A stretch of 64,000 nt of DNA. It comes from Tepidiforma thermophila. Its GTDB lineage: Bacteria; Chloroflexota; Dehalococcoidia; Tepidiformales; Tepidiformaceae. This document shows, in pieces, positions 1 through 64,000 of this stretch. The stretch is from positions 1,550,001 through 1,614,000 of the forward strand of contig NZ_PDJQ01000001.1 of NCBI RefSeq assembly GCF_002563855.1, written 5' to 3'. The notes below the pieces were generated by a model that saw only the letters and a list, made by a program, of their open reading frames with translations, was not told where the DNA came from and did not search any database. How positions within the stretch are numbered: position 1 is the stretch's first letter; every line of letters begins with the position of its first letter. The translations under genes and the position numbers were made by a program.

Positions 1-362
1 TGCGCGAAGAGGTCTACGTGCTTGCCGCCCGCACCATCGGCGCCAGCGACCTCCGCGTGATGATGCGGCACATCTTCCCCAACATCACGGCGCCGATCAT
101 CGTCACGTTCACCAGCTCGATCGGCATCTACATCCTCGTCGAAGCCACGCTCGCCTTCCTCGGGCTGGGCGACCCAACGCGCATCTCCTGGGGCAAGATG
201 GTCGAGGAAGGCCGTCGGAACGGTCCGTCCGACCCCTGGATGGCCTTCATCGTCGGCATGGCCCTGACAATGGTCGTTCTCGGCTTCAACCTGGCGGGAG
301 ACGCACTTCGCGACGTCCTCGACCCGCGCCTCCGGGGCCGCGGAGGCCGCGCCGGCTTCTAA
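1..362 (+). CDS. ABC transporter permease, OppC/DppC type, C-terminal part
   Basis: The gene starts before the window; the frame is open from base 3 and ends at the TAA at 360-362. About 119 residues are visible. They begin inside the cytoplasmic EAA loop (EEVYVLAARTIGASD), which in this family docks on the ATPase subunits, and continue with hydrophobic segments IVTFTSSIGIYILVEATLAF and AFIVGMALTMVVLGFNLAG. The tail DALRDVLDPRLRG is typical of the C-terminus of dipeptide/oligopeptide-type inner permeases (BPD_transp_1 fold). The rest of the transporter would lie upstream, outside the window. The substrate cannot be told from this fragment. Confidence 0.9.
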   Translation, partial: REEVYVLAARTIGASDLRVMMRHIFPNITAPIIVTFTSSIGIYILVEATLAFLGLGDPTRISWGKMVEEGRRNGPSDPWMAFIVGMALTMVVLGFNLAGDALRDVLDPRLRGRGGRAGF

Positions 363-481
363 CAGGCCGGTCGCGATCTCCCGGCGGTGGCGCCCGCGCA
401 GTGGATGCCGCAACGCCCTCCCGGGGCCTCACCCGGCGCCCTTCCGGCGCAAACCCCCTCCTGGCGCAGAGTCGCACACAT

Positions 482-521
482 CAAAAAAGCAACCGCCCCG
501 GCCGATTCCGGCCGGGGCGGT
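482..521 (-). terminator. Intrinsic terminator of the tuf-secE-nusG operon
   Basis: A perfect 11-bp GC-rich stem (493-503 with 510-520, one more A-T pair outside) closes a 6-base loop. On the minus strand it is followed by six T at 488-483. It lies 49 bases past the nusG stop, so the transcript probably ends here and does not run into an rplKA-type block. Confidence 0.85.
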
Positions 522-569
522 CTGGCGTGCTACAGACGGCGGCCCACAAGGGGCACCGTGCGCTCTCGC

Positions 570-1250
570 TTAGACCCGTTCCACCTGGAGGAAGTCCAGC
601 TCCACCGGGGTCTCCCTCCCGAACATGTTGACGATGACCTTCACGCGGCCCTTTTCCGTGTTGATCTCGTCCACAACGCCAACGAAATCCTCGAACGGGC
701 CGTCAACGATGCGCACCGACTGTCCCGGCTGGAAGGCCACCCGGACGCGCGGCTGCTCCATGCGCATCGCGCGGAGGATATGGTTCACCTCCTCCTGCGA
801 CAGCGGCACCGGCCGCGTGCCCGAGCTGACGAACCCCGTCACGCCGGTCGTATTGCGAATGAGGTGCCACGCTGCATCCGAAGCGGGGTCGCCCTCTTTT
901 AGCTCAATGGTCTGCACCAGCACATAGCCGGGGTAGAGCTTCCGCTTCACGGTCCGCCGCTGGCCGTCGCGGATTTCAATTTCATCCTCCGTAGGGACAA
1001 CCACATGGAAGATCTTGTCGCCGGCGTCCATGCGCTCCACCGTCGCTTTGATGGCGTTGCGCACCTTGTTCTCGTGCCCGCTGTACGTGTGCACGAAGTA
1101 CCACTTCCGCCCGGGCGCGTTGATCTCCTCGTCGGTGAGCTGCTCCTGCTCGAGTTCGTCCTCAGTCTTGCGGCGCCGCGCCGGCCGCTTCGCGGGCTGG
1201 CTGGGACTGATGCCGGAGAGCGCAGTAATCGGCTTCTGTTCGTCGGTCAT
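570..1250 (-). CDS. nusG: Transcription termination/antitermination factor NusG
   Basis: 226 residues, longer than the usual 175-190 because of a charged N-terminal extension of about 47 residues. The NGN domain runs from about residue 49 (RKWYFVHTYSGHE) to 160 and includes the family signature KRKLYPGYVLV. A KOW domain follows (PFEDFVGVVDEIN, about residues 180-215). NusG binds the RNA polymerase clamp and affects pausing, Rho termination and coupling to translation. It is the last gene of the minus-strand tuf-rpmG-secE-nusG unit, two bases downstream of secE, and is followed by a strong intrinsic terminator. The ATG at 1250 is the natural start. Confidence 0.96.
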   Translation of the reverse strand: MTDEQKPITALSGISPSQPAKRPARRRKTEDELEQEQLTDEEINAPGRKWYFVHTYSGHENKVRNAIKATVERMDAGDKIFHVVVPTEDEIEIRDGQRRTVKRKLYPGYVLVQTIELKEGDPASDAAWHLIRNTTGVTGFVSSGTRPVPLSQEEVNHILRAMRMEQPRVRVAFQPGQSVRIVDGPFEDFVGVVDEINTEKGRVKVIVNMFGRETPVELDFLQVERV

Positions 1251-1252
1251 CG

Positions 1253-1600
1253 TTAGAAGAACAGCCTCTCGATGATCCAGCCGAAGAGCAGGTCCACCGC
1301 TCCCAGGAACAGCCCCATCACCACCGCAACGATGGCGACCACAATCGTCAGGTAGCGCGTCTCCTGGAACGACGGCCAGGTCACCTTCCGCAGCTCGGCA
1401 ATAATATCGGCGACGAAGCGCGGCTGGAGCCGCTTCAAAAACCCAAACGGGCTGCGCTTCGGCGTCTCAGGCCGCGCGATAGGCCCTGGCGCCGCCGGGG
1501 GCCGCGGAAGCGACGGCCGGGTAGCCGGGCGCGGGCTTTCGGCTGGCTGGGAATCGCCCGGCGCTGCGGTCGCCGCGCGCCGGCGTTGTGCTCGTGCCAT
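1253..1600 (-). CDS. secE: Preprotein translocase subunit SecE
   Basis: 115 residues. A Pro/Ala/Arg-rich tail of about 50 residues precedes the conserved SecE core: an amphipathic cytoplasmic helix with FVADIIAELRKVTWPS (about residues 62-77), then one membrane span (about 83-110). SecE clamps SecY in the membrane translocon. The gene sits directly upstream of nusG, the near-universal bacterial order, and downstream of rpmG. The length and single span match the short Gram-positive type rather than the three-span form of E. coli. Confidence 0.94.
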   Translation of the reverse strand: MARAQRRRAATAAPGDSQPAESPRPATRPSLPRPPAAPGPIARPETPKRSPFGFLKRLQPRFVADIIAELRKVTWPSFQETRYLTIVVAIVAVVMGLFLGAVDLLFGWIIERLFF

Positions 1601-1605
1601 GGACG

Positions 1606-1773
1606 TTACCGCGTCTCCCTGAAGAGGACGTGCTTCCGCAGCCCTGGGTGGTACTTCTTGAGCTCAAGCCGGCCCGAATCGTTCCGGCGGTTCTTCTGGG
1701 TCGTGTACCGGTACACCGGCCCCTCCGTGCTCTGGAGGTGGATGATAATCCGGTCCCCCTTGTTCTTCGCCAT
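1606..1773 (-). CDS. rpmG: Large ribosomal subunit protein bL33
   Basis: A 55-residue frame from the ATG complementary to 1771-1773 to the TAA at 1606-1608. It begins [16 protein letters not shown] and contains [12 protein letters not shown] and [18 protein letters not shown], the hallmark of bL33. It has no cysteines, so this is the zinc-free form rather than the CxxC...CxxC form. It lies between tuf and secE, a common place for rpmG in Gram-positive and Chloroflexota genomes. The gap to secE is 5 bases and to tuf 32. Confidence 0.95.
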
Positions 1774-1805
1774 ATGGCTTCTCCCTCCTGCCCAAAGGCC
1801 CGCCC

Positions 1806-3005
<1,200 letters not shown>

Positions 3006-3066
3006 GGGTTCCTTCTGCCCTCCGGGCCTGGTTTGGAACGGCGGCGGCGCCGCCGGGAGTCCACAC

Positions 3067-3143
3067 TGGAGCCCTCATCCGGGTTCGAACCGGAGACCTC
3101 GTTCTTACCAAGAACGCGCTCTGCCTGCTGAGCTATGAGGGCC
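3067..3143 (-). tRNA. tRNA-Thr (anticodon GGU)
   Basis: Cloverleaf on the minus strand: acceptor GCCCTCA pairing with TGAGGGC, D arm starting AGCTCAG, anticodon stem CGTTC/GAACG around loop TTGGTAA (anticodon GGU, reads ACC/ACU), T arm with GGTTCGAACC. Discriminator T and an encoded CCA (3067-3069) follow. It is the last tRNA before tuf. Confidence 0.95.
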
Positions 3144-3183
3144 AGATACCCGGCGGTTGCGCCGCCGGTCGCAGATTGCTGAT

Positions 3184-3270
3184 TGGTGGAGAGAGTAGGA
3201 TTCGAACCTACGAAGCGCGAAGCGCGGCAGATTTACAGTCTGCTGCCATTAACCACTCGGCCATCTCTCC
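3184..3270 (-). tRNA. tRNA-Tyr (anticodon GUA)
   Basis: A class II tRNA with a long variable arm on the minus strand: acceptor GGAGAGA, anticodon stem GCAGA/TCTGC around loop CTGTAAA (anticodon GUA), variable stem near GCGCTTCGCGC, T arm GTAGGTTCGAATCCTAC, discriminator A and encoded CCA. It lies between the two tRNA-Thr genes. Confidence 0.95.
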
Positions 3271-3310
3271 ATGGCATCCCCGGCCGCTTGCGCTGCCGGG
3301 CCGTTTGTGT

Positions 3311-3385
3311 TGGAGCCCGAGAGGGGATTCGAACCCCTAACCGTCCGATTACAAATCGGATGCGCTGCCGTTGCGCCACCCGGGC
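3311..3385 (-). tRNA. tRNA-Thr (anticodon UGU)
   Basis: Minus-strand cloverleaf: acceptor GCCCGGG, anticodon stem TCCGA/TCGGA around loop TTTGTAA (anticodon UGU, reads ACA/ACG), T arm AGGGGTTCGAATCCCCT, discriminator T and encoded CCA. It is the first gene of the tRNA-tuf-secE-nusG transcript. Confidence 0.95.
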
Positions 3386-3425
3386 GAGACCTCCCGGGAA
3401 CCCCAGCGGATTCCAACACAAAAAC

Positions 3426-3443
3426 GATCCGCCGCGGCGGATC
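3426..3443 (-). terminator. Perfect 18-bp palindrome with T tract ahead of the tRNA genes
   Basis: GATCCGCCG and CGGCGGATC form a perfect dyad. On the minus strand it is followed by GTTTTTG, which looks like an intrinsic terminator 40 bases before the first tRNA. No minus-strand gene lies just upstream, so it could attenuate the tRNA-tuf transcript or be a processing or binding site. The role is inferred only. Confidence 0.45.
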
Positions 3444-3508
3444 AAGCTCTAAGTATGAAGCTGCCGCTGTACTTTGGCAAGCCTCCTGTCGCCTCCCGCG
3501 CGGCCTTG

Positions 3509-3536
3509 CAACTAGAGTATACCCGGTGTACAAACT
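3509..3536. promoter_or_regulatory. Candidate shared operator/promoter between the HxlR-like gene and the tRNA-tuf operon
   Basis: Just before the regulator ATG (3539) lies an imperfect dyad with half-sites AGTATAC and GTGTACAAACT. The minus strand reads TATACT at 3521-3516, a near-consensus -10 box pointing at the tRNA-tuf operon, but no good -35 is visible. The position would allow the divergent regulator to control itself, the tRNA-tuf unit or both. This is inference. Confidence 0.35.
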
Positions 3537-3538
3537 CG

Positions 3539-4123
3539 ATGCTGACAGCTCCTCTCGCAGGGTGCTCGTTGTTGTCGCTCCTCCCCGCAATCCGGTTCTT
3601 TCACCACCGCTGGTCCGTCCCAACCGTCGCGCGCCTCTACCGCGATGGCCCCCAGCGGGTTGCCCAGCTCCAGCAAGCCTTCAACGCCGCCCGCGACACC
3701 CTCGCCGAAACCCTCCGCCGACTCGAAGAAGCCGGCGTCATCCAGCGCGAACCGGCCCCACGCAGTGCCCGCTGCTCCCTCACGCCCGCCGGAGTGGCCG
3801 TCGGCGCGGCCTGCGTTGAGGCCGTCGAAGCCGTCCTCGCCATGGACCTCGTCGACCTTGCCCTCAGGAAATGGCCGATGCTCGTCCTCGTCGCCGTCGG
3901 CCGCGGGGCCACCCGGTTCAACCAGCTCCGCGCCGAACTCCCCGGCATCACGCCCCGGGCGCTCACCCTCGCGCTCAAGGATCTACAGGCAGCCGGGCTT
4001 GTCCAGCGCACCGTCGAACACACCTACCCCCCTTCGACGCTCTACGACCTCACACCTCGCGGCCAGCAGCTCTTCTCCGTAATGGACCGGCTCTGCCGCG
4101 CTGCTGAGGCTGCCGCACCGTAG
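3539..4123 (+). CDS. Tandem HxlR-type winged-helix regulator (two domains in one chain)
   Basis: 194 residues from the ATG at 3539; longer starts would overlap the tRNA-Thr gene. Two winged-helix units of the HxlR family are visible. The first (about residues 15-95) contains HRWSVPTVARLYRDGPQRV and LAETLRRLEEAGVIQRE. The second (about 105-185) contains RKWPMLVLVAVGRGATRF, ITPRALTLALKDLQAAGLVQ and YDLTPRGQQL. HxlR proteins are normally about 110 residues and work as homodimers, so this looks like a fused pseudo-dimer. It is divergent to the tRNA-tuf operon. No N-terminal redox cysteine is seen. The effector is unknown. Confidence 0.8.
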   Translation: MLTAPLAGCSLLSLLPAIRFFHHRWSVPTVARLYRDGPQRVAQLQQAFNAARDTLAETLRRLEEAGVIQREPAPRSARCSLTPAGVAVGAACVEAVEAVLAMDLVDLALRKWPMLVLVAVGRGATRFNQLRAELPGITPRALTLALKDLQAAGLVQRTVEHTYPPSTLYDLTPRGQQLFSVMDRLCRAAEAAAP

Positions 4124-4159
4124 CATCGGTACCGTCGTGGCTGGTACATTCCTCCGCCC

Positions 4160-5338
4160 ATGAAGCGGCCGCTCCTGCTCACTGTTGCCGCCTGGGCGAT
4201 TGGGGCCGTGGCCCTCCGCATCACCCTCCTTGCCCCGCAACACTGCCCTGCAGTCACGCCCTCCGAAGCGTTCGACGCAGCCCGCCTCGCCGCCGCATGG
4301 ATCGAGGCGAACCAGTACCCCGATGGCTCCTACGTGTACGAGTACTCCATCGAACGCGACATCGACCTTCCCGGCTACAACGTTGTCCGCCACGCCGGCG
4401 TCACCATGGCCCTCTACCAGCTCGCCGCCGCAGGCGACCCGTCGGTGCTGCCCACCGCCGATCGTGGCCTCGACTGGATGTCCCGGAACCTCTATCGCCA
4501 CGCCGACTGGGCAGCGCTCCGGGACCCCGGCAACGGCAGTGTGCGCCTCGGTGCCACCGCGCTCATGCTTGCCAGCCTCCTCCAGCGGCGAATCGCCACT
4601 GAAGACCCGCGCTACGACGGCCTCATGCGCGAGCTCGCCCGTGGAATGCTCGTCCTCCAGCTCCCCGACGGCGCCTTCCTGAATCGCTGGGACCCCGTCG
4701 CGCTCCAGCCGGTGCCGGGCGAGCGCTCAAAATACGCGACCGGGGAAGCGTTCTGGGCGCTGACCCTCATGCACCGCATCTTCCCCGGCGAAGGATGGGA
4801 TGCCCCTGCCCGCCGAACTGCCCGCTACCTCGCCGACGATCGCGACCGCGTCGAAAATCTCCAATACCCCCCGTGGGCAGACCAGTGGGCCGCCTATGGC
4901 TTCGGCGAAATGGCTTCCTGGGGACTCACCGAATCCGACGTTCGCTACCTCGAAGCCCTTGCCGCCCGGTTCGGCCTGCTGGTGCGCACAGAATCCGCCC
5001 GGCGGGATACCGTACTCTCCCGACTCTTCCGCGGGCGCCAGGCCCGCGCTGCCGGCATGGGCACCTGGGGCGAAGGCCTTGCCGGCCTCCGCCAGGCCGC
5101 CGACGCCGACCCGCGCCTCGCCCATCTCCGTCCCGCCATCGACGAACGCCTCGCCTGCGTTGCCGGGATGCTCCGCGACCGCCAGGTCTCCGGCACTCGA
5201 GCTGCGGCAGCGCCCTCCCCCGTCCGCGCGACGGGCGCCTGGTTCACCGAAGGCGTCACCCGCATGGACGACCAGCAGCACGCGCTCTCGGCCCTGCTTC
5301 TCGCCTCGCTCATCCTCTCCGGCAAGGACCCGCCATGA
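4160..5338 (+). CDS. Exported alpha/alpha-toroid (terpenoid-cyclase-like fold) protein of unknown function
   Basis: 392 residues. An uncleaved anchor or signal peptide is likely (LLLTVAAWAIGAVALRITLL, residues 5-24). The body is mostly helical, with repeated segments such as AARLAAAWIEANQYPDGSY, AGVTMALYQLAAAGD, RLGATALMLASLLQRR and YATGEAFWALTLMHRIFP. The spacing resembles the six-hairpin or alpha/alpha-toroid folds of squalene-cyclase and glycosidase relatives, but I see no QW motif or DDTA-type cyclase motif. The stop overlaps the next start (ATGA), so it is probably co-translated with the MarC-like membrane protein. The function is not recognisable. Confidence 0.7.
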   Translation: MKRPLLLTVAAWAIGAVALRITLLAPQHCPAVTPSEAFDAARLAAAWIEANQYPDGSYVYEYSIERDIDLPGYNVVRHAGVTMALYQLAAAGDPSVLPTADRGLDWMSRNLYRHADWAALRDPGNGSVRLGATALMLASLLQRRIATEDPRYDGLMRELARGMLVLQLPDGAFLNRWDPVALQPVPGERSKYATGEAFWALTLMHRIFPGEGWDAPARRTARYLADDRDRVENLQYPPWADQWAAYGFGEMASWGLTESDVRYLEALAARFGLLVRTESARRDTVLSRLFRGRQARAAGMGTWGEGLAGLRQAADADPRLAHLRPAIDERLACVAGMLRDRQVSGTRAAAAPSPVRATGAWFTEGVTRMDDQQHALSALLLASLILSGKDPP

Positions 5339-5877
5339 CCCCCTTTCTCGCTGTCATCGCCATCATTGCCGCCGTCAACCCCTTTGCCGCGGCGGCCCGC
5401 CTCGACGGAAAACGACCCCCGCCCCGGCACATCATCACCGCCGGCACCCTCTCCCTCGCGATTTACGCCCTTGCTGCTGCATTCGCAGGGGACATCCTCG
5501 AGGCGCTTTCGGTCGAACCGGAGTCCTTCCTTGTTGCCGCCGCCGTGATCATCGCCGCCTCGGGCGCGGCGACCCTCGCCCTCGGGCCGCTCCGCCTCCA
5601 CTACGACCCGGCTTCGCGCTACGCCGACCTCGTCCCCCTTGCGGTGCCGGTGCTCCTCGGCCCGGCCGGGCTCAGCGCCGTCATCGTCGTTGCTTCGCGC
5701 GAGAGTGCGGGCTTGGCGATCGTCGGGTCGCTCGCTGCCGTCGTCCTTTGCCTTGGTCTTGCCGTCGCCCGCTTCGGAGCCGCAGCGCCACTGGCCGATG
5801 GGCTCCCACGCCTCCTTGCCGGCCTCGCGGTGGTCGTCGCGGCCGGCTTTGCAGTCGACGGCATTCGCGCCATTTGA
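5335..5877 (+). CDS. MarC-like (UPF0056-type) integral membrane protein
   Basis: 180 residues from the ATG at 5335, which overlaps the upstream TGA. Five to six hydrophobic segments are seen, starting MTPFLAVIAIIAAVNPFAAA and including IITAGTLSLAIYALAAAFAG, LVPLAVPVLLGPAGLSAVIV and LLAGLAVVVAAGFAVDGI. The pattern of an NPF/NPxxA motif in the first helix and a VP..GPA motif in the second half resembles the MarC family. It is a little shorter than typical MarC (about 200 residues). It is coupled to the exported toroid protein. The substrate is unknown. Confidence 0.65.
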   Translation: MTPFLAVIAIIAAVNPFAAAARLDGKRPPPRHIITAGTLSLAIYALAAAFAGDILEALSVEPESFLVAAAVIIAASGAATLALGPLRLHYDPASRYADLVPLAVPVLLGPAGLSAVIVVASRESAGLAIVGSLAAVVLCLGLAVARFGAAAPLADGLPRLLAGLAVVVAAGFAVDGIRAI

Positions 5878-5985
5878 GACCGCTGCTGCCCCGGCAACTC
5901 CCCCACAGGTCCGGTTTCGCTGCAAGGTGCTCCCCTCGGTACACTCGGAGGCACACCACGTCACCCCACCACCGGAGCACGACCG

Positions 5986-6735
5986 ATGGCAGGCCATTCG
6001 AAGTGGGCGCAAATTAAGCGCCAGAAGGGCGCCAACGACCAGAAGCGAGGCGCCCTCTTCACCAAGCTCACCCGCGAAATCATGCAGGCGGCCAAGCAGG
6101 GCGGCCCCGACCCGGCCGGCAACTTCAAGCTCCGCCTCGCTATCCAGCGCGCCCGCGCCGCCAACATGCCCAACGACAACATTGAACGCGCCATCGCGAA
6201 GGCCACCGGCGGCGCCAGCGAAGACCAGCTCGAAGAGATCACCTACGAGGGCTACGGACCCGGCGGCATCGCGATCCTCATCTCCGCCCTGACGGACAAC
6301 CGCAACCGGACTGTCTCCGAAGTTCGCCACCAGTTCAGCCGCGCAGGCGGGAGCCTCGGCGAAACCGGTTCCGTAGCCTGGCAATTCGAACCCCGGGGCA
6401 TCATCACCATCCCGCTCGAAGGCCGCGACCCCGATGAAGTCGCACTCCAGGCAATCGACGCCGGCGCCGAAGATGTCGACGTCCAGGGCGACGTCATCGA
6501 AGTCCGCACCGACCCTGCCTCCCTCGAATCCGTCCGGAAGCAGCTCGAGGCTGCCGGCTTCCAGGTCGAAAACGCCGACTTCGCCATGGTCCCGAAGACG
6601 ACCATCGAACTCGACGAGAAAACGGCCCACCAGGCGCTCCGCCTCATCGAAGCCCTCGAGGACCTTGAGGACGTCCAGCGCGTCTACTCCAACGCCGAGT
6701 TCAGTGACGAAGCCGTCGCCTCTTACGCCGGCTGA
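5986..6735 (+). CDS. yebC: YebC/PmpR-type translational/transcriptional regulator
   Basis: 249 residues, full length for the family. It starts with the signature MAGHSKWAQIKRQKGANDQK and continues with LTREIMQAAKQGG, NMPNDNIERAIAKATGG and YEGYGPGGIAILISALTDN; the C-terminal part has VYSNAEF. YebC proteins were described as DNA-binding regulators and are now also linked to ribosomes stalled on proline runs. The gene stands alone, with a short hairpin at its stop codon. The start is the ATG preceding AGHSKW. Confidence 0.96.
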   Translation: MAGHSKWAQIKRQKGANDQKRGALFTKLTREIMQAAKQGGPDPAGNFKLRLAIQRARAANMPNDNIERAIAKATGGASEDQLEEITYEGYGPGGIAILISALTDNRNRTVSEVRHQFSRAGGSLGETGSVAWQFEPRGIITIPLEGRDPDEVALQAIDAGAEDVDVQGDVIEVRTDPASLESVRKQLEAAGFQVENADFAMVPKTTIELDEKTAHQALRLIEALEDLEDVQRVYSNAEFSDEAVASYAG

Positions 6736-6753
6736 GCGCGGTCTCGCTCAGCC
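6730..6753. terminator. Hairpin at the yebC stop codon
   Basis: GGCTGAGCG and CGCTCAGCC make a 9-bp stem with a 6-base loop that includes the yebC TGA. Neither strand has a T tract after it, so it may act as a weak bidirectional terminator or as an RNA 3' end structure. Confidence 0.4.
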
Positions 6754-6846
6754 CGCAACCCGCATGAGGATGACCGCTGCGTAGAGCGTTGCAAACAGTG
6801 CGAGCGCGTTGACGATGCCTGCCATCGGGGTGATGCCTTCCTGCAT
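6748..6846 (-). CDS. Possible 32-residue single-span membrane peptide
   Basis: A short minus-strand frame from ATG (6846) to TGA (6748-6750) encodes MQEGITPMAGIVNALALFAT followed by LYAAVILMRVAG. This is a credible transmembrane helix with polar ends. In the same frame, sense codons extend 16 residues further upstream (REDWNLNAWSRVYF is readable) without any start codon before a TGA. The reading is either a true small protein with a downstream start or the remnant of a longer one. No family is recognised, and no ribosome-binding site stands out. Confidence 0.3.
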   Translation of the reverse strand: MQEGITPMAGIVNALALFATLYAAVILMRVAG

Positions 6847-6932
6847 GAAGTAAACGCGGCTCCACGCGTTGAGGTTCCAATCCTCACGAAAAGATCAGAG
6901 GCCGCCCCTATCGGAGCTCTGGAGCACGGGCA

Positions 6933-7640
6933 TCACCTGCCCCGCTGCGCCCTCTCCCGTCCCGGGATCGGCTGGAGCTTCGCCGCACAGTCGAACACCC
7001 GCCCGAAGTGAAACACGAACGCCTCTGCCACCTCGTCGAGCGCAACCTGGCGGCCGACCTCTGCCGCCATCGTCGTGACCTCGACGTCAGCCATCCCGCA
7101 GGGGTTGATCAGCTCGAAGTGCTCCAAATCGGTGTCAACGTTCAGGGCAATGCCGTGCATGGTCACCCAACCGCGCACATGTAGCCCGACCGACGCGATC
7201 TTCCGGCCCTCCACCCAGACCCCCCGGCCGCGGACCGATCGCTCGCCGCGGAGGCCCCAGTCCGCCAGCACGCCGATCACCGTCTCCTCGAGCCCGCTGA
7301 CGTACTCCGTCACGCCAATGCCCCAGCCCTTCAGCGCGATGATGCCGTATGCCACCAGCTGGCCCGGTCCGTGGTAGGTGATGTCACCGCCCCGCTCGGT
7401 GGGGACGATCTCGATGCCGTACTGTCGGACCACGTCTTCCGCGACCCGCAGATTCGGGACCGGATGGCTTCGCCCGAGGGTAAAGACCGGCCGATGCTCT
7501 GTGAGCAGCAGCGTGTCCACCCCGGAGCCGGCCCGGCGGGCAGCCTGCAGCCGCTGCTGCAACCGGTGCACTTCCCCGTAGCTCGTCGTGCCCAGGTGAT
7601 ACACCGCCACCGCACGTCCTGCTGCCTCTGCAGTCTCCAC
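6933..7640 (-). CDS. lipB: Lipoyl(octanoyl) transferase LipB
   Basis: 235 residues from a GTG at 7640. The Shine-Dalgarno AGGAG begins inside the upstream TAG stop (TAGGAGAACC-GTG), which decides this start over the longer open frame. LipB moves octanoate from acyl carrier protein to the lipoyl-domain lysine of 2-oxoacid dehydrogenases and GcvH. Family motifs are present: TERGGDITYHGPGQLVAY (residues 81-98), the catalytic Cys181 in INPCGMADVEV and Lys147 in GRKIASVG. The same frame is open without a stop into the preceding E2-like gene, which makes an artificial 615-codon fusion. The neighbour's lipoyl-like domain suggests a shared theme. Confidence 0.93.
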   Translation of the reverse strand: METAEAAGRAVAVYHLGTTSYGEVHRLQQRLQAARRAGSGVDTLLLTEHRPVFTLGRSHPVPNLRVAEDVVRQYGIEIVPTERGGDITYHGPGQLVAYGIIALKGWGIGVTEYVSGLEETVIGVLADWGLRGERSVRGRGVWVEGRKIASVGLHVRGWVTMHGIALNVDTDLEHFELINPCGMADVEVTTMAAEVGRQVALDEVAEAFVFHFGRVFDCAAKLQPIPGRERAQRGR

Positions 7641-7647
7641 GGTTCTC

Positions 7648-8780
7648 CTACCCCCAGAGCCGGAACGGGTTTTCCACCAACGAGCGTACCCGAGCAAGGA
7701 CACGTCCAGCGTCCCCTTCCCCGAACAGCATGCTGTCGTAGCGCATCGTGATCGTGCCCTGGCCGTCCGGGCCCGCCCCAGCCCGAATGCCAGCCGCAGG
7801 CCCGAAAGCCGGGGCTCCAGCCGCTCCACCCCGAGCGGCATCAGCGAAACGACCACCCATTCCGCCCGCTCAAAGGAGCCCCCGCCGTCGGCCCGCGCCT
7901 GCACCATCGCCCGAAATTCCGAATCGAGCGGGTGTTCGATCGCGTACGAACGGTCCGTCTCGGGCTCGACGACCACGACCCCGGCCGGGCCCGCCTCCAG
8001 CCCCGCCTCGGCAAGCGCGCGGGCAATCGCGCGGACGGCCAGGTCCTCGACCGTCGGCTTCGGCCCGAACGGCTGCCACTCGTCGCCGAGTGCCGCCACA
8101 GCCTCCTTCGCACGCGTCCACGAAACACACACATGCGCGCTCAGGACCTCCGCGCTTGCCGCTGCAGTTTCGGCAATCTGTTCGAACCGGTCGGCCCGGT
8201 CCTCGACCGTGCCGGCTGCCCCGGGCCCGGACCCCGCCTCGGCGTCCGCGCGTGCGGCCTCGGCCTCTTCGTCCCAGAGCGGCAGCCCCGGGATGGCTCC
8301 CCCCGGTTCTGCAAGCGGGTCGATGCGGCCGGCCGCGGTCCTCGCTCCCCGTCCCGGGAAGGGGAGCACCACCGGCGCCTGCTCAGGCCCCTCTTTCGAC
8401 TCGACTGCCGGTTCCGCGCTCGCAACCGCCCGATGGCCCGCACCCGGCCCGGGTTCCGGTTCCGGATCACCTGCCGGCCGGCTGCCGCCTGCCAGGGCGC
8501 CGACTTCGAAGGCGCGCAGCTCTTCCTCCGGTGGCAGCCCTTCCCCCCGGCCCACAATGACCCCGAGGATTGCGCCTTTCCGTTCGATGCTCCCCGCTGG
8601 CCGGCGGTGCCGAAGGACCCCCCCGCCTTCCGCTTCAATCTCAAACGCGATGAATTCACACTCCAGCCGGCAGACCGGCTCGCCGGGCGCAACCTCCGCG
8701 CCGTCCGGCCGATACCACTCCGCGACCAGCCCGCCGACCATCTCCCGTCCAAGGTCTGGAACAGCCACGAGCGCGACCAC
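7648..8780 (-). CDS. Degenerate dihydrolipoamide acyltransferase (E2)-like protein, frameshifted
   Basis: From the GTG at 8780, residues 1-75 resemble a biotinyl/lipoyl domain (VPDLGREMVGGLVAEWYRPD). The lipoyl-lysine position, normally ETDK, reads ECEF, so Phe43 replaces Lys. A long acidic Pro/Ala linker is followed by an acyltransferase-like C-terminal domain (about residues 215-345). Near 7765-7790 the homology leaves this frame (FGLGRAR...) and continues one base back (GPDGQGTITMRYDSM to SLVENPFRLWG, stop 7648-7650). One base appears to be missing in a G/C run. The catalytic HxxxDG is also lost (YDSMLFGE). It is either a non-lipoylated pseudoenzyme with a sequencing error or a decaying gene. 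Its stop codon overlaps the lipB ribosome-binding site. Confidence 0.7.
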
Positions 8781-8926
8781 AGGGAACTCCCCGGGGGCTC
8801 ACCTTCCGCATACTGCGGACCCCCTGTGTTCAGGATCGGCCCCTGGCCCATCGCCCCATACGTTAGCCGGCCGCAGTGCTCCTGCCGGTGTCGTGACGAT
8901 GTCGTTGCCGTCCGGTTGCGCACCCT

Positions 8927-9142
8927 CTACCGGCCGGGGTCGCCAGCTCTGCCCTCATCTTCCCGTTCAGCCCGGCGCCCCAGCGTCCCGGGCCCGCCGG
9001 CGACCGCCACGCCGGCCAGCGCCACCACGCCGATGATGACCAGCCCCTCCCGTCCGGCCAGGACACCGGCGCCGACCGACACCGCGCCCAGCACCCCGAG
9101 CACCACCGGCCCCAGCCTTCCGAACCGTGGCCCCCTGATCAC
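8927..9142 (-). CDS. Small membrane protein, two predicted spans
   Basis: 71 residues from a GTG whose GTGA overlaps the thyX stop codon, so translation is probably coupled. Two hydrophobic stretches, VVLGVLGAVSVGAGVLAG (about 13-30) and LVIIGVVALAGVAVAGGPG (about 34-52), are followed by a charged tail (RRAEREDEGRAGDPGR). I recognise no family. The overlap with thyX and the clean membrane pattern support a real gene. The 150 bases after it, before the E2-like gene, show nothing I can name. Confidence 0.6.
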   Translation of the reverse strand: MIRGPRFGRLGPVVLGVLGAVSVGAGVLAGREGLVIIGVVALAGVAVAGGPGTLGRRAEREDEGRAGDPGR

Positions 9143-10017
9143 CCGCTAGCGGCTCCGCCGTCACCCGGGCTATCCGGCTGCAGCTCCGCGGCTGACTCGA
9201 TCGTGCGGAAATCCTCATCCCTGAGCGGCTGCAGTTCGCCCCGCCGGTACGACTCATAGACCTTGAACAGCAACTCTTTGTGCGGGCGGACCCGCCCAAT
9301 CGGGCATGCTTCCCACGCCTCGTAGTCTTCGTCGCAGTAGCCGAGCCGCCGCTCCCCGCACTTCGGCTGCAGCATCCGCCCCAGCACCGGCTCAACCTTC
9401 ATCACCTCAGCCCGCATCAGGGCTGCAACCTTTCGAAACTCCCATTGCGCCCGCGTGCACAGCCGCAGGTCGCAGATGTGCAGCAGAGACTGCAGATTCA
9501 CTGTCACCTTGAAGTTCGTGTTCGTCGCGTTTGGCAGCAAGAACCGCGCATCCTCGGCGGGCACCCCGGCGGCCACCATCCGCTCGTACAGGGCCCCCGC
9601 TTCCTCAAACAGCCGCTCCATTTCCCCGGCCAGCCCTGCCCTCTCGACCGTCTCCGGCACGGTGTAGGGGAACCGGCCGCCCTTGTAGGTCACATACCGC
9701 TGCGATTGCTGCTCGAAGCTGATGCCGACCCGGTGCCGGACAAACTGGTGAGAGAACGCCCGGCTCACGCCTGAGATGGCGAATTCGAACCACACCTGCT
9801 CGAGCGGCGAGGTGTGCCCGGTCTTCAGCCGCTCCTCCACAAACGCAAGCATCGTTTCCCGCGAGATCCGCTCGTCTCCGATGCGCGCGGCGACCTGCTG
9901 CGGCGTCAGCGACGAGTAGCACGTCCGGTACGCCATGTACAGCGACCGGATCGGGTCGGGGCTGTGCGAGAGGAGCGTGACGGCAATCGCCATGGCTGCA
10001 CTCGCATCGTGCGGCAC
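9139..10017 (-). CDS. thyX: Flavin-dependent thymidylate synthase ThyX
   Basis: 292 residues. ThyX methylates dUMP to dTMP using methylene-tetrahydrofolate, FAD and NADPH, replacing ThyA. The ThyX motif is at residue 94: RHRVGISFEQQSQRY. The usual spacing is RHR-x7-S; here eight residues separate RHR and S. Other conserved parts are SPLEQVWFEFAISGVSRAF and ARFLLPNATNTNF. A start eight residues further in (MAIAVTLLSHSPDP) is also possible. A small membrane protein overlaps its 3' end by four bases. It is somewhat longer than the usual 220-250 residues, mainly because of its C-terminal tail. Confidence 0.93.
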   Translation of the reverse strand: MPHDASAAMAIAVTLLSHSPDPIRSLYMAYRTCYSSLTPQQVAARIGDERISRETMLAFVEERLKTGHTSPLEQVWFEFAISGVSRAFSHQFVRHRVGISFEQQSQRYVTYKGGRFPYTVPETVERAGLAGEMERLFEEAGALYERMVAAGVPAEDARFLLPNATNTNFKVTVNLQSLLHICDLRLCTRAQWEFRKVAALMRAEVMKVEPVLGRMLQPKCGERRLGYCDEDYEAWEACPIGRVRPHKELLFKVYESYRRGELQPLRDEDFRTIESAAELQPDSPGDGGAASG

Positions 10018-10122
10018 GCCGCGCCCCGGCGGAAGCGCTTATCGTCGGCTCCAACGATTTGTCGGACAAGGAACGACGAAAAGATATGATGTGCCGCAAG
10101 CCGGGGCCCGCCGAGAGGAACG

Positions 10123-11061
10123 TCAGATGGCGAAGTTCAGCTTCAGCCCCTTCGTCGGCCATGTGTCGAACACGCCGAGGCGCCCGGTCGAGCTGAGGGT
10201 CACGTACAGCGACGTCAGGTTCGGCGCGAAGCACGCATTCGTCGTGAGCAGGTCGGGGCACGGGAAATGCCGCACCGTTGACCCATCGGGCGAAAACATC
10301 GTCAGCCCGCCGTTCAGGATCGTCGCCACGATTACATTGCCCTCCGCGTCGACGCACATCGAGTCGCAGAAGGCGTAGCCGAACGGCGGCGCGCCCGGCA
10401 CCGTCCCAATAACCCGGCCGTTCGCCACCTGCCCCGGCGCCTGCACGTCGTACGCCCACACCCGCCCCGTCGGCGTCTCGGCAACGTACAGCGTCTTTTC
10501 GTCGGGGCTCAGCCCAATGCCGTTCGGCCCTTCCATCGGGAAGATGATTTCCCGGATGAACTTCCCGTCCGGCGAGGCGTAGTACACCCCCGTCCGGTCC
10601 TTCTCGCGGGGCCGGTTCTTCCCAAGGTCGGTGAAGTAGAAGTTCCCCTCGCGGTCGAAGACCAGGTCGTTCGGCCCCTTCAGCGGGATGCCATTGCACT
10701 CGGTGTACAGGGTGCTCACCTCGCCGGCGAGCGTCACCCGCTGGATCGCCCCGCCCGTGTAGTCCGCGGGCTGCTCCCCGGGGAAGAGCCCCATCGAGCC
10801 GTCCGGCAGCGGCCGGCGGTGCCACTGGAAACCGCCGTTTTGCGTGACGTACAGCGCGCCGTCTGGGCCGAGTGCGGCGCCATTCGGCCCGCCGCCGGTC
10901 ACCGCCAGCAGCTCAACGGTCCCGTCAGGCTTGACACGGCTGAGCCGCCCCGCCGCAATCTCCGTCACGATGACATCGCCGTTCGACAGCGCCACCGGCC
11001 CCTCGGGAAACTCCAGGCCGGTCGCAACAATCCGAGGCTCCACGCGTGAACCCTCCGTCAA
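10123..11061 (-). CDS. SMP-30/gluconolactonase/LRE family protein
   Basis: 312 residues with the six-bladed propeller pattern of the SGL family, which opens sugar or aryl lactones with a divalent metal. Probable metal ligands: Glu in LEFPEGPVAL near the N-terminus, Asn in KGPNDLVFDREG and EGPNGIGLSPDEK, and Asp in CDSMCVDAEGN. Blade-like repeats (LYVTQNGG, FYFTDLGKN, LYVAETPTGRVW) recur. There is no signal peptide, so it is cytoplasmic. It is divergent to the uracil-DNA glycosylase gene across only one base, so promoters must lie within the neighbours. The actual substrate is unknown. Confidence 0.88.
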   Translation of the reverse strand: MTEGSRVEPRIVATGLEFPEGPVALSNGDVIVTEIAAGRLSRVKPDGTVELLAVTGGGPNGAALGPDGALYVTQNGGFQWHRRPLPDGSMGLFPGEQPADYTGGAIQRVTLAGEVSTLYTECNGIPLKGPNDLVFDREGNFYFTDLGKNRPREKDRTGVYYASPDGKFIREIIFPMEGPNGIGLSPDEKTLYVAETPTGRVWAYDVQAPGQVANGRVIGTVPGAPPFGYAFCDSMCVDAEGNVIVATILNGGLTMFSPDGSTVRHFPCPDLLTTNACFAPNLTSLYVTLSSTGRLGVFDTWPTKGLKLNFAI

Positions 11062-11062
11062 G

Positions 11063-11695
11063 ATGGGCGCATCCTACGCCGCCTTCGATGAACCCTTCCA
11101 GCCCGCACCTCCGCTCGAAGGCTGCCGCGCCTGCCGCCGCTGCCCCGGCGTCGTCCCGGGCTCGGCCGTCCTCGATCTCCCCGCCGGGCCGCGACCCGTC
11201 CTCTTCGTCGGCGAGGCCCCCGGGCGGCTCGGTGCGGCCCGCAGCGGGCGGCCCTTCGTCGGAGATGTGGCTGGCGCCCGCTTCGCTGCCCTCCTCGCAA
11301 CATCCGGCCTCGACCCATCCAGTGTCGCAGTTACGAACGCGGTCCTTTGCCTCCCCCTGGATTCGCGCGGCCGCAACCGCCGCCCTTCAGGCGCCGAAGT
11401 CCGCGCCTGCGCATCCTGGCTGGCGGCAGCCGTCGACCACGTCCGCCCCGCGGTGATTGTCCCGCTCGGGACCACCGCCCTCGCCGCGCTCGAACAGCTC
11501 CGGCCCCACGGTGCGCGGCTCGGCGACGCTGCGGCCCGCCCCCGCGACTGGGGCGGCCTGGCGCTGTTCCCGCTGTATCACCCGGGCGCCCGTGCGGCCA
11601 TCCATCGCCCCCTTGAGCGACAGCTCGACGACTGGCGTCGCCTTGGCGACTTTGTCCGCTCGCTTGCCGCTGCCGATATCGGAAATTTCCGTTGA
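11063..11695 (+). CDS. Uracil-DNA glycosylase, family 4/5-like, iron-sulfur type
   Basis: 210 residues from the ATG at 11063. Motif 1 is FVGEAPGRLGAARSGRPF, and the catalytic-loop motif is YHPGARAA in place of the usual HPS. Four cysteines fit a 4Fe-4S site: C..C near GCRACRRC, then the Cys of VTNAVLC and that of VRAC. These enzymes remove uracil, often in thermophiles, and start base-excision repair. The gene is followed by arsM, whose own promoter overlaps the stop codon, so the two need not be co-regulated. It is intermediate between families 4 and 5 by motif. Confidence 0.85.
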   Translation: MGASYAAFDEPFQPAPPLEGCRACRRCPGVVPGSAVLDLPAGPRPVLFVGEAPGRLGAARSGRPFVGDVAGARFAALLATSGLDPSSVAVTNAVLCLPLDSRGRNRRPSGAEVRACASWLAAAVDHVRPAVIVPLGTTALAALEQLRPHGARLGDAAARPRDWGGLALFPLYHPGARAAIHRPLERQLDDWRRLGDFVRSLAAADIGNFR

Positions 11696-11721
11696 CAGCA
11701 CCGACATCGGAAAATTACGAT
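11678..11721 (+). promoter_or_regulatory. arsM promoter with repeat elements
   Basis: A consensus -35 TTGACA (11692-11697) and a TACGAT -10 (11716-11721) are 18 bases apart. GGAAATTTCC, a perfect palindrome at 11681-11690, sits just before the -35, and the related ATCGGAAAATTACG lies in the spacer. The direct repetition of ATCGGAAA on both sides of the -35 looks like a regulator site. It overlaps the UDG stop codon. Confidence 0.6.
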
Positions 11722-11748
11722 TGCACCATCCTTCCCTGGAGGCACTCA

Positions 11749-12612
11749 GTGTCCACACCCGGCCCCGACGAAATCCGCGAACAGGTCGCACGCGCCTACG
11801 CCACCCGCGTGCTGCCCGTCCTCCAGCGCGCCGAGACGGTCGAGGAGCTCCCGCTCGTCGATTCCGCCTCCTGCTGCTCCCCTGCTGCCCCCGCCGAGAA
11901 TTCCTGCTGCGGCGAGGAAAGCCCCGCCCGGGATGACGCCGTCATCTCCCGCATCGCCGACCTCTACCGGGACGCGGATATCTCGGACCTGCCGGCGACG
12001 GTCACCGACGTTGCCTTCGGCTGCGGCAATCCGACCGCTATCGCCGCCCTCGAACCGGGCCAGGTCGTGCTCGACCTCGGGTCTGGCGGCGGCATCGACT
12101 GCTTCCTCGCGGCGAAGATGGTGGGCCCCACCGGCCGCGTTATCGGCGTTGACATGACGCCCGAGATGATTCGCCTCGCCCGCAAGAACGCCGAAAAGGT
12201 CGGCGCGTCCAACGTCGAATTCCGCCTCGGCGAAATCGAAAACCTCCCGGTCGCCGACGAGTCGGTCGATGTCATCATCTCCAACTGCGTCATCAACCTC
12301 TCGCCCGATAAACCCCGCGTCTTCCGCGAAGCCTTCCGCGTGCTGAAGCCCGGCGGCCGGCTACAGGTCTCCGACATCGTCTGGACCCGCCCCGTCCCGC
12401 AGGAGATCCGCTCAGATATGGAAAAGTGGGCCGGCTGCATCGCCGGGGCGCTGCTCGAAGCGGAGTACCTCGACCACATCCGGGCAGCCGGCTTCGTCGA
12501 CGTCGCCTCCGTGGCCACCGAATACCCCGGCGGCAAGGGCATCGCTTCTGCGGCGGTTACCGCACGCAAGCCCGCAGCATCAGAGGACGGGTGCGGCTGC
12601 GGCGTCTGCTGA
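11749..12612 (+). CDS. arsM: Arsenite S-adenosylmethyltransferase ArsM
   Basis: 287 residues from a GTG at 11749 preceded by a good GGAGG (11739-11743). It methylates arsenite with SAM to volatile or less reactive forms. The SAM site is VVLDLGSGGGIDCFLAA. The thiol ligands expected for As(III) are present: Cys in ISNCVINLSPDKPRVF and in KWAGCIAGALLEAEY, both diagnostic of ArsM. Extra cysteines occur near the N-terminus (SCCSPA, SCCGEE) and at the end (GCGCGVC), and could bind As(III) too. No arsR gene is next to it; the repeats at its promoter suggest regulation from elsewhere. Confidence 0.94.
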   Translation: MSTPGPDEIREQVARAYATRVLPVLQRAETVEELPLVDSASCCSPAAPAENSCCGEESPARDDAVISRIADLYRDADISDLPATVTDVAFGCGNPTAIAALEPGQVVLDLGSGGGIDCFLAAKMVGPTGRVIGVDMTPEMIRLARKNAEKVGASNVEFRLGEIENLPVADESVDVIISNCVINLSPDKPRVFREAFRVLKPGGRLQVSDIVWTRPVPQEIRSDMEKWAGCIAGALLEAEYLDHIRAAGFVDVASVATEYPGGKGIASAAVTARKPAASEDGCGCGVC

Positions 12613-12638
12613 CCTGCCGGCACGCGCCCGCGATGGCA

Positions 12639-12667
12639 CGCGGCCGCTCCCCCACGGAGCGGCCGCG
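12639..12667. terminator. GC-rich hairpin between convergent arsM and the CoA-transferase gene
   Basis: CGCGGCCGCTCC and GGAGCGGCCGCG form a perfect 12-bp stem with a 5-base loop. It is placed between two convergent genes, which suits a bidirectional terminator, although T tracts are lacking. Confidence 0.6.
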
Positions 12668-12695
12668 CTGTCTGTCCCGGAGCCCGGAGGGATAC

Positions 12696-13883
12696 CTACC
12701 CCACCACCCCGCGGCTGCGGAGGTCGGCGATCTGCTCGGCCGTGAAACCGAGCCCGCCGAGGATTTCGTCCGTGTGCTGCCCGATGAGCGGCGCCGTCGA
12801 ACGCGGCATCCCGGGCGTATCGCTCAGCTTCGGCGCAACCCCGATCTGTTTCACCTTCCCGATGGGCGAGTCCAGCTCGATCACCATCCCCCGGGCCAGG
12901 TTGTGCTCATTCGTCACCACGTTCTCCATCTCGAGCACCGGCGCCGCGCAGATGTCGTATTGCGACATAACCGCCATCCACTCGTCCGCCGTCTTCGTCG
13001 CAAAGATCCCGGCGAACCGCTCGATCATCTCCGGCCACTTCGCCTGGTCGAACTGGTGGGGCAACAGGTCCTCGGTCCCGAGCACGCGGCAAAGGTTCTC
13101 CCAGAAGTGCGGCTCGATGCTCCCGATCGAGAACCACCGCCCGTCGCTGCACCGGTACGTGTTGTAGAAAGGCGCCGCGCCGTTCAGGAGGTACTCGCCC
13201 GGCCGAATCGGCTGCCCGGTCGAGAAGTAATGGCTGAATGCGCTCGTCATCAGTGAGAGCACCCCGTCGCTCATGCCCACGTCGATGTACTGGCCGCGCC
13301 CGGTCTTCTCCCGCGCGATAATCGCCAGGCAGATGGCGAACGCGGCCGTCAGGCCGCCGCCTGCGAAGTCGGCCAGCAGGTTTACCGGGATCGCCGGGGG
13401 TTGCCCCGGCCGCCCCGTCACCCCCAGGGCGCCGCCGATCGCGATGTAGTTGATGTCGTGCCCGACCAGGTTCGCGTACGGCCCCGTCTGGCCGAACCCC
13501 GAAATCGAGCAGAAGATGATCCGTGGATTGATGGTTGACAGCTTGTCGTAATCGACCCCGAGCCGCTTCACCACCCCGGGCCGGAACCCCTCGATGACCA
13601 CATCCGCGCCCTCGGCCATGCGGTAAAAAATTTTTCGCGCCTCCTCTTCCTTCAGGTTCAGTGCGATCGACTTCTTCCCGCGCCCGAGGGCATTGAACGC
13701 AGCAGCGCGCTCGGCAGCCTCACTCCGCCGAACTCCCGTCGTGCCGAGCTTGGCTGAAGCGCCGGGCACGGCCTCCACCAGCGTCACGTCCGCGCCAAAA
13801 TCCGCCAGCAGCATCGAACAATGCGGGCCCGGCGCCAGCCGGGAAAGGTCCAGCACCTTGATGCCGTCGAGTGCCATCACCAT
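12696..13883 (-). CDS. CaiB/BaiF family CoA transferase (family III)
   Basis: 395 residues when started at MVMALDGIKVLDLSRL (13883), which follows AGGAG; a longer frame adds 26 unlike residues. Family III CoA transferases move CoA between acyl groups through an aspartyl-CoA intermediate. The catalytic Asp lies in GHDINYIAIGG. Other family motifs are LADFGADVTLVE, GADVVIEGFRPGVVKRLG and GRGQYIDVGMSDG. It faces a short-chain dehydrogenase gene divergently, and the pair may act on one organic acid, although nothing names the substrate. Racemases of the AMACR type are close relatives and cannot be excluded. Confidence 0.9.
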   Translation of the reverse strand: MVMALDGIKVLDLSRLAPGPHCSMLLADFGADVTLVEAVPGASAKLGTTGVRRSEAAERAAAFNALGRGKKSIALNLKEEEARKIFYRMAEGADVVIEGFRPGVVKRLGVDYDKLSTINPRIIFCSISGFGQTGPYANLVGHDINYIAIGGALGVTGRPGQPPAIPVNLLADFAGGGLTAAFAICLAIIAREKTGRGQYIDVGMSDGVLSLMTSAFSHYFSTGQPIRPGEYLLNGAAPFYNTYRCSDGRWFSIGSIEPHFWENLCRVLGTEDLLPHQFDQAKWPEMIERFAGIFATKTADEWMAVMSQYDICAAPVLEMENVVTNEHNLARGMVIELDSPIGKVKQIGVAPKLSDTPGMPRSTAPLIGQHTDEILGGLGFTAEQIADLRSRGVVG

Positions 13884-13955
13884 GGGTCTTCTGTCTCCTG
13901 CAGGGGCGTAAGCTGTGCCGGTAGCATGCTGGCGCAAGCCCGCCCGCGCAACCGC

Positions 13956-13984
13956 TTGCAACCGCGCCCCGGTGCGGGTAGACC
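13956..13984 (+). promoter_or_regulatory. Promoter of the short-chain dehydrogenase gene
   Basis: TTGCAA (13956-13961) and TAGACC (13979-13984) are separated by 17 bases, 27 bases before the ATG at 14012. The boxes match sigma70 consensus at four positions each. It is a reasonable but unproven promoter. Confidence 0.45.
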
Positions 13985-14011
13985 TCGCGTAAGTCCGCCC
14001 CGGAGGCTGTC

Positions 14012-14791
14012 ATGCCGCGTCTCAGCCAGCTCAGCCGCTCGATCGAAGGCAAAGTCGCCATAGTGACCGGCGCCGGCAGCGGCATGGGCCGCGCCACCGC
14101 AATCCTCTTCGCCGACGAAGGCGCACGCGTCGCCGCCGTCGACATCAGCAAGGCCCCCGTCGAGGCCGTCGCCGCAGAAATCAGCGCCGCAGGCGGCACC
14201 GCCCGGGCCTGGGCCTGCGCCGTCGCGGACCGGGCCGCCGTCCAGCGCCTCATCGACGAGGTCGTCGGCGAATTTGGCGGCCTCGACATTCTCGTCAACA
14301 ACGCCGGCGTCTCCGCCGCCGTCCCGCTCGAGGCAGAAAACTACGACGAGGTCTGGGCCCGCACCCTCGCCGTCGACCTTACCTCGATGACGTACACAAT
14401 CCGCGCCGCCCTGCCGTACCTCCGTCGCTCGTCCAGCCCGCGCATCATCAACATCGCCAGCACCGAAGGGCTCGGCGCCACGCCCGGCCACAGCGCCTAC
14501 ACGGCCGCCAAGCACGGCGTCGTCGGGCTCACCCGCTCGCTCGCCCTCGAGTTCGGCAAAGAGGGCATCACGGTCAACTGCATCTGCCCCGGCCCCATCC
14601 GCACCGGCATGACGGAGGCCATCCCCGAAGAGGACAAACAAAAGTACGCCCGCCAGCGCACCGCTCTCCGCCGCTACGGCCTGCCTGAGGAGGTCGCCCA
14701 CATGACCCTCTCGCTGGCGCTGCCGGCGGCCTCCTTCGTTACCGGCGTCGCCCTTCCGGTCGATGGGGGCCTGACCATTCGTCGCGCCTGA
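14012..14791 (+). CDS. Short-chain dehydrogenase/reductase (SDR), classical type
   Basis: 259 residues with all classical SDR marks: cofactor motif TGAGSGMGRATA near residue 20, structural motif LVNNAGVS, catalytic Ser in NIASTEGLG and YTAAK with the Tyr and Lys. The C-terminal LPVDGGLTIRR matches the FabG-like subgroup. It oxidises or reduces a hydroxy/keto substrate with NAD(P)H. The acidic VDISK at the end of strand 2 points to NAD(H) rather than NADP(H). It is divergent to the CoA transferase and upstream of CYTH-CHAD. The substrate is not determined. Confidence 0.92.
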   Translation: MPRLSQLSRSIEGKVAIVTGAGSGMGRATAILFADEGARVAAVDISKAPVEAVAAEISAAGGTARAWACAVADRAAVQRLIDEVVGEFGGLDILVNNAGVSAAVPLEAENYDEVWARTLAVDLTSMTYTIRAALPYLRRSSSPRIINIASTEGLGATPGHSAYTAAKHGVVGLTRSLALEFGKEGITVNCICPGPIRTGMTEAIPEEDKQKYARQRTALRRYGLPEEVAHMTLSLALPAASFVTGVALPVDGGLTIRRA

Positions 14792-14833
14792 CCCATCTCC
14801 ACGCCATTACCTGTCCGCCGGTATCATGGCCCG

Positions 14834-16447
14834 GTGACGTCCTCGTCCCTCGAAGTCGAATGGCAGTTTGCCGCCCTCGATACCCGGCCGGTGCTCCGCT
14901 GGCTCCAGTCGGAACCCGTGCCCGGCTACACCGTCGAGCCCCGCAGCACCCAGTCCCTCGACGACACCTATCTCGATACCCCGGACTGGCGCATCCACCG
15001 CGCAGGGTATACCTGCCGCGTACGCTCAATGGGCGATGGCGCTGAGCTGACGCTCAAGTCGATGGCCGCCGCCAGCGACGGCATCCGCACCCGGCGCGAG
15101 ATTACCGCGGTGCTGCCTGCGGCAGACACGGACCCGAAGTCGGCCCCGGGTGAGGCCGGCGAGGCGCTCCGCGCCCTGTGTGGCCGCCAGCCGCTCGTTC
15201 CCCTCTTCCGCCTGCTCACCTCCCGCCAGCGGTTCGGCCTTTCCGATGCCGACGGCCCCCTTGGCGAAATCGCCCTCGATGACACCACTATCCCCGTGAC
15301 GGACGACGAGCCCGTGCGGCTTTCCCGCGTCGAGGTCGAAGTCGATGCCGACGCCCTCGAGCGCGCTCGCCCGTTCGTCGATGCGCTCGTGGCCGCCTGC
15401 AGCCTCGCTCCCGCGTCCACCTCCAAGTTCGAAGCCGCGCTCGTCGCTACCGGCCGGCGCCCGCCCGAGCCGCCGTCCTTCGGCCCGGAGACGGTCGAAC
15501 CGTCCATGACCGTCGGGCAGGTCGCCTACGCCGTGCTGCGCCGCCAGTTCCGGGTGTTCCTGCTTAACGAGCCCGGCACCCGACTCGGCGAGGACATCGA
15601 GGCGCTCCATGACATGCGTGTCGCAACCCGCCGCCTGCGCGCTGCGATGGCCACCTTCCGCCCCTTCCTCACACCCCGCATGCTCGCCTTCCGCGACGAA
15701 TTCGGGCAGGTCGCCCGCGCCCTCGGCGAGGTCCGCGACCTCGATGTCCAGCTCGAACGGATGGCGGAGTGGCGCGCCAGCTTCCCGCCCGACCGCGTGC
15801 ACCTGCTCGACGGCATCGAAGCGCTCCTCCGCAAGCGGCGTGCCGCCGCCCGCCGCCGGATGCTGCAGGTGCTCGATTCGCGCCGTTACGAACGGCTTTG
15901 CGCCCGGTTTGCGGCCGCCCTCCGCGCGGGGCCGCCGAAGTCGTTCGCCCCGGGCCGCACCCCGGTCCTTGCCGTCGCGCCCGACCTCGTCGAGCGCCGT
16001 TACCGGAAGGTCCGCAAACTCGGCGACCGCATTAAGAAGACCTCCCCGCCGGAGGCTTACCACCTCCTCCGCATCGAAGCCAAGAAGCTCCGTTACGCCC
16101 TCGAGTTCGTCGGCAACGGCATCTACGGCAAGCCGGCGCTTGAATTCAGCGCCCGCGTGACCGCGCTCCAGGACCTGCTTGGCCTCCACCAGGATGCGTA
16201 CGTGGCCATCGAGATGCTGGAAGAACTTGCCGCCAGTGCAGGTCGCCGCCTCGAACCCGGCACCCTCATGGCCATGGGCATGCTCGCCGAGCGCTATCGC
16301 GCCCACGCCGAGGAGCTCCGCGCAAAGTTCCCGTCGGTCTACCGCCAGCTCGCCGGCCCGGAATGGAAGAAGCTGCTCCGCCTCATGGAGGCCCAGCGCC
16401 CGCCCGCACACCACGCCCCGGCACCGGTCGGCGCCGGTCGCTCCTAG
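14834..16447 (+). CDS. CYTH and CHAD domain protein
   Basis: 537 residues from a GTG. Residues 1-210 form a CYTH (triphosphate tunnel) domain: EVEWQF near the start, [14 protein letters not shown], and SRVEVEV near its end. Residues 220-510 form a CHAD helical domain: [42 protein letters not shown] and [15 protein letters not shown] domains bind polyphosphate, and CYTH domains hydrolyse triphosphate or polyphosphate groups. The CYTH signature ExExK reads EVEWQ here, so the basic residue is missing and activity may be altered. It is a soluble protein with no adjacent polyphosphate kinase. Confidence 0.9.
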
Positions 16448-16550
16448 CAGCACCAGCCGGTATGCTTTCCCGGGCATCCGAACCCACCCTGAGCCGGCAT
16501 CGCGTCGCGCGGACGGAAATCGGAAATCGCGTTACCCGGGAATTCGCCAC

Positions 16551-17438
16551 ATGGCAGTGCTCGTCGACCAGAACACCCGCCTGCTGGTGCAGGGCATCGG
16601 CACCGAAGGCGCCAACCACATGCGCCGCTCCATCGCCTACGGCACCAATGTCGTCGCCGCCATCCACCCGAAACGCGGAGGCGAACAGCAGGACGGCGTT
16701 CCTATCTTCACCACGGTCGACCAGGCCGTCCGCGAAACGGGGGCCAACGTCAGCATCATCTTCGTCCCCGCGCCCGGCGCCGCCGATGCCATCCTCGAGG
16801 CTGCCGCCGCGAAAATCCCGCTCATCGTCTGCATCACCGAGGGCATCCCGGTCCTCGATATGGTCCGCGTCAAGGCAGCGCTCCAGTCGACCGGCAGCAT
16901 CCTCATCGGCCCCAACTGCCCCGGCGTCATCACGCCCGGCACAAAGACCCGCGTCGGCATCATGCCCGGCGATGTCTTCATGCCCGGCCGCGTCGGCGTC
17001 GTGAGCCGCTCCGGCACCCTCGTCTATGAAGTCGTTGCGCAGCTCACCGCCGAGGGCATCGGCCAGAGCACCTGTATCGGCGTCGGCGGCGATCCCATCA
17101 TCGGCACCCGCCAGGCAGAGGCCGTCCGCATGCTCAACGAAGACCCGGATACCGACGCCATCGTGCTCGTCGGCGAAATCGGCGGCTCCGCCGAGCAGGA
17201 GGCCGCCGCCTACATCAAGGAGCACGTCAGGAAGCCCGTCGTCGCCTTCATCGCCGGCGCGACCGCGCCTCCCGGCCGCCGCATGGGCCATGCCGGCGCC
17301 ATCATCTCCGGCGAGGACGGCAAGGCCGAGAACAAGAAGGCCGCCCTCCGCGCCGCCGGCGCCGTCGTCTCGGATTCCCCGGCCGATATCGGCGCTACCA
17401 TGAAGCGCATCCTCGCCGAGCGCGGCCTGCTCCGCTGA
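16551..17438 (+). CDS. sucD: Succinate-CoA ligase, alpha subunit
   Basis: 295 residues, the normal length. It begins [20 protein letters not shown], with a CoA-binding Rossmann domain, and continues [20 protein letters not shown] and [13 protein letters not shown]. The phospho-histidine is in [14 protein letters not shown]. The enzyme makes ATP/GTP from succinyl-CoA in the citric acid cycle. The partner sucC is not next to it, which is unusual. The beta subunit must be elsewhere, or this paralogue works with the ATP-grasp subunit at 23739-24437 (speculative). Confidence 0.92.
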
Positions 17439-17637
17439 CGCCACCGTCGCCCTCCGTCGGCCAGCGGCGCCCGCGGCAAGGGCCGTTTGTTCCAGTTGTG
17501 TTACGTTTTCGCCGCTGGCCGCCTGCCGATGACGCGCTGGCCATCCCGGTCGGCTAGCATCGTGCCATCCCGCCGTACCGGCCCGCTCCGGCCTATTCGG
17601 CGCCGGAACCGGGTCTTCCGGTCTTCGAGGAGGCACC

Positions 17638-18021
17638 ATGGCTGCGTCCGAATCTGCCGCCCCGCGCATCGTCGACTCCCTGCTGGGCGCCGTGCGCCGG
17701 CTCGAATCGGCCCGCGACCCCCGGGCCGTCCGCGAAGCCATCCGCGATTGCGCCCTCGCCATTGAGTTCCGCCTCGACACACTCGCCCGCGAGCTCGAGC
17801 CTGGCGGTGGACTGGAGCCCGAACTCCTTCCTGCCGGCCGCGCCATTGACCAGGCACTCCGTGGCATCCTCGTGGAGGCGTGGCAGTTGCTCGGCGCGGG
17901 CGATGACGCCCTCATGGACCGATCGCGCCTCGCCCGGTTCACCCGCGACATTGCACGCGCCGCCCGCCAGGAAGCGGAACTCGCCTTCGCCCGGCTCTCG
18001 CTCCCCGAGGCGATTGATTAG
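17638..18021 (+). CDS. Hypothetical helical protein
   Basis: 127 residues, no family recognised. The ATG follows GGAGG at a good distance (CGAGGAGGCACC-ATG). The sequence is strongly helical and rich in Ala, Arg and Glu (LLGAVRRLESARDPRAVREA, RFTRDIARAARQEAELAFAR), with one Cys and no membrane span. It is likely a small cytoplasmic helical bundle. It lies alone between sucD and a convergent VOC-family gene. The 200 bases upstream hold no gene I can see. Confidence 0.65.
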   Translation: MAASESAAPRIVDSLLGAVRRLESARDPRAVREAIRDCALAIEFRLDTLARELEPGGGLEPELLPAGRAIDQALRGILVEAWQLLGAGDDALMDRSRLARFTRDIARAARQEAELAFARLSLPEAID

Positions 18022-18030
18022 TCGCGGGCG

Positions 18031-18432
18031 TCAGCCGCCGCCCAGGGATTGCCAGAAGGTCAGCCAGTTCCCGGCCGGATCCTCCACGGTGAACTCCCGC
18101 TGTCCCCACGGCCGTTCAGCCAGCGGGTCAAGTATCCGCGCCCCTGCCGAGGCTGCCCGTTGCGCGAGCGTGTCTATCCGCTCCGCTTCGATGTAGAGGG
18201 CGTTCGGGCCTGCGGTTCCTGCCCGCTCGCGGATCGCCTGGTTGTACGCCGTGCCGTAGAACGCTGCAGCTGCCGATTCCAGCATCAGCTGCGCGTCGCC
18301 GTAGCGTACTGAGATATTGCCCTCCGCCAGGTCTCCGCGCTGGAGCTCGAAGCCGAGCACATCGACGTAGAACCGGACCGCTTCCTCGAGGTCGCGAAAC
18401 CGGAGCGCGGGAATCACACCATATCCAGGCAT
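18031..18432 (-). CDS. Glyoxalase/bleomycin-resistance (VOC) family protein
   Basis: 133 residues with the paired beta-alpha-beta-beta-beta units of the vicinal-oxygen-chelate fold: IPALRFRDLEEAVRFYVDVL at the start and FTVEDPAGNWLTFWQ at the end. The usual first metal ligand (His/Gln near the N-terminus) is not obvious, but Glu in LMLES is a candidate. Family members isomerise glyoxal adducts, open rings or bind drugs. The role cannot be assigned. It overlaps nothing and is convergent with the upstream hypothetical gene. Confidence 0.88.
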   Translation of the reverse strand: MPGYGVIPALRFRDLEEAVRFYVDVLGFELQRGDLAEGNISVRYGDAQLMLESAAAAFYGTAYNQAIRERAGTAGPNALYIEAERIDTLAQRAASAGARILDPLAERPWGQREFTVEDPAGNWLTFWQSLGGG

Positions 18433-18489
18433 GGAAACCTCCGGCCCACGGGGGCGTCCGGGCAGGCTAGCCCCGGGCGCTCACGAGCG

Positions 18490-19284
18490 TCAACGGGCCG
18501 AGGGCATCCGCCAGGAGCCGCCCCCCGGTCCTGCGATGGCGACCCAGTATGCCTTCCCCGGCTCGAGCGACGTGAGGGTGTTCGCCCCGGGCACATTCGC
18601 ACCCGCCGGGAAGTACGCCAGCCACGCCTGGCTCGCCGCCTCCCATCCGTAGATGGCGGTCACCTGCGCGCCGCTTACGCCCTCGAGCGCCTGCGCGGGC
18701 GTCGTCGCCGGGCCGGTCCAGGTCACCAGGGTCCAGCGGAACTGGAGCGGAACGGTCGTGGAGGCGTCCCGGCCTGCCTCGACCACCCACCCGACCTGTC
18801 CGCCGCCGTCACCCGGCGCCAGCACCAGCACACGGAGCGGTCCGGGAATGCTCTGCGAAATCCGCACCCACGCCTGGCACTCGTCGGTGACCCCGTCGCG
18901 CAGCGGCGGGAAGCTCCGTACCGGGCTCCCGGCCGCGGCATTCGCCGCGGTCGAGAATGTGCGGACGCCGGTTGCCTGGCGTCCCGGGGCAATCCCGCCC
19001 GAGCTCGTCTCGATGATAATCCCGTCCCCCGCCTCGATGATGAAATCCACCGGCATGTTGAGCACCGGGTGCAGGCTGACCGCGCCCGGCGGTGGCTGGC
19101 AAAAGCCGTCGCGGTCGAGCGCGTGGAACACGACCGTCACAAACTGGCTGCCATCGAGCTGCGGCTCGATCACCATCGAAACAGGGCCGTCCTCGGCCCG
19201 TACAGTCCGCAACGGCGCGCCGGGCGCCGCAGCTAGCGCGCCAATGACAGCAGCGAGCATCAGAAGAACAACAAACCGGTGCAT
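18490..19284 (-). CDS. Secreted protein of unknown function
   Basis: 264 residues when started at MHRFVVLLMLAAVIGALAAA (19284); a longer start would add 18 Arg-rich residues. The N-terminus is a clear signal peptide, probably cut near APG-APL or VRA-ED. The mature part is beta-rich, with NMPVDFIIEAGDGIIIETSS and a C-terminal stretch ALEGVSGAQVTAIYGWEA to LEPGKAYWVAI. That closing pattern resembles extracellular beta-sandwich modules that end secreted Chloroflexota proteins. Two cysteines are present (FCQPP, DECQAW) that could pair. No catalytic motif is seen. Confidence 0.7.
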   Translation of the reverse strand: MHRFVVLLMLAAVIGALAAAPGAPLRTVRAEDGPVSMVIEPQLDGSQFVTVVFHALDRDGFCQPPPGAVSLHPVLNMPVDFIIEAGDGIIIETSSGGIAPGRQATGVRTFSTAANAAAGSPVRSFPPLRDGVTDECQAWVRISQSIPGPLRVLVLAPGDGGGQVGWVVEAGRDASTTVPLQFRWTLVTWTGPATTPAQALEGVSGAQVTAIYGWEAASQAWLAYFPAGANVPGANTLTSLEPGKAYWVAIAGPGGGSWRMPSAR

Positions 19285-19440
19285 GTCCCCGAGTCTACCG
19301 CGCCGCTCCGTCAGGCGCCCCGCGGCACGCCTCGCCATACCTCGAACCCCCTCCGATGGTGCCCGGGCCCCCGGGGCGGCCGCCGCCGCTCAGCAAAACG
19401 CCGGCGCGTCGGGCGCCGGCGGAGCGATGAGTGCGTGGGC

Positions 19441-19517
19441 TGGTGGGCGATACTGGATTCGAACCAGTGACCTCTGCGATGTCAACGCAGCGCTCTAACC
19501 ATCTGAGCTAACCGCCC
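19441..19517 (-). tRNA. tRNA-Val (anticodon GAC)
   Basis: Minus-strand cloverleaf: acceptor GGGCGGT with ATCGCCC (one G-T pair), D arm AGCTCAGATGGTTAGAGC, anticodon stem CTGCG/CGCAG around TTGACAT (anticodon GAC, reads GUC/GUU), T arm CTGGTTCGAATCCAG, discriminator A and an encoded CCA. Confidence 0.95.
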
Positions 19518-19617
19518 ACGCAGCTGTTAGCATACGCCGGCAGCGGCCACGGCGCCACTCCGGCGCCGCCCCGTCCCGCCCCTCGCGCGTGTCCCCGGCG
19601 GCCCCTACCCTGACCCT

Positions 19618-20826
19618 ATGCCCCGTCGCGGTCACCGCTGGAAGACACCACCCGAGCAGCTCACGCTCACCCTCCGGGCCGAAAGCCTCGTCTTCGGCGG
19701 CGCCGCCCTCGCCCGCGCGCCCGATGGCCGGGTCGTCTTTACCTGGTTTGCGGCCCCGGGTGAACTCGTCGAAGCCGTTGTCGAACGCGAGTACCCCGAC
19801 TACCTCGAGGCCGTCACGACCCGCGTGCTGGAGCCCTCGCCCGACCGGGTCGAACCCCGCTGCCCGCTGTTCGGCGAATGCGGCGGCTGCCAGCTCCAGC
19901 ACATGGCCTACCCCGCCCAGCTCCGCGCGAAGGAGGCCGTCGTCCGCGAACAGCTCAAGCGCATCGGCGGCCTCGGCGACGACGTCGTGCGGCCCATCGT
20001 CGGCGCCCGGGAGCCCTGGGGGTACCGCAACCACGTCCGCTTCTCGACCGGCAGGAAATTCGGCGACGTCGGATTCATCTCCCGCCGCGGTCACGGGCTC
20101 CTGAAGGTCGAGCACTGCCCAATCGCCGACCCCTGGGTCAACGAAATCCTCCCCCAGCTCCAGGGGCACGGCGCCGGTCTCCATCAAATCCAGGTCCGTC
20201 ACTCAGCAGCCACCGGCTCGTTCCTGGTCAACCCCGCGGTCCCGGGAGTCCCGTTCCCGACAGGGCAAACCAGCTACCTCGAGCGGCTGGCCGGTCACGA
20301 CTTCGTCGTCAGCGCCTCGGCGTTCTTCCAGGTCAACACTGCCCAGGCCGAAGAGATGGTCCGCCTGGTCGGCGAGGCCCTCCCCTCCCGGGGCCGTCTG
20401 CTGGTCGATGCGTTCGCTGGCGTCGGTACCTTTGCGCGCATCTTCGCCGACCGCTTCGATTCGGTCGTCGCCATCGAGGAGTCCAACAGCGCTGCCCGCG
20501 ACGCGAAGGTCAACCTCGCGCCCGTGAAAAACGCCCGCATCCGCATCGGCAAGGTCGAAGACATCCTCCCGGCGTTTGAGGACCACCCCGACGCCATCGT
20601 CCTCGACCCGCCCCGGCCGGGGTGCGCGCCGCCCGTCCTCGCCGCTATCACCGCCTTCCGGCCGAGAGTCGTCGTCTACGTCTCGTGCAACCCGGCCACC
20701 CTCGCCCGCGACCTCCGTGTCCTCGTCGACGGCGGGTACCGCCTGACCGACGTAACACCGCTCGACATGTTCCCCCAGACCGGCCACATCGAATGCGTCA
20801 GCCGGCTGGAGTGGCCCGCCGCATGA
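19618..20826 (+). CDS. Class I SAM-dependent RNA m5U methyltransferase (RlmD/TrmA family, TRAM domain)
   Basis: 402 residues. An N-terminal TRAM-like barrel (about 10-70) is followed by the iron-sulfur ligands CPLFGECGGCQ and the later Cys of HCPI. The catalytic domain has the SAM motif LVDAFAGVGTFARIFA, the VLDPPRPGC motif and the nucleophile loop SCNPATLARD. The end (GHIECVSRLEW) matches RumA-like enzymes. It methylates uridine C5 in rRNA or tRNA; which site cannot be told. The stop overlaps the maf start by four bases. The gene begins about 100 bases from a divergent tRNA-Val. Confidence 0.92.
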   Translation: MPRRGHRWKTPPEQLTLTLRAESLVFGGAALARAPDGRVVFTWFAAPGELVEAVVEREYPDYLEAVTTRVLEPSPDRVEPRCPLFGECGGCQLQHMAYPAQLRAKEAVVREQLKRIGGLGDDVVRPIVGAREPWGYRNHVRFSTGRKFGDVGFISRRGHGLLKVEHCPIADPWVNEILPQLQGHGAGLHQIQVRHSAATGSFLVNPAVPGVPFPTGQTSYLERLAGHDFVVSASAFFQVNTAQAEEMVRLVGEALPSRGRLLVDAFAGVGTFARIFADRFDSVVAIEESNSAARDAKVNLAPVKNARIRIGKVEDILPAFEDHPDAIVLDPPRPGCAPPVLAAITAFRPRVVVYVSCNPATLARDLRVLVDGGYRLTDVTPLDMFPQTGHIECVSRLEWPAA

Positions 20827-21473
20827 GCCGGAACGTCGTCCTTGCGTCCGCCTCGCCGCGTCGCCGGGAGCTGCTGGCCGCCCTGCTTGATGACTTTACC
20901 GTCGATGCCGCCGACATCGCCGAGGACCTGGCCGGCGATGCCGTCGATTGCGCCCGCCAGCTCGCCTACGCCAAGGCCGAGGCCGTCGCCCGCCGCTACC
21001 GCGATGCGGTCGTCATCGGCTGCGACACCGTCGTCTTTCGCGGCCTGCACCTCTACGCCAAGCCAGCCGATACCGCCGAGGCCGCCGCCATGCTCCGCGA
21101 ACTCCGGGGCCGGCCCCACCAGGTCGTCACCGCCGTCGCCCTTGTCGCCCCGGAAGGGACGGCAATCGATCACGAAATCTCGACCGTCTTCATGGCCGAC
21201 CTCCCCGACGACGTCGTCGAGGCCTACGCGGCATCCGGCCGCACCCTCGACAAGGCCGGCGGCTACGCCATCCAGCACGAGAACGTCGGGCCCGTTGCCC
21301 GCCTCGAAGGCTGCTACTGCGGTGTCATGGGCCTCCCCCTCTGGACCCTGTACCGCCTCCTCGACCTCTTCGGCTGCGAACCCGCACCGCCGAGCCGCCG
21401 CTTCAACCGCTGCGCCGACTGTCCGGCGCGGCCCGCTGGTGTGCCCCCTTGGCAGGCAACACAGACGGAGTAG
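20823..21473 (+). CDS. maf: Maf family nucleoside triphosphate pyrophosphatase
   Basis: 216 residues from the ATG at 20823, inside the ATGA overlap with the methyltransferase gene. Maf proteins hydrolyse non-canonical or excess nucleotides (dTTP/UTP or m7GTP types) to monophosphates. Motifs: ASASPRRRELLAAL at the N-terminus, GCDTVVF with the catalytic Asp, and LDKAGGYAIQ. The usual GKP reads AKP here. A C-terminal extension contains NRCADCPARP. The stop codon overlaps the -10 box of the next promoter. Confidence 0.92.
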   Translation: MSRNVVLASASPRRRELLAALLDDFTVDAADIAEDLAGDAVDCARQLAYAKAEAVARRYRDAVVIGCDTVVFRGLHLYAKPADTAEAAAMLRELRGRPHQVVTAVALVAPEGTAIDHEISTVFMADLPDDVVEAYAASGRTLDKAGGYAIQHENVGPVARLEGCYCGVMGLPLWTLYRLLDLFGCEPAPPSRRFNRCADCPARPAGVPPWQATQTE

Positions 21474-21476
21474 ACT
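21449..21476 (+). promoter_or_regulatory. Promoter of the NarL-type response regulator
   Basis: TTGGCA (21449-21454) and TAGACT (21471-21476) are 16 bases apart, 47 bases before the ATG at 21524. The -10 box includes the maf stop codon. The arrangement supports a separate transcript for the regulator. Confidence 0.5.
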
Positions 21477-21523
21477 GGCGCTCTGCACCCGGGGCGTCTT
21501 CCCGCCCTGAAGGAGTCGCCCGC

Positions 21524-22282
21524 ATGAGCACCAACCGCTCGACCGGGAAGGGGAGCCCCGCCAGCGGTTCGCGGCCCGTCCGTGTGCTCGTCGTCGACGA
21601 CCACGCTGTCATCCGGCAGGGCCTCCGCATGCTGCTCGAATCCCATCCTGGTATCGAAGTCGTCGCCGATTGCGAAAACGGCCGCGAAGCCCTCCTCGCC
21701 GTTGAGCGGCTTCGCCCCGACGTCGTCCTGATGGACGTGGTCATGCCCGGGCTGAACGGCATCGAAGCCACCCGCCAGGTCAAGCGCGCATCGGCGTCAA
21801 CGAAGGTGGTTATCCTCTCCGGCTTCGTGGACGAAGAGCAGATCACCGGCGCCATCCGCGCCGGCGCCTCCGGCTACCTCGTCAAGAACTCCGACGTCTC
21901 CGAGCTTATCCTTGCGATCCAGACCGTCCACCGCGGCAACCAGTACTACTCCGCAGCCCTCTCCGAGGCGTTCGATATTGCTGACCTCCAGCTCCAGGCC
22001 CGCCGGCCCGAGCGGAAGAGCTCGCTCGACACCCTGACGCCCCGCGAGCGCGAGGTGCTCCAGCTCATCGCTGAGGGGCGCACCAACCAGCAGATCGCCG
22101 ATGAGCTGGTCGTTAGCGTCAAGACGGTCGAGGCGCACAAAGCCCACATCATGGAAAAGCTGAAGGCGCGGTCCCGCACCGACCTGATCCGCTACGCCCT
22201 CAAGCGCGGAATCGTGAAGCTCGAAAGCGTCGACGAAGCCGAGCGGAGCCTCTCAAACCTCGGCGGAGCCGGCGATAGCTGA
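21524..22282 (+). CDS. NarL/LuxR-type response regulator
   Basis: 252 residues. The receiver domain (about 18-135) has VLVVDDHAVIRQGLRML, the phospho-acceptor Asp in VVLMDVVMPG, the Thr/Ser switch in VVILSGF and Lys in SGYLVKNSD. The LuxR-type helix-turn-helix (about 175-235) has LTPREREVLQLIAEGRT and SVKTVEAHKAHIMEKL. It is a DNA-binding two-component regulator. No histidine kinase is adjacent, so it is an orphan here. Its last 30 bases overlap the end of the convergent CoA-ligase gene, an antisense overlap of coding ends. Confidence 0.94.
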   Translation: MSTNRSTGKGSPASGSRPVRVLVVDDHAVIRQGLRMLLESHPGIEVVADCENGREALLAVERLRPDVVLMDVVMPGLNGIEATRQVKRASASTKVVILSGFVDEEQITGAIRAGASGYLVKNSDVSELILAIQTVHRGNQYYSAALSEAFDIADLQLQARRPERKSSLDTLTPREREVLQLIAEGRTNQQIADELVVSVKTVEAHKAHIMEKLKARSRTDLIRYALKRGIVKLESVDEAERSLSNLGGAGDS

Positions 22283-23707
22283 CGGCCCCCGCCTCCGCGC
22301 GAAGTCGAGCGCCCGGCGGTATGCGGCCGCAGCCCGCTCGAAGCTCTGGAAGACGGGCACGCCCGCCTCGTTGAACTTGGGCATGATGCTTGCCACGTAC
22401 TCCGCCTCGTGGGCCGGGTGGAGCACTGCCACGAACGGCTTCTCAGAGCGCGCCATGTGGTCCGCCAGCGTCGCGATCGTGCGGTCCAGTGTCTCCGGCT
22501 TCGCCTTCCACTGCCGGGCGGCAAACAGCGCCGAGAGCTCCATCGCCATGCCGTCGACGTTCGGGTCGGCATCCACAATCCGCAGGATCCGGTCGAGCGT
22601 CTCCATGTTCCCCTGGATCGTCCCGGCCATATCCAGCGGGTTCTGGTAGCTCCCCCCGACGATGTTGAAGAACTCCCCGAGCGCGGTGTACGTGGCGTCG
22701 GTGAACCGCGGCACCCGAAGGCCCGCCTTCGCGAACGCGTCGGTCATCGAAACGGACTGGCCGCCGGTCTGCGCCAGCAGCGCCATGCCGTCGCCGCGCG
22801 GCGTCTTCGCCCGCAGAAGCATCTTCATCGCATCGATCGTCTCGTCGAGGTTGTTCGTGGTGATGGCCCCGCACTGGCGCATCATCCCGTCCCACACGGC
22901 CTGCGGCGCTGCCAGCGACCCCGTGTGCGACATCGTCGCCCGGGCCCCCGCCTCCGTCTGGCCGCCCTTCCAGACCACCACCGGCTTCCGCCGGCACGCT
23001 TCCTTCAGCGTGGCGAAGAACCGCCGGCCGTCTTTGACCCCCTCGACGTACATCCCGATGACCTTCGTCTCGTCGTCGAGCATCAGGTACTCGAGGTAGT
23101 CCGAGACATCGAGCACGATGGCGTTCCCGAACGAGGCGCACTTGCTGATGTACATCCCGTTCGCAGCCGCGACCAGGCTGAACATAATGCCGTGTGTCCC
23201 CGACTGGCTCAGGAAGCCGATTTCGCCCGCGTCGGTGACTGGGGCGTCGACGTTGAACCGCACCCCGGCCTTCGGCAGGTACAGCCCCATGCAGTTCGGA
23301 CCCACGAGATTGAAGCCTGCCTCTCGCGCCATGCTCGCCAGCTGCTCCTGCAGCCGGATGCCGAGTTCCTCGCCCGTCTCCGCGAACCCCGAGGTGAAAA
23401 ACCCGGCTCCGCCCGCCCCTGCCGCGATGAGATCCTTCAAAACGTACGGCGAAACCTGCCGTGGTACCGCAACGAGTGCGTAGTCAATCGGCTCCGGGAC
23501 CTCCAGCACCGATTTGAAGTTCTGGACCCCGAGCGCTTCGATCCCGGGGATCTCCTTCTCATCCAGCTGGACCGAATACAGGCGGCCCCCGCGTTCCTTC
23601 AGCGGCAGATTGTTGTGGAGCCACATATAGCCCGGCCCCTTATCGCCGATAACGGCCACCACCTTCGGGTTGAACATCCGGTCGAGTCGGTGCCCAGGAA
23701 CCGCCAT
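22253..23707 (-). CDS. Acyl-CoA synthetase (ADP-forming) alpha-type subunit
   Basis: 484 residues with a CoA-binding domain (MFNPKVVAVIGDKGPG, VPEPIDYALVAVPR) and two succinyl-CoA-ligase-like domains (GFLSQSGTHGIMFSLVAAAN, FGNAIVLDVSDYLEYL). The phospho-histidine is probably that of ATMSHTGSLAAP. These enzymes convert acyl-CoA, ADP and phosphate to the acid and ATP, or run in reverse. The ATP-grasp subunit lies directly upstream on the same strand. Its C-terminal coding end overlaps the convergent response regulator by 30 bases. The acyl group is unknown. Confidence 0.88.
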   Translation of the reverse strand: MAVPGHRLDRMFNPKVVAVIGDKGPGYMWLHNNLPLKERGGRLYSVQLDEKEIPGIEALGVQNFKSVLEVPEPIDYALVAVPRQVSPYVLKDLIAAGAGGAGFFTSGFAETGEELGIRLQEQLASMAREAGFNLVGPNCMGLYLPKAGVRFNVDAPVTDAGEIGFLSQSGTHGIMFSLVAAANGMYISKCASFGNAIVLDVSDYLEYLMLDDETKVIGMYVEGVKDGRRFFATLKEACRRKPVVVWKGGQTEAGARATMSHTGSLAAPQAVWDGMMRQCGAITTNNLDETIDAMKMLLRAKTPRGDGMALLAQTGGQSVSMTDAFAKAGLRVPRFTDATYTALGEFFNIVGGSYQNPLDMAGTIQGNMETLDRILRIVDADPNVDGMAMELSALFAARQWKAKPETLDRTIATLADHMARSEKPFVAVLHPAHEAEYVASIMPKFNEAGVPVFQSFERAAAAYRRALDFARRRGPSAIAGSAEV

Positions 23708-23738
23708 GCTGCTGCCCTCCCGGCAGGCCCCTGCCTGC

Positions 23739-24437
23739 CTATGCCTCGCCGATGATGATGCGGGCGTCCACTGCGAGCGCCCCGTCCGGGTAGGCGAACA
23801 CCGGGTTGAGGTCCAGCTCCTTCACCTCCGGGTGCTGCTCTACAAAATCGGATACTTTCAGGATCGTTCGCGTTAGCGCATCGATGTCAGCCGGCGGCTG
23901 CCCGCGTACCCCGGAAAGCACCGGCCGCCCCTTGATTTCGTCGATCATCTCGCGGGCGTCCTTCTCCTCGAGCGGCACAAGCCGGAAGGAGACATCCTTC
24001 AGCACCTCGACCATGATGCCGCCCAGCCCGAACATCATCACCGGGCCGAATTGCGGGTCAGTGGTCATGCCGATGATCACCTCGGTGCCCTGGGGCGCCA
24101 TGTGCTGCACCGCCACCCCGGTGATGCGGGCGCCCGGGATAGCGCGGCTTGCGCTCGCCACGATGTCGTCGAAGGCCTGCCCCACCGCCTCGCGGTCCGC
24201 CAGGTTCAGCTTCACGCCCCCGACGTCCGACTTGTGCGCAATATCCGGCGAGACGATTTTCAGAACGACCGGGTAGCCGAGCCGCTCGGCCTGCTCCTGG
24301 GCCTCCTCACGGGTGCGGGCCAGTGTCGTGGTGGCTACCGGAACGCCCGCCTCCTGCAGCAGCGATTTCGCCTCAACTTCGGTCAGCAGGGTGCGTCCCT
24401 CGGCGCGCGCCTGCGCCAGTACAGATTCGAACGACAT
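23739..24437 (-). CDS. Acyl-CoA synthetase (ADP-forming) beta-type subunit, ATP-grasp
   Basis: 232 residues from MSFESVLAQARAEGRTLLTE (24437); a start 20 codons earlier is less likely. ATP-grasp_5 marks: LGYPVVLKIVSPDIAHKSD, GGVKLNLAD, EVIIGMTTDPQFGPVMMFGL and LDLNPVFAYPDGALAVDARI. It supplies the nucleotide-binding part that phosphorylates the histidine of the alpha subunit. The alpha gene follows after 31 bases, so the two form an operon. The split into two genes is the archaeal/Chloroflexota arrangement; many bacteria have one fused chain. Confidence 0.9.
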   Translation of the reverse strand: MSFESVLAQARAEGRTLLTEVEAKSLLQEAGVPVATTTLARTREEAQEQAERLGYPVVLKIVSPDIAHKSDVGGVKLNLADREAVGQAFDDIVASASRAIPGARITGVAVQHMAPQGTEVIIGMTTDPQFGPVMMFGLGGIMVEVLKDVSFRLVPLEEKDAREMIDEIKGRPVLSGVRGQPPADIDALTRTILKVSDFVEQHPEVKELDLNPVFAYPDGALAVDARIIIGEA

Positions 24438-24535
24438 GAACGCCTCGCGGAAACGGATGGTGTGCGGATTGTACGGGAACCCGTCCGTGCATCCCACCGG
24501 CCCGGCCGGTACAGTCCCACGCCGAGGAGGCAGCC

Positions 24536-26077
24536 ATGGATGAACCCTTCGATGTCATTGTCGTCGGAGCCGGCTCGGCCGGGGCCGCAATCGCCGCCCG
24601 CGCATCCGAAGATCCCCGCCGCTCCGTGCTGCTGGTCGAGGCCGGTCCCGATTACCCGGACCTCTCCCGGCTCCCGTTCGACCTCGTCAACAGCCACAAC
24701 AACTCCTATACCGCCCACGACTGGGGCCTCGCTTACCAGCCGACTGCCGCCGGGCGCAGACACCCCTTCCCGCGCGGCCGCGTCACCGGCGGCTCGAGCG
24801 CCGTCAACACCACAATCGCCCTCCGCGGAGTCCCCGAGGACTACGATGGTTGGGCCGCCGCCGGCAACCCCGAATGGGCGTGGGAGAAGGTTCTGCCCGC
24901 GTTCCGGCGCCTCGAGCGCGACCTCGATTTCGGCGACCGACCCTACCACGGCGACGCTGGCCCCATCACCATCCGCCGCTACCGCTGGGACGAACTCACG
25001 AAGGTCCACCAGGCGTGGCTCGAAACTGCTGCCGAACTCGGCTACCCCCACTGCGACGATGCCAATGCGCCCGATTCCTGGGGCGCCGGCCCCCACCCGA
25101 TGAACAAGATCGGCAGGCTGCGCATCTCCACCGCAATCGGCTACCTGGCGTCCGCCCGGGCCCGTCCGAACTTCCGCATCCTCCCGCTGACGCTCACCCG
25201 CCGGGTCCTCTTCGAGGGCCGCCGGGCGGAGGGAATCGAGGTCGAACGCAACGGCACGGTGGAGACCCTGCGCGGCCGGCTCATCGTCCTCAGCGCCGGC
25301 GCGATTCATTCGCCGGCCATCCTGCTGCGCTCCGGCATCGGCCCGGCCGCGGAGCTCGCCCGCCTCAGCATCGAACCCGTCCGCGTCGCCCCCGGCGTCG
25401 GCACCCGCCTCAGCGACCACCCGGCGCTCGCTGTCGTGGCGACCGTCCGCGACCCTGCGATCCTCGACCCCGACCAGCCGCTCGTGCAGACCATCCTCCG
25501 GTACACCGCCCCCGGCAGCCCGTTCCGCAACGACCTCCAGGTCGAGGCGTTTTCGTTCTCCCCGCGCGGCGGCGGCCCCCTTCAGTCATTCGCCGTCGCT
25601 GCGGTCCTCGAGCAGGTCAACGGCACCGGCACCCTCCGCCTGGCGTCGGCCGATCCCCACGCTGCCCCGGTTATCGAAAACCGCTTCTGCGAGGACGCGG
25701 AGGACCGTCGCAGGCTTATTGCCTGCTTCCGCGATGCCCTGCGCTTCGTCACGACCGGCCCGCTCGGCGCGCTGGTCGACCGCATCGTATTTCCGGACGT
25801 GACCCGCGACCTCTCCGATGAGGTCATCGGTCAGCTGCTGCTCCGGTTCGCAGCCAGCGGGTACCACCCCTGCGCGACTGCCCCCATGGGCCCCGCGGAC
25901 GACCCCGGCGCCGTCGTCGACCAGTACGGCCGCGTCCACGGCGCCGAAGGTCTCGTTGTCGCCGATGCCAGCATCATGCCCACGGTGCCGCGCGCCAACA
26001 CCAATCTCACCAGCATCATGATTGGCGAGATGGTCGGCGAATGGCTTCGCACCCGGCCAGACCGCTACGGGCTCTGA
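24536..26077 (+). CDS. GMC family FAD-dependent oxidoreductase
   Basis: 513 residues. FAD motif VIVVGAGSAGAAIAARAS near the N-terminus; the GMC signature region VTGGSSAVNTTIALRG near residue 85; second GMC signature LSAGAIHSPAILLRSGIGP near residue 255. Catalytic His/Asn regions lie near the end: SGYHPCATAPMGP and VPRANTNLTSIMIGE. The family oxidises alcohols such as choline, glucose or aryl alcohols. There is no signal peptide, so it is cytoplasmic. The ATG at 24536 follows GAGG. The substrate is not evident from neighbours. Confidence 0.92.
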   Translation: MDEPFDVIVVGAGSAGAAIAARASEDPRRSVLLVEAGPDYPDLSRLPFDLVNSHNNSYTAHDWGLAYQPTAAGRRHPFPRGRVTGGSSAVNTTIALRGVPEDYDGWAAAGNPEWAWEKVLPAFRRLERDLDFGDRPYHGDAGPITIRRYRWDELTKVHQAWLETAAELGYPHCDDANAPDSWGAGPHPMNKIGRLRISTAIGYLASARARPNFRILPLTLTRRVLFEGRRAEGIEVERNGTVETLRGRLIVLSAGAIHSPAILLRSGIGPAAELARLSIEPVRVAPGVGTRLSDHPALAVVATVRDPAILDPDQPLVQTILRYTAPGSPFRNDLQVEAFSFSPRGGGPLQSFAVAAVLEQVNGTGTLRLASADPHAAPVIENRFCEDAEDRRRLIACFRDALRFVTTGPLGALVDRIVFPDVTRDLSDEVIGQLLLRFAASGYHPCATAPMGPADDPGAVVDQYGRVHGAEGLVVADASIMPTVPRANTNLTSIMIGEMVGEWLRTRPDRYGL

Positions 26078-26110
26078 ACCGCGCCGCGCACCGGCCGTTC
26101 CCGCCTGCCG

Positions 26111-26503
26111 CTATTCGACCACAATACGCCCCGTCGTCGGCCCGCACTGGTACGGGAAGCTCAGACCCCCCTGGTCGAAATCGCGCTGGTATTCGCCCGA
26201 CGTTTGCTCCGGAGACTTCTGGCCGGCCAGCAGGATAGCGATCGGCGTCGACGTGTTCTGCCACTTCCAGATAACCCGTGTCCGCGCCTTGATGGTCACG
26301 TTCGCCGGGTCGCAGCCCTGGTCGGTGACCTTGATCTCCTGCACCGGCCGCTCTTCCGCGGCCGCCGGTGTCGAAACATTCGGGTTCACGTTTTCGAGTT
26401 TGACTTCGGGCCTGTCTTCGCCCCCGCCGCCGCAACCTGCCGCTGCCAGCATCACTGTTGCCGCCACCGCGACCCCTGTCTGGCGCAACCATCGAGCAGC
26501 CAT
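26111..26503 (-). CDS. Cupredoxin-like lipoprotein
   Basis: 130 residues. A signal peptide with lipobox (VMLAAAGCGGG) predicts a lipid-anchored surface protein with Cys24 modified. The mature part has the beta-sandwich pattern of cupredoxins: VTIKARTRVIWKWQN, then FPYQCGPTTGRIVV at the end. In a copper site one expects His, Cys, His and Met; only the Cys of YQCG is seen, and the H-x-G-M positions are absent. So it may have lost metal binding, or it uses the fold otherwise. It is convergent with the GMC oxidase gene. Confidence 0.75.
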   Translation of the reverse strand: MAARWLRQTGVAVAATVMLAAAGCGGGGEDRPEVKLENVNPNVSTPAAAEERPVQEIKVTDQGCDPANVTIKARTRVIWKWQNTSTPIAILLAGQKSPEQTSGEYQRDFDQGGLSFPYQCGPTTGRIVVE

Positions 26504-26633
26504 CCTCCAGCCTCCTTCTCGGGTCTATCGATGGAGCCGAATCCTACCATCAGCCCGGTGTATGCGTGGGAGGTCGTTCGACTGGGGCTCGCTATTCCCT
26601 TTCTGCGCGGCAATCAGCAGGGCAGGGAAAACG

Positions 26634-27830
26634 TTATTCCGCCCGGTGCCGCTGGACAAAGCGGCCGATCCGCTCGAGTGCGCGCTCAATCTGCTCAAAG
26701 CTGCTGGCGTAACACGCACGCACGTGCCCTTCGCCGCAGGCCCCGAATGCACTGCCCGGCACCACGGCGACCCGCTCCTCGGTCAGCAGCAGCTCACTGA
26801 ATTCGAGACTCGTCAGCCCGGTCACCCGGATGTCCGGGAACGCGTAGAAGGCGCCCCGCGGCTCGAACGTCGGGAGCCCGACCGCCCGAAACCCGTCGAC
26901 GATCAGCCTGCGCCGCCGGTTGTACTCCGCCACCATCTCGGCCACGAACGCCTCACCCTCGTCCAGGGCTGCAATGGCCGCGTACTGCGACGCCGTCGGC
27001 GCCGACATCATCACGTACTGGTGCACCTTCATCAGCGCTTCGGCAATCGGCGCTGGCGCCGCCACCCAGCCGAGTCGCCACCCCGTCATCGCATACGCCT
27101 TGCTGAACCCCCCGAGGAGCACGGTCCGCTCGCGCATTCCCGGCAGCGAGGCGAAGCACGTGTGCTCGCCCTCGTAGGTCATCCGGTCGTACAGCTCGTC
27201 GCTAATCACCGCAAGGTCGTACCGTTCCGCAATGTCGGCGACCGCGGCGAGGTCTTCCCGCGACATTGTTGCCCCGGTGGGGTTCGCCGGGTAGCCGAGC
27301 AGCAGCACGCGCGAGCGCGGCGTGACCGCCGCTTCGAGCGGGCCCGGCAGCAGCCGGAAGTCGTCCTCCTGCCGCGTCGGCACCGGAACGAAGACTCCCC
27401 CGGCCATCACCGTGACCGGCATGTACGCCACGTAGCTCGGGTCCGCGCAGAGGACCTCGTCGCCGGGGTCGATCAGGGCCCGCATTGCGATGTCGAGTCC
27501 CTCGCTCGAACCTGAGGTGACCACAATCTCGCTCCGCGGGTCATACCGGACGCCGTACAGCCGCTCGATATGGGTAGCGAGCCGCTCCCGCAGCTCCAGC
27601 AACCCGTAATTCGACGTGTAGTGCGTGTCGCCCCGCTCAATGCTCGCAATTGCGGCCCGCCGGAACGGCTCCGGGGTGACGTAATCGGGCTCGCCCACGC
27701 CCAGCGAAATCACATCCTCGATCGTGCTCAGCAGGTCGAAAAACCGCCGGATCCCGCTTGGAGGGACGGCCTGCATGCGGCGCGAGATGTACCGGTCGGG
27801 GGATGTTCGGGTGCCGGTCTCAGCGGTCAT
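26634..27830 (-). CDS. Class I/II pyridoxal-phosphate aminotransferase
   Basis: 398 residues from MTAETGTRTSPDRYI (27830), preceded by AGGAGG; a longer frame has a poor extension. PLP-lysine motif GGFSKAYAMTGWRLGW, Asn/Tyr contacts in LLGYPANPTGATMS and ISDELYDRMTYE, and the C-terminal Arg region EGHVRACYASS. The sequence is close to the AspC/AlaT-like group that moves amino groups between aspartate, alanine or aromatic amino acids and 2-oxoglutarate. It is monocistronic, with a 284-base leader containing a hairpin and a possible Ala-rich leader peptide. Confidence 0.93.
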   Translation of the reverse strand: MTAETGTRTSPDRYISRRMQAVPPSGIRRFFDLLSTIEDVISLGVGEPDYVTPEPFRRAAIASIERGDTHYTSNYGLLELRERLATHIERLYGVRYDPRSEIVVTSGSSEGLDIAMRALIDPGDEVLCADPSYVAYMPVTVMAGGVFVPVPTRQEDDFRLLPGPLEAAVTPRSRVLLLGYPANPTGATMSREDLAAVADIAERYDLAVISDELYDRMTYEGEHTCFASLPGMRERTVLLGGFSKAYAMTGWRLGWVAAPAPIAEALMKVHQYVMMSAPTASQYAAIAALDEGEAFVAEMVAEYNRRRRLIVDGFRAVGLPTFEPRGAFYAFPDIRVTGLTSLEFSELLLTEERVAVVPGSAFGACGEGHVRACYASSFEQIERALERIGRFVQRHRAE

Positions 27831-27874
27831 AGTCGACTGCTCCTCCTTGCCCCCGCCAGCCTTCCATATCGGAG

Positions 27875-27896
27875 AAGGCCGCCCGGGGGCGGCCTT
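27875..27896 (-). promoter_or_regulatory. Hairpin in the aminotransferase leader
   Basis: AAGGCCGCC and GGCGGCCTT make a perfect 9-bp stem (10 with the next pair) with a 4-base loop, 45 bases before the start codon. No T tract follows on the minus strand, so it is more likely an RNA leader structure than a plain terminator. Confidence 0.45.
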
Positions 27897-27936
27897 CCTG
27901 CGGTTGTTCTCGACGTGCTGGCCTGACCGCCACCCG

Positions 27937-28008
27937 TTACCGGCGCGCACGCGCAGCCGCAGCGGCGGCAGCAGCAAGGAGCGCGGCGAGCGTCGTGGCG
28001 TGAACCAT
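27937..28008 (-). CDS. Possible alanine-rich leader peptide upstream of the aminotransferase
   Basis: A 23-codon frame from ATG (28008) to TAA (27937-27939) reads MVHATTLAALLA, a further seven alanines, then RARR. It contains 12 alanines, with eight Ala codons in a row. AGGGGG lies one base before the ATG, which is too close for an ideal ribosome site. It precedes a strong hairpin and an aminotransferase gene, like amino-acid attenuators. Ala-rich frames are common by chance in GC-rich DNA, so this is a weak call. Confidence 0.25.
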   Translation of the reverse strand: MVHATTLAALLAAAAAAAARARR

Positions 28009-28114
28009 GCCCCCTAACTCTCCCGGCTCCCGTTCATAACGTCAATACCGGGCGTTCCCCGATTCTTGCCCGTCTCGCGTCCCGGTTCCCGGCCTGCGTA
28101 CACTGGTCGTCGAG

Positions 28115-29653
28115 GTGCCAGTCATCAGCTACGACGCCATCCCCTACGAGGGTACCGCCGTCGAAGCCTCCCACCCCCGGCGTCTCGCCGCGATTGGCCG
28201 GCTCTTCGGCCTCGATACCCCGCCCGTCGCCTCTGCCCGCATCCTCGAGTTCGGTTCCGCCATCGGCGAAAACCTCAACGCCATCGCCGCCGGTCTCCCG
28301 GGCGCTGCCTGCATCGGCATCGATAACGCGCCCCGCCAGGTCGAGTTCGCCCGCCAGGTCGCCGCCGACCTCGGCCTCCAAGACGTGCGGTTCGACCTCC
28401 GCGACATCCTGGAGGTCGGCCCGGAGCTGGGAACGTTCGACTACATCATCGCCCACGGTGTCTACTCGTGGGTCGAAGCCCCGGTCCGCGACCGCCTCCT
28501 CACACTTTGCCGGGAACTCCTCGCGCCGAACGGCATCGCCTTCGTCAGCTACAACTGCTACCCGGGGTGGTTCCTGCGCCAGCCCCTCCGCGAGTTGATG
28601 GTTTTCGCAACCCGCAACCTCGATGCCCCGCCCGACCGTCTCGTCGCTCATGCCCGGGCGATGGCCGAGATTGTGGTCCGCACCTCGCTCGACCTCGAAG
28701 CGCGACTGCCCGGCGGCCCCCTCTATGCCCGCGTACTTGCCCGTGAGCTCGACTTCATCGCCGACCGCCCCGATGACTATGTCGCCCACGAGCACCTCGA
28801 GCCGACAAACACCCCGGTGTTCTTCGCCGACTTCGTCGGCCACGCTGCCGCTGCCGGGCTCCAGTACCTCGGCGACGCATGGCCCCTCCGGATGGCCCTG
28901 CCCGACCTCGCTCCCGGCATCGCCCGGGAGTTCGCATCCCTCGCACGGGGGCACATCGAGCGGGAGCAGCTCCTCGACTTCGTCCACGGCCGCACCTTCC
29001 GGGAGTCCCTGCTGTGCAGCGAGGGCATCCAGCTCGTCCGGCCTCCGCGTCCGGATGCCCTACGCGGGCTGAGTCTCCGCCTGCTCGGCGACTTCATCGG
29101 CCCCGGCGAGGAGCGGTTCGACCCTGCGTTGCCCAAGCTTGCCCACCCCGGTGGCATCCTCGCCCTGCGCGACCCCGACCTCCTTGAAGCCGTTCGCTAC
29201 CTCGCCGACCGCCGCCCGGCTGCCGTCCCCGCCGAAGAGCTCGCCGCAGCGGTCGACCCGCGCCGCTTCTGGGAGCGCACAGCCCCGAAGCTGCTGAGGC
29301 TGTTCTTCCACGGCGGCCTCCAGCTCGAAGTCGAACCGGCCAGCCCGGTTTCCCGCCCTGGTCCGCGGCCCCGGGCATTCGCCATGGCCCGCCACCAGGC
29401 CGCCCGCGAAGGCACCATGCCCGTGGCCCTCACCCACGCCGTCCACGAGGTGCCGCCCCTTCCGCTCGCGCTGCTTCCCTACCTGGACGGCACCCGCGAC
29501 CACGACCAGCTCGCCCGCCTCATTGTCGAAGAACTGGCACCCGCCGCACGGGATGACGCCGTTCGCGCCGCCGGCGTATCCTTCGCCACCGCAAGGGTCG
29601 CCCTTGCCGCCGCCCTCCAGTGGCTCGCCCGCCACGGCTACCTCGAAGCCTGA
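28115..29653 (+). CDS. Class I SAM methyltransferase with methyltransferase-regulatory domain (PF10119 type)
   Basis: 512 residues from a GTG. The N-terminal half is a Rossmann methyltransferase: ILEFGSAIGENLNAIAAGLP, IGIDNAPRQVEFARQ, and FDYIIAHGVYSWVEAPVRDR. The middle has FVSYNCYPGWFLRQPLRELM, characteristic of the regulatory-domain family, and the C-terminal part (LDGTRDHDQLARLIVEEL) resembles the PqqD-like tail seen in this family. Members are widespread in Chloroflexota, Cyanobacteria and Proteobacteria with unproven targets. It stands before an amidase gene on the same strand with a 37-base gap. The substrate is unknown. Confidence 0.88.
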   Translation: MPVISYDAIPYEGTAVEASHPRRLAAIGRLFGLDTPPVASARILEFGSAIGENLNAIAAGLPGAACIGIDNAPRQVEFARQVAADLGLQDVRFDLRDILEVGPELGTFDYIIAHGVYSWVEAPVRDRLLTLCRELLAPNGIAFVSYNCYPGWFLRQPLRELMVFATRNLDAPPDRLVAHARAMAEIVVRTSLDLEARLPGGPLYARVLARELDFIADRPDDYVAHEHLEPTNTPVFFADFVGHAAAAGLQYLGDAWPLRMALPDLAPGIAREFASLARGHIEREQLLDFVHGRTFRESLLCSEGIQLVRPPRPDALRGLSLRLLGDFIGPGEERFDPALPKLAHPGGILALRDPDLLEAVRYLADRRPAAVPAEELAAAVDPRRFWERTAPKLLRLFFHGGLQLEVEPASPVSRPGPRPRAFAMARHQAAREGTMPVALTHAVHEVPPLPLALLPYLDGTRDHDQLARLIVEELAPAARDDAVRAAGVSFATARVALAAALQWLARHGYLEA

Positions 29654-29690
29654 TTGACAGGCCCCATTCCCCAACTGCAGGTTTGCGCCG

Positions 29691-31094
29691 ATGACCGACC
29701 CAGCCAGCCTGACCATCGCCGAGGCCGCCCGCGCTATCCAGCGCCGCGAACTCTCCCCCACCGAGCTCACCCGTGCCTGCCTCGAACGTATCGAGCGGCT
29801 CAATCCCCGGCTCAACGCCTTCGTCCTGGTGACAGCCGAGCGGGCCCAGGCCGACGCTGCCCGCGCGGAGGAAGAGCTGCAGGCCGGCATCTACCGCGGC
29901 CCGCTCCATGGCATCCCCGTCGGACTCAAAGACCTCTACGACACCGCCGGCATCGAAACGGCTGCCGGCTCGGCCGTCCTCCGCGGCCGTATCCCGGAAC
30001 GCGATGCAGCCGCGGCCGCTATGCTGCGCGAGGCTGGCGCGGTCCTGCTCGGGAAGACCAACACCCACGAATTCGCCTGGGGCACCACCACCAACAACCC
30101 CCACACCGGCCCGACCCGCAACCCGTGGGATCCGGAACGCATACCCGGCGGCTCGAGCGGCGGCTCCGGGGCCGCCATCGCTGCCCGCCTTGCGCTCGGC
30201 ACCCTTGGGACCGACACCGGCGGGAGCATCCGCATTCCTGCCGCCCTCTGCGGGTGTGTCGGGCTCAAACCGACATTCGGCCGGGTAAGCCGGGCCGGTA
30301 TCATCCCCATGTCCTGGCAGTTCGACCACGCCGGTCCCATCGCCCGCACGGTGGAAGACGCCGCTCTCCTCCTCCGGGCGATCGCCGGCTACGACCCCGA
30401 CGACTTCGCCACCGTGCCCGTGCCGGTGCCCGACTACCGCGCGGCGCTCGTTCCCGACGTCCGCGGCCTGCGGATCGGCGTCCCGCGCGACCAGTTCTTC
30501 GGCCTGCTCGACCCCGAAGTCCTGGTCGCCGTCGAAGAGGCCCTGGAAACCTTCCGCTCGCTCGGCGCCGTCGTTGAGGACGTCGACTCCGGCTTCACCC
30601 GCGAGCAGGTCATCTCTGCCTGGCGCCTGGTGAACGTCGAAGGCCGCCTCTACCACGCGCCATATCTCGAACAGCATCCGGAGGCATACAGCGAAGAGCT
30701 CCGGAACATCCTCCTTCAGCCGCTGCCGGAGCCCCTCGACCTTGCGACCGCCTACCTCGACAGCTACCGCATCAAAGAAGGGGTGCGGCGCGTGCTCCAG
30801 TCGGTCGACCTCCTCGCCGCGCCGACGACCATGCGCCCGGCCTCACGCATCGGCGAGGACCCGGTCGAGGTGGAGGGCGTCCAGCTCAGCACCGGCGCGG
30901 CCTTCGCCTCCCTGACGATGCCGTTCAACCTCGCAGGCGTGCCCGCCATCAGCATCCCCTGCGGCTTCTCCAGCGAAGGCCTTCCCATCGGCCTCCAGCT
31001 CGCCGCCCGCCCGTTCGACGAACCCACGCTTATCCGGGCCGCATTTTCCTACGAGTGCGCCACCGACTGGCATCGCCGGGAGCCGCCCCTCTAG
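29691..31094 (+). CDS. Amidase signature family hydrolase
   Basis: 467 residues with the complete Ser-cisSer-Lys triad: Lys in VGLKDLYDT, cis-Ser in PGGSSGGSGAAIA, and nucleophile Ser in LGTDTGGSIRIPAALCG. The ends match AtzF/GatA-like amidases. It probably hydrolyses a small amide or carbamate. It differs from the GatA at 31735-33198, which is next to gatC, so this copy is unlikely to belong to the tRNA amidotransferase. It ends seven bases before the convergent Mrr-like gene. The substrate is not inferred. Confidence 0.92.
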   Translation: MTDPASLTIAEAARAIQRRELSPTELTRACLERIERLNPRLNAFVLVTAERAQADAARAEEELQAGIYRGPLHGIPVGLKDLYDTAGIETAAGSAVLRGRIPERDAAAAAMLREAGAVLLGKTNTHEFAWGTTTNNPHTGPTRNPWDPERIPGGSSGGSGAAIAARLALGTLGTDTGGSIRIPAALCGCVGLKPTFGRVSRAGIIPMSWQFDHAGPIARTVEDAALLLRAIAGYDPDDFATVPVPVPDYRAALVPDVRGLRIGVPRDQFFGLLDPEVLVAVEEALETFRSLGAVVEDVDSGFTREQVISAWRLVNVEGRLYHAPYLEQHPEAYSEELRNILLQPLPEPLDLATAYLDSYRIKEGVRRVLQSVDLLAAPTTMRPASRIGEDPVEVEGVQLSTGAAFASLTMPFNLAGVPAISIPCGFSSEGLPIGLQLAARPFDEPTLIRAAFSYECATDWHRREPPL

Positions 31095-31101
31095 CCATGC
31101 C

Positions 31102-31689
31102 TCAAAGCCGCAGCCTGCCGGTCCGGGCCGCTGCTGCGGCAGCCTCGCCATCGATCAGCACCAGCCGCGGTTCGCCGTCTCGCTCGGCAGCCCACTGCCG
31201 CGCGGCCGGTGAGACCCGGCCGGTCGTGACCAGTACCGCCAGGGTGGCTCTCGCGGCGACAGCTGCCCCATAGAGCTCGCGCACCACGCCTGCGCTCACC
31301 GCTGCGTCGCCCGCCAGCCGCTTGCACTGTACGGCGGCTACGGAGGACCCCTTCCGGGCCAGGAGGTCCACACCGCCGTCGCCCGGGCCGCCAACCACCT
31401 CGACCTCCCACCGGCCACGGCGCAGCCAGGCCGCGACCCGTTCTTCAAACGCCCCGGGTGGCAGTGCCCGCAGGCTCTCCAGGGTTCGGGAAAAGGACCG
31501 CCTCTGCGCCCGGCGGGCGAGACCGTAGAGCGCCACGACCAATCCCAGCCCCGCAGCCGTCCACCCCAGCCACCCGAGGCCGGCAGGGTCCAGCGCGCCT
31601 GCAGCTGCGCCGGCCGCGGTCATTGCCATCCCCGCCCGCAGCATCAGCGGCCCTCGCACGCGGCCCGTATCGGGGCCCGCAGCCAGCAC
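31102..31689 (-). CDS. Membrane-anchored Mrr-like (restriction endonuclease fold) protein
   Basis: 195 residues. One or two hydrophobic N-terminal segments (AGMAMTAAGAAAGAL and GLGWLGWTAAGLGLVVALYGLA) precede a PD-(D/E)xK domain (about residues 75-190): PGAFEERVAAWL, GDGGVDLLARKGSSVAAVQC with the following KR. The catalytic Asp and Q-x-K motif are all present. Proteins of this kind are usually called Mrr_cat or DUF2034 nucleases and act on modified or foreign DNA, or in repair. No methylase or other defence gene is adjacent. It could equally be a housekeeping membrane nuclease. Confidence 0.8.
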   Translation of the reverse strand: MLAAGPDTGRVRGPLMLRAGMAMTAAGAAAGALDPAGLGWLGWTAAGLGLVVALYGLARRAQRRSFSRTLESLRALPPGAFEERVAAWLRRGRWEVEVVGGPGDGGVDLLARKGSSVAAVQCKRLAGDAAVSAGVVRELYGAAVAARATLAVLVTTGRVSPAARQWAAERDGEPRLVLIDGEAAAAAARTGRLRL

Positions 31690-31734
31690 CGCGGCCCCGC
31701 AGCCGCTTCACCCGGGGTCGCGGGTCCGTCGCGT

Positions 31735-33194
<1,460 letters not shown>

Positions 33195-33198
<4 letters not shown>

Positions 33199-33482
33199 TC
33201 CAGCACCGCCCGAACACGGATGTAACCATCTTCGGTCAGGGGCGCGTTGGCCAGCACGTCGTCGCGCGGGAGGGAGGGCTCGATGACGTCCTCGCGCATC
33301 ACATTCGCCAGCGGCAACGGGTGGGCGGTCGGCTCCACTCCATCGGTGTCGACCGCGGCCAGCGCCGCGAAATGGTCGAGAATGCCGGAGAGCTGTGCCC
33401 GGAACCGCTCAACCTCGTCATCGCTGAGCGCGATGCGGGCGAGCCGGGCGATATGCAGCACGTCGTCACGGGTGAGCGCCAT
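33195..33482 (-). CDS. gatC: Aspartyl/glutamyl-tRNA amidotransferase subunit C
   Basis: 95 residues from MALTRDDVLHIARLARIALS (33482). GatC is the short belt subunit that holds GatA and GatB together; this length and the pattern ARLARIALSDDEVERF and LPRDDVLANAP are typical. The stop overlaps the gatA start. A longer frame (from 33569) would add a mismatched N-terminus. Divergent to the PBP1A gene across 117 bases. Confidence 0.94.
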
Positions 33483-33599
33483 GCCGTCAAGGATAGGGGA
33501 AGCGGTCCTTACCCGCGCCCGTGTTGTCAGCCCCGGCCGTCTGTTACCCTCGGGTGCGATGCAGGGCATCTGCCTCCTCCCCGCAGGGGGTGCCTCGCG

Positions 33600-36500
33600 A
33601 TGAACAGCATCGTTGTGCGCCGCCGCCTCCGTGAGCGCCGCCGGGGCGACGGGAGCCGCGCGCGCCCCATCATCATCGCGCTCCTCGCGCTCATCGGCTT
33701 CGGCGCTGTCTGCGCCGCGGCCGGGCTCGGCGCGCTCTTCACCATCTACAACTCCTACGCGAAAGACTACGTTCCCATCGAGCAGAAGCTGCTCGAAGTT
33801 TCATCAGTCCCAACGGAAATCTATGACCGCGGCGGCCCCGAAAACGGCGTCCTGCTGGCCACGCTTTCCAACCCAAATGCCCAGCTCCTCAACCCGGTCA
33901 CGCTCGACCAGATTTCGCCCTGGATGATCGAGGCCACCGTCTCCACCGAAGACAATGCGTTCTGGACACACCCCGGAGTCAATCTCCGCGGCCTCATCCG
34001 GGCAGCCTATGAGAACTACATCCTCAACGACTTTGGCGCCGGCACGGGTGGCTCCTCCATCACCCAGCAGCTCATCAAAAACGTCTATATCTGCCCCTCG
34101 GTCGCCGAGGACGGCGACAACCGGAACGCGTGCGTGACCGCCGAACGCACCCTCGACCGTAAGCTCCGCGAAATCGCCTACGCCATCGAACTCGAACGGG
34201 ACTACACGAAGGAGCAGATCCTCACCTGGTACCTCAACCAGATCAGCTACGCCGACCGCTACATCGGCGTCGAAGCTGCCGCCCAGGGCTACTTCCGCAA
34301 GCCCGCCAAAGAGCTCACCCTCGCCGAAGCCGCCCTCCTTGCCGGCATTCCGCAGGCCCCCACCGCCTACCATCCGCGGCTCAACTGCGTCAAGGACGAC
34401 CGTGGCGAGTGCATCACCGACGAACTGGGGCGCGCAATCGTCGGCGGAGAAGCAAAGGCGCGCCAGGAGGACGTGCTCGACCTGATGGTCCGCCACGGCC
34501 GTATCACCCCTGAGCAGGCCGCCGCCGCGAAGGCTGAGGAGGTGCGCGTCTATCTCGGCTCCAATCCCCAGCGGGCCGAGGCCTTCGTCGATAACCAGGT
34601 CGAGCCCCGGCTCGTCCGCATGTGCGAGGCCGGCATTCTGCCCAAACTCCCGCCCGCTTCCGATTGCAAGTCCAGTGTCCACATGGCCGGCTACAGGGTC
34701 ACGACGACGCTTGACTGGGAGCTCACGGCGAAGGCGATGGAAATGGCACGCGGGTTCATCGCCGCCGGTCTCGAAGCCGGCTGCGAGTGCCATAACGCCG
34801 CCATCGTCACCATCGAACCCTCGACCGGCCAGGTCATCGTCTACGCCCCGAACCGCGATCCCTCCTACCGCTCCGACCGGCGCGTCGCCGGCGAAATCGA
34901 CCAGCTCAACGAAATCAACCAGCCGGGTTCGTCCTTCAAGCCCGCCGTCTATCTCGCCTGGTTCGACGTCCTGAACAAAGCCCCGATGAGCATCTTTTGG
35001 GACACCAGCCCGCTCACGGTCGAGGGCACCGCTATCGAAAACCCCCGCCGCGATGCCGAAAAGAGCGAGGGCCTCATCTCAGCACGGGCCGCCCTCGGCG
35101 GCTCACAGAACGTCCCCGCCTTCCGTGCCGCCCAGGAGGCCGGCGTCGACAATGTCATCAAAATCGCAAAAGCGCTCGGCATCACCACCCTGGAACAGCG
35201 CTTCGACCCGACCTTCCGTTCGCACCCAGATGTCACCTACGGCGCCTCCATCGCCACGGGCGGCGCGAACATCCGCGCCATCGACATGGCCTACATGGAT
35301 GCCACCATCGCCAACATGGGAAAGATGGTCGGCGTCCCGACCCTCGCCCGCTACGTCAAGGTCAGCGACCTGAAGAGCACCGCCCTCGACACCGGTGCGA
35401 ACTACGAACTGGCGCTCGAGCAGAAGCTGCAGTTCGAGAAGGGCTACCTCCGTATCGAGGGTACCCGCGAACTCGATCCCGTCGTCATCCTCGAAGTCCG
35501 TGACAAGGACGGCAACGTCATCTTCCGCCAGGGCGAACCCGAAACCCGCCAGGTCGTCGATGCCGGCTCCGTCTGGCTCCTTCACACCATCATGTCCGAC
35601 TGCACCGCCCGCTTCATCATCTGGGGGTGCGGCGGAAGCAATAACGACCTCGGCCTCGACTTCTTCGCCAATGGCCAGCGCATCCCCTCCGGCGTCAAGA
35701 CCGGTACCCAGCAGGGCCCGGCCTCTGCCGCTGATACCCTCGAAACCTGGATGACCGGCTACTCCCGCCACGCGGCCACGGCCGTCTGGGTCGGCAACGC
35801 CACGAACGAGCTCGTCAACGACCGCCAGTTTGCGGCAGCAAACACCACCGTCCGCCTCTGGAAGAACTGGATGGGCTACTACCACGAGGCCCTCGCTGCC
35901 CGCGGCGTGCCCGACATCGGCAAAGGCTTTTCCGACCTCCAGCCGCGGAACGTCGCCCAGCGCGATTTCCCGACCCCGGCCACCGACCGCAACCTGGGCC
36001 CCGACTTCAAGTATTGCGACCAGGTGGTCGTGGCCTGGGTCCGCACCGACGTTACCTACGAATCCCAGTGCGAAGAGAAGGAGATAGACAGCCGGAACGG
36101 GCTCCTCGCCACTGAACAGACACCCGCCGAGTTCCGCAAGGTGCAGAAGTTCGTCAAACTGCCTGCGTTCAAGCCCGAACTCGCCGAGGAACTCGCTCAG
36201 AAGCGCAACATCCCGATTGCACCGAAGGAAAAGAGCACCGGCCTGGCCGCCATCGCCATCAACAACATCACCACCGGCCGAACCATTTCCGCTGACACCG
36301 AGGTTCTTGGCACCGTCAATCCCCCGAACCTCAAGAACTGGAAGCTCGAGCTCGGCAAATCCTCGACCCCGACCGAGTGGACAACCATCGGGGAAGGTAC
36401 GACCAAAGTGGAGAACGGCCCCCTCGGCACCATCCGCATCGCGGACCTCGAAGATGGGGTCTACACCCTCCGTCTCTCAACCAACGACGGCAAGGGCCTC

Positions 36501-36623
36501 TCGCTCGTCGTGTACATCAACGTTCGAAAGTCCGGGCTTCCCTTCCCCGGGGCGACGCCGACCCCCTTCGGCGGCGCTCCGAACAACCAGGTCACGCCCA
36601 CGCCGACGCCCACGCCGCCCTGA
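33600..36623 (+). CDS. Class A penicillin-binding protein (PBP1A-like transglycosylase/transpeptidase)
   Basis: 1007 residues from the ATG at 33600. An Arg-rich cytoplasmic tail precedes one membrane anchor (about 22-48). The GT51 domain has the catalytic Glu117 in STEDNAFWTHPGV and GGSSITQQLIKN. The transpeptidase domain has SxxK as SSFK (about residue 444), SQN and KTGT (about residue 700). A further C-terminal beta domain (IAINNITTGRTISADTEVLG to DGVYTLRL) and a Thr/Pro-rich tail follow. The enzyme polymerises and crosslinks peptidoglycan outside the membrane. The last 90 bases encode an unusual PTP repeat. Confidence 0.95.
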   Translation: MNSIVVRRRLRERRRGDGSRARPIIIALLALIGFGAVCAAAGLGALFTIYNSYAKDYVPIEQKLLEVSSVPTEIYDRGGPENGVLLATLSNPNAQLLNPVTLDQISPWMIEATVSTEDNAFWTHPGVNLRGLIRAAYENYILNDFGAGTGGSSITQQLIKNVYICPSVAEDGDNRNACVTAERTLDRKLREIAYAIELERDYTKEQILTWYLNQISYADRYIGVEAAAQGYFRKPAKELTLAEAALLAGIPQAPTAYHPRLNCVKDDRGECITDELGRAIVGGEAKARQEDVLDLMVRHGRITPEQAAAAKAEEVRVYLGSNPQRAEAFVDNQVEPRLVRMCEAGILPKLPPASDCKSSVHMAGYRVTTTLDWELTAKAMEMARGFIAAGLEAGCECHNAAIVTIEPSTGQVIVYAPNRDPSYRSDRRVAGEIDQLNEINQPGSSFKPAVYLAWFDVLNKAPMSIFWDTSPLTVEGTAIENPRRDAEKSEGLISARAALGGSQNVPAFRAAQEAGVDNVIKIAKALGITTLEQRFDPTFRSHPDVTYGASIATGGANIRAIDMAYMDATIANMGKMVGVPTLARYVKVSDLKSTALDTGANYELALEQKLQFEKGYLRIEGTRELDPVVILEVRDKDGNVIFRQGEPETRQVVDAGSVWLLHTIMSDCTARFIIWGCGGSNNDLGLDFFANGQRIPSGVKTGTQQGPASAADTLETWMTGYSRHAATAVWVGNATNELVNDRQFAAANTTVRLWKNWMGYYHEALAARGVPDIGKGFSDLQPRNVAQRDFPTPATDRNLGPDFKYCDQVVVAWVRTDVTYESQCEEKEIDSRNGLLATEQTPAEFRKVQKFVKLPAFKPELAEELAQKRNIPIAPKEKSTGLAAIAINNITTGRTISADTEVLGTVNPPNLKNWKLELGKSSTPTEWTTIGEGTTKVENGPLGTIRIADLEDGVYTLRLSTNDGKGLSLVVYINVRKSGLPFPGATPTPFGGAPNNQVTPTPTPTPP

Positions 36624-36649
36624 CGAACGGCGCACCGCCAGCGTAGACT
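36620..36649 (+). promoter_or_regulatory. Promoter of the rhodanese gene
   Basis: CTGACG (36620-36625) and TAGACT (36644-36649) are 18 bases apart, 28 bases before the ATG at 36677. The -35 lies at the PBP1A stop codon. Match to consensus is moderate. Confidence 0.4.
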
Positions 36650-36676
36650 CCGGGGCATCGCCACCGGAGGACTGCC

Positions 36677-37513
36677 ATGGGATACGCCCGTCCCGAGCTC
36701 CTTGTTGAGCCCGACTGGCTCATCGACCACCTCGACGACCCCGGCGTGCGCGTCATCGACTGCGCCGTTTTCGAAGCCTACCGCCGCGCCCACATACCCG
36801 GAGCGGTCCACCTCCCGGTCCACTATTACCTGAAGGAGTCCGGCCCGCCGGGCACGGACCACGGCACCTTTGTCATGCCCCCGGCAGAATTCGAAGCGCT
36901 CATGGGCCGCCTCGGCGTCTCCAACGACACCCTCGTCGTGCCCTACGACGACAACAACGCCCTCCTCGCTGCGCGGATGTGGTGGGTCCTCAACTACTAT
37001 GGCCATACGAAGGTGCGGGTGCTGAACGGCGGCTGGCACCGTTGGCTGACCGAAGGCCGTCCAATCACCTTCCACGCCGCCCGCCCTGCGCCTGCGACGT
37101 TCGTGGCCCGCCCCAATCCCGACCTCATCGCTGATGCTGAGTACCTGAAGGCCCACATCGGCGACCCTTCCTGCCAAATCCTCGACGCCCGGACCGACGA
37201 GGAATGGAACGGCACCAATGACCGCGGCAACCGCCGCGTCGGACGCGTCCCCGGCGCAAAGCACCTCGAGTGGCTCAACTTCGTCGAGAAAGGCGACCTC
37301 CGCCGCTTCCTCCCGGCCGAGGAGATTGACCGGCTCCTCGCCGAGGCCGGCTTCTCCCGCGACCGCACCACCATCACCTACTGCCAGGGCGGCATCCGCG
37401 CCGCCCACGCTGCCTTCGCGATGTCACTGGTCGGCTTCGACAACATCCGGGTGTACGACGGCTCGATGCGCGACTGGGCCAATCGTGACGACACGCCGCT
37501 CACGCTCGAATAG
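36677..37513 (+). CDS. Two-domain rhodanese-type sulfurtransferase
   Basis: 278 residues. The N-terminal rhodanese domain starts RPELLVEPDWLIDHLDDPGV and has lost its active Cys (VVPYDDNNALLAARM). The C-terminal domain carries the active Cys in TYCQGGIRAAHAAF, with the usual CxxGxR loop. Such enzymes move sulfane sulfur from thiosulfate or mercaptopyruvate to cyanide or a thiol acceptor. It follows GGAGG and has a promoter-like sequence upstream. The neighbours are unrelated. The product is cytoplasmic. Confidence 0.93.
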   Translation: MGYARPELLVEPDWLIDHLDDPGVRVIDCAVFEAYRRAHIPGAVHLPVHYYLKESGPPGTDHGTFVMPPAEFEALMGRLGVSNDTLVVPYDDNNALLAARMWWVLNYYGHTKVRVLNGGWHRWLTEGRPITFHAARPAPATFVARPNPDLIADAEYLKAHIGDPSCQILDARTDEEWNGTNDRGNRRVGRVPGAKHLEWLNFVEKGDLRRFLPAEEIDRLLAEAGFSRDRTTITYCQGGIRAAHAAFAMSLVGFDNIRVYDGSMRDWANRDDTPLTLE

Positions 37514-37543
37514 CCAGCTCGCAGCGCCTCCCCGGACGACAAC

Positions 37544-37567
37544 GGGCCCGGCGAAAGCGCCGGGTCC
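37544..37567. terminator. Hairpin between the convergent rhodanese and small zinc-ribbon genes
   Basis: GGGCCCGGCG and CGCCGGGTCC make a 10-bp stem (one G-T) around AAAG. Its location between two converging genes suits a two-way terminator. T tracts are missing. Confidence 0.6.
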
Positions 37568-37593
37568 GCGTGCTGCTTCCAACCTGCCGACGG

Positions 37594-37821
37594 TCACTCC
37601 CCGGCGGGCGCCACCGGCTCCTTTTCCGTCGGCTCGCGCTCCCAGCGGATGAGCGCCTCGACCGTGAAGCCGAGGTCCGCCTTTTCACAGAGCGACGAGC
37701 AGTACGTCATCTTCATGCCGCTCGGCGACTTCCGCCAGTCATAGCGGAGGCCGCACCGTGCGCAAACGCGGATGTTGTTCAGGTTCATCCCGGTCGGGCC
37801 GGGTCCGATGGGCGTATCCAT
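37594..37821 (-). CDS. Small four-cysteine (zinc-ribbon-like) protein, copy 1
   Basis: 75 residues from an ATG after GAGGAGG at 7 bases. The core is CARCGLRYDWRKSPSG followed by MTYCSSLCEKADLGFT: two Cys pairs (C-x2-C and C-x3-C) that look like a zinc site, and a conserved basic-aromatic YDWR. An acidic tail (EREPTEKEPVAPAGE) ends it. I do not recognise the family, but a second copy at 37970-38161 keeps almost the same core, which shows it is under selection. A role in binding nucleic acid or a partner protein is only a guess. Confidence 0.8.
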   Translation of the reverse strand: MDTPIGPGPTGMNLNNIRVCARCGLRYDWRKSPSGMKMTYCSSLCEKADLGFTVEALIRWEREPTEKEPVAPAGE

Positions 37822-37969
37822 TGGTGTGCCTCCTCTGCTGGCTTCGCCGCCTCGCTGGTCGGCTGCCTTCCGAGATCCAGCGTAGGGGCCCCGAGTCCGT
37901 TTCGTAAAGCGACCCGGTGGCCTCGCTTACCTCCCTCCTCCCGGGGATGCCGCCGGGCTCGTTGGCCGG

Positions 37970-38161
37970 TTACGCGGCGAGGAGCGCCCGCCACTCTCCT
38001 CGTACGTACTCGAAATCGCGGAGCAGCGTCTCAATCGTGAAGCCGAGGTCCGCCTTCTCGCACAGGCTGCCGCAATAGGTCATCTTCAGAAACGCACTCG
38101 GCGAGCGGCGCCAGTCGTACGGCGTCCCGCAGTGCTGACAGATGCGGATGTGCTGCTGCAT
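37970..38161 (-). CDS. Small four-cysteine (zinc-ribbon-like) protein, copy 2
   Basis: 63 residues from MQQHIRICQHCGTPYDWRRS (38161), preceded by GGGGA. The core CQHCGTPYDWRRSPS and MTYCGSLCEKADLGFTIE closely match the copy at 37594-37821, including both Cys pairs and the ADLGFT stretch; the two tails differ. The genes are on the same strand, about 150 bases apart, so they arose by tandem duplication. A longer frame (from 38245) adds a non-matching N-terminus. Function unknown. Confidence 0.78.
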   Translation of the reverse strand: MQQHIRICQHCGTPYDWRRSPSAFLKMTYCGSLCEKADLGFTIETLLRDFEYVRGEWRALLAA

Positions 38162-38581
38162 CGCCACGTCCCCCGGCCCTGCCGTGCACCTTTGCGGAGT
38201 CGGCCGCCTGTTGTGATAGTCGGCAGACCCGGACCTCCTGTGCACTCCAGAGAAACCCGGATATCGCCATGGCTCCGCCCCCGGCGTTTCCCCGGTGGAG
38301 CAGCCCCCGGCCTGTCACCGCTCCGTCCCGTGCCTGTCACCGCTCGGCCCGAGTTTTCTCTCCGGACCTGTCGTAACGTGCTCATGGAATGTACGCATCG
38401 GCCGAGCCGCTCCCCTACCGGAAGCCGCGTCCGCTGCCGCACCGTCTGCCGCCGCGTACCGGTGTCGTTCCCCGCGAGCGCGCCGTTGTGGCTGGCGAGC
38501 AGGTCATCCTGCCCATCGCGCGCCCTGCCCGTTCATCTCGCCTCCGCTATCGTTAGGGAGCACCACCTCCCCGGAGGCGTT
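38162..38581. other. Intergenic region between zinc-ribbon copy 2 and pgi, with a direct repeat
   Basis: No convincing gene is seen in these 420 bases; the open frames over it are low-complexity shadows. GCCTGTCACCGCTC occurs twice (38310-38323 and 38332-38345), 22 bases apart, that is about two helical turns, upstream of pgi. The repeat may be a protein-binding site. The promoter of the minus-strand small gene also has to lie here. Confidence 0.4.
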
Positions 38582-40108
38582 ATGCTCCCGGCCCCACTGG
38601 AATCGGCCGTCAACGCCCGCCTTGGCGTACTCGCACGCGACCGCATCATCGACCGCATCTGGGCGCGCGACCACACCGTCTGGCAGCCGGAACCCGCCGA
38701 GTGCGCCGACCGGCTCGGATGGCTGACGGTCCACCAGCAGATGTTCGCCCGCCTCCCGGCCATCACCGCCCTCCGGGAAACGCTGCGGGCCGAAGGAGCC
38801 ACCACCCTGCTCCTCCTCGGCATGGGCGGCTCCAGCCTCGCCCCCGAGGTCATGGCAACAGCCTTCGGACCCTCGCCCGATGCACTCCGCTTCGAGCTCC
38901 TCGATTCGACCGACCCGCGGCAGCTTGACGCGCTCCTGGCACGCCTCGACCTCGCCGCCACGGTCATCGCTGTCTCCAGCAAGTCCGGCACGACGATTGA
39001 GACCCGCAGCCAGTTCGCCTTCTTCCGGGAACGCCTCCCCGACCCGCACCGCTACATCGTCATTACCGACCCCGGCACGCCCCTCGAGGCCGAGGCCCAC
39101 CGGCTCGGTATCGAACGGCTCTTCCTCAACCCGCCCGACATCGGCGGACGCTTCTCCGCGCTGTCGTATTTCGGCCTGGTCCCGGCCATCCTCTGCGGCG
39201 TCGATATCCCCGGCATGTTCGGGCGCCTCGGCCCGGTCGCCCGCGCCTGCCAGGACCCGGACCCAGCCGCGAACCCCGGCGCCTGGCTCGGGGCCGTCGT
39301 GACGGAAGCTGCGCTCGCCGGCCGCGACAAGCTCACCCTCTTCCTGCCCCAGCAGGTCGAAGGTCTCGGCCACTGGATCGAGCAGCTTGTCGCCGAGTCG
39401 ACCGGCAAGCACGGCCGCGGCGTCCTCCCCGTCGAAGGCGAGCGGATCGGTCCCCCGTCGGTCTACGGCAACGACCGCCTCTTCGTCGCGTATGGCCCGC
39501 TCGATGGGCTCGACGAACTCGAAGCCTCCGGCCACCCTGTGGTCAGGCTCCCTGCCATCGGCCCCCTCGACCTTGCAGCCGAGTTCTTCCGCTGGGAGTT
39601 CGCCACCGCCGTCGCCGGGCACATCCTCGGCATCAACCCCTTCGACCAGCCGAACGTTGAGGAAGCGAAGCGGCTTGCCCGCCGGCTCCTTGAAGGCGCT
39701 GCTCCAGAACCCGTGACGCCGGCACCCGCCGACGTCCTCGCGAGCATCCGCCCCGGCGACTATCTCGCAATCCTCGCCTATCTTCCGCGCGACCGGACGA
39801 CCGCGGGCCGCCTCGAGCGCGCCCGCCACGCCTTTCGCGACCGCCTCCGCGTGGCGACGACCGTCGGCTTCGGCCCCCGGTATCTCCACTCGACCGGCCA
39901 GCTCCACAAGGGCGGCCCCAACACCGGCGTGTTCCTTGTGGTCGAGGACCAGCCCGGCGTCGACTTCCCCGTGCCCGGGGAGCCCTTCACCTTCGCGCAG
40001 CTGGAAGCGGCGCAGGCCCGCGGCGATGTGACGGCACTCCTTGAGCACGGCCGCCGCGTCGCCCGGCTCTCCCTGGCCGAACTCGAGCGCCTGGCGTTCC
40101 CGGAATGA
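38582..40108 (+). CDS. pgi: Glucose-6-phosphate isomerase
   Basis: 508 residues from the ATG at 38582. It interconverts glucose-6- and fructose-6-phosphate. Sugar-phosphate-binding motifs: LLLGMGGSSLAPEVM, AVSSKSGTTIETRSQFAFF, and the C-terminal TVGFGPRYLHSTGQLHKGGP with the conserved Lys. The sequence resembles the isomerase half of the transaldolase/Pgi fusion of Chloroflexota and Actinobacteria, but here stands alone. The stop overlaps the malQ start. The pair suggests a glycogen or maltodextrin breakdown function. Confidence 0.93.
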   Translation: MLPAPLESAVNARLGVLARDRIIDRIWARDHTVWQPEPAECADRLGWLTVHQQMFARLPAITALRETLRAEGATTLLLLGMGGSSLAPEVMATAFGPSPDALRFELLDSTDPRQLDALLARLDLAATVIAVSSKSGTTIETRSQFAFFRERLPDPHRYIVITDPGTPLEAEAHRLGIERLFLNPPDIGGRFSALSYFGLVPAILCGVDIPGMFGRLGPVARACQDPDPAANPGAWLGAVVTEAALAGRDKLTLFLPQQVEGLGHWIEQLVAESTGKHGRGVLPVEGERIGPPSVYGNDRLFVAYGPLDGLDELEASGHPVVRLPAIGPLDLAAEFFRWEFATAVAGHILGINPFDQPNVEEAKRLARRLLEGAAPEPVTPAPADVLASIRPGDYLAILAYLPRDRTTAGRLERARHAFRDRLRVATTVGFGPRYLHSTGQLHKGGPNTGVFLVVEDQPGVDFPVPGEPFTFAQLEAAQARGDVTALLEHGRRVARLSLAELERLAFPE

Positions 40109-41580
40109 TGGGCCAGCGTCTCGCAGGCATCCTGCTCCACGCCACCTCCCTCCCCCACCCCGGCACCCTCGGCGCACCGGCTCATCGCTTCCTTGACCTG
40201 CTCAGCCGGGCCGGCGCGCGCGCCTGGCAGATGCTGCCCGTCTGCCCCCCGGGCCCCTACGATTCGCCCTACGCCGGCCGCTCTGCGTTCGCCGGCGACG
40301 ACCGCCTGATCGACCTCGAATGGCTCGGCCGCCGCGGCTGGCTCACACCCGAAGACGCGCAACTTCCGAATTTCGGGACCCCGAACCGGGTCGACTTCGC
40401 GGGTCTTCGGGCGGCGCGGCTCCCCCGTCTCCGGCGAGCGTTCGAACGCTTCGTCGCCGAGGGGTGCAGGCCGCGCCTCGCCGAGTTTGCCGCGGCCCAC
40501 CCGTGGCTTGATGACTACGCCCTGTTCGAAGCCCTGCGTGAACTCACCGGCCAGCCCTGGTGGGAGTGGCCGGCCGAGTACCGAAATTACCCGCCCTCGC
40601 GGCCGACGCCCGGCACCACCCTCGCCGACGAGGTCGAGTTCCACCGCTTCCTGCAGTACGTCTTCGACCTCCAGTGGCAGGAACTCCGGTCTGCTGCCCG
40701 GCAGCGGGGCATCCTGCTCATTGGCGATATGCCAATCTTCGTCGACCGCGACAGCGCCGACCACTGGGCCCACCGCCCCCTCTTCCTCCTCGATGCCGAC
40801 GGCAACCCCGCCGTCGTCGCTGGAGTCCCGCCCGATGCCTTCAGCGACACCGGGCAGCGCTGGGGCAACCCGCTCTACGACTGGGATGCCATGCGCGCCG
40901 ATGGCTACGCCTGGTGGATTTCCCGCTTCCGCCGTGCCCTGGACCTCTTCGATGCGCTCAGGGTCGACCACTTCCGCGGCTTCGTCGCAGCCTGGCACAT
41001 CCCCGCGGACGAACCGACCGCCGTCAACGGCCGCTGGGTGCCCGGCCCGGGCCGTGCCCTCTTCGACGCCCTTGAGGGTGCCCTCGGTCGCCCCCCCATC
41101 ATCGTTGAAGATCTGGGCATCATCACCGACGACGTCCGCGCGCTCCGCGACGCGCTTGGCTACCCCGGGATGGCTGTCCTCCAGTTCGCTTTCGGCGGCG
41201 ACCCCGACAACCCGTACCTGCCCCGGAACCACCGTGAGAACCAGGTCGTTTACACCGGCACCCACGACAACGACACCACCCTCGGCTGGTGGACCAACCT
41301 CCCCGAATGGGAGCGGGACAACGTCCGCCGCGAACTCGGCATCGACGGCTCCCGCATCGTCGACGACCTCGTCCGCACGGCCCTCGAAAGCGTCGCCGAA
41401 ACCGCCATCATCCCGATGCAGGACCTCCTTGCCCTTGATGGCAGCCACCGCATGAACCATCCCGGCCGCGCGGAAGGCAACTGGACGTGGCGGTTCGCGC
41501 CGGAGCAGGTGACGCCCGAACGCCTCGAATTCTTCCGCGCCCTCGTCGAACGCACGGGCAGAGACCGGCCCGGACGCTGA
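40105..41580 (+). CDS. malQ: 4-alpha-glucanotransferase (amylomaltase)
   Basis: 491 residues, GH77 length. It transfers glucan segments between maltodextrins. Catalytic motifs are in place: nucleophile Asp in DALRVDHFRGF, Glu in IIVEDLGIIT, and Asp in YTGTHDNDTTLGW. N-terminal ILLHATSLPHPGTLG is diagnostic of MalQ. The start (ATGATGG) overlaps the pgi stop, so two ATGs compete; the first is taken. Together with pgi it feeds glucose units into glycolysis. Confidence 0.95.
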   Translation: MMGQRLAGILLHATSLPHPGTLGAPAHRFLDLLSRAGARAWQMLPVCPPGPYDSPYAGRSAFAGDDRLIDLEWLGRRGWLTPEDAQLPNFGTPNRVDFAGLRAARLPRLRRAFERFVAEGCRPRLAEFAAAHPWLDDYALFEALRELTGQPWWEWPAEYRNYPPSRPTPGTTLADEVEFHRFLQYVFDLQWQELRSAARQRGILLIGDMPIFVDRDSADHWAHRPLFLLDADGNPAVVAGVPPDAFSDTGQRWGNPLYDWDAMRADGYAWWISRFRRALDLFDALRVDHFRGFVAAWHIPADEPTAVNGRWVPGPGRALFDALEGALGRPPIIVEDLGIITDDVRALRDALGYPGMAVLQFAFGGDPDNPYLPRNHRENQVVYTGTHDNDTTLGWWTNLPEWERDNVRRELGIDGSRIVDDLVRTALESVAETAIIPMQDLLALDGSHRMNHPGRAEGNWTWRFAPEQVTPERLEFFRALVERTGRDRPGR

Positions 41581-41684
41581 CCTGCCGGTCCGCCCCCGAC
41601 TGCACCTCCCCCGGACCCCGGGTGCTGCCGGTCAGATGCGCTTCGCGTACGCTGCCCCCACAGCACTCCCCGGAGGTGTTCCAG

Positions 41685-42692
41685 GTGGACTACCGACCGC
41701 TCGGCCGGACCGGCATTCGCGTCAGCCCCCTCTGCCTTGGCGCCATGATGTTCGGCGGCAAAACCTCACCCGCCGATTCGGCAGCCATCATCGACCGCGC
41801 CCTCGATGCCGGCATCAACTTCATCGATACCGCCAACGTCTACAACCAGGGGCGCAGCGAAGAAGCCGTTGGCGAAGCGCTCCAGCGCAACGGCCGCCGC
41901 AGCCAGGTCATCCTCGCAACCAAGGTCCACGGCCGCATGGGCGAAGACCCGAACGCCATGGGGAATACCCGGCGCCACATCATCGAGCAGTGCGAAGCCA
42001 GCCTCCGCCGCCTGAAGACCGACTGGATCGACCTCTACCAGGTCCATCGACCCCAGCCCGATGTCCCGATTGATGAAACCCTGCGCGCGCTCGATGACCT
42101 CGTCCGCTCCGGCAAGGTGCGGTACATCGGCAGCAGCACCTTCGCCGCCTGGCAGCTGGTCGAAAGCCTCTGGGTTGCCAAGGAGTACCGGCTCGAGCGG
42201 TTCGTCTGCGAGCAGCCCCCATACAACCTTCTCGACCGCCGCATCGAACGCGAACTCCTGCCGATGGCCCAGGCGTACGGCTTCGGCATCATCCCCTGGA
42301 GCCCGCTCGCCGGAGGGCTCCTGACGGGCAAATACCGCCGTGACGCGCCCCCACCCGAGGACAGCCGCTACGCCAACCTCGATGCCAACCCCCTCTACCG
42401 CCGGCGAATGAACGATGCGGTCTGGGATGTGATCGAGCCGCTCGAAACGCTCGCTCGTGAGAAGGGCACAACGCTCTCCCGGCTGGCGCTCGCCTGGTGC
42501 ATGCACCAGCCCGGCGTCACCAGCCCGATCATCGGCCCGCGGACCATGGAGCAGCTCGAGGACAACCTCGGCGCCCTTGAGGTCACCATCACCGATGAGG
42601 ACCGGAAGGCCATCGACCGCATCATTCCCCCCGGCACGCATGTGGCTCCGTACTATGAGGCCGACTGGCGCGCCGGCGCCTTCCGCTGGTGA
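41685..42692 (+). CDS. Aldo/keto reductase
   Basis: 335 residues from a GTG after GGAGG (MDYRPLGRTGIRVSPLCLGA). AKR TIM-barrel motifs: catalytic Asp/Tyr in NFIDTANVYNQGRSEEAVGE, Lys in ILATKVHGRMG, and LDRRIERELLPMAQAYGFG. NADPH binding near the end (IIGPRTMEQLEDNLGAL). Closest in style to the YajO/potassium-channel-beta-like group. It reduces carbonyls or oxidises hydroxy groups. A separate promoter precedes the TPP-enzyme gene downstream, so they need not be linked. Confidence 0.93.
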   Translation: MDYRPLGRTGIRVSPLCLGAMMFGGKTSPADSAAIIDRALDAGINFIDTANVYNQGRSEEAVGEALQRNGRRSQVILATKVHGRMGEDPNAMGNTRRHIIEQCEASLRRLKTDWIDLYQVHRPQPDVPIDETLRALDDLVRSGKVRYIGSSTFAAWQLVESLWVAKEYRLERFVCEQPPYNLLDRRIERELLPMAQAYGFGIIPWSPLAGGLLTGKYRRDAPPPEDSRYANLDANPLYRRRMNDAVWDVIEPLETLAREKGTTLSRLALAWCMHQPGVTSPIIGPRTMEQLEDNLGALEVTITDEDRKAIDRIIPPGTHVAPYYEADWRAGAFRW

Positions 42693-42702
42693 TACTGCTG
42701 CG

Positions 42703-42732
42703 TTGACACCCCCGCCCGGGCGCCGGTAGCGT
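42703..42732 (+). promoter_or_regulatory. Candidate promoter of the TPP-enzyme gene
   Basis: A perfect TTGACA (42703-42708) and TAGCGT (42727-42732) are 18 bases apart, 31 bases before the GTG. The -10 box is poor, so the call is moderate. Confidence 0.4.
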
Positions 42733-42763
42733 CCGGGCCACTACCTGTGCCCCGGAGGCAGCC

Positions 42764-44419
42764 GTGCGCGAAATGACCGGCGGCGAAGCCGTTTACGAAG
42801 CCCTGCGCGCCCTTGGCGTCGAGCACGTCTTCGGTATCGTCAGCGTCCACAACATTCCCATCTACGATGCCATCCACCGCCTTGGCGGCATCACCCCGGT
42901 CGCCGTCCGCCACGAACAGGGCGCAGTCCACGCCGCCGATGGCTACGCCCGCGCAACCGGGAAGCTTGGCGTGGCCATCGCCAGCACCGGCCCCGGCACC
43001 ACCAACGCCATGACCGGCCTTTACGAAGCACAGTTCGCTTCGAGCCGTGTGCTCCTGATCACCGGCCAGGTCGAGTCGCTCTACTACGGCAAGGGCAAGG
43101 GGTTCCTCCACGAAGCAGAAGCCCAGCTGCCCATGCTCCGGACCGTCACCCGGCGCGCGGAAAGCGTGCGCCGCACCGAGGAGATCGCTGAGACGATTAT
43201 CGCCGTGGCCCGCGACATCCAAACCGGCCGCCCCGCTCCCGGTGCCGTCGAAATCCCGATCGACCTGCAGTATGGCCGCGCCGAGGTTGATATCCCCCAC
43301 ATCGAGGGCTGGCCGCGGGTCCGCCCCGGCCGCGACGCCCTCGCCCGGGCTGCCGACATCCTCCGCAGCGCCCGGCGGGTCCTCATCTGGGCAGGCGGCG
43401 GCGTTCTCGCGTCCGGGGCAGAAGGCGAACTCCAGACGCTCGCCGAGTCGCTCGGCGCGCCGGTCGTCACTTCCGCGAACGGGCGCGGGGCAATCCCGGA
43501 GGACCACCCCCTCGCGCTCGGCCCGCTCTCAGCCCACCCGGCGCTCCAGGAGCTGTTCGATACGGCCGACGTCATCCTTGCCGTCGGCACCCGCTTCCAG
43601 GCCGGCGCGACGCGCAACTGGTCGCTGCGCTGGCCAGGACGGCTCATCCACATCGACGCCGACCCGGGCGTCATCGGCCGAAACTACACTGCCGACGTCG
43701 CCGTCGTCGGCGATGCGCGCCTCGCGCTGGCCGCACTGGTCCGCGACCTCGCTGGTGTCCGCGTAGAGCCTGCCTTTGCTGCCAGGGCTGCCGAGCTGAA
43801 GGAGGCGGCTCGGGCCCAAATCCGACGCGAAATCGGCCCCGACTACGCAGCCATCATGGACGCCATCCGCGAGGTTACCCCCCGCGACGCCCTCATCGTG
43901 CGCGACGCCACCGTCCCGGCCTACCTCTGGGGCAACCGCCTGCTCCCGATCCTTGCGCCGCGAACGTCCATCTACCCGACGTCTGCCGCTATCGGGCCCG
44001 CCATGCCGCTCGCAATCGGCGCCGCCATCGGAGCCGGCCGGCCCGCAGTCGTTATCCAGGGCGACGGGGGATTCATGCTGAACATCGGCGAGCTCGCGAC
44101 CGCCGCGCAGTACCGCGTGCCCGTCGTAGTGTGCGTCTTCAACGACCACGGCTACGGCGTCCTCCGCACGATCGAGGCCCGCACATTCGAGGGCCGCCAG
44201 TTCGGGGTCGACCTCGCAACGCCGGACTTTGTTCAGGTCGCCCGGGGCATGGGGGTTCCTGCCGAGGCGGTCGATTCGCCAGCCGCCTTCCGCGCCGCTC
44301 TCGAACGCGGGCTTGCCTCCGATGGCCCATACCTGCTCGACATCGATATGTCGAAGCTCACGCCGATGGGCGGTCTCGGGTCGCCCCCGCCAAAGCGGAC
44401 CCCCGATATCGCTGACTGA
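42764..44419 (+). CDS. Thiamine-pyrophosphate-dependent enzyme, acetolactate-synthase-like
   Basis: 551 residues from a GTG after GGAGG. TPP fold in three domains: N-terminal Glu in VRHEQGAVHAADGYAR, central domain (VLIWAGGGVLASGAE), and C-terminal GDGGFMLNIGELATAAQYRV with the Mg/TPP motif GDG...N. The family includes acetolactate synthase large subunits, benzoylformate decarboxylase and related lyases. No small regulatory subunit gene follows, so it is probably not the main IlvB. The substrate is open. Confidence 0.9.
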   Translation: MREMTGGEAVYEALRALGVEHVFGIVSVHNIPIYDAIHRLGGITPVAVRHEQGAVHAADGYARATGKLGVAIASTGPGTTNAMTGLYEAQFASSRVLLITGQVESLYYGKGKGFLHEAEAQLPMLRTVTRRAESVRRTEEIAETIIAVARDIQTGRPAPGAVEIPIDLQYGRAEVDIPHIEGWPRVRPGRDALARAADILRSARRVLIWAGGGVLASGAEGELQTLAESLGAPVVTSANGRGAIPEDHPLALGPLSAHPALQELFDTADVILAVGTRFQAGATRNWSLRWPGRLIHIDADPGVIGRNYTADVAVVGDARLALAALVRDLAGVRVEPAFAARAAELKEAARAQIRREIGPDYAAIMDAIREVTPRDALIVRDATVPAYLWGNRLLPILAPRTSIYPTSAAIGPAMPLAIGAAIGAGRPAVVIQGDGGFMLNIGELATAAQYRVPVVVCVFNDHGYGVLRTIEARTFEGRQFGVDLATPDFVQVARGMGVPAEAVDSPAAFRAALERGLASDGPYLLDIDMSKLTPMGGLGSPPPKRTPDIAD

Positions 44420-44452
44420 GCCGGCCCTCGTTGAGGCAATTCCGGAAAGCGC

Positions 44453-44482
44453 GGTGGCCCTCCCGGGGCGGGAAGGGCCACC
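44453..44482. terminator. Hairpin between convergent TPP-enzyme and LLM genes
   Basis: GGTGGCCCT and AGGGCCACC form a 9-bp stem with a GC-rich 12-base loop that can pair further. It lies between converging genes; a shared terminator is likely, but neither side has a T run. Confidence 0.55.
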
Positions 44483-44506
44483 AGCCTTCCATTCGCGGCG
44501 CTGCCT

Positions 44507-45805
44507 CTAGACCTTCGCGAGCACCTCGCGCATCTTCTTCCAGCGCTCCGCGCGGATCCGCGCCGCGCCTTCGAGGTTCGAGGTATCGACCTCGGCAATC
44601 ATGGCGCCGTACGCCGCGTACGTTGGGATCTCGTCATCGGTCAGCTCGCGCATCCACTGCTTGCGCTGCATCGCCTTCTCGATGTACGGGGCAAGCTCGT
44701 CCATCTTCTGCTTCTGCCGGCGCTCCTCTTCTTCCTTGAACTCCGGCATCACTTCAGCGGCGAACAGTTCGAGGGCCTCGCAGATGTGCTCGTGCCGGTT
44801 CTTCCCGCCCTGCTGGATGAAGACCGTCTGGTCGACCCCCGCATCGGCGAACTTTCGCAGGTGCTGGCGCAGGTCCTCCGGCGTCCCGATGCCGTCCGTG
44901 CCGCCGCCGAGGAAGTCGAGCTGCTCGGCGCCCATCGCAGCCTTCACCTTCTCGTAGTTCGCCCAGATGTTGGTCCGGCCCGGCTTGTGGTGCCCGAAGA
45001 CATAATGATGGCCGAGCCCGAACTGGAAGAACTTGAAGCCGTCGAAGCCGCGGCGGAACGCCTCCTCGCGGTCATGGTGAATCGAAAAGCTTGTCACCAT
45101 GGCGATGTTCGGGTTCACGGTGTGGCCGATCGGCACGCACTCCCGCTTGAACGTCTCGTAGTAGTCGTCCACCCACTTCTTTGCCTCTGCCGCGTCGACA
45201 AAGGCGAACGTCAGCGCACCGATCCCAAGCTGCGCAGCAAGGTGGATGGTGTCCCGGTTCGAGCACGCCACCCAGAGCGGCGGGTGCGGCTTCTGGACCG
45301 GCTTCGGCACCACGTTCCGCACCGGCATCGAGAAGTACTTCCCCTGGTAGCCCGGGTACGGGTCCATCGCCATCATGTTGCAGACCTGTTCGGTCGTCTC
45401 GAGCCACATCGCCCGCCGCTCGGCCGGGTTGATGTTGAACCCCTCCAGCTCCGCCCGCGAGGCCGACTCGCCGGTCCCAAACTCCACCCGACCGTTCGAG
45501 ACGAGGTCGAGCGTCGCAATCTCCTCAGCGATCCTGGCCGGCGGATTGTAGTTCGGCGGCATCAGCTTAATCCCGTGCCCGAGCCGGATATTTTTGGTCC
45601 GCTGGCTGGCCGCCGCCAGGAACACCTCCGGGCAGGACGAGTGCGAGTACTCCTCCAGGAAGTGGTGCTCCACCTCCCAGGCGAAATCAATCCCCAGCCG
45701 GTCCGCCAGCTCCACCTGGTCGAGCGCATCCTGGAACAGCTTCAGTTCCGCGCCGTCGTCCCACGGCCGGGGCAGCTGGTGCTCGTAGAAAATCCCGAAC
45801 TTCAT
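44507..45805 (-). CDS. LLM class flavin-dependent oxidoreductase (luciferase-like)
   Basis: 432 residues from MKFGIFYEHQLPRPWDDG (45805), with GGAGG ahead. The luciferase-like barrel is evident: DFAWEVEHHFLEEYSHSSCP, VFLAAASQRTKNIRLGHGI, and PVQKPHPPLWVACSNRDTI. Such proteins use FMNH2 or F420H2. It extends about 60-80 residues beyond a standard member with a charged helical tail (FKEEEERRQKQKMDELAPY). It is divergent to a MarR regulator, the likely controller. The substrate is unknown. Confidence 0.92.
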   Translation of the reverse strand: MKFGIFYEHQLPRPWDDGAELKLFQDALDQVELADRLGIDFAWEVEHHFLEEYSHSSCPEVFLAAASQRTKNIRLGHGIKLMPPNYNPPARIAEEIATLDLVSNGRVEFGTGESASRAELEGFNINPAERRAMWLETTEQVCNMMAMDPYPGYQGKYFSMPVRNVVPKPVQKPHPPLWVACSNRDTIHLAAQLGIGALTFAFVDAAEAKKWVDDYYETFKRECVPIGHTVNPNIAMVTSFSIHHDREEAFRRGFDGFKFFQFGLGHHYVFGHHKPGRTNIWANYEKVKAAMGAEQLDFLGGGTDGIGTPEDLRQHLRKFADAGVDQTVFIQQGGKNRHEHICEALELFAAEVMPEFKEEEERRQKQKMDELAPYIEKAMQRKQWMRELTDDEIPTYAAYGAMIAEVDTSNLEGAARIRAERWKKMREVLAKV

Positions 45806-45965
45806 TCGAAACCTCCCTGTGTCGCGCGAGTCTAGCAGAATCCTTAGCGCCGTGCGAACTTCCCCGGTACCGCTCCATCGCATCCAGGCATTTGCACGTC
45901 CTCGCGGCTCCCTCCAGAATCCTGCCGGGGACACGGGCGGAATTCGCGAAAACCGGAGGAGCCAC

Positions 45966-46445
45966 GTGAAACGACAGCCCCGCCCCCCGGAACTTGAACG
46001 CGCCATCTCCGCGCTCTTCCGGGCGAGTGCACTGCTCGACCCCATCCGCCTTACCCTCTGGGACCGTGAAAACCTCACGGTGACCCAGCTCCGCCTGCTC
46101 GGTCACCTCTCCGAGCAGGAGGGCCTCAGCAATGCCGAGCTGGCAGAACGGCTCTATGTCACGCGCCCATCGGTGTCCGCGCTGCTCGAACGCCTCGAAC
46201 GCGGCGGGTTCATCCGCCGCGAGGTCGCCCCGAACGACCGCCGCAGCATCTGTATCTGGCTCGAGCCCCGCGGCCGCGCCGTGGTTGAGTCCCTGCGCGA
46301 AGAACTGCGCGAATACGCCGCTGGGCTGATGGAGAGCATGTCCACCTCCGACCTCATTGAATTCGCCCGAGCGGTCGAACGATTTGTCGAATCCGGCAGC
46401 CAGCGCCGCAAGCGCGACCTCCAGCTCGAGGACACCGACAACTGA
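45966..46445 (+). CDS. MarR family transcriptional regulator
   Basis: 159 residues from a GTG after GGAGG (MKRQPRPPELERAISALFRA). The winged helix-turn-helix has LRLLGHLSEQEGLSNAELAE, YVTRPSVSALLERLERGGFI and the wing REVAPNDRRSICI. MarR dimers repress drug and aromatic-compound response genes and release DNA on binding a ligand. It is divergent to the LLM oxidoreductase across 160 bases and is followed six bases later by a small hypothetical gene. Confidence 0.92.
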   Translation: MKRQPRPPELERAISALFRASALLDPIRLTLWDRENLTVTQLRLLGHLSEQEGLSNAELAERLYVTRPSVSALLERLERGGFIRREVAPNDRRSICIWLEPRGRAVVESLREELREYAAGLMESMSTSDLIEFARAVERFVESGSQRRKRDLQLEDTDN

Positions 46446-46451
46446 CCTGCC

Positions 46452-46769
46452 GTGACCCCCGAGCCGCCCTCCATCCGTCTCGCCGACCTCCTCTCTACCG
46501 CGTCGTCCCTTGCCGCTTTTCGGCTGGATGCAGCCATCACCCGGCAGCACCTCCGGGATGCGCTTGCCGTCCTGCTTGAGGAGACCACCTTCGAAGCGCT
46601 CGGCGGCGGCGCCTCTCCGCTCATTCCCCGCCGCACAGTCCCCGCGCCCGATGCCGATGTCCTCGCCTTTGCAGCACGCTGGAACGACCGGCTCGGTGGC
46701 CCCTACGTCGAGGTGTCGCCCGAGCTCCTCGCCGAACTCCGCGCCGACCTCGAGTCGCCCCCGTCCTGA
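46452..46769 (+). CDS. Hypothetical small helical protein
   Basis: 105 residues from a GTG, six bases after the marR stop. The first half (IRLADLLSTASSLAAFRLDA, ITRQHLRDALAVLLEE) loosely resembles one repeat of a Clp N-terminal domain, but this is too weak to name. No membrane segment. Co-transcription with marR is likely from the short gap; the 48 bases after it lead to the prepilin peptidase gene. Confidence 0.6.
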   Translation: MTPEPPSIRLADLLSTASSLAAFRLDAAITRQHLRDALAVLLEETTFEALGGGASPLIPRRTVPAPDADVLAFAARWNDRLGGPYVEVSPELLAELRADLESPPS

Positions 46770-46817
46770 TACCTGCTGGCAATTGCCGCTAGGTGACGGA
46801 GCCCCCATAGTCCGCCC

Positions 46818-47489
46818 GTGGACTGGCTCCCACAGCTCGCTGCAGGGCTCGCCGGTGCGGTCGCCGGCTTCTGGTTTCCGGCCGTCCAGCATCGCTGCTA
46901 CCGCGAGCCCCGGTTCCGCAAGGACCCTGCGGTCGGCGGCCGCCTCCTCGCGCTCCGTGCCTTCACGATTCCGGCCGGGGCTCTCGTCGCGGCCCTCGCG
47001 TTTCGCCCGGGAAGTCCAGGCGGCTTCCAGCAGTTCCTCACCGCCGGTTTTTGCCTGCTCTTGGTCGCCGTCAGCTCCACCGACTTCGACCGGCGCCGCA
47101 TCCCAAACCTCCTGGTCTACCCGGGCATCCTGGCGGCGCTCGCTGCCGCCCCGCTCTGGCAGGACCGCTCGACCTGGGACGTGCTTCTCGGGGGAGCAGC
47201 CGGTCTCGGTGCCGCGGCGCTGCTCCTCCTTCTCGGCGGGCTCGCTGGGGCCGCTGCCCGCTCCCGCGAGACGGCCTTCGGCATCGGCGATGCCAAGCTC
47301 ATCCTCCTCATCGGGCTGCTGACCGCCTGGCCCGCGGTCATGACGGCGCTGCTGATCGGCATCCTCCTCGCCGGCGTCGTCGCAGCGGTGCTCATCCTGC
47401 TCCGGGGCAGGGGCGCAACATACAGCTACGGCCCCTACCTCGCAGCAGGGGCCGTTATTGTCCTGCTCTGGTTCGACCGCTTCGGCTGA
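46818..47489 (+). CDS. Prepilin peptidase (type IV, A24 family), Tad-associated
   Basis: 223 residues from a GTG. Several membrane spans; first Asp in SSTDFDRRRIPN and second Asp in FGIGDAKLILLIGLL (GxGD), the two catalytic aspartates of A24 peptidases. It lacks the long Cys-rich N-terminal domain of PilD-type enzymes, so it fits TadV/CpaA. It should cut and may methylate Flp and TadE/TadG pseudopilins. Its stop abuts the stop of tadC on the other strand, so it converges on the tad operon. Confidence 0.88.
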   Translation: MDWLPQLAAGLAGAVAGFWFPAVQHRCYREPRFRKDPAVGGRLLALRAFTIPAGALVAALAFRPGSPGGFQQFLTAGFCLLLVAVSSTDFDRRRIPNLLVYPGILAALAAAPLWQDRSTWDVLLGGAAGLGAAALLLLLGGLAGAAARSRETAFGIGDAKLILLIGLLTAWPAVMTALLIGILLAGVVAAVLILLRGRGATYSYGPYLAAGAVIVLLWFDRFG

Positions 47490-48392
47490 CTACAGGTTCT
47501 TCAGCTGAATAATGGCTGGCCCGCCGATGACGATCATGATTGCCGGGAAAATGAAGAAGACGAGCGGGAAGACCATCTTGATCGGCGCCTTGAAGGCAGC
47601 CTCCTCAGCTCGCTGCCGCCGCTTCGTGCGGATGACGCCGGTCTGAACCCGGATGACGCTGCCGATGGAGATGCCCATCGCCTCGGCCTGGACGATCGCG
47701 TTGACCAGCTGACGCAGTTCGTCGACGCCGGTGCGGTCGGCCATATCGAGGAAGGCGTCCCGCCGGGCGCGCCCCATCTGCACCTCGCGCATCGTCCTGG
47801 TCAGCTCCTCCGCGAACGGCCCCTTCACCTTCTCGATCACCCTGGTGAACGCCGCGTCGATACCCAGGCCGGCCTCCACCGATGCCGTAATCAGGTCGAA
47901 GGCGTCCGGGAGCGACTTCCAGATCTCCTTTTGGCGGCGCCGAATACGGCCGAGGAGGAAGATCCGCGGCGCGTACAGCCCCAGTCCGCTCAATACGACG
48001 AACACCAGCAGCGTCCGCTGTGCATCGAGCCCGGCGCTCATCGCGTACACCAGCCCGAGCAGCGGCAGCAACCCTGCAAAGATGGCGACCAGCACGATGA
48101 ACTGCCCGGGTTTGATGCGAAGGCCCGCCTGCACGAGCGCCATCTCGACCCGCTCTTCGATGGACGACGGCAGAATCGCGTTGATCTGCCGGTTGACGCT
48201 GGCGACCAGCGGTTTGATGACGCGCTGGGTAAAGGCTGCTTCGGGATCAGGCAGCGCCTCCTTGGCCGGCCGGGTATACCGAAGGCCCCCGAGCCGGACG
48301 TCCATCGCTGAGTTCCCACTCGAGCGATAGAGCAGCCCATACGTCATGAGCGTGATGAACAGAAACGTGCTGAAGGCAATGAGCAGCTCCAT
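47490..48392 (-). CDS. tadC: Tad pilus inner-membrane protein TadC
   Basis: 300 residues; GspF-like (T2SF) domain between flanking spans. Marks: WKSLPDAFDLITASVEAGLG, TRTMREVQMGRARRDAFLDM, VNAIVQAEAMGISIGSVIRV, and a last span near FIFPAIMIVIGGP. TadB and TadC form the platform that couples the TadA ATPase to pilin assembly. It is the last gene of the operon, five bases after tadB. Confidence 0.9.
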   Translation of the reverse strand: MELLIAFSTFLFITLMTYGLLYRSSGNSAMDVRLGGLRYTRPAKEALPDPEAAFTQRVIKPLVASVNRQINAILPSSIEERVEMALVQAGLRIKPGQFIVLVAIFAGLLPLLGLVYAMSAGLDAQRTLLVFVVLSGLGLYAPRIFLLGRIRRRQKEIWKSLPDAFDLITASVEAGLGIDAAFTRVIEKVKGPFAEELTRTMREVQMGRARRDAFLDMADRTGVDELRQLVNAIVQAEAMGISIGSVIRVQTGVIRTKRRQRAEEAAFKAPIKMVFPLVFFIFPAIMIVIGGPAIIQLKNL

Positions 48393-48396
48393 CGCG

Positions 48397-49347
48397 CTAC
48401 ACCTCGATGTTCACAATCTTCTGAATGATGAGGTAGCCGATGACCTCGCTGATAAACGCTCCCATCAGCATCAGCCGTCCAAGCGGGTCAGTGAACAGCA
48501 GCCCCGTGAAATCCGGGCTGATAATGTAAAAGATGACCAGGAGCGCGATCGGAATCCCGCCGATCACGTATCCCGTGAGGCGCTGCTGCGACGTCAGCGT
48601 GCGAATTTCCCCCTTTATCCGCTCCCGCTCACGCATCGTGTGCGCCACGTTGTCGAGAATCTCCGCCAGGTTCCCGCCGACGCTCCGCTGGATCAGGATT
48701 GCCGTAATCACGATGTCGAAGTCAGGACTGCCGATCCGGTCATTCAACGCCTGGAGCGCCTGCTCCACACTGGCGCCCATCGCCGTGTCGCGAAGGGTCC
48801 GCCGGATTTCTACCGACAGTGGCGCCGGGATCTGCTCCGCGGCTGCCTCCATCGCCTGCAGCAGGCCGAACCCTGCCCGCAAGCCGCTCGAGAGCATCTG
48901 GAGGAGCTCCACCAGCTGCCCCTCCATCTTGTGAAGGCGGCTGGAAATCCGGCGCTTCAACCAGAACCCGACGAGGAACCAGCCAATGGGCGCCAGCATC
49001 AGGCCGAGAATCGGCAGCGGAAGGAGCACCACGCCCATGAAGGCGAACAGGACGGACACGACCACCCGGAGGGTGAAGTACTCCTTCGCGTTCAGCGTCA
49101 GCCCCGCCCGCTCCAGGTCGCGCGACCAGTTCGCAGCGATGTTCCCCGAGATGAGGGTAATGCCCGCGAAATTGACCGCAGTCCGACGCCGCAGCCGTGC
49201 CCGGGTCTCCGCCGGGAGCTGGGCTTCGACCTCCCGCAGCTTCTTCAGCCGCGCCGACGCTTCGACGCTCGAGGCGCCGAACCCGAAGAGCCAGAGAACC
49301 AGGAGCGTCGCGAACGCCCCGGTGGAAAGCGCCACGAGAATCAGCAT
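48397..49347 (-). CDS. tadB: Tad pilus inner-membrane protein TadB
   Basis: 316 residues from MLILVALSTGAFATLLVLWL (49347); an ATG four codons earlier (49359) overlaps the tadA stop and is also possible. T2SF domain: LQMLSSGLRAGFGLLQAME, LRDTAMGASVEQALQALNDR, TAILIQRSVGGNLAEILDN. Spans at the start, near residue 95-120, and at the C-terminus. It works with TadC. An open frame continues upstream of the start over tadA but has no homology. Confidence 0.9.
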   Translation of the reverse strand: MLILVALSTGAFATLLVLWLFGFGASSVEASARLKKLREVEAQLPAETRARLRRRTAVNFAGITLISGNIAANWSRDLERAGLTLNAKEYFTLRVVVSVLFAFMGVVLLPLPILGLMLAPIGWFLVGFWLKRRISSRLHKMEGQLVELLQMLSSGLRAGFGLLQAMEAAAEQIPAPLSVEIRRTLRDTAMGASVEQALQALNDRIGSPDFDIVITAILIQRSVGGNLAEILDNVAHTMRERERIKGEIRTLTSQQRLTGYVIGGIPIALLVIFYIISPDFTGLLFTDPLGRLMLMGAFISEVIGYLIIQKIVNIEV

Positions 49348-49352
49348 GCCGC

Positions 49353-51035
<1,683 letters not shown>

Positions 51036-51063
51036 GGCTCATCCTCTCGCTGTGCGTGGTCTC

Positions 51064-52284
51064 CTACGCGCTCTTCTTGAACAGGCCCCCGAACAGGCTC
51101 CCGAGGCCGCCGCTCTTCTTCGCCTTCGAGCGCGCCCGGATCCCTGCGAGCGCCCGTGCAATCTCGCGAATCTCCACAGCAACCCGGCTGTTGGGCCGGC
51201 TCAGCACAATCGGCCGACCGAGCTGCGCCGCCTTCACCACCTCGTTGTCCTGCGGAATCTTCCACCACAGGGCTGTGTCCAGCGTTCGTTCAACATCCTT
51301 CTCCCGGACCCCCGTGTCGACACCGGCCCGGTTCAGCACCACCTTGATCCGCTCATCGTCATTTCCGAATCGCTCGTGCAGCATCTCGAGCGCCAGGACG
51401 GTGTCCTTGATGCTGGCCATGTCGAGTGTCGTGATGAGCAGGATCATCGTCCCCACCTCGATCGCCGCCGCCACAATCTCGTTGAATGTCCCGGGCGTAT
51501 CCAGGATCACGAAGTCGTGCGTTTGCGAAAGAACATCGACGACGTCGCGGATGTGCGCCGACGTCAGGTTCCGCCAGTCCGCCGGCCGGGTCGGCGCCGG
51601 CAGAATCCGGACGCCCGACTCATGCTCGACGAGATATTCCCGCAGCGTGTTCCGGTCGACGTTGTCGAGGTTCCGGGCCAGGTCGGCGATTGACCGCTCA
51701 ACCGGGATATCCATCGTGATGGCGACATCCCCGAACCGGGTGTCCATGTCCACCAGGGCCACCGTCTGGTGCGCCTCCGTTGCCAGCGCTACCGCCAGGT
51801 TCGAGGCAATCGTCGTCTTACCGATGCCGCCCTTGGCCCCGAAGACGGTGATGATAGTTCCCTGCGCGACCGGGTCGGCCAGCTCGCCGCGGCGGCGCAT
51901 CATTTCCCGCTCCTTCTTCTCGAGCACCTTCATGATCGAGCTTTCGAGCTCTTCTGGGTCCAGCGGCTCAACCAGGTAGTCCGAGGCCCCGCCCACCATC
52001 GATTGCCGCATCAGGCGGATGTTCGCTTCGGTGGAGAACACGATGATCGGCAGGTCGGGCAGCCCATCGTTGATTCGCGAAAGCGTTTGTACCGGGCGCA
52101 CCAGCGGCTCCTCGATCCGCATGAGCACCAGGTCGGGCCGCATCTGGAAGCAGAGCGTGAACGCCTCCACACCGTACCCGGCGGTCCCGAGAATCCCGAA
52201 GCCCAGCATCTGCAGCGTTTTCGCCAGCTCTGCCGAGCTCTCCCGGTCGGGGTCAACCACGAGAAGCTGCGGTACTCGTGCCAT
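51064..52284 (-). CDS. CpaE/TadZ-like pilus localisation ATPase
   Basis: 406 residues from MARVPQLLVVDPDRESSAEL (52284). A receiver-like N-terminal domain has lost the phospho-Asp (PDLVLMRIEEP, Arg in its place), as in TadZ proteins. A ParA/MinD-type ATPase domain follows: deviant Walker A GAKGGIGKTTIASNLAVAL, ALVDMDTRFGDVAI, and FVILDTPGTFNEIV. TadZ/CpaE helps place the pilus machine at a cell position. Gene order cpaB-cpaE-tadA is typical. Confidence 0.88.
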   Translation of the reverse strand: MARVPQLLVVDPDRESSAELAKTLQMLGFGILGTAGYGVEAFTLCFQMRPDLVLMRIEEPLVRPVQTLSRINDGLPDLPIIVFSTEANIRLMRQSMVGGASDYLVEPLDPEELESSIMKVLEKKEREMMRRRGELADPVAQGTIITVFGAKGGIGKTTIASNLAVALATEAHQTVALVDMDTRFGDVAITMDIPVERSIADLARNLDNVDRNTLREYLVEHESGVRILPAPTRPADWRNLTSAHIRDVVDVLSQTHDFVILDTPGTFNEIVAAAIEVGTMILLITTLDMASIKDTVLALEMLHERFGNDDERIKVVLNRAGVDTGVREKDVERTLDTALWWKIPQDNEVVKAAQLGRPIVLSRPNSRVAVEIREIARALAGIRARSKAKKSGGLGSLFGGLFKKSA

Positions 52285-52350
52285 CGTCGTCGTTTCCTCC
52301 ACCGTCTGCACCCCGGCGACCACCAGGGGCCTTCGTCATCTGATACTGGC

Positions 52351-52378
52351 GCGGGCGCGGCGGCCAGGCCGCGCCCGC
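52351..52378 (-). terminator. Hairpin between cpaB and cpaE
   Basis: GCGGGCGCGGC and GCCGCGCCCGC make a perfect 11-bp stem with a 6-base loop in the 115-base gap. No T tract follows, so it may be a partial terminator or an mRNA-processing structure that sets the levels of the genes on either side. Confidence 0.5.
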
Positions 52379-52399
52379 AGAGCACTCACCCCAGCCGCG

Positions 52400-53293
52400 T
52401 CACCGCACCGGGAACAGGTCGTCGTACGTCCACACTTGCTTTCCCGTAATTGGGTCCGCATCACCCTTCTGTCGCGGCAGAATCCGGTACTGGCCCACGT
52501 CGTCTCGCATCGCGTCGATAAGCGCCACCTTGGCTGCCAGGTCCGGCGGCAGGGCCAGCGTGATGGAGATCGCCTTCTCGTACGTCGCGTTTTCCTGCTT
52601 CACCGCGCCGGACGTCGTTGCAGACGCCTCTGTGGCTGCCGGGTCGCCCGCGCCGCTTCCTCCGGCATCTACCTTCGGCACGGTCTTGACGACCGCCTGC
52701 GCAATGGCCAGGACTTCGACGTCCTGGGCGATGTACCCCGCGACAACGTTCGGCTTCTCTTCGCCGGTCAGGGGGTCCACTTTGCTCAGCGTAGTGATGC
52801 CGAGGATGTCCACACGGTCGCCCGGCTGCGGCAGTCCGGCTGCAATCCACGCCTCGTGCGGCACCTGGAGCGAAATTGCCCGCATCCCCTGCGGCACCTT
52901 GTACGCCAGCGTGTCCTGCCCGACGTACGTGGTGACCTTCGCGTCGATGACCTGCTCGCCAGCGTACATCGGCGCCGTTGCCACCTTGCCGACCAGCGAT
53001 GACAGCTCGCTGTCCTTCACCCGACCCGGCAGGAGCGCCGCGGCAGGGATGGTGCGCGTGGTCAGCATGTCGGAGGTGATTTTTTCCCCGACGGCGACGT
53101 TCCGGGTAAGGACGACGACGGTTTCAGCCCCCTCGCCTGCGAAAATCCGGCTGTCCAGGTCCTGCCCGTCCCCGCGTCCATTCAGGAAGGCAAAGACGAG
53201 CAGTGCGCTCAGGAGCCCGAAGGCGCAGGCGAGCAAGAGCACGCCGCGATTCCGGCTCGAACTGCTGGTGGCTGCTGCAATCGATCTGTTCAC
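52400..53293 (-). CDS. cpaB: Flp pilus assembly protein CpaB/RcpC
   Basis: 297 residues. One N-terminal anchor (NRGVLLLACAFGLLSALLVF, about 17-36) and then a SAF domain (TRNVAVGEKITSDMLTTRTI) with RcpC-type LQVPHEAWIAAGLPQPGDRV. RcpC/CpaB proteins work with a secretin in diderms; here none is visible. The gene follows a terminator-like hairpin after tadG, so it may have its own promoter in the 130-base gap. The protein is expected outside the membrane. Confidence 0.9.
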   Translation of the reverse strand: MNRSIAAATSSSSRNRGVLLLACAFGLLSALLVFAFLNGRGDGQDLDSRIFAGEGAETVVVLTRNVAVGEKITSDMLTTRTIPAAALLPGRVKDSELSSLVGKVATAPMYAGEQVIDAKVTTYVGQDTLAYKVPQGMRAISLQVPHEAWIAAGLPQPGDRVDILGITTLSKVDPLTGEEKPNVVAGYIAQDVEVLAIAQAVVKTVPKVDAGGSGAGDPAATEASATTSGAVKQENATYEKAISITLALPPDLAAKVALIDAMRDDVGQYRILPRQKGDADPITGKQVWTYDDLFPVR

Positions 53294-53368
53294 GTGAGCA
53301 CTCCTCCCCTTGCTATATCGGCGGCCTTACGGTTCACCTACAGACCGCCGCACGAATCCGCCGGGAAA

Positions 53369-53402
53369 GCGACATCCCCGCCGATGGAGGCGGGGATGTC
53401 GC
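53369..53402 (-). terminator. Strong hairpin after the tadG-like gene
   Basis: GCGACATCCCCGCC and GGCGGGGATGTCGC form a perfect 14-bp stem with a 6-base loop, and the minus strand continues TTTCCC. This is the clearest terminator in the Tad locus. It separates flp-tadE-tadG from cpaB onwards. Confidence 0.7.
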
Positions 53403-53422
53403 TCGAGCATCCGGCGTTGGCT

Positions 53423-54961
53423 CTACCGGACCAGCGCGATGTGTGTCTGCTCGGCGACCGCCTGGAACGCCTCGTCGAGCTGAGCGGTTGTCGGGGCGTG
53501 GTAGAACTTGCCGCCGCCGATGGCGGCGATGTCTTGCAGGAACGTCGTGTTCAGGTCGTTCCCGAGGCCGATCGTGAAGATGATGATGTCGCCGTTCCGG
53601 GCCCGTTGCGCTTCCCGGCGCGCGTGCTCCTCGGCCGCGGGAATCCCGCTGCCTGTCGTACACGACGTCGAGTTGTAGTTTGCCGGGTTGTACGTCGCGC
53701 TTCCGCAGTACGTGTTCGCGATGCCGTCGGTCACCAGCACGAGCACGCGGACAGCGTTGGCGCGTTTCCCCGGGCCGTCCAGGACCTGCCTCCCGACAGC
53801 AATGCCGTGCGGGATGTTCGTTGCCCCGGCCGGCCAGAGGATGGCATCCAGGCTGTCACGCACCGCGCTGAAGTTTGACGTCAGGTTCTGGCTGATCGCT
53901 GCTCTCGTCGAATACCGCACCGAGCCGATCTTGTCGTACTGCTCGTCGAACAGCGTCGTGAAGTACTTTGCTGCATCGATCGCGGCATCGAACGGCTGGT
54001 GCGGCCCGTTCTGCGTTGTCGTCGGCGTGTAGTAGCTCGCGAGCTGGCAGTAATCGCTTGTGCTGCTGTACCCGGTGCGGTTGGCCCACACCTCCGCGTT
54101 TGCCGCGTGCGAGGTCGCAACGGTGTTGGTGTCGGTCGCCTCGTTCCGGTAGCCGCGGATAACCGTTAGCGTGTTGTTGCTGGTGTTGACGCCCGTAATC
54201 CGCATCAGCTCGTTATCGATCATGATGATCCCCGGCCGCAGGCTTGCGGATGTGGGCACGGAGGTCGCGTTCGAGCCGACTGAAACCTTCCAGTACGGCG
54301 TCGTCGTGTTGAACGTCGTTCCGAAGTTGCTTCGGTTCGTGGCCGCGTTCGTGCTCGCGAAAATCCGGACGTCGTTCAGCGGGATCGTCGTCTGCGTCGA
54401 GTTGATGTTCGCCGCAAGCCGCGGGAACGCGAACCCTCCTGCCGGCGTCAGCCGGCCCGGGCTCATCATGTACGACCCCGAATTCTCGACCTGGCGGAAG
54501 CTGTCGAAGCACATCGAACCGGAGATGTCGAAGACCACGGCAATGTCGAGCACCTGCGATTCCGCATCGCCCGATGCCGAAACGGTCCAGTGGTCGACCC
54601 CGAAGAGACGAGCGAACCACGTCGGGATATCTGCACGCGCCTGGACCCGGACCGCCTTGTTGCCCTCCGGGTACGTCACCGCAAATTGGACATTCGTGCC
54701 CTGGCTCCGGATGAACCCGCTGTTGTCCAGCCAGTACTCAGTTGCCTTAGCCGCGGCATCAGTCTCGCTCGGCATGCTCTGCGCGGCGGCCAGCGCCGCC
54801 GCATCCACCGCCGCCTGCATCTGCGTCCGCGCCCAGACGTACCGCCCGACATCAATGCTCATCGCCACGAAACCGAGGAATACGAGCAGGAAGAGCGCGA
54901 ACAGCGGCAATGCCTGCCCGCGCTCCTCCCCGAAAACTCTGCGAATCAGCGAACGCATCAT
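53423..54961 (-). CDS. TadG-like pilus protein with von Willebrand factor A domain
   Basis: 512 residues from MMRSLIRRVFGEERGQALPL (54961), after GGAGG. The N-terminal segment (GQALPLFALFLLVFLGFVAM) is a TadE/G-type pseudopilin helix cut by prepilin peptidase. A vWA domain follows: MIDAS Asp-Ser in VVFDISGSMCFDSF, and RVLVLVTDGIANTYC near the end. Long Asn/Thr/Ser-rich insert (ATNRSNFGTTFNTTTPYW). It is probably a pilus tip or anchoring protein. A strong hairpin follows it. Confidence 0.85.
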   Translation of the reverse strand: MMRSLIRRVFGEERGQALPLFALFLLVFLGFVAMSIDVGRYVWARTQMQAAVDAAALAAAQSMPSETDAAAKATEYWLDNSGFIRSQGTNVQFAVTYPEGNKAVRVQARADIPTWFARLFGVDHWTVSASGDAESQVLDIAVVFDISGSMCFDSFRQVENSGSYMMSPGRLTPAGGFAFPRLAANINSTQTTIPLNDVRIFASTNAATNRSNFGTTFNTTTPYWKVSVGSNATSVPTSASLRPGIIMIDNELMRITGVNTSNNTLTVIRGYRNEATDTNTVATSHAANAEVWANRTGYSSTSDYCQLASYYTPTTTQNGPHQPFDAAIDAAKYFTTLFDEQYDKIGSVRYSTRAAISQNLTSNFSAVRDSLDAILWPAGATNIPHGIAVGRQVLDGPGKRANAVRVLVLVTDGIANTYCGSATYNPANYNSTSCTTGSGIPAAEEHARREAQRARNGDIIIFTIGLGNDLNTTFLQDIAAIGGGKFYHAPTTAQLDEAFQAVAEQTHIALVR

Positions 54962-54995
54962 GGCTCGCCTCCTCCCTTCTGCTGCGCAGCGGTCA

Positions 54996-55502
54996 TTACT
55001 CGAGCCGCATGGAGGCATGCGACCGGATTGTCAGGTCCGAAAGCGTGCCGCCGGAAACCAGGTTCACGATGTCGCCGATCGGGGTGACCCACTCGAAGTC
55101 GTAGGCCACATCAACCTGCACCATCGATCCGCGCGAACCCTGGACATTCGTTGTCGTGATCGTCACCCGTGTGGGGTCGATGTTGCACTGGCTGGGATAG
55201 TTCGCGCAGAAGCTGTCATAAATCCGGTTCTGCACCGTCGAAAGATCTGACTGCACGGCGGCAATCCGCGCACCCTCGCGCGCTGCGTTGGTAATCAGCA
55301 GCCACGTATGGAACGCCCGCCCGAACTCCACCATGCTCATGAACAGGAGCACGAACAGTGGCAGGATCATGGTGAACTCCACCAGCGCCTGCCCGGTCTC
55401 TGTCTCGCGGAGCCGCCGCAGTAGCCGCCGCACAGCCGAACGCCGGGGCGCGCCCGGCTCTACCGTTCCCTGGTCCCTGGTTTCTTCTGCCGCATTCAGC
55501 AT
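54996..55502 (-). CDS. tadE: TadE-like pseudopilin
   Basis: 168 residues from MLNAAEETRDQGTVEPGAPR (55502), 35 bases before tadG. One hydrophobic helix (GQALVEFTMILPLFVLLFMS) with the TadE motif ALVEF, likely cut by prepilin peptidase after the Gly. The soluble part includes ITNAAREGARIAAVQSD, the diagnostic TadE ending of the helix. Two Cys (CANYPSQC) may form a disulfide outside the cell. A stem-loop lies between flp and this gene. Confidence 0.88.
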   Translation of the reverse strand: MLNAAEETRDQGTVEPGAPRRSAVRRLLRRLRETETGQALVEFTMILPLFVLLFMSMVEFGRAFHTWLLITNAAREGARIAAVQSDLSTVQNRIYDSFCANYPSQCNIDPTRVTITTTNVQGSRGSMVQVDVAYDFEWVTPIGDIVNLVSGGTLSDLTIRSHASMRLE

Positions 55503-55527
55503 TCCGCGGACTCCTGCCTGATGGCAG

Positions 55528-55559
55528 AAGGGGTGGGGTACCGTCGTGCCCCACCCCTT
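55528..55559 (-). terminator. Hairpin between flp and tadE
   Basis: AAGGGGTGGGG and CCCCACCCCTT form an 11-bp stem with a 10-base loop, without a T tract. It probably acts as a partial terminator or stabiliser that lets the pilin mRNA exceed that of downstream genes, a pattern common in pilin operons. Confidence 0.6.
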
Positions 55560-55600
55560 CCCTTGTGCTGGTCGCCGGCCGGCGTCACCGGCCCTGCGAA

Positions 55601-55786
55601 CTAGATGCTGCCAGCGACGTTGTTGAGCGCGTTGGCGATGTTGCCGCCGAGGAGCGTGAGGGCGCCGATGCAGACGATGGCGATGAGGGCGAGGATCAGG
55701 CCGTATTCGGCGAGACCCTGGCCTTCCTCGTCGCGCGCCTGCCACGCGGCGACCTTGCTGACGGCCCAATTGCGAAGCTTCGACAT
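55601..55786 (-). CDS. flp: Flp family type IVb pilin
   Basis: 61 residues from MSKLRNWAVSKVAAWQARDE (55786), after AGGAG. The signal is cut at EEG-QGLAEYGL (Gly before, Glu5 and Tyr6 after the cut), which is the Flp hallmark. The mature 39-residue pilin is one hydrophobic helix (LILALIAIVCIGALTLLGGN) with a short tail. It is the first gene of the Tad locus. The long leader and the hairpin after the gene suggest control of pilin amount at RNA level. Confidence 0.92.
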   Translation of the reverse strand: MSKLRNWAVSKVAAWQARDEEGQGLAEYGLILALIAIVCIGALTLLGGNIANALNNVAGSI

Positions 55787-56130
55787 GTCGGTTCTCCTAC
55801 CTCTCGTTGTGGGGTCCCTGCCCCGGGTGTGTTCGCCCTCGATAGTCGGCGTCCGTCCTGCGGGCCGCCCGGCCCGGAGCCTTCCGTCGAACCTCCGCGA
55901 ACCCCTTGCGGGTTTGGCCGTCGCGTCGGTCGCCTTCCGGCGGGGCGCCACCATCGGTGGAGCTACTCGCAACTTCGACGGGTCTCCGCGCCGCCATAAG
56001 CCCCGTCACCCACGTGCAACTGCTTCGCCCCCCTCGCGCCATTTGAGGCCGGAGCCTGCACCCCGGGAGACTCCCTGCCGACCTTAGGAAATGACGGCCC
56101 TCCAAACGCGGACCGACAGGGAGATGAACG
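55787..56130. promoter_or_regulatory. Divergent region and long flp leader
   Basis: No gene is visible in these 344 bases. The minus strand from 56000 to 55800 is unusually rich in paired segments, for example ACCGATGGT (55949-55957), and AACCC-GCAAG-GGGTT around 55900-55914 next to GCGACGGCCAAACC. Such a structured leader before a pilin could be an RNA regulator. No -10/-35 pair is convincing on either strand. Confidence 0.35.
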
Positions 56131-56778
56131 ATGGACCAGCCGCTCGCGGCCTCTGCGCCCCGGCGACCAGAACCGTGGAAACGTCGCGCTTCAATGGCAC
56201 AGGATGCAGCGCTGGTCGTGGTAAGCGCCCTCTTCTTCTACGCGCACGGCCGCTCCGCCCTCGAAGGCCACTCAGCTGCCAGCGCGTTCTTCGCGATTGA
56301 GCAGGCCCTGCTCATCGGCATCTTCCTCACCCGCCGCCGGCCCATCTACACCTCTCCGAGGGTGTACGACTGGGTCATCGCCACCATTGGCGGCTGGTTC
56401 GCACTCGCTTCCCGTCCCCACCCGAGCGGGGGTCTGCTCGAAGGCTACGGCATCGCGATGCAGGTGGTCGGGCTCACCTGGGTGATTGTCAGCTTCGCGA
56501 CGCTCGGCCGAAGCTTCGGCATCGTCGCCGCAAACCGCGGGCTCAAGACCGTCGGGCCCTACCGGCTTGTCCGCCACCCCATCTATCTCGGCCACAACAT
56601 CACCCTCGCGGGCTTCCTCCTGGCCAACTTCTGGTGGTGGAACGCCGTCGTCTTCGCAACAGTGGTCGTCTTCCAGGTGCTCCGGATCCAGGCCGAAGAG
56701 CGCGTGCTCCGCGCGACCAGCGACTACGACGCCTATGCCGCACGCGTCCGCTGGCGCCTCGTCCCCGGCGTGTACTGA
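56131..56778 (+). CDS. Isoprenylcysteine carboxyl methyltransferase-like membrane protein
   Basis: 215 residues. Four to five spans; the catalytic region near the end has GPYRLVRHPIYLGHNI and, after the last helix, AEERVLRATSDYDAYAARVR. These are the SAM and lipid-head motifs of the ICMT/PEMT group of membrane methyltransferases. The methylated substrate (lipid, thiol or other) is unknown. It is divergent to flp and convergent with the Crp-like gene. Confidence 0.88.
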   Translation: MDQPLAASAPRRPEPWKRRASMAQDAALVVVSALFFYAHGRSALEGHSAASAFFAIEQALLIGIFLTRRRPIYTSPRVYDWVIATIGGWFALASRPHPSGGLLEGYGIAMQVVGLTWVIVSFATLGRSFGIVAANRGLKTVGPYRLVRHPIYLGHNITLAGFLLANFWWWNAVVFATVVVFQVLRIQAEERVLRATSDYDAYAARVRWRLVPGVY

Positions 56779-56802
56779 ACACCGCCCCGGGCAATTGCCC
56801 CC

Positions 56803-57330
56803 TCATCCCCCGCTATCGCGCAGCGCCCGCAGCGCCCGCGCAATGCTGGCGCGCGAACTGAGCGTCGCCATCGCCAGCTGCTCGCGAGTGAGCGACCTCA
56901 GTAAGGGGAGGCCCAGCCCGGGGGTGCTTCCCAACAGCTGTCGCAACGCGCGCAGGCGCTCCGCCACACCGTGGCGGGCAAGCATCGACAGCCACGCCTC
57001 CGAAGCGTGGAGCCGCGCGGCAAGCGCCGCCTGCACGCGGTCACCTGCGGCGATTGGCACAAGCTCGAGCATCACGTCGTCGTGGGCAACCGGGTGCACA
57101 TGGCAGAAGCGGTCAACGTGGTGCACCAGCCCTTCGCCAGGGCCCGCGAAACCGATGATGGCGCTGCTCCCGTCGTCATGGATGACTTCCAGCCGGACAA
57201 CGCCCTGCTCGACGATCGCTACAAACCCCGGCGGTACCCGAACGGGTCGGCCAGCGCTGATGAACCGCCGCTCACCCGGAAGCTGGTCGACGTCGGACTG
57301 CCGGGCAGGTGAATTCAACGGAGCGCTCAC
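56803..57330 (-). CDS. Short Crp/Fnr-like regulator with a His/Cys cluster
   Basis: 175 residues from a GTG at 57330; Crp proteins usually have about 220. A cyclic-nucleotide-type beta domain (residues 15-95: ISAGRPVRVPPGFVAIVEQG, VVRLEVI) precedes a helix and a C-terminal helix-turn-helix (LTREQLAMATLSSRASIARA), which ends only a few residues later. Residues 70-83 contain HHVDRFCHVHPVAH, with five His and one Cys, which could bind metal or heme. It lies 19 bases after the ChlD-like gene on the same strand, so it is likely the last gene of the chelatase operon and its regulator. Confidence 0.75.
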   Translation of the reverse strand: MSAPLNSPARQSDVDQLPGERRFISAGRPVRVPPGFVAIVEQGVVRLEVIHDDGSSAIIGFAGPGEGLVHHVDRFCHVHPVAHDDVMLELVPIAAGDRVQAALAARLHASEAWLSMLARHGVAERLRALRQLLGSTPGLGLPLLRSLTREQLAMATLSSRASIARALRALRDSGG

Positions 57331-57349
57331 GCCGAAATGATACCAAATC

Positions 57350-58786
57350 TCAGCTGGCGCGCGCCTTCTGGACCCCTCGCCTGACCGTCTCGACTCGCAC
57401 GCGGGCAGCGGCTGTCTCCAGCACGCGGAGCGCCCTGCGGGCATCTTCCGCCGGGTCGCCGCCCGGCTCCAGCGGCACGTTTGGTCGGCCATCGGTAAAC
57501 ACCAGCACCTCGACTGCCGCCGGCTCGGCCCGGCGGGCCAGCCGCCACGCCAGCAGATATGCCGACGCGAGTGGCGTTCCCCCACCGGCCGGCAGGCGCC
57601 GAAGGCTTGCCGCCACCCGCCCGGTAGAGCGCGTCGGGGGCACGTCGAGGTACGCCGAGCGTCCGCGGGCAACAACGACGGCGACAGTTCGCCGGTCGAC
57701 ATAAGCTCCGCGCAGCGTGGCAATTGCTGCTCCTTTTGCTCGCCGAATCGCCTCGTGTGCCATGCTGCCCGAGGCATCGATCACGATCATCTGCAGAACC
57801 CCGGCACGTCGCCGCCGTTCACGCTGCCGAAGGTCGCTGGGCCAAAGCCGCGGCGGTTCGCCGGGTCGCCACCCCCGGAGCGCCATCCGCGGCAGCGCGA
57901 ACGCGAGCGTCGCCGGCACGTCAGGCCGGGCTCCCCTGTTCCACGGGCGCGTCCGGCCAGGACGCCCGCGCGCCCGGTCAGGTGCCGGAGGCCCGTGCCG
58001 CCCCGGAAGCTGGCGGCGTGCTCGGCGCCGCGGCCAGGCGGCGCGTTCCGGCGGCGGCGCATCGACGGGCGGCAGGACGGTCTCGCCGGCGTCCCCGGCG
58101 CCCTCGGGGGCCCCGTCCCCTTCGCTCGATTCCTGCGGACGGTCCGCAGCTGGCGGCGGACTCGGCGGTTCGACGGGCACGGCACGCGGGCCGAAGACCC
58201 ACCGGGCGAGAACCGAGGCCGGGTCCAGGCCCAGCCTCGATGCGGCCAGGGCAGCCCGGGCTGCCCGGTACTCCAGCTCATGGTCGGCAAGCCCGAAATC
58301 CCGGGCCATGGCGGTCGCCAGCCTGGCTGCCTCTTCCGCGGAAAGCAACGCCCCTGCCGCGGTCCCGGCGGGGCCGTCCGACAGCCGGAGGTTCTCGCCG
58401 TCCAGATTGGCCGCGGCGGCCCCCTGCGGAACCTGGACAGCAACGACCAGGGCACACCGCGACGCCAGGGCCGGAGGCACCGAGCCGACCACCGCTAGCG
58501 CCGGGGCGCGCCGCAGCAGCGCCGCGCTGGCCGGGTCAAGCTCTCCCCAGGCTGCAGCGCGAACGAGGCGGTCGCTGCCGGTCACCTCAACCGCAGCGAG
58601 GGATTCGGGAGTGTCGGCCGGCCCCACGCGCACAATCCGCCTCCGGCCCTGCAGGCGGCGACCAATCGCGGCGAACGCCTGCTCGCACCCCCAGGCATCC
58701 CCGGCCAAAACCAGCCCAACTTCAGGGTCGGCCGCGAATACCGCCAGGGCCTCGTCGACTCCGCCGTCCCAATCGGCGGGATTCAC
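57350..58786 (-). CDS. Magnesium/cobalt-chelatase ChlD-like subunit (vWA)
   Basis: 478 residues. The N-terminal half resembles an AAA+ module that has lost its Walker motifs. A Pro/Arg-rich acidic-basic linker follows (about 205-300), then a vWA domain with MIDAS IVIDASGSMAHEAIRRAKGA (about residue 333) and VLVFTDGRPNVPL. ChlD/BchD/CobT links the AAA+ motor to the large subunit. The start overlaps the ChlI-like stop (ATGA). It is shorter than BchD (about 550-670). Confidence 0.88.
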   Translation of the reverse strand: MNPADWDGGVDEALAVFAADPEVGLVLAGDAWGCEQAFAAIGRRLQGRRRIVRVGPADTPESLAAVEVTGSDRLVRAAAWGELDPASAALLRRAPALAVVGSVPPALASRCALVVAVQVPQGAAAANLDGENLRLSDGPAGTAAGALLSAEEAARLATAMARDFGLADHELEYRAARAALAASRLGLDPASVLARWVFGPRAVPVEPPSPPPAADRPQESSEGDGAPEGAGDAGETVLPPVDAPPPERAAWPRRRARRQLPGRHGPPAPDRARGRPGRTRPWNRGARPDVPATLAFALPRMALRGWRPGEPPRLWPSDLRQRERRRRAGVLQMIVIDASGSMAHEAIRRAKGAAIATLRGAYVDRRTVAVVVARGRSAYLDVPPTRSTGRVAASLRRLPAGGGTPLASAYLLAWRLARRAEPAAVEVLVFTDGRPNVPLEPGGDPAEDARRALRVLETAAARVRVETVRRGVQKARAS

Positions 58787-59733
58787 TCCGCCAGCCCCAG
58801 CGCAGCGAGGGTCTCTCGGAGCCGATTGTCGACACTTTCGGGGGTGTCGAACGGTTCACGCCGCATCCGGTGGCGCAGCGCCATTGCCGCCACGGCTGCG
58901 ACGTCTGCAGGCGCCGCCTCCTCCCTGCCCTCCAGGGCTGCCCGGGCCCGGGCCGCGCGGGCGAGCACAATTTCGCCACGGTGCCCCGTCGCACCCGAAC
59001 TGACGACGACATTGACCACCGCCTCCAGCGCCGGCGGTGGAAGCGCAACCGTACTGACGCGTTCCCGCGCGAGACGCACCCGTTCTGCCAGTTCGCGCTC
59101 CGCCTCTCGGAACCGCTGAGCGAAGCCCACGGGGTCGTCGGTAAACGCAAGCCGGCGAAGGACGATCTCCCTCCGGGTCTCCAGGTCGGTGATGGTGCGC
59201 ACCCATGTGGCCAGGCCGAAGCGGTCCTCCAGCTGCGGGCGAAGGTCGCCCTCCTCCGGGTTTCCAGAGCCCACCAGCACAAACCTCGCCGGGTGCGTCA
59301 CGCTCAGCCCGTCCCGCTCCACGTGGTTCACCCCGCTGGCCGCAACGTCAAGCAGCAGGTCCACCAGGTAGTCGTCGAGCAGGTTGACCTCGTCGATGTA
59401 CAGGAAGCCCTGGTCCGCCTCGGCCAGCAGCCCTGGCGCGAACCGCTTCTCGCCCCGCACCAGCGCGGCTTCCAGGTCGAGTCCTCCAAGCACACGGTCG
59501 TCACTCGCCCCCAGCGGCAGCGTAACGACCGGTGCGGCGATATTCGCCAGCCTCAACATCTCGCCCAGGGCACGCACCGTCGTCGATTTCCCGGTGCCCC
59601 GGTCGCCGAGTGCGAGCAATCCGCCGATTTGCGGGTCGACTGCATTCAGCAGCAGGCCCAGCTTCAGCTCCTCCTGCCCGAGAATCGCCGAAAAGGGAAA
59701 ATAAACTCCCTCCGCTCCGCCGCTAGCCTGCAT
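58783..59733 (-). CDS. Magnesium/cobalt-chelatase ChlI-like AAA+ ATPase
   Basis: 316 residues from MQASGGAEGVYFPFSAILGQ (59733), overlapping the ChlH-like stop by 11 bases. AAA+ motifs: Walker A GDRGTGKSTTVRALGEML (43-60), Walker B GFLYIDEVNLLDDYLVDLLL, and the Arg finger region ARFVLVGSGNPEEGDLRPQL. It forms the ring motor with ChlD, hydrolysing ATP to drive metal insertion. The length is close to ChlI (about 340). Confidence 0.92.
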   Translation of the reverse strand: MQASGGAEGVYFPFSAILGQEELKLGLLLNAVDPQIGGLLALGDRGTGKSTTVRALGEMLRLANIAAPVVTLPLGASDDRVLGGLDLEAALVRGEKRFAPGLLAEADQGFLYIDEVNLLDDYLVDLLLDVAASGVNHVERDGLSVTHPARFVLVGSGNPEEGDLRPQLEDRFGLATWVRTITDLETRREIVLRRLAFTDDPVGFAQRFREAERELAERVRLARERVSTVALPPPALEAVVNVVVSSGATGHRGEIVLARAARARAALEGREEAAPADVAAVAAMALRHRMRREPFDTPESVDNRLRETLAALGLAE

Positions 59734-62700
59734 GGAGAGCAACCCCTTCGATGGCGTCGTCGAGAGCTGCGACAGCCGTTTCGAGACGCTCGAGCACCTC
59801 TGCTGGGGCATCCCAGGTACCGCGCCGCGCCGCCTCGATCAGCCGCTCGCCCATGCGGCGGACAGCCAGGGGATTCTCCCGGGCCATCCGCTCCCGGAGT
59901 TCGTCGTCGAGCAAATATGTCTCCGCAACCTCGGTAAAGAGCCTCCCGTCAAGCGCTGAAGTCGTCGCCGACCAGCCGAACGTGTTGTCCAGGCGGGTGG
60001 CGACCTGTGCGACTCCGCTGTAGCCATGCTCGAGCAGCGCCTCCCGCCACTTCGGATTCAGGAGACGCGTCTTCGTTTCCAGCCAGAGCGCCTCGCGCAG
60101 CGTGCGAACCCGCCCGTCTCGCCGGAACGTGTCCGCAACCAGCGCCACGGGCTCCCTCCCGCTCGCTGCCCGCGCTGCGTTGGTCAGGCCGCCGAGGTAC
60201 TCGAAATAATGGTCCACGTCCGAAAGCGAGACCTCCGTCGAATCAACGTTCTGGAAGGTCGTTTCCACCGTACCGAGCAGCTCGCGGAATACCGCCGGTA
60301 GAGTTCGCGAAGCATGGCGCTCCCCATAGGCGAACGCCATCGAGTCGGAGAACACCTCGGCCAGCTGGTCGGCATCTTCCCACTGCGACGAGAGCACCAC
60401 GTCGTTTACGCCGGTCCCGTACCGCCCTGCCCGCTGCGAGAACACCCGGGCCGATGCCTCCGCAAAGCTCACGCCAAGCCGCTCCGCCGTCTCCAGGACG
60501 TGCTTTCGGACGTAGTTCAGTTCCGGCGGCTCCGGCAGCTCGGCGACCGCCCGGAAGGCCCGGTCGAGCAGTCCGGTCGAAGGCAGGAACAGGTCGCGGA
60601 AGATGCCAGAGACAGTGAGCAGCACATCGATGCGCGGCCGCCCCAGCTCATCCAGCGGGACGATCTCGAATCGTGTCATCCGGCCAAAGGAGTCCGCGGC
60701 GGGCCGGACACCGATCAGCCGCAAAACCTGCGCGATCGCTTCACCCCGGGCTTTGATGGTTTCGAGCCCCCACAGCACGACCCCGATGGTTTCCGGGTAG
60801 CTGCCCGTTTCCCGCAGAGCTGCCTGCACCAGCTCGTCAGCCAGTCGGGTCCCTGCGTCGATCGCCGGCAGCGTCGGGACCCGGTACGGGTCGAGCGCAA
60901 CCAGTCCGCGGCCCGTCGGGAGCGCATCTGGCTCCCGCACCGGGTCGCCCCCTGGCGACGGCGGGATGTAGCGGCCCGAGAGCGCCCGCACCAGTCCGTC
61001 AAGTTCGTTCCCGGCATCCAGCAGGCCGAGTCGGTCCGAAAGATAACGGTGCCACCGGGCGAGAAATCCGGGCTCGAGTTCCGTCCAGGGGCTGCCGGTC
61101 GGGGGCGGCTCGCCGCGGGCAATTGCACCGGCCAGCTGGGCCACGGCCTCGCGGGCAGCCCGTTCATCCCCTGTCACCGCCGTAACCGCATCGAGCAGGC
61201 TCTGCCCACTCTCGCCGTTGAGCGGGTACTCGCAGGCGGCGCTCAAGATGTCAATCGCTTCAGACGGCGCGATGCCCCGCCCGAGGACGTGCAGCCCGAG
61301 CGGAATGAGGGTTTGCTCCAGTTCATCGAGCGCGCGCGACACCTGCTCCAGGTATCTCCCCGGTTCCTCGCTGTCCGTCGCAGGCACGACCGTATCGAGT
61401 CCAGCCGCCTCGACAGCCGCCCGGAGGGCGGCGAGCCGCTGCGCATCCGCCGGCTCCTCCCGAGCTGCCAGGAGAGCGTCACGAGCGGCCTCGAGCGCAC
61501 CGTACAGGCCTGCCCGGGCCACGGGCGGGCTTAGATAACTCACTATCTCGGACGCTGAACGCCTCCGCGCGATAGCGGCCTCTGCCGGGTTGTTCATGCA
61601 GTAGTAGTAGATGTGCGGCGTATCCCCGATGAGCGCGTCGGGGAAGTCGCTCGCGAGAAGCCCCGCCTGTTTCCCGGGCATGAATTCCAGCGCGCCGTGC
61701 GTCCCAAAATGCAGGATGACGTCTGCCCGGAACTTGCGGGCGACCCAGTCATACAGGGCCGTGAAGCTGTGGCTCGGACTCGCGTCGGCACTGTACAGGA
61801 GCCCGATGGGGTCGCTGTATCCCCCGTTGTCCGGCTGCACGAGGATCGCCACGTTGCCGAGGACCGCCCCGCGGATCGCGAGCGCTACCCCGTCAGTATC
61901 CACGTCCCCGGGGGCCGGGCCCCATTGCCGGCTCACCCGCTCCAGCTCCGGCGCCGCCCGGACGTACTCCGCTGCCGGGTACCAGTCGGCGATGGCCACG
62001 CCCGTCCGCTTCGCGCCTGCCTCGTCATTCACGAGCGTCTCAAGAAGCGCTTCCGCCGAGGCCGGAACCTCTACCGTGTAGCCTTCGTCCCGCAACCGCT
62101 CCAGCAAGGCGTACAGTGACGCGAAAACGTCGAGGTACGCAGCAGTACCGACCGCTCCGCCGTCGGGTGGAACACAAAAGATGATGATCGCCACCCGCTT
62201 CTCGGCGTTCGGGCGCTTCCGGAGTTCAACCAGCCGCCGTGCGTGCCGCGCGATCCGCTGCAGGTTCCCGTCAACCGCCTCCATGCGGTCGTCCTCCTCC
62301 GTGCGCCCGGCCAACACCCTCGGTGCCAGCGCTGCCTCGAGCTCCGGAACCGCGACCTGCATCGCCATCGCCATTGGCGCCAGGCCCATCGGGTTCTCGC
62401 GCCAGCTCTCCACCGTCTGGAAAAGCAGCGGCACCGCGTTGACCTGGGGGACATCCCAGGCGTTCAGGAGCTGGACGTCACCGGCGACGTTTGGCTGCCC
62501 GTGCGTACCGGTCAGCGTGAACCCCGAGGCGTTGACAACGAGGTCGATGCCCGGGACCTGGAGCACCTCATCCACGCGCCCGGCAGCATCGAGCGCGCCG
62601 AACCACGGCACGACGTCCAGCCCTTCCCGTTCGAGCGCCGCGATGAGCGCATCGAGATGGGCGTGGTTGCCCGATGTCACCTGCGTCGAGAAGACAACGA

Positions 62701-63409
62701 GCAGCACCCGGCCAGCAGCGGCCGGCGGCGCGGTGACGGCGGCGCGGCGCGCCTCGAACTCGGCCCAGGTGGCGGCGAGCCCAACCCGGGGGTGCCAGAA
62801 CCCGCAGGCCGGGAAAACCTCCGGCCACCCGGGGTCCGCTATACCGTCGAATCCCTGCTCCGCAGCTATCGCGGCGAATGCCAGCGCCACGTTCTCCGGC
62901 GAAAGGTTCAGCATCGCCTGCAGCACCCGTCCCAGCGACCGGACCGCGGTCAGCTCCGCAGGGAGCAGGTGGGCAACCTGGGGCAGCACTGTCGCAATGA
63001 GCCCCGGGAATGGGGGGACGGGCTTCCCCGCGGCGGCCATGGCGCCCGCTGCTTGCGCCAGCACGCCCATGGCGGCCGGGTCATCGAGCCGGAGACCGGG
63101 AACCCGGGCCATTCCCGCGATGTCGAGGGTGTTCGGCGCGCTCGGATAAAACCGTTCGCAGTTCGCAGCGAGCACCCGCGCGTGCTCCAGGTAGGCATCG
63201 TCCGCCAGGCTCGCCACGAACACGGCATCGGCGGCTTGCGCCAGTGCAGCGGCTTCCTCGAGAGATCGCTCCAGGAGCGCCTCCCGGTCGTAGCAGGCCG
63301 CCTCGACCGTCAGGCCGTACAGCTCCCGGGCCTTCTCCACACCCGCCCGCACGGGCAGCGCCCGGTGCGAATCGAACCCGAAAAACACGCAGCGCAGATG
63401 CCTGCTCAC
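59723..63409 (-). CDS. ChlH/BchH/CobN-family large chelatase subunit
   Basis: 1228 residues from a GTG at 63409 that overlaps the preceding stop (GTGA), with GGAGG ahead. The porphyrin/corrin-binding family motif reads ILHFGTHGALEFMPGKQAG (about residue 570), followed by YYYCMNNPAEAAIARRRSAS. This is the ChlH/BchH form rather than GKHGxLEWLPGK of CobN. The N-terminus RCVFFGFDSHRALPVRAGVE also resembles BchH. It binds a tetrapyrrole and, with ChlI/ChlD, inserts Mg or Co. No other chlorophyll gene is in the window, so cobalt insertion, or heme dechelation as in HmuS, are alternatives. Confidence 0.85.
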   Translation of the reverse strand: MSRHLRCVFFGFDSHRALPVRAGVEKARELYGLTVEAACYDREALLERSLEEAAALAQAADAVFVASLADDAYLEHARVLAANCERFYPSAPNTLDIAGMARVPGLRLDDPAAMGVLAQAAGAMAAAGKPVPPFPGLIATVLPQVAHLLPAELTAVRSLGRVLQAMLNLSPENVALAFAAIAAEQGFDGIADPGWPEVFPACGFWHPRVGLAATWAEFEARRAAVTAPPAAAGRVLLVVFSTQVTSGNHAHLDALIAALEREGLDVVPWFGALDAAGRVDEVLQVPGIDLVVNASGFTLTGTHGQPNVAGDVQLLNAWDVPQVNAVPLLFQTVESWRENPMGLAPMAMAMQVAVPELEAALAPRVLAGRTEEDDRMEAVDGNLQRIARHARRLVELRKRPNAEKRVAIIIFCVPPDGGAVGTAAYLDVFASLYALLERLRDEGYTVEVPASAEALLETLVNDEAGAKRTGVAIADWYPAAEYVRAAPELERVSRQWGPAPGDVDTDGVALAIRGAVLGNVAILVQPDNGGYSDPIGLLYSADASPSHSFTALYDWVARKFRADVILHFGTHGALEFMPGKQAGLLASDFPDALIGDTPHIYYYCMNNPAEAAIARRRSASEIVSYLSPPVARAGLYGALEAARDALLAAREEPADAQRLAALRAAVEAAGLDTVVPATDSEEPGRYLEQVSRALDELEQTLIPLGLHVLGRGIAPSEAIDILSAACEYPLNGESGQSLLDAVTAVTGDERAAREAVAQLAGAIARGEPPPTGSPWTELEPGFLARWHRYLSDRLGLLDAGNELDGLVRALSGRYIPPSPGGDPVREPDALPTGRGLVALDPYRVPTLPAIDAGTRLADELVQAALRETGSYPETIGVVLWGLETIKARGEAIAQVLRLIGVRPAADSFGRMTRFEIVPLDELGRPRIDVLLTVSGIFRDLFLPSTGLLDRAFRAVAELPEPPELNYVRKHVLETAERLGVSFAEASARVFSQRAGRYGTGVNDVVLSSQWEDADQLAEVFSDSMAFAYGERHASRTLPAVFRELLGTVETTFQNVDSTEVSLSDVDHYFEYLGGLTNAARAASGREPVALVADTFRRDGRVRTLREALWLETKTRLLNPKWREALLEHGYSGVAQVATRLDNTFGWSATTSALDGRLFTEVAETYLLDDELRERMARENPLAVRRMGERLIEAARRGTWDAPAEVLERLETAVAALDDAIEGVALHAG

Positions 63410-64000
63410 GACCTGAACGCCTCCGGGTGGAGCGCCTTCGCCAGCGCCTCCAGCCCCACCCACACCTGGTCCGTGGGCAGGAAGGCCTGCCACGCGGGCA
63501 GAACGATGATCCGGTTGTTCTTCACCGCCGGCAGCGCCTGCATGGCGGGTGCGTCAAGAATGCTCCGGTAGTTTTCCAGCCCCTTGCCCCAGACGTCGAT
63601 GATGACGATGACGTCCGGGTTCAGCGCCACGACCCGCTCGGTTTGGGCCGGGCCTCCCTGGTCGGCCACCAGCTCACCCCCGGCCATCGCAATCAGCGTC
63701 GGTGTAATGCCGCCGCCCGACTTTCCGATGAGGAACGGACGGTTCGCCTGGTCGGAGAAGGCGACCACGCGGGGCTTCGTCTGCACGCCGGAGACGGCCT
63801 TCTTGACCCGCTCCATGCCCGCCTCCATCTCCTTGACGAGCTGCTCTGCCTTCTCAACTTCGCCGACGGCCTTCCCAATGACCCGGACGTTCTCCGCAAT
63901 CTCCTCCGGCTTCCCCCAGTGGGCAAAGATGAGGAGCGGCACGTTCACCTGTTCGAGGAGCTTGGCAGCATCCTGCTCGCCGCCATGCCGCGTCGTGATG
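63406..64000 (-). CDS. BtuF/FecB-type ABC substrate-binding protein, C-terminal part
   Basis: The gene continues beyond base 64000; about 198 codons are visible, ending at TGA 63406-63408. It has the class III binding-protein fold with a long helix between lobes (VEKAEQLVKEMEAGMERVKK). Typical marks: GGITPTLIAMAGGELVADQG, VVALNPDVIVIIDVWGKG, ALPAVKNNRIIVLPAWQ and WVGLEALAKALHPEAF. Such proteins bring cobalamin, heme or siderophores to an ABC importer. Its stop overlaps the ChlH-like start, so uptake and chelatase genes share an operon; the ligand could be a tetrapyrrole or a corrinoid. Confidence 0.88.
   Translation of the reverse strand, partial: ITTRHGGEQDAAKLLEQVNVPLLIFAHWGKPEEIAENVRVIGKAVGEVEKAEQLVKEMEAGMERVKKAVSGVQTKPRVVAFSDQANRPFLIGKSGGGITPTLIAMAGGELVADQGGPAQTERVVALNPDVIVIIDVWGKGLENYRSILDAPAMQALPAVKNNRIIVLPAWQAFLPTDQVWVGLEALAKALHPEAFRS

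Follow-up and report, generated by a model that had tools for sequence, protein, structure and literature searches.

A predicted catalytically dead E2 paralogue conserved directly upstream of lipB in the family of Tepidiforma

What might an E2-like protein do directly upstream of lipB if it has neither the lipoyl lysine nor the catalytic histidine of an E2? The question is raised by the window, a 64,000-nucleotide stretch of DNA (G000:C1:1550001-1614000) from the 2.74-Mb, single-contig genome of Tepidiforma thermophila (Chloroflexota; G000), in which the gene for such a protein, here termed pseudo-E2, is also interrupted by a break in its reading frame. The product begins with a lipoyl-like domain, continues through a disordered linker, and closes with an E2-type acyltransferase fold that retains the C-terminal helix RVLARVRSLVENPFRLWG. 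The features of the locus, in window positions, are as follows:

9139..10017, minus strand: thyX, flavin-dependent thymidylate synthase, upstream of the pseudo-E2 gene (TIGR02170)
7648..8780, minus strand: pseudo-E2 gene, start GTG at 8780, stop TAG at 7650-7648 (open reading frames, translation, and six-species alignment)
8523..8780, minus strand: lipoyl-like domain of about 86 aa with Phe (ECEF) at the Lys position (PF00364, AlphaFold2 [AF2], and alignment)
8168..8522, minus strand: low-complexity linker without a PSBD, limits approximate (pLDDT, absence of PF02817, and motif alignment)
7648..8167, minus strand: E2 acyltransferase-like domain without catalytic His/Asp, limits approximate (AF2 model of T. 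flava pseudo-E2 and active-site columns)
7776..7781, minus strand: frame break, one base short in a G run (nucleotide alignment with five congeners)
7682..7702, minus strand: 21-nt element TGTCCTTGCTCGGGTACGCTC, within the pseudo-E2 gene at its 3' end
6933..7640, minus strand: lipB, lipoyl(octanoyl) transferase, start GTG at 7640 (TIGR00214)

Only 7 nt separate the pseudo-E2 stop from the lipB start, a spacing shared by all six Tepidiforma genomes. As the first-pass annotation had read it, the TAG that ends the second frame also begins the lipB ribosome-binding site: TAGGAG at the stop leads to the GTG at 7640. LipB scored 167.7 bits against TIGR00214 (cut-off, 83.55) and retained the catalytic Lys and Cys in its GRKIAS and NPCG motifs; the gene is, as judged from these motifs and the profile score, an ordinary lipB. 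The lipA gene did not adjoin the pseudo-E2 gene. Between thyX and the pseudo-E2 gene, a small hydrophobic protein of 71 aa was predicted (8927-9142, minus strand; no NCBIfam match).

The loss of the lipoyl Lys and the catalytic His beside lipB, the central claim of the first-pass annotation, was seen directly and extended to all 19 orthologues aligned. The lipoyl-type domain of the window reads RLECEFIAFEIEA against RLETEKIEFQVEA in the family's catalytic E2, such that the lipoyl hairpin carries ECEF and not the ETEK of the catalytic forms. On direct reading the C-terminal motif was likewise DSMLFGE in place of DHxxxDG, with Ser replacing the catalytic His. When the active-site columns of 19 pseudo-E2s were aligned with those of 23 catalytic E2s, none of the former and all of the latter had the lipoyl Lys (0/19 versus 23/23), its position in the pseudo-E2s being occupied by Phe (11), Asn (2), His (2), Ala (2), Tyr (1), or Asp (1). 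The catalytic His was similarly partitioned (0/19, the column holding 12 Pro and 7 Ser, versus 23/23), and the Asp of DHxxxDG was kept in a single pseudo-E2 (1/19 versus 23/23). The NPP and RxxIA motifs were also missing from the pseudo-E2s, falling within a loss that leaves their core domain some 50 to 60 residues shorter than that of a catalytic E2. A normal E2 with its residues masked by the frame error was considered and rejected: every intact orthologue lacks both Lys and His. Read from sequence, the pseudo-E2 is a catalytically dead E2 paralogue, conserved and linked to lipB; the earlier description of it as a non-catalytic E2 relative is supported by the clean division of these columns.

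The frame break itself could be an error or a real change. A one-base difference of frame near 7765-7790 had been proposed from the sequence; a single base is indeed missing, and alignment with five congeners places the break more narrowly, at 7776-7781. The first frame carries the lipoyl-type domain and most of the E2 core, and the second carries its end, MRYDSMLFGEGDAGRVLARVRSLVENPFRLWG, up to the stop TAG at 7650-7648. With the base missing, the first frame is open through into lipB, giving a read-through ORF of 615 aa. A genuine one-base change in T. thermophila would thus yield a pseudo-lipoyl/LipB fusion, a protein that would suit the adaptor role considered below. Yet the codons past the shift are constrained, the 36 codons beyond the break differing from those of the nearest species (G004) by 9 synonymous changes and 1 non-synonymous change, and lipB retains a start of its own. 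Moreover, the G000 assembly also splits its catalytic E2 (L077:4172-5548; G000:C1 about 860,172-861,548), in a C-rich, Pro/Ala-rich linker, and this second break points to sequencing error. The catalytic E2 of G004 is intact, with a C-terminal part 93% identical to the G000 copy. On this evidence a real fusion is very improbable.

Still less probable is that the gene is a decaying pseudogene, in which the frameshift and the residue losses would belong to one process of loss. Such a reading could point not only to the break in G000 but also to one elsewhere in the gene in G005 (KatS3mg062 MAG; L006:1340-1500), where the frame is broken in the linker, at a site other than that of the window. It is contradicted, as an explanation of the gene, by the intact copies in four congeners and by pN/pS values well under 1; the gene has been kept across 13 genera, and the changes past the shift stand at 9 synonymous to 1 non-synonymous. 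Two conserved genes broken where the sequence is rich in G/C suggest indel errors in the G000 assembly. Because the congeners are intact, the post-shift codons are constrained, and the same assembly breaks its catalytic E2, the frameshift seen in the window most likely stems from a sequencing error; of the two causes offered by the first-pass annotation, error or decay, the former is favoured. For one Tepidiforma type strain, possibly not the source of the assembly used here, the genome was assembled from PacBio reads only (PMC10284905). Counting frameshifts ORF by ORF across the window gave a noisy result, owing to open antisense frames in DNA of 68% G+C, and was used for the pseudo-E2 only.

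How far does the protein still resemble an E2? Comparison with the two Pfam families suggested at the outset gave an uneven result: all 12 orthologues searched matched PF00364 (lipoyl), and only 5 of the 12 reached PF00198 (acyltransferase). No PF02817 (PSBD) match was found in the 12 members up to an E value of 1; the catalytic E2 of G004 served as a control and showed two PF02817 stretches. In that catalytic E2 (L078:3680-5479) the two PSBD stretches lie in tandem, and another gene sits between those for E1-beta and E2 in G004. No NCBIfam model passed its cut-off for the pseudo-E2 member shown. Searched against solved structures, a profile of the pseudo-E2 family matched E2 and PDHX entries (E value, 6.8e-21), with human PDHX at the top. 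With four of five congeners carrying an intact copy and the profile matching E2/PDHX structures, the observation is not a chance one.

For the T. flava pseudo-E2, AF2 gave confident lipoyl-like and core-like domains joined by a disordered stretch (residues 92-192; pLDDT under 50), and the lipoyl-like domain modelled alone reached a pLDDT of 90.9 and a pTM of 0.80. This domain superposed on an E2 lipoyl domain with a Z score of 12.4 over 79 residues, and the core-like model on the pig E2 core with a Z score of 21.5 over 170 residues (rmsd, 2.8). In the model, the residue that stands in for the lysine, Tyr43 in T. flava and Phe in most members, falls in the inter-strand turn that holds the lipoyl-Lys. 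Short VxPFPxR-like and IPGLPLWE-like motifs persist in the linker; in Tepidiforma and the genera close to it they read, for example, VVPFPRR and IPGLPLWE. The most conserved part of the core domain is its C-terminal helix and tail; the corresponding E2 segment makes the knob-into-hole contact between trimers in E2 cores (PMC8421416).

These models bear on whether the protein might act on LipB alone. A pseudosubstrate regulator, free of the E2 core, would insert its Phe-bearing hairpin into the LipB acceptor site and so limit octanoylation. A lipoyl fold with Phe, Tyr, Asn, His, Ala, or Asp at the Lys position, encoded next to lipB, is what such a regulator would look like; the conservation of a whole E2-core-like domain with its contact helix would be left unexplained, and among the roles weighed here we regard this one as the least probable.

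Is the association with lipB a property of one genus or of a larger lineage? As a search of relatives had been expected to reveal if the gene were real, an intact copy adjoins lipB in both genus and family. The gene was intact upstream of lipB in four of five congeners (G001-G004), including the complete genome of T. flava YIM 72310 (G001), and lay directly before lipB in 23 genomes from 13 genera of the Tepidiforma family (LipB sequences were drawn from 35 genomes). Neither outcome that would have told against the first-pass annotation, a lack of intact relatives or normal Lys and His residues, occurred. In every genome with a pseudo-E2 and a contig that reaches far enough, lipB is immediately downstream on the same strand; among the family loci fetched, none of the E2s with DHxxxDG lies beside lipB, and in the loci read the pseudo-E2 gene is not near those for E1, E2, or E3. 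Five genera (g13, g12, g7, g15, and g9) have lipB without a pseudo-E2. In g13, lipB directly follows thyX, the gene found just upstream of the pseudo-E2 gene in Tepidiforma; more generally, in the genera of the family that lack the pseudo-E2, the gene before lipB is thyX, belongs to etfBA, or is another one, and no E2-like protein is encoded there. A contig labelled "Holophagae bacterium FeB_10" (L064) carries a pseudo-E2/lipB pair of the Tepidiforma-family type and is possibly misbinned.

Presence of the pseudo-E2 required 2 changes on the LipB tree, versus about ten with shuffled labels, and the pseudo-E2s formed a single clade (support, 100/100) with long branches indicative of fast evolution. 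Outside the family, no pseudo-type match was recognised among the best matches fetched from 245 genomes of the class and 301 of the phylum, a search in which a rare pseudo-E2 could be missed; in the loci fetched, the full-length best matches all keep a DHxxxDG or DHRVFYG-type motif, with the catalytic His retained. Plasmids yielded no pseudo-E2 match, and a literature search found no description of a lipB-linked inactive E2. Among congeners, the lipoyl part had a pN/pS of 0.04-0.24 and the core part one of 0.09-0.31, against 0.44-0.68 in the linker; lipB gave 0.07-0.13. By this measure the lipoyl and core domains are constrained, under purifying selection, and the linker is mostly free; the pseudo-E2s are, as the sampled genomes indicate, a lineage-specific family that purifying selection has maintained in 13 of the genera related to Tepidiforma at family level.

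The long branches, fast evolution, and deleted or replaced active-site regions could also be taken to mean that the core domain was remodelled for a new function unrelated to lipoylation, such as binding another ligand or forming a trimeric scaffold. That the gene is strictly linked to lipB across 13 genera speaks against such a function, and we consider it improbable.

A second conserved feature lies within the end of the gene. The 21-nt element (7702-7682) is identical in all six Tepidiforma species and occurs once per genome, preserving unusual codons (CGT, CTT, GCT, and GTA). Its seven consecutive codons are invariant against a background of 20% per amino-acid-invariant codon, which as a rough product amounts to about 1e-5. 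It matches neither a sigma-70 consensus nor an Rfam family. Because it ends about 40 nt upstream of the lipB start, it is plausible that the element is an embedded lipB control site.

Inactive E2 paralogues have a precedent in mitochondria, where the non-catalytic paralogues of E2 are E3-binding proteins (E3BPs), PDHX (protein X) among them. Members of that group are recognised by E2-homologous topology with a catalytically inactive core domain, an E3-specific PSBD, and incorporation into the E2 core (PMC10156792). The pseudo-E2 shares the first of these: like the E3BP of mitochondrial pyruvate dehydrogenase, it is an acyltransferase-dead E2 paralogue with a lipoyl-type domain, a linker, and an E2-core-like domain. 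Unlike E3BP, it has no E3-specific PSBD and no lipoyl Lys, and it is linked to lipB. Incorporation into the core may occur through the conserved C-terminal contact helix, the models being of monomers. Compared with E2 itself (PF00364, PF02817, and PF00198), its first and last domains are folded alike and the C-terminal helix is kept, but the lipoyl Lys, the catalytic His/Asp, NPP, RxxIA, and the PSBD are missing. Because the PSBD and lipoyl Lys are absent, the pseudo-E2 is not an E3BP member, nor is it a catalytic E2; it likely arose from a bacterial E2, independently of PDHX.

The pseudo-E2 is thus probably a scaffold or adaptor and no enzyme. The scaffold or regulator first proposed had two possible partners, LipB and an oxoacid dehydrogenase; an adaptor serving both is favoured, and the best explanation, which we prefer tentatively on comparative grounds, is a non-catalytic E2-core adaptor whose dead lipoyl domain docks LipB. 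Its C-terminal domain would join or cap the core of the catalytic E2 through the retained contact helix, and its unmodifiable lipoyl-like domain would dock LipB as a substrate look-alike. LipB would thereby be kept near the many lipoyl domains that need octanoylation, or have its activity set by docking, and the pseudo-E2 would serve LipB in the way that E3BP (protein X) serves E3. LipB binds its donor only at micromolar levels (PMC9307952), and therefore a tether or recruitment to the core could help.

Several lines are consistent with this adaptor: lipB is always immediately downstream on the same strand in the 23 pseudo-E2 genomes, and the fetched DHxxxDG E2s are not so placed; the pseudo-E2s are one clade with only 2 changes of presence on the LipB tree; Lys and His are lost throughout while both domains keep low pN/pS; the lipoyl and E2-core folds are recovered and the top solved sequence is human PDHX; core conservation is strongest in the C-terminal helix and tail, the knob-into-hole segment (PMC8421416); no E1/E3-binding domain is present; and LipB retains its catalytic Lys and Cys. 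However, gene adjacency can arise by simple co-transcription, the loss of about 50 to 60 core residues including NPP and RxxIA makes trimer formation uncertain, and LipB evidently does not need a pseudo-E2 in the five genera that have lipB without one. In its full form, with a LipB-recruiting dead paralogue plugged into the core and holding the octanoyltransferase beside its substrate domains, the proposal is a doubtful one.

Next in rank, and rather unlikely, is a subunit without catalytic activity that has a structural or regulatory place in the 2-oxoacid dehydrogenase core and makes no contact with LipB, co-expression serving to let core and lipoylation rise together. The E2-core fold with its C-terminal helix, PDHX as the closest solved sequence, and the tight 7-nt spacing in six of six Tepidiforma genomes would all fit such a subunit. 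It accounts less readily for a gene placed beside lipB and away from the E1/E2/E3 genes in the loci read, for the loss of the PSBD, and for a lipoyl-like fold that is under strong selection though unable to carry lipoate. The remodelled domain with an unrelated function ranks below it, followed by the pseudosubstrate regulator.

The adaptor reading, like the sequence comparisons from which it proceeds, describes a bacterial lineage with its own non-catalytic E2 paralogue, devoid of lipoyl Lys and PSBD and fixed beside lipB. The family offers a case of pseudoenzyme evolution with controls of its own, namely its catalytic E2s and those genera that lack the pseudo-E2. The arrangement suggests a dehydrogenase core on which lipoylation may be organised physically; if true, the pseudo-E2 would be a new kind of 2-oxoacid dehydrogenase accessory subunit and would add a new step to lipoate assembly.
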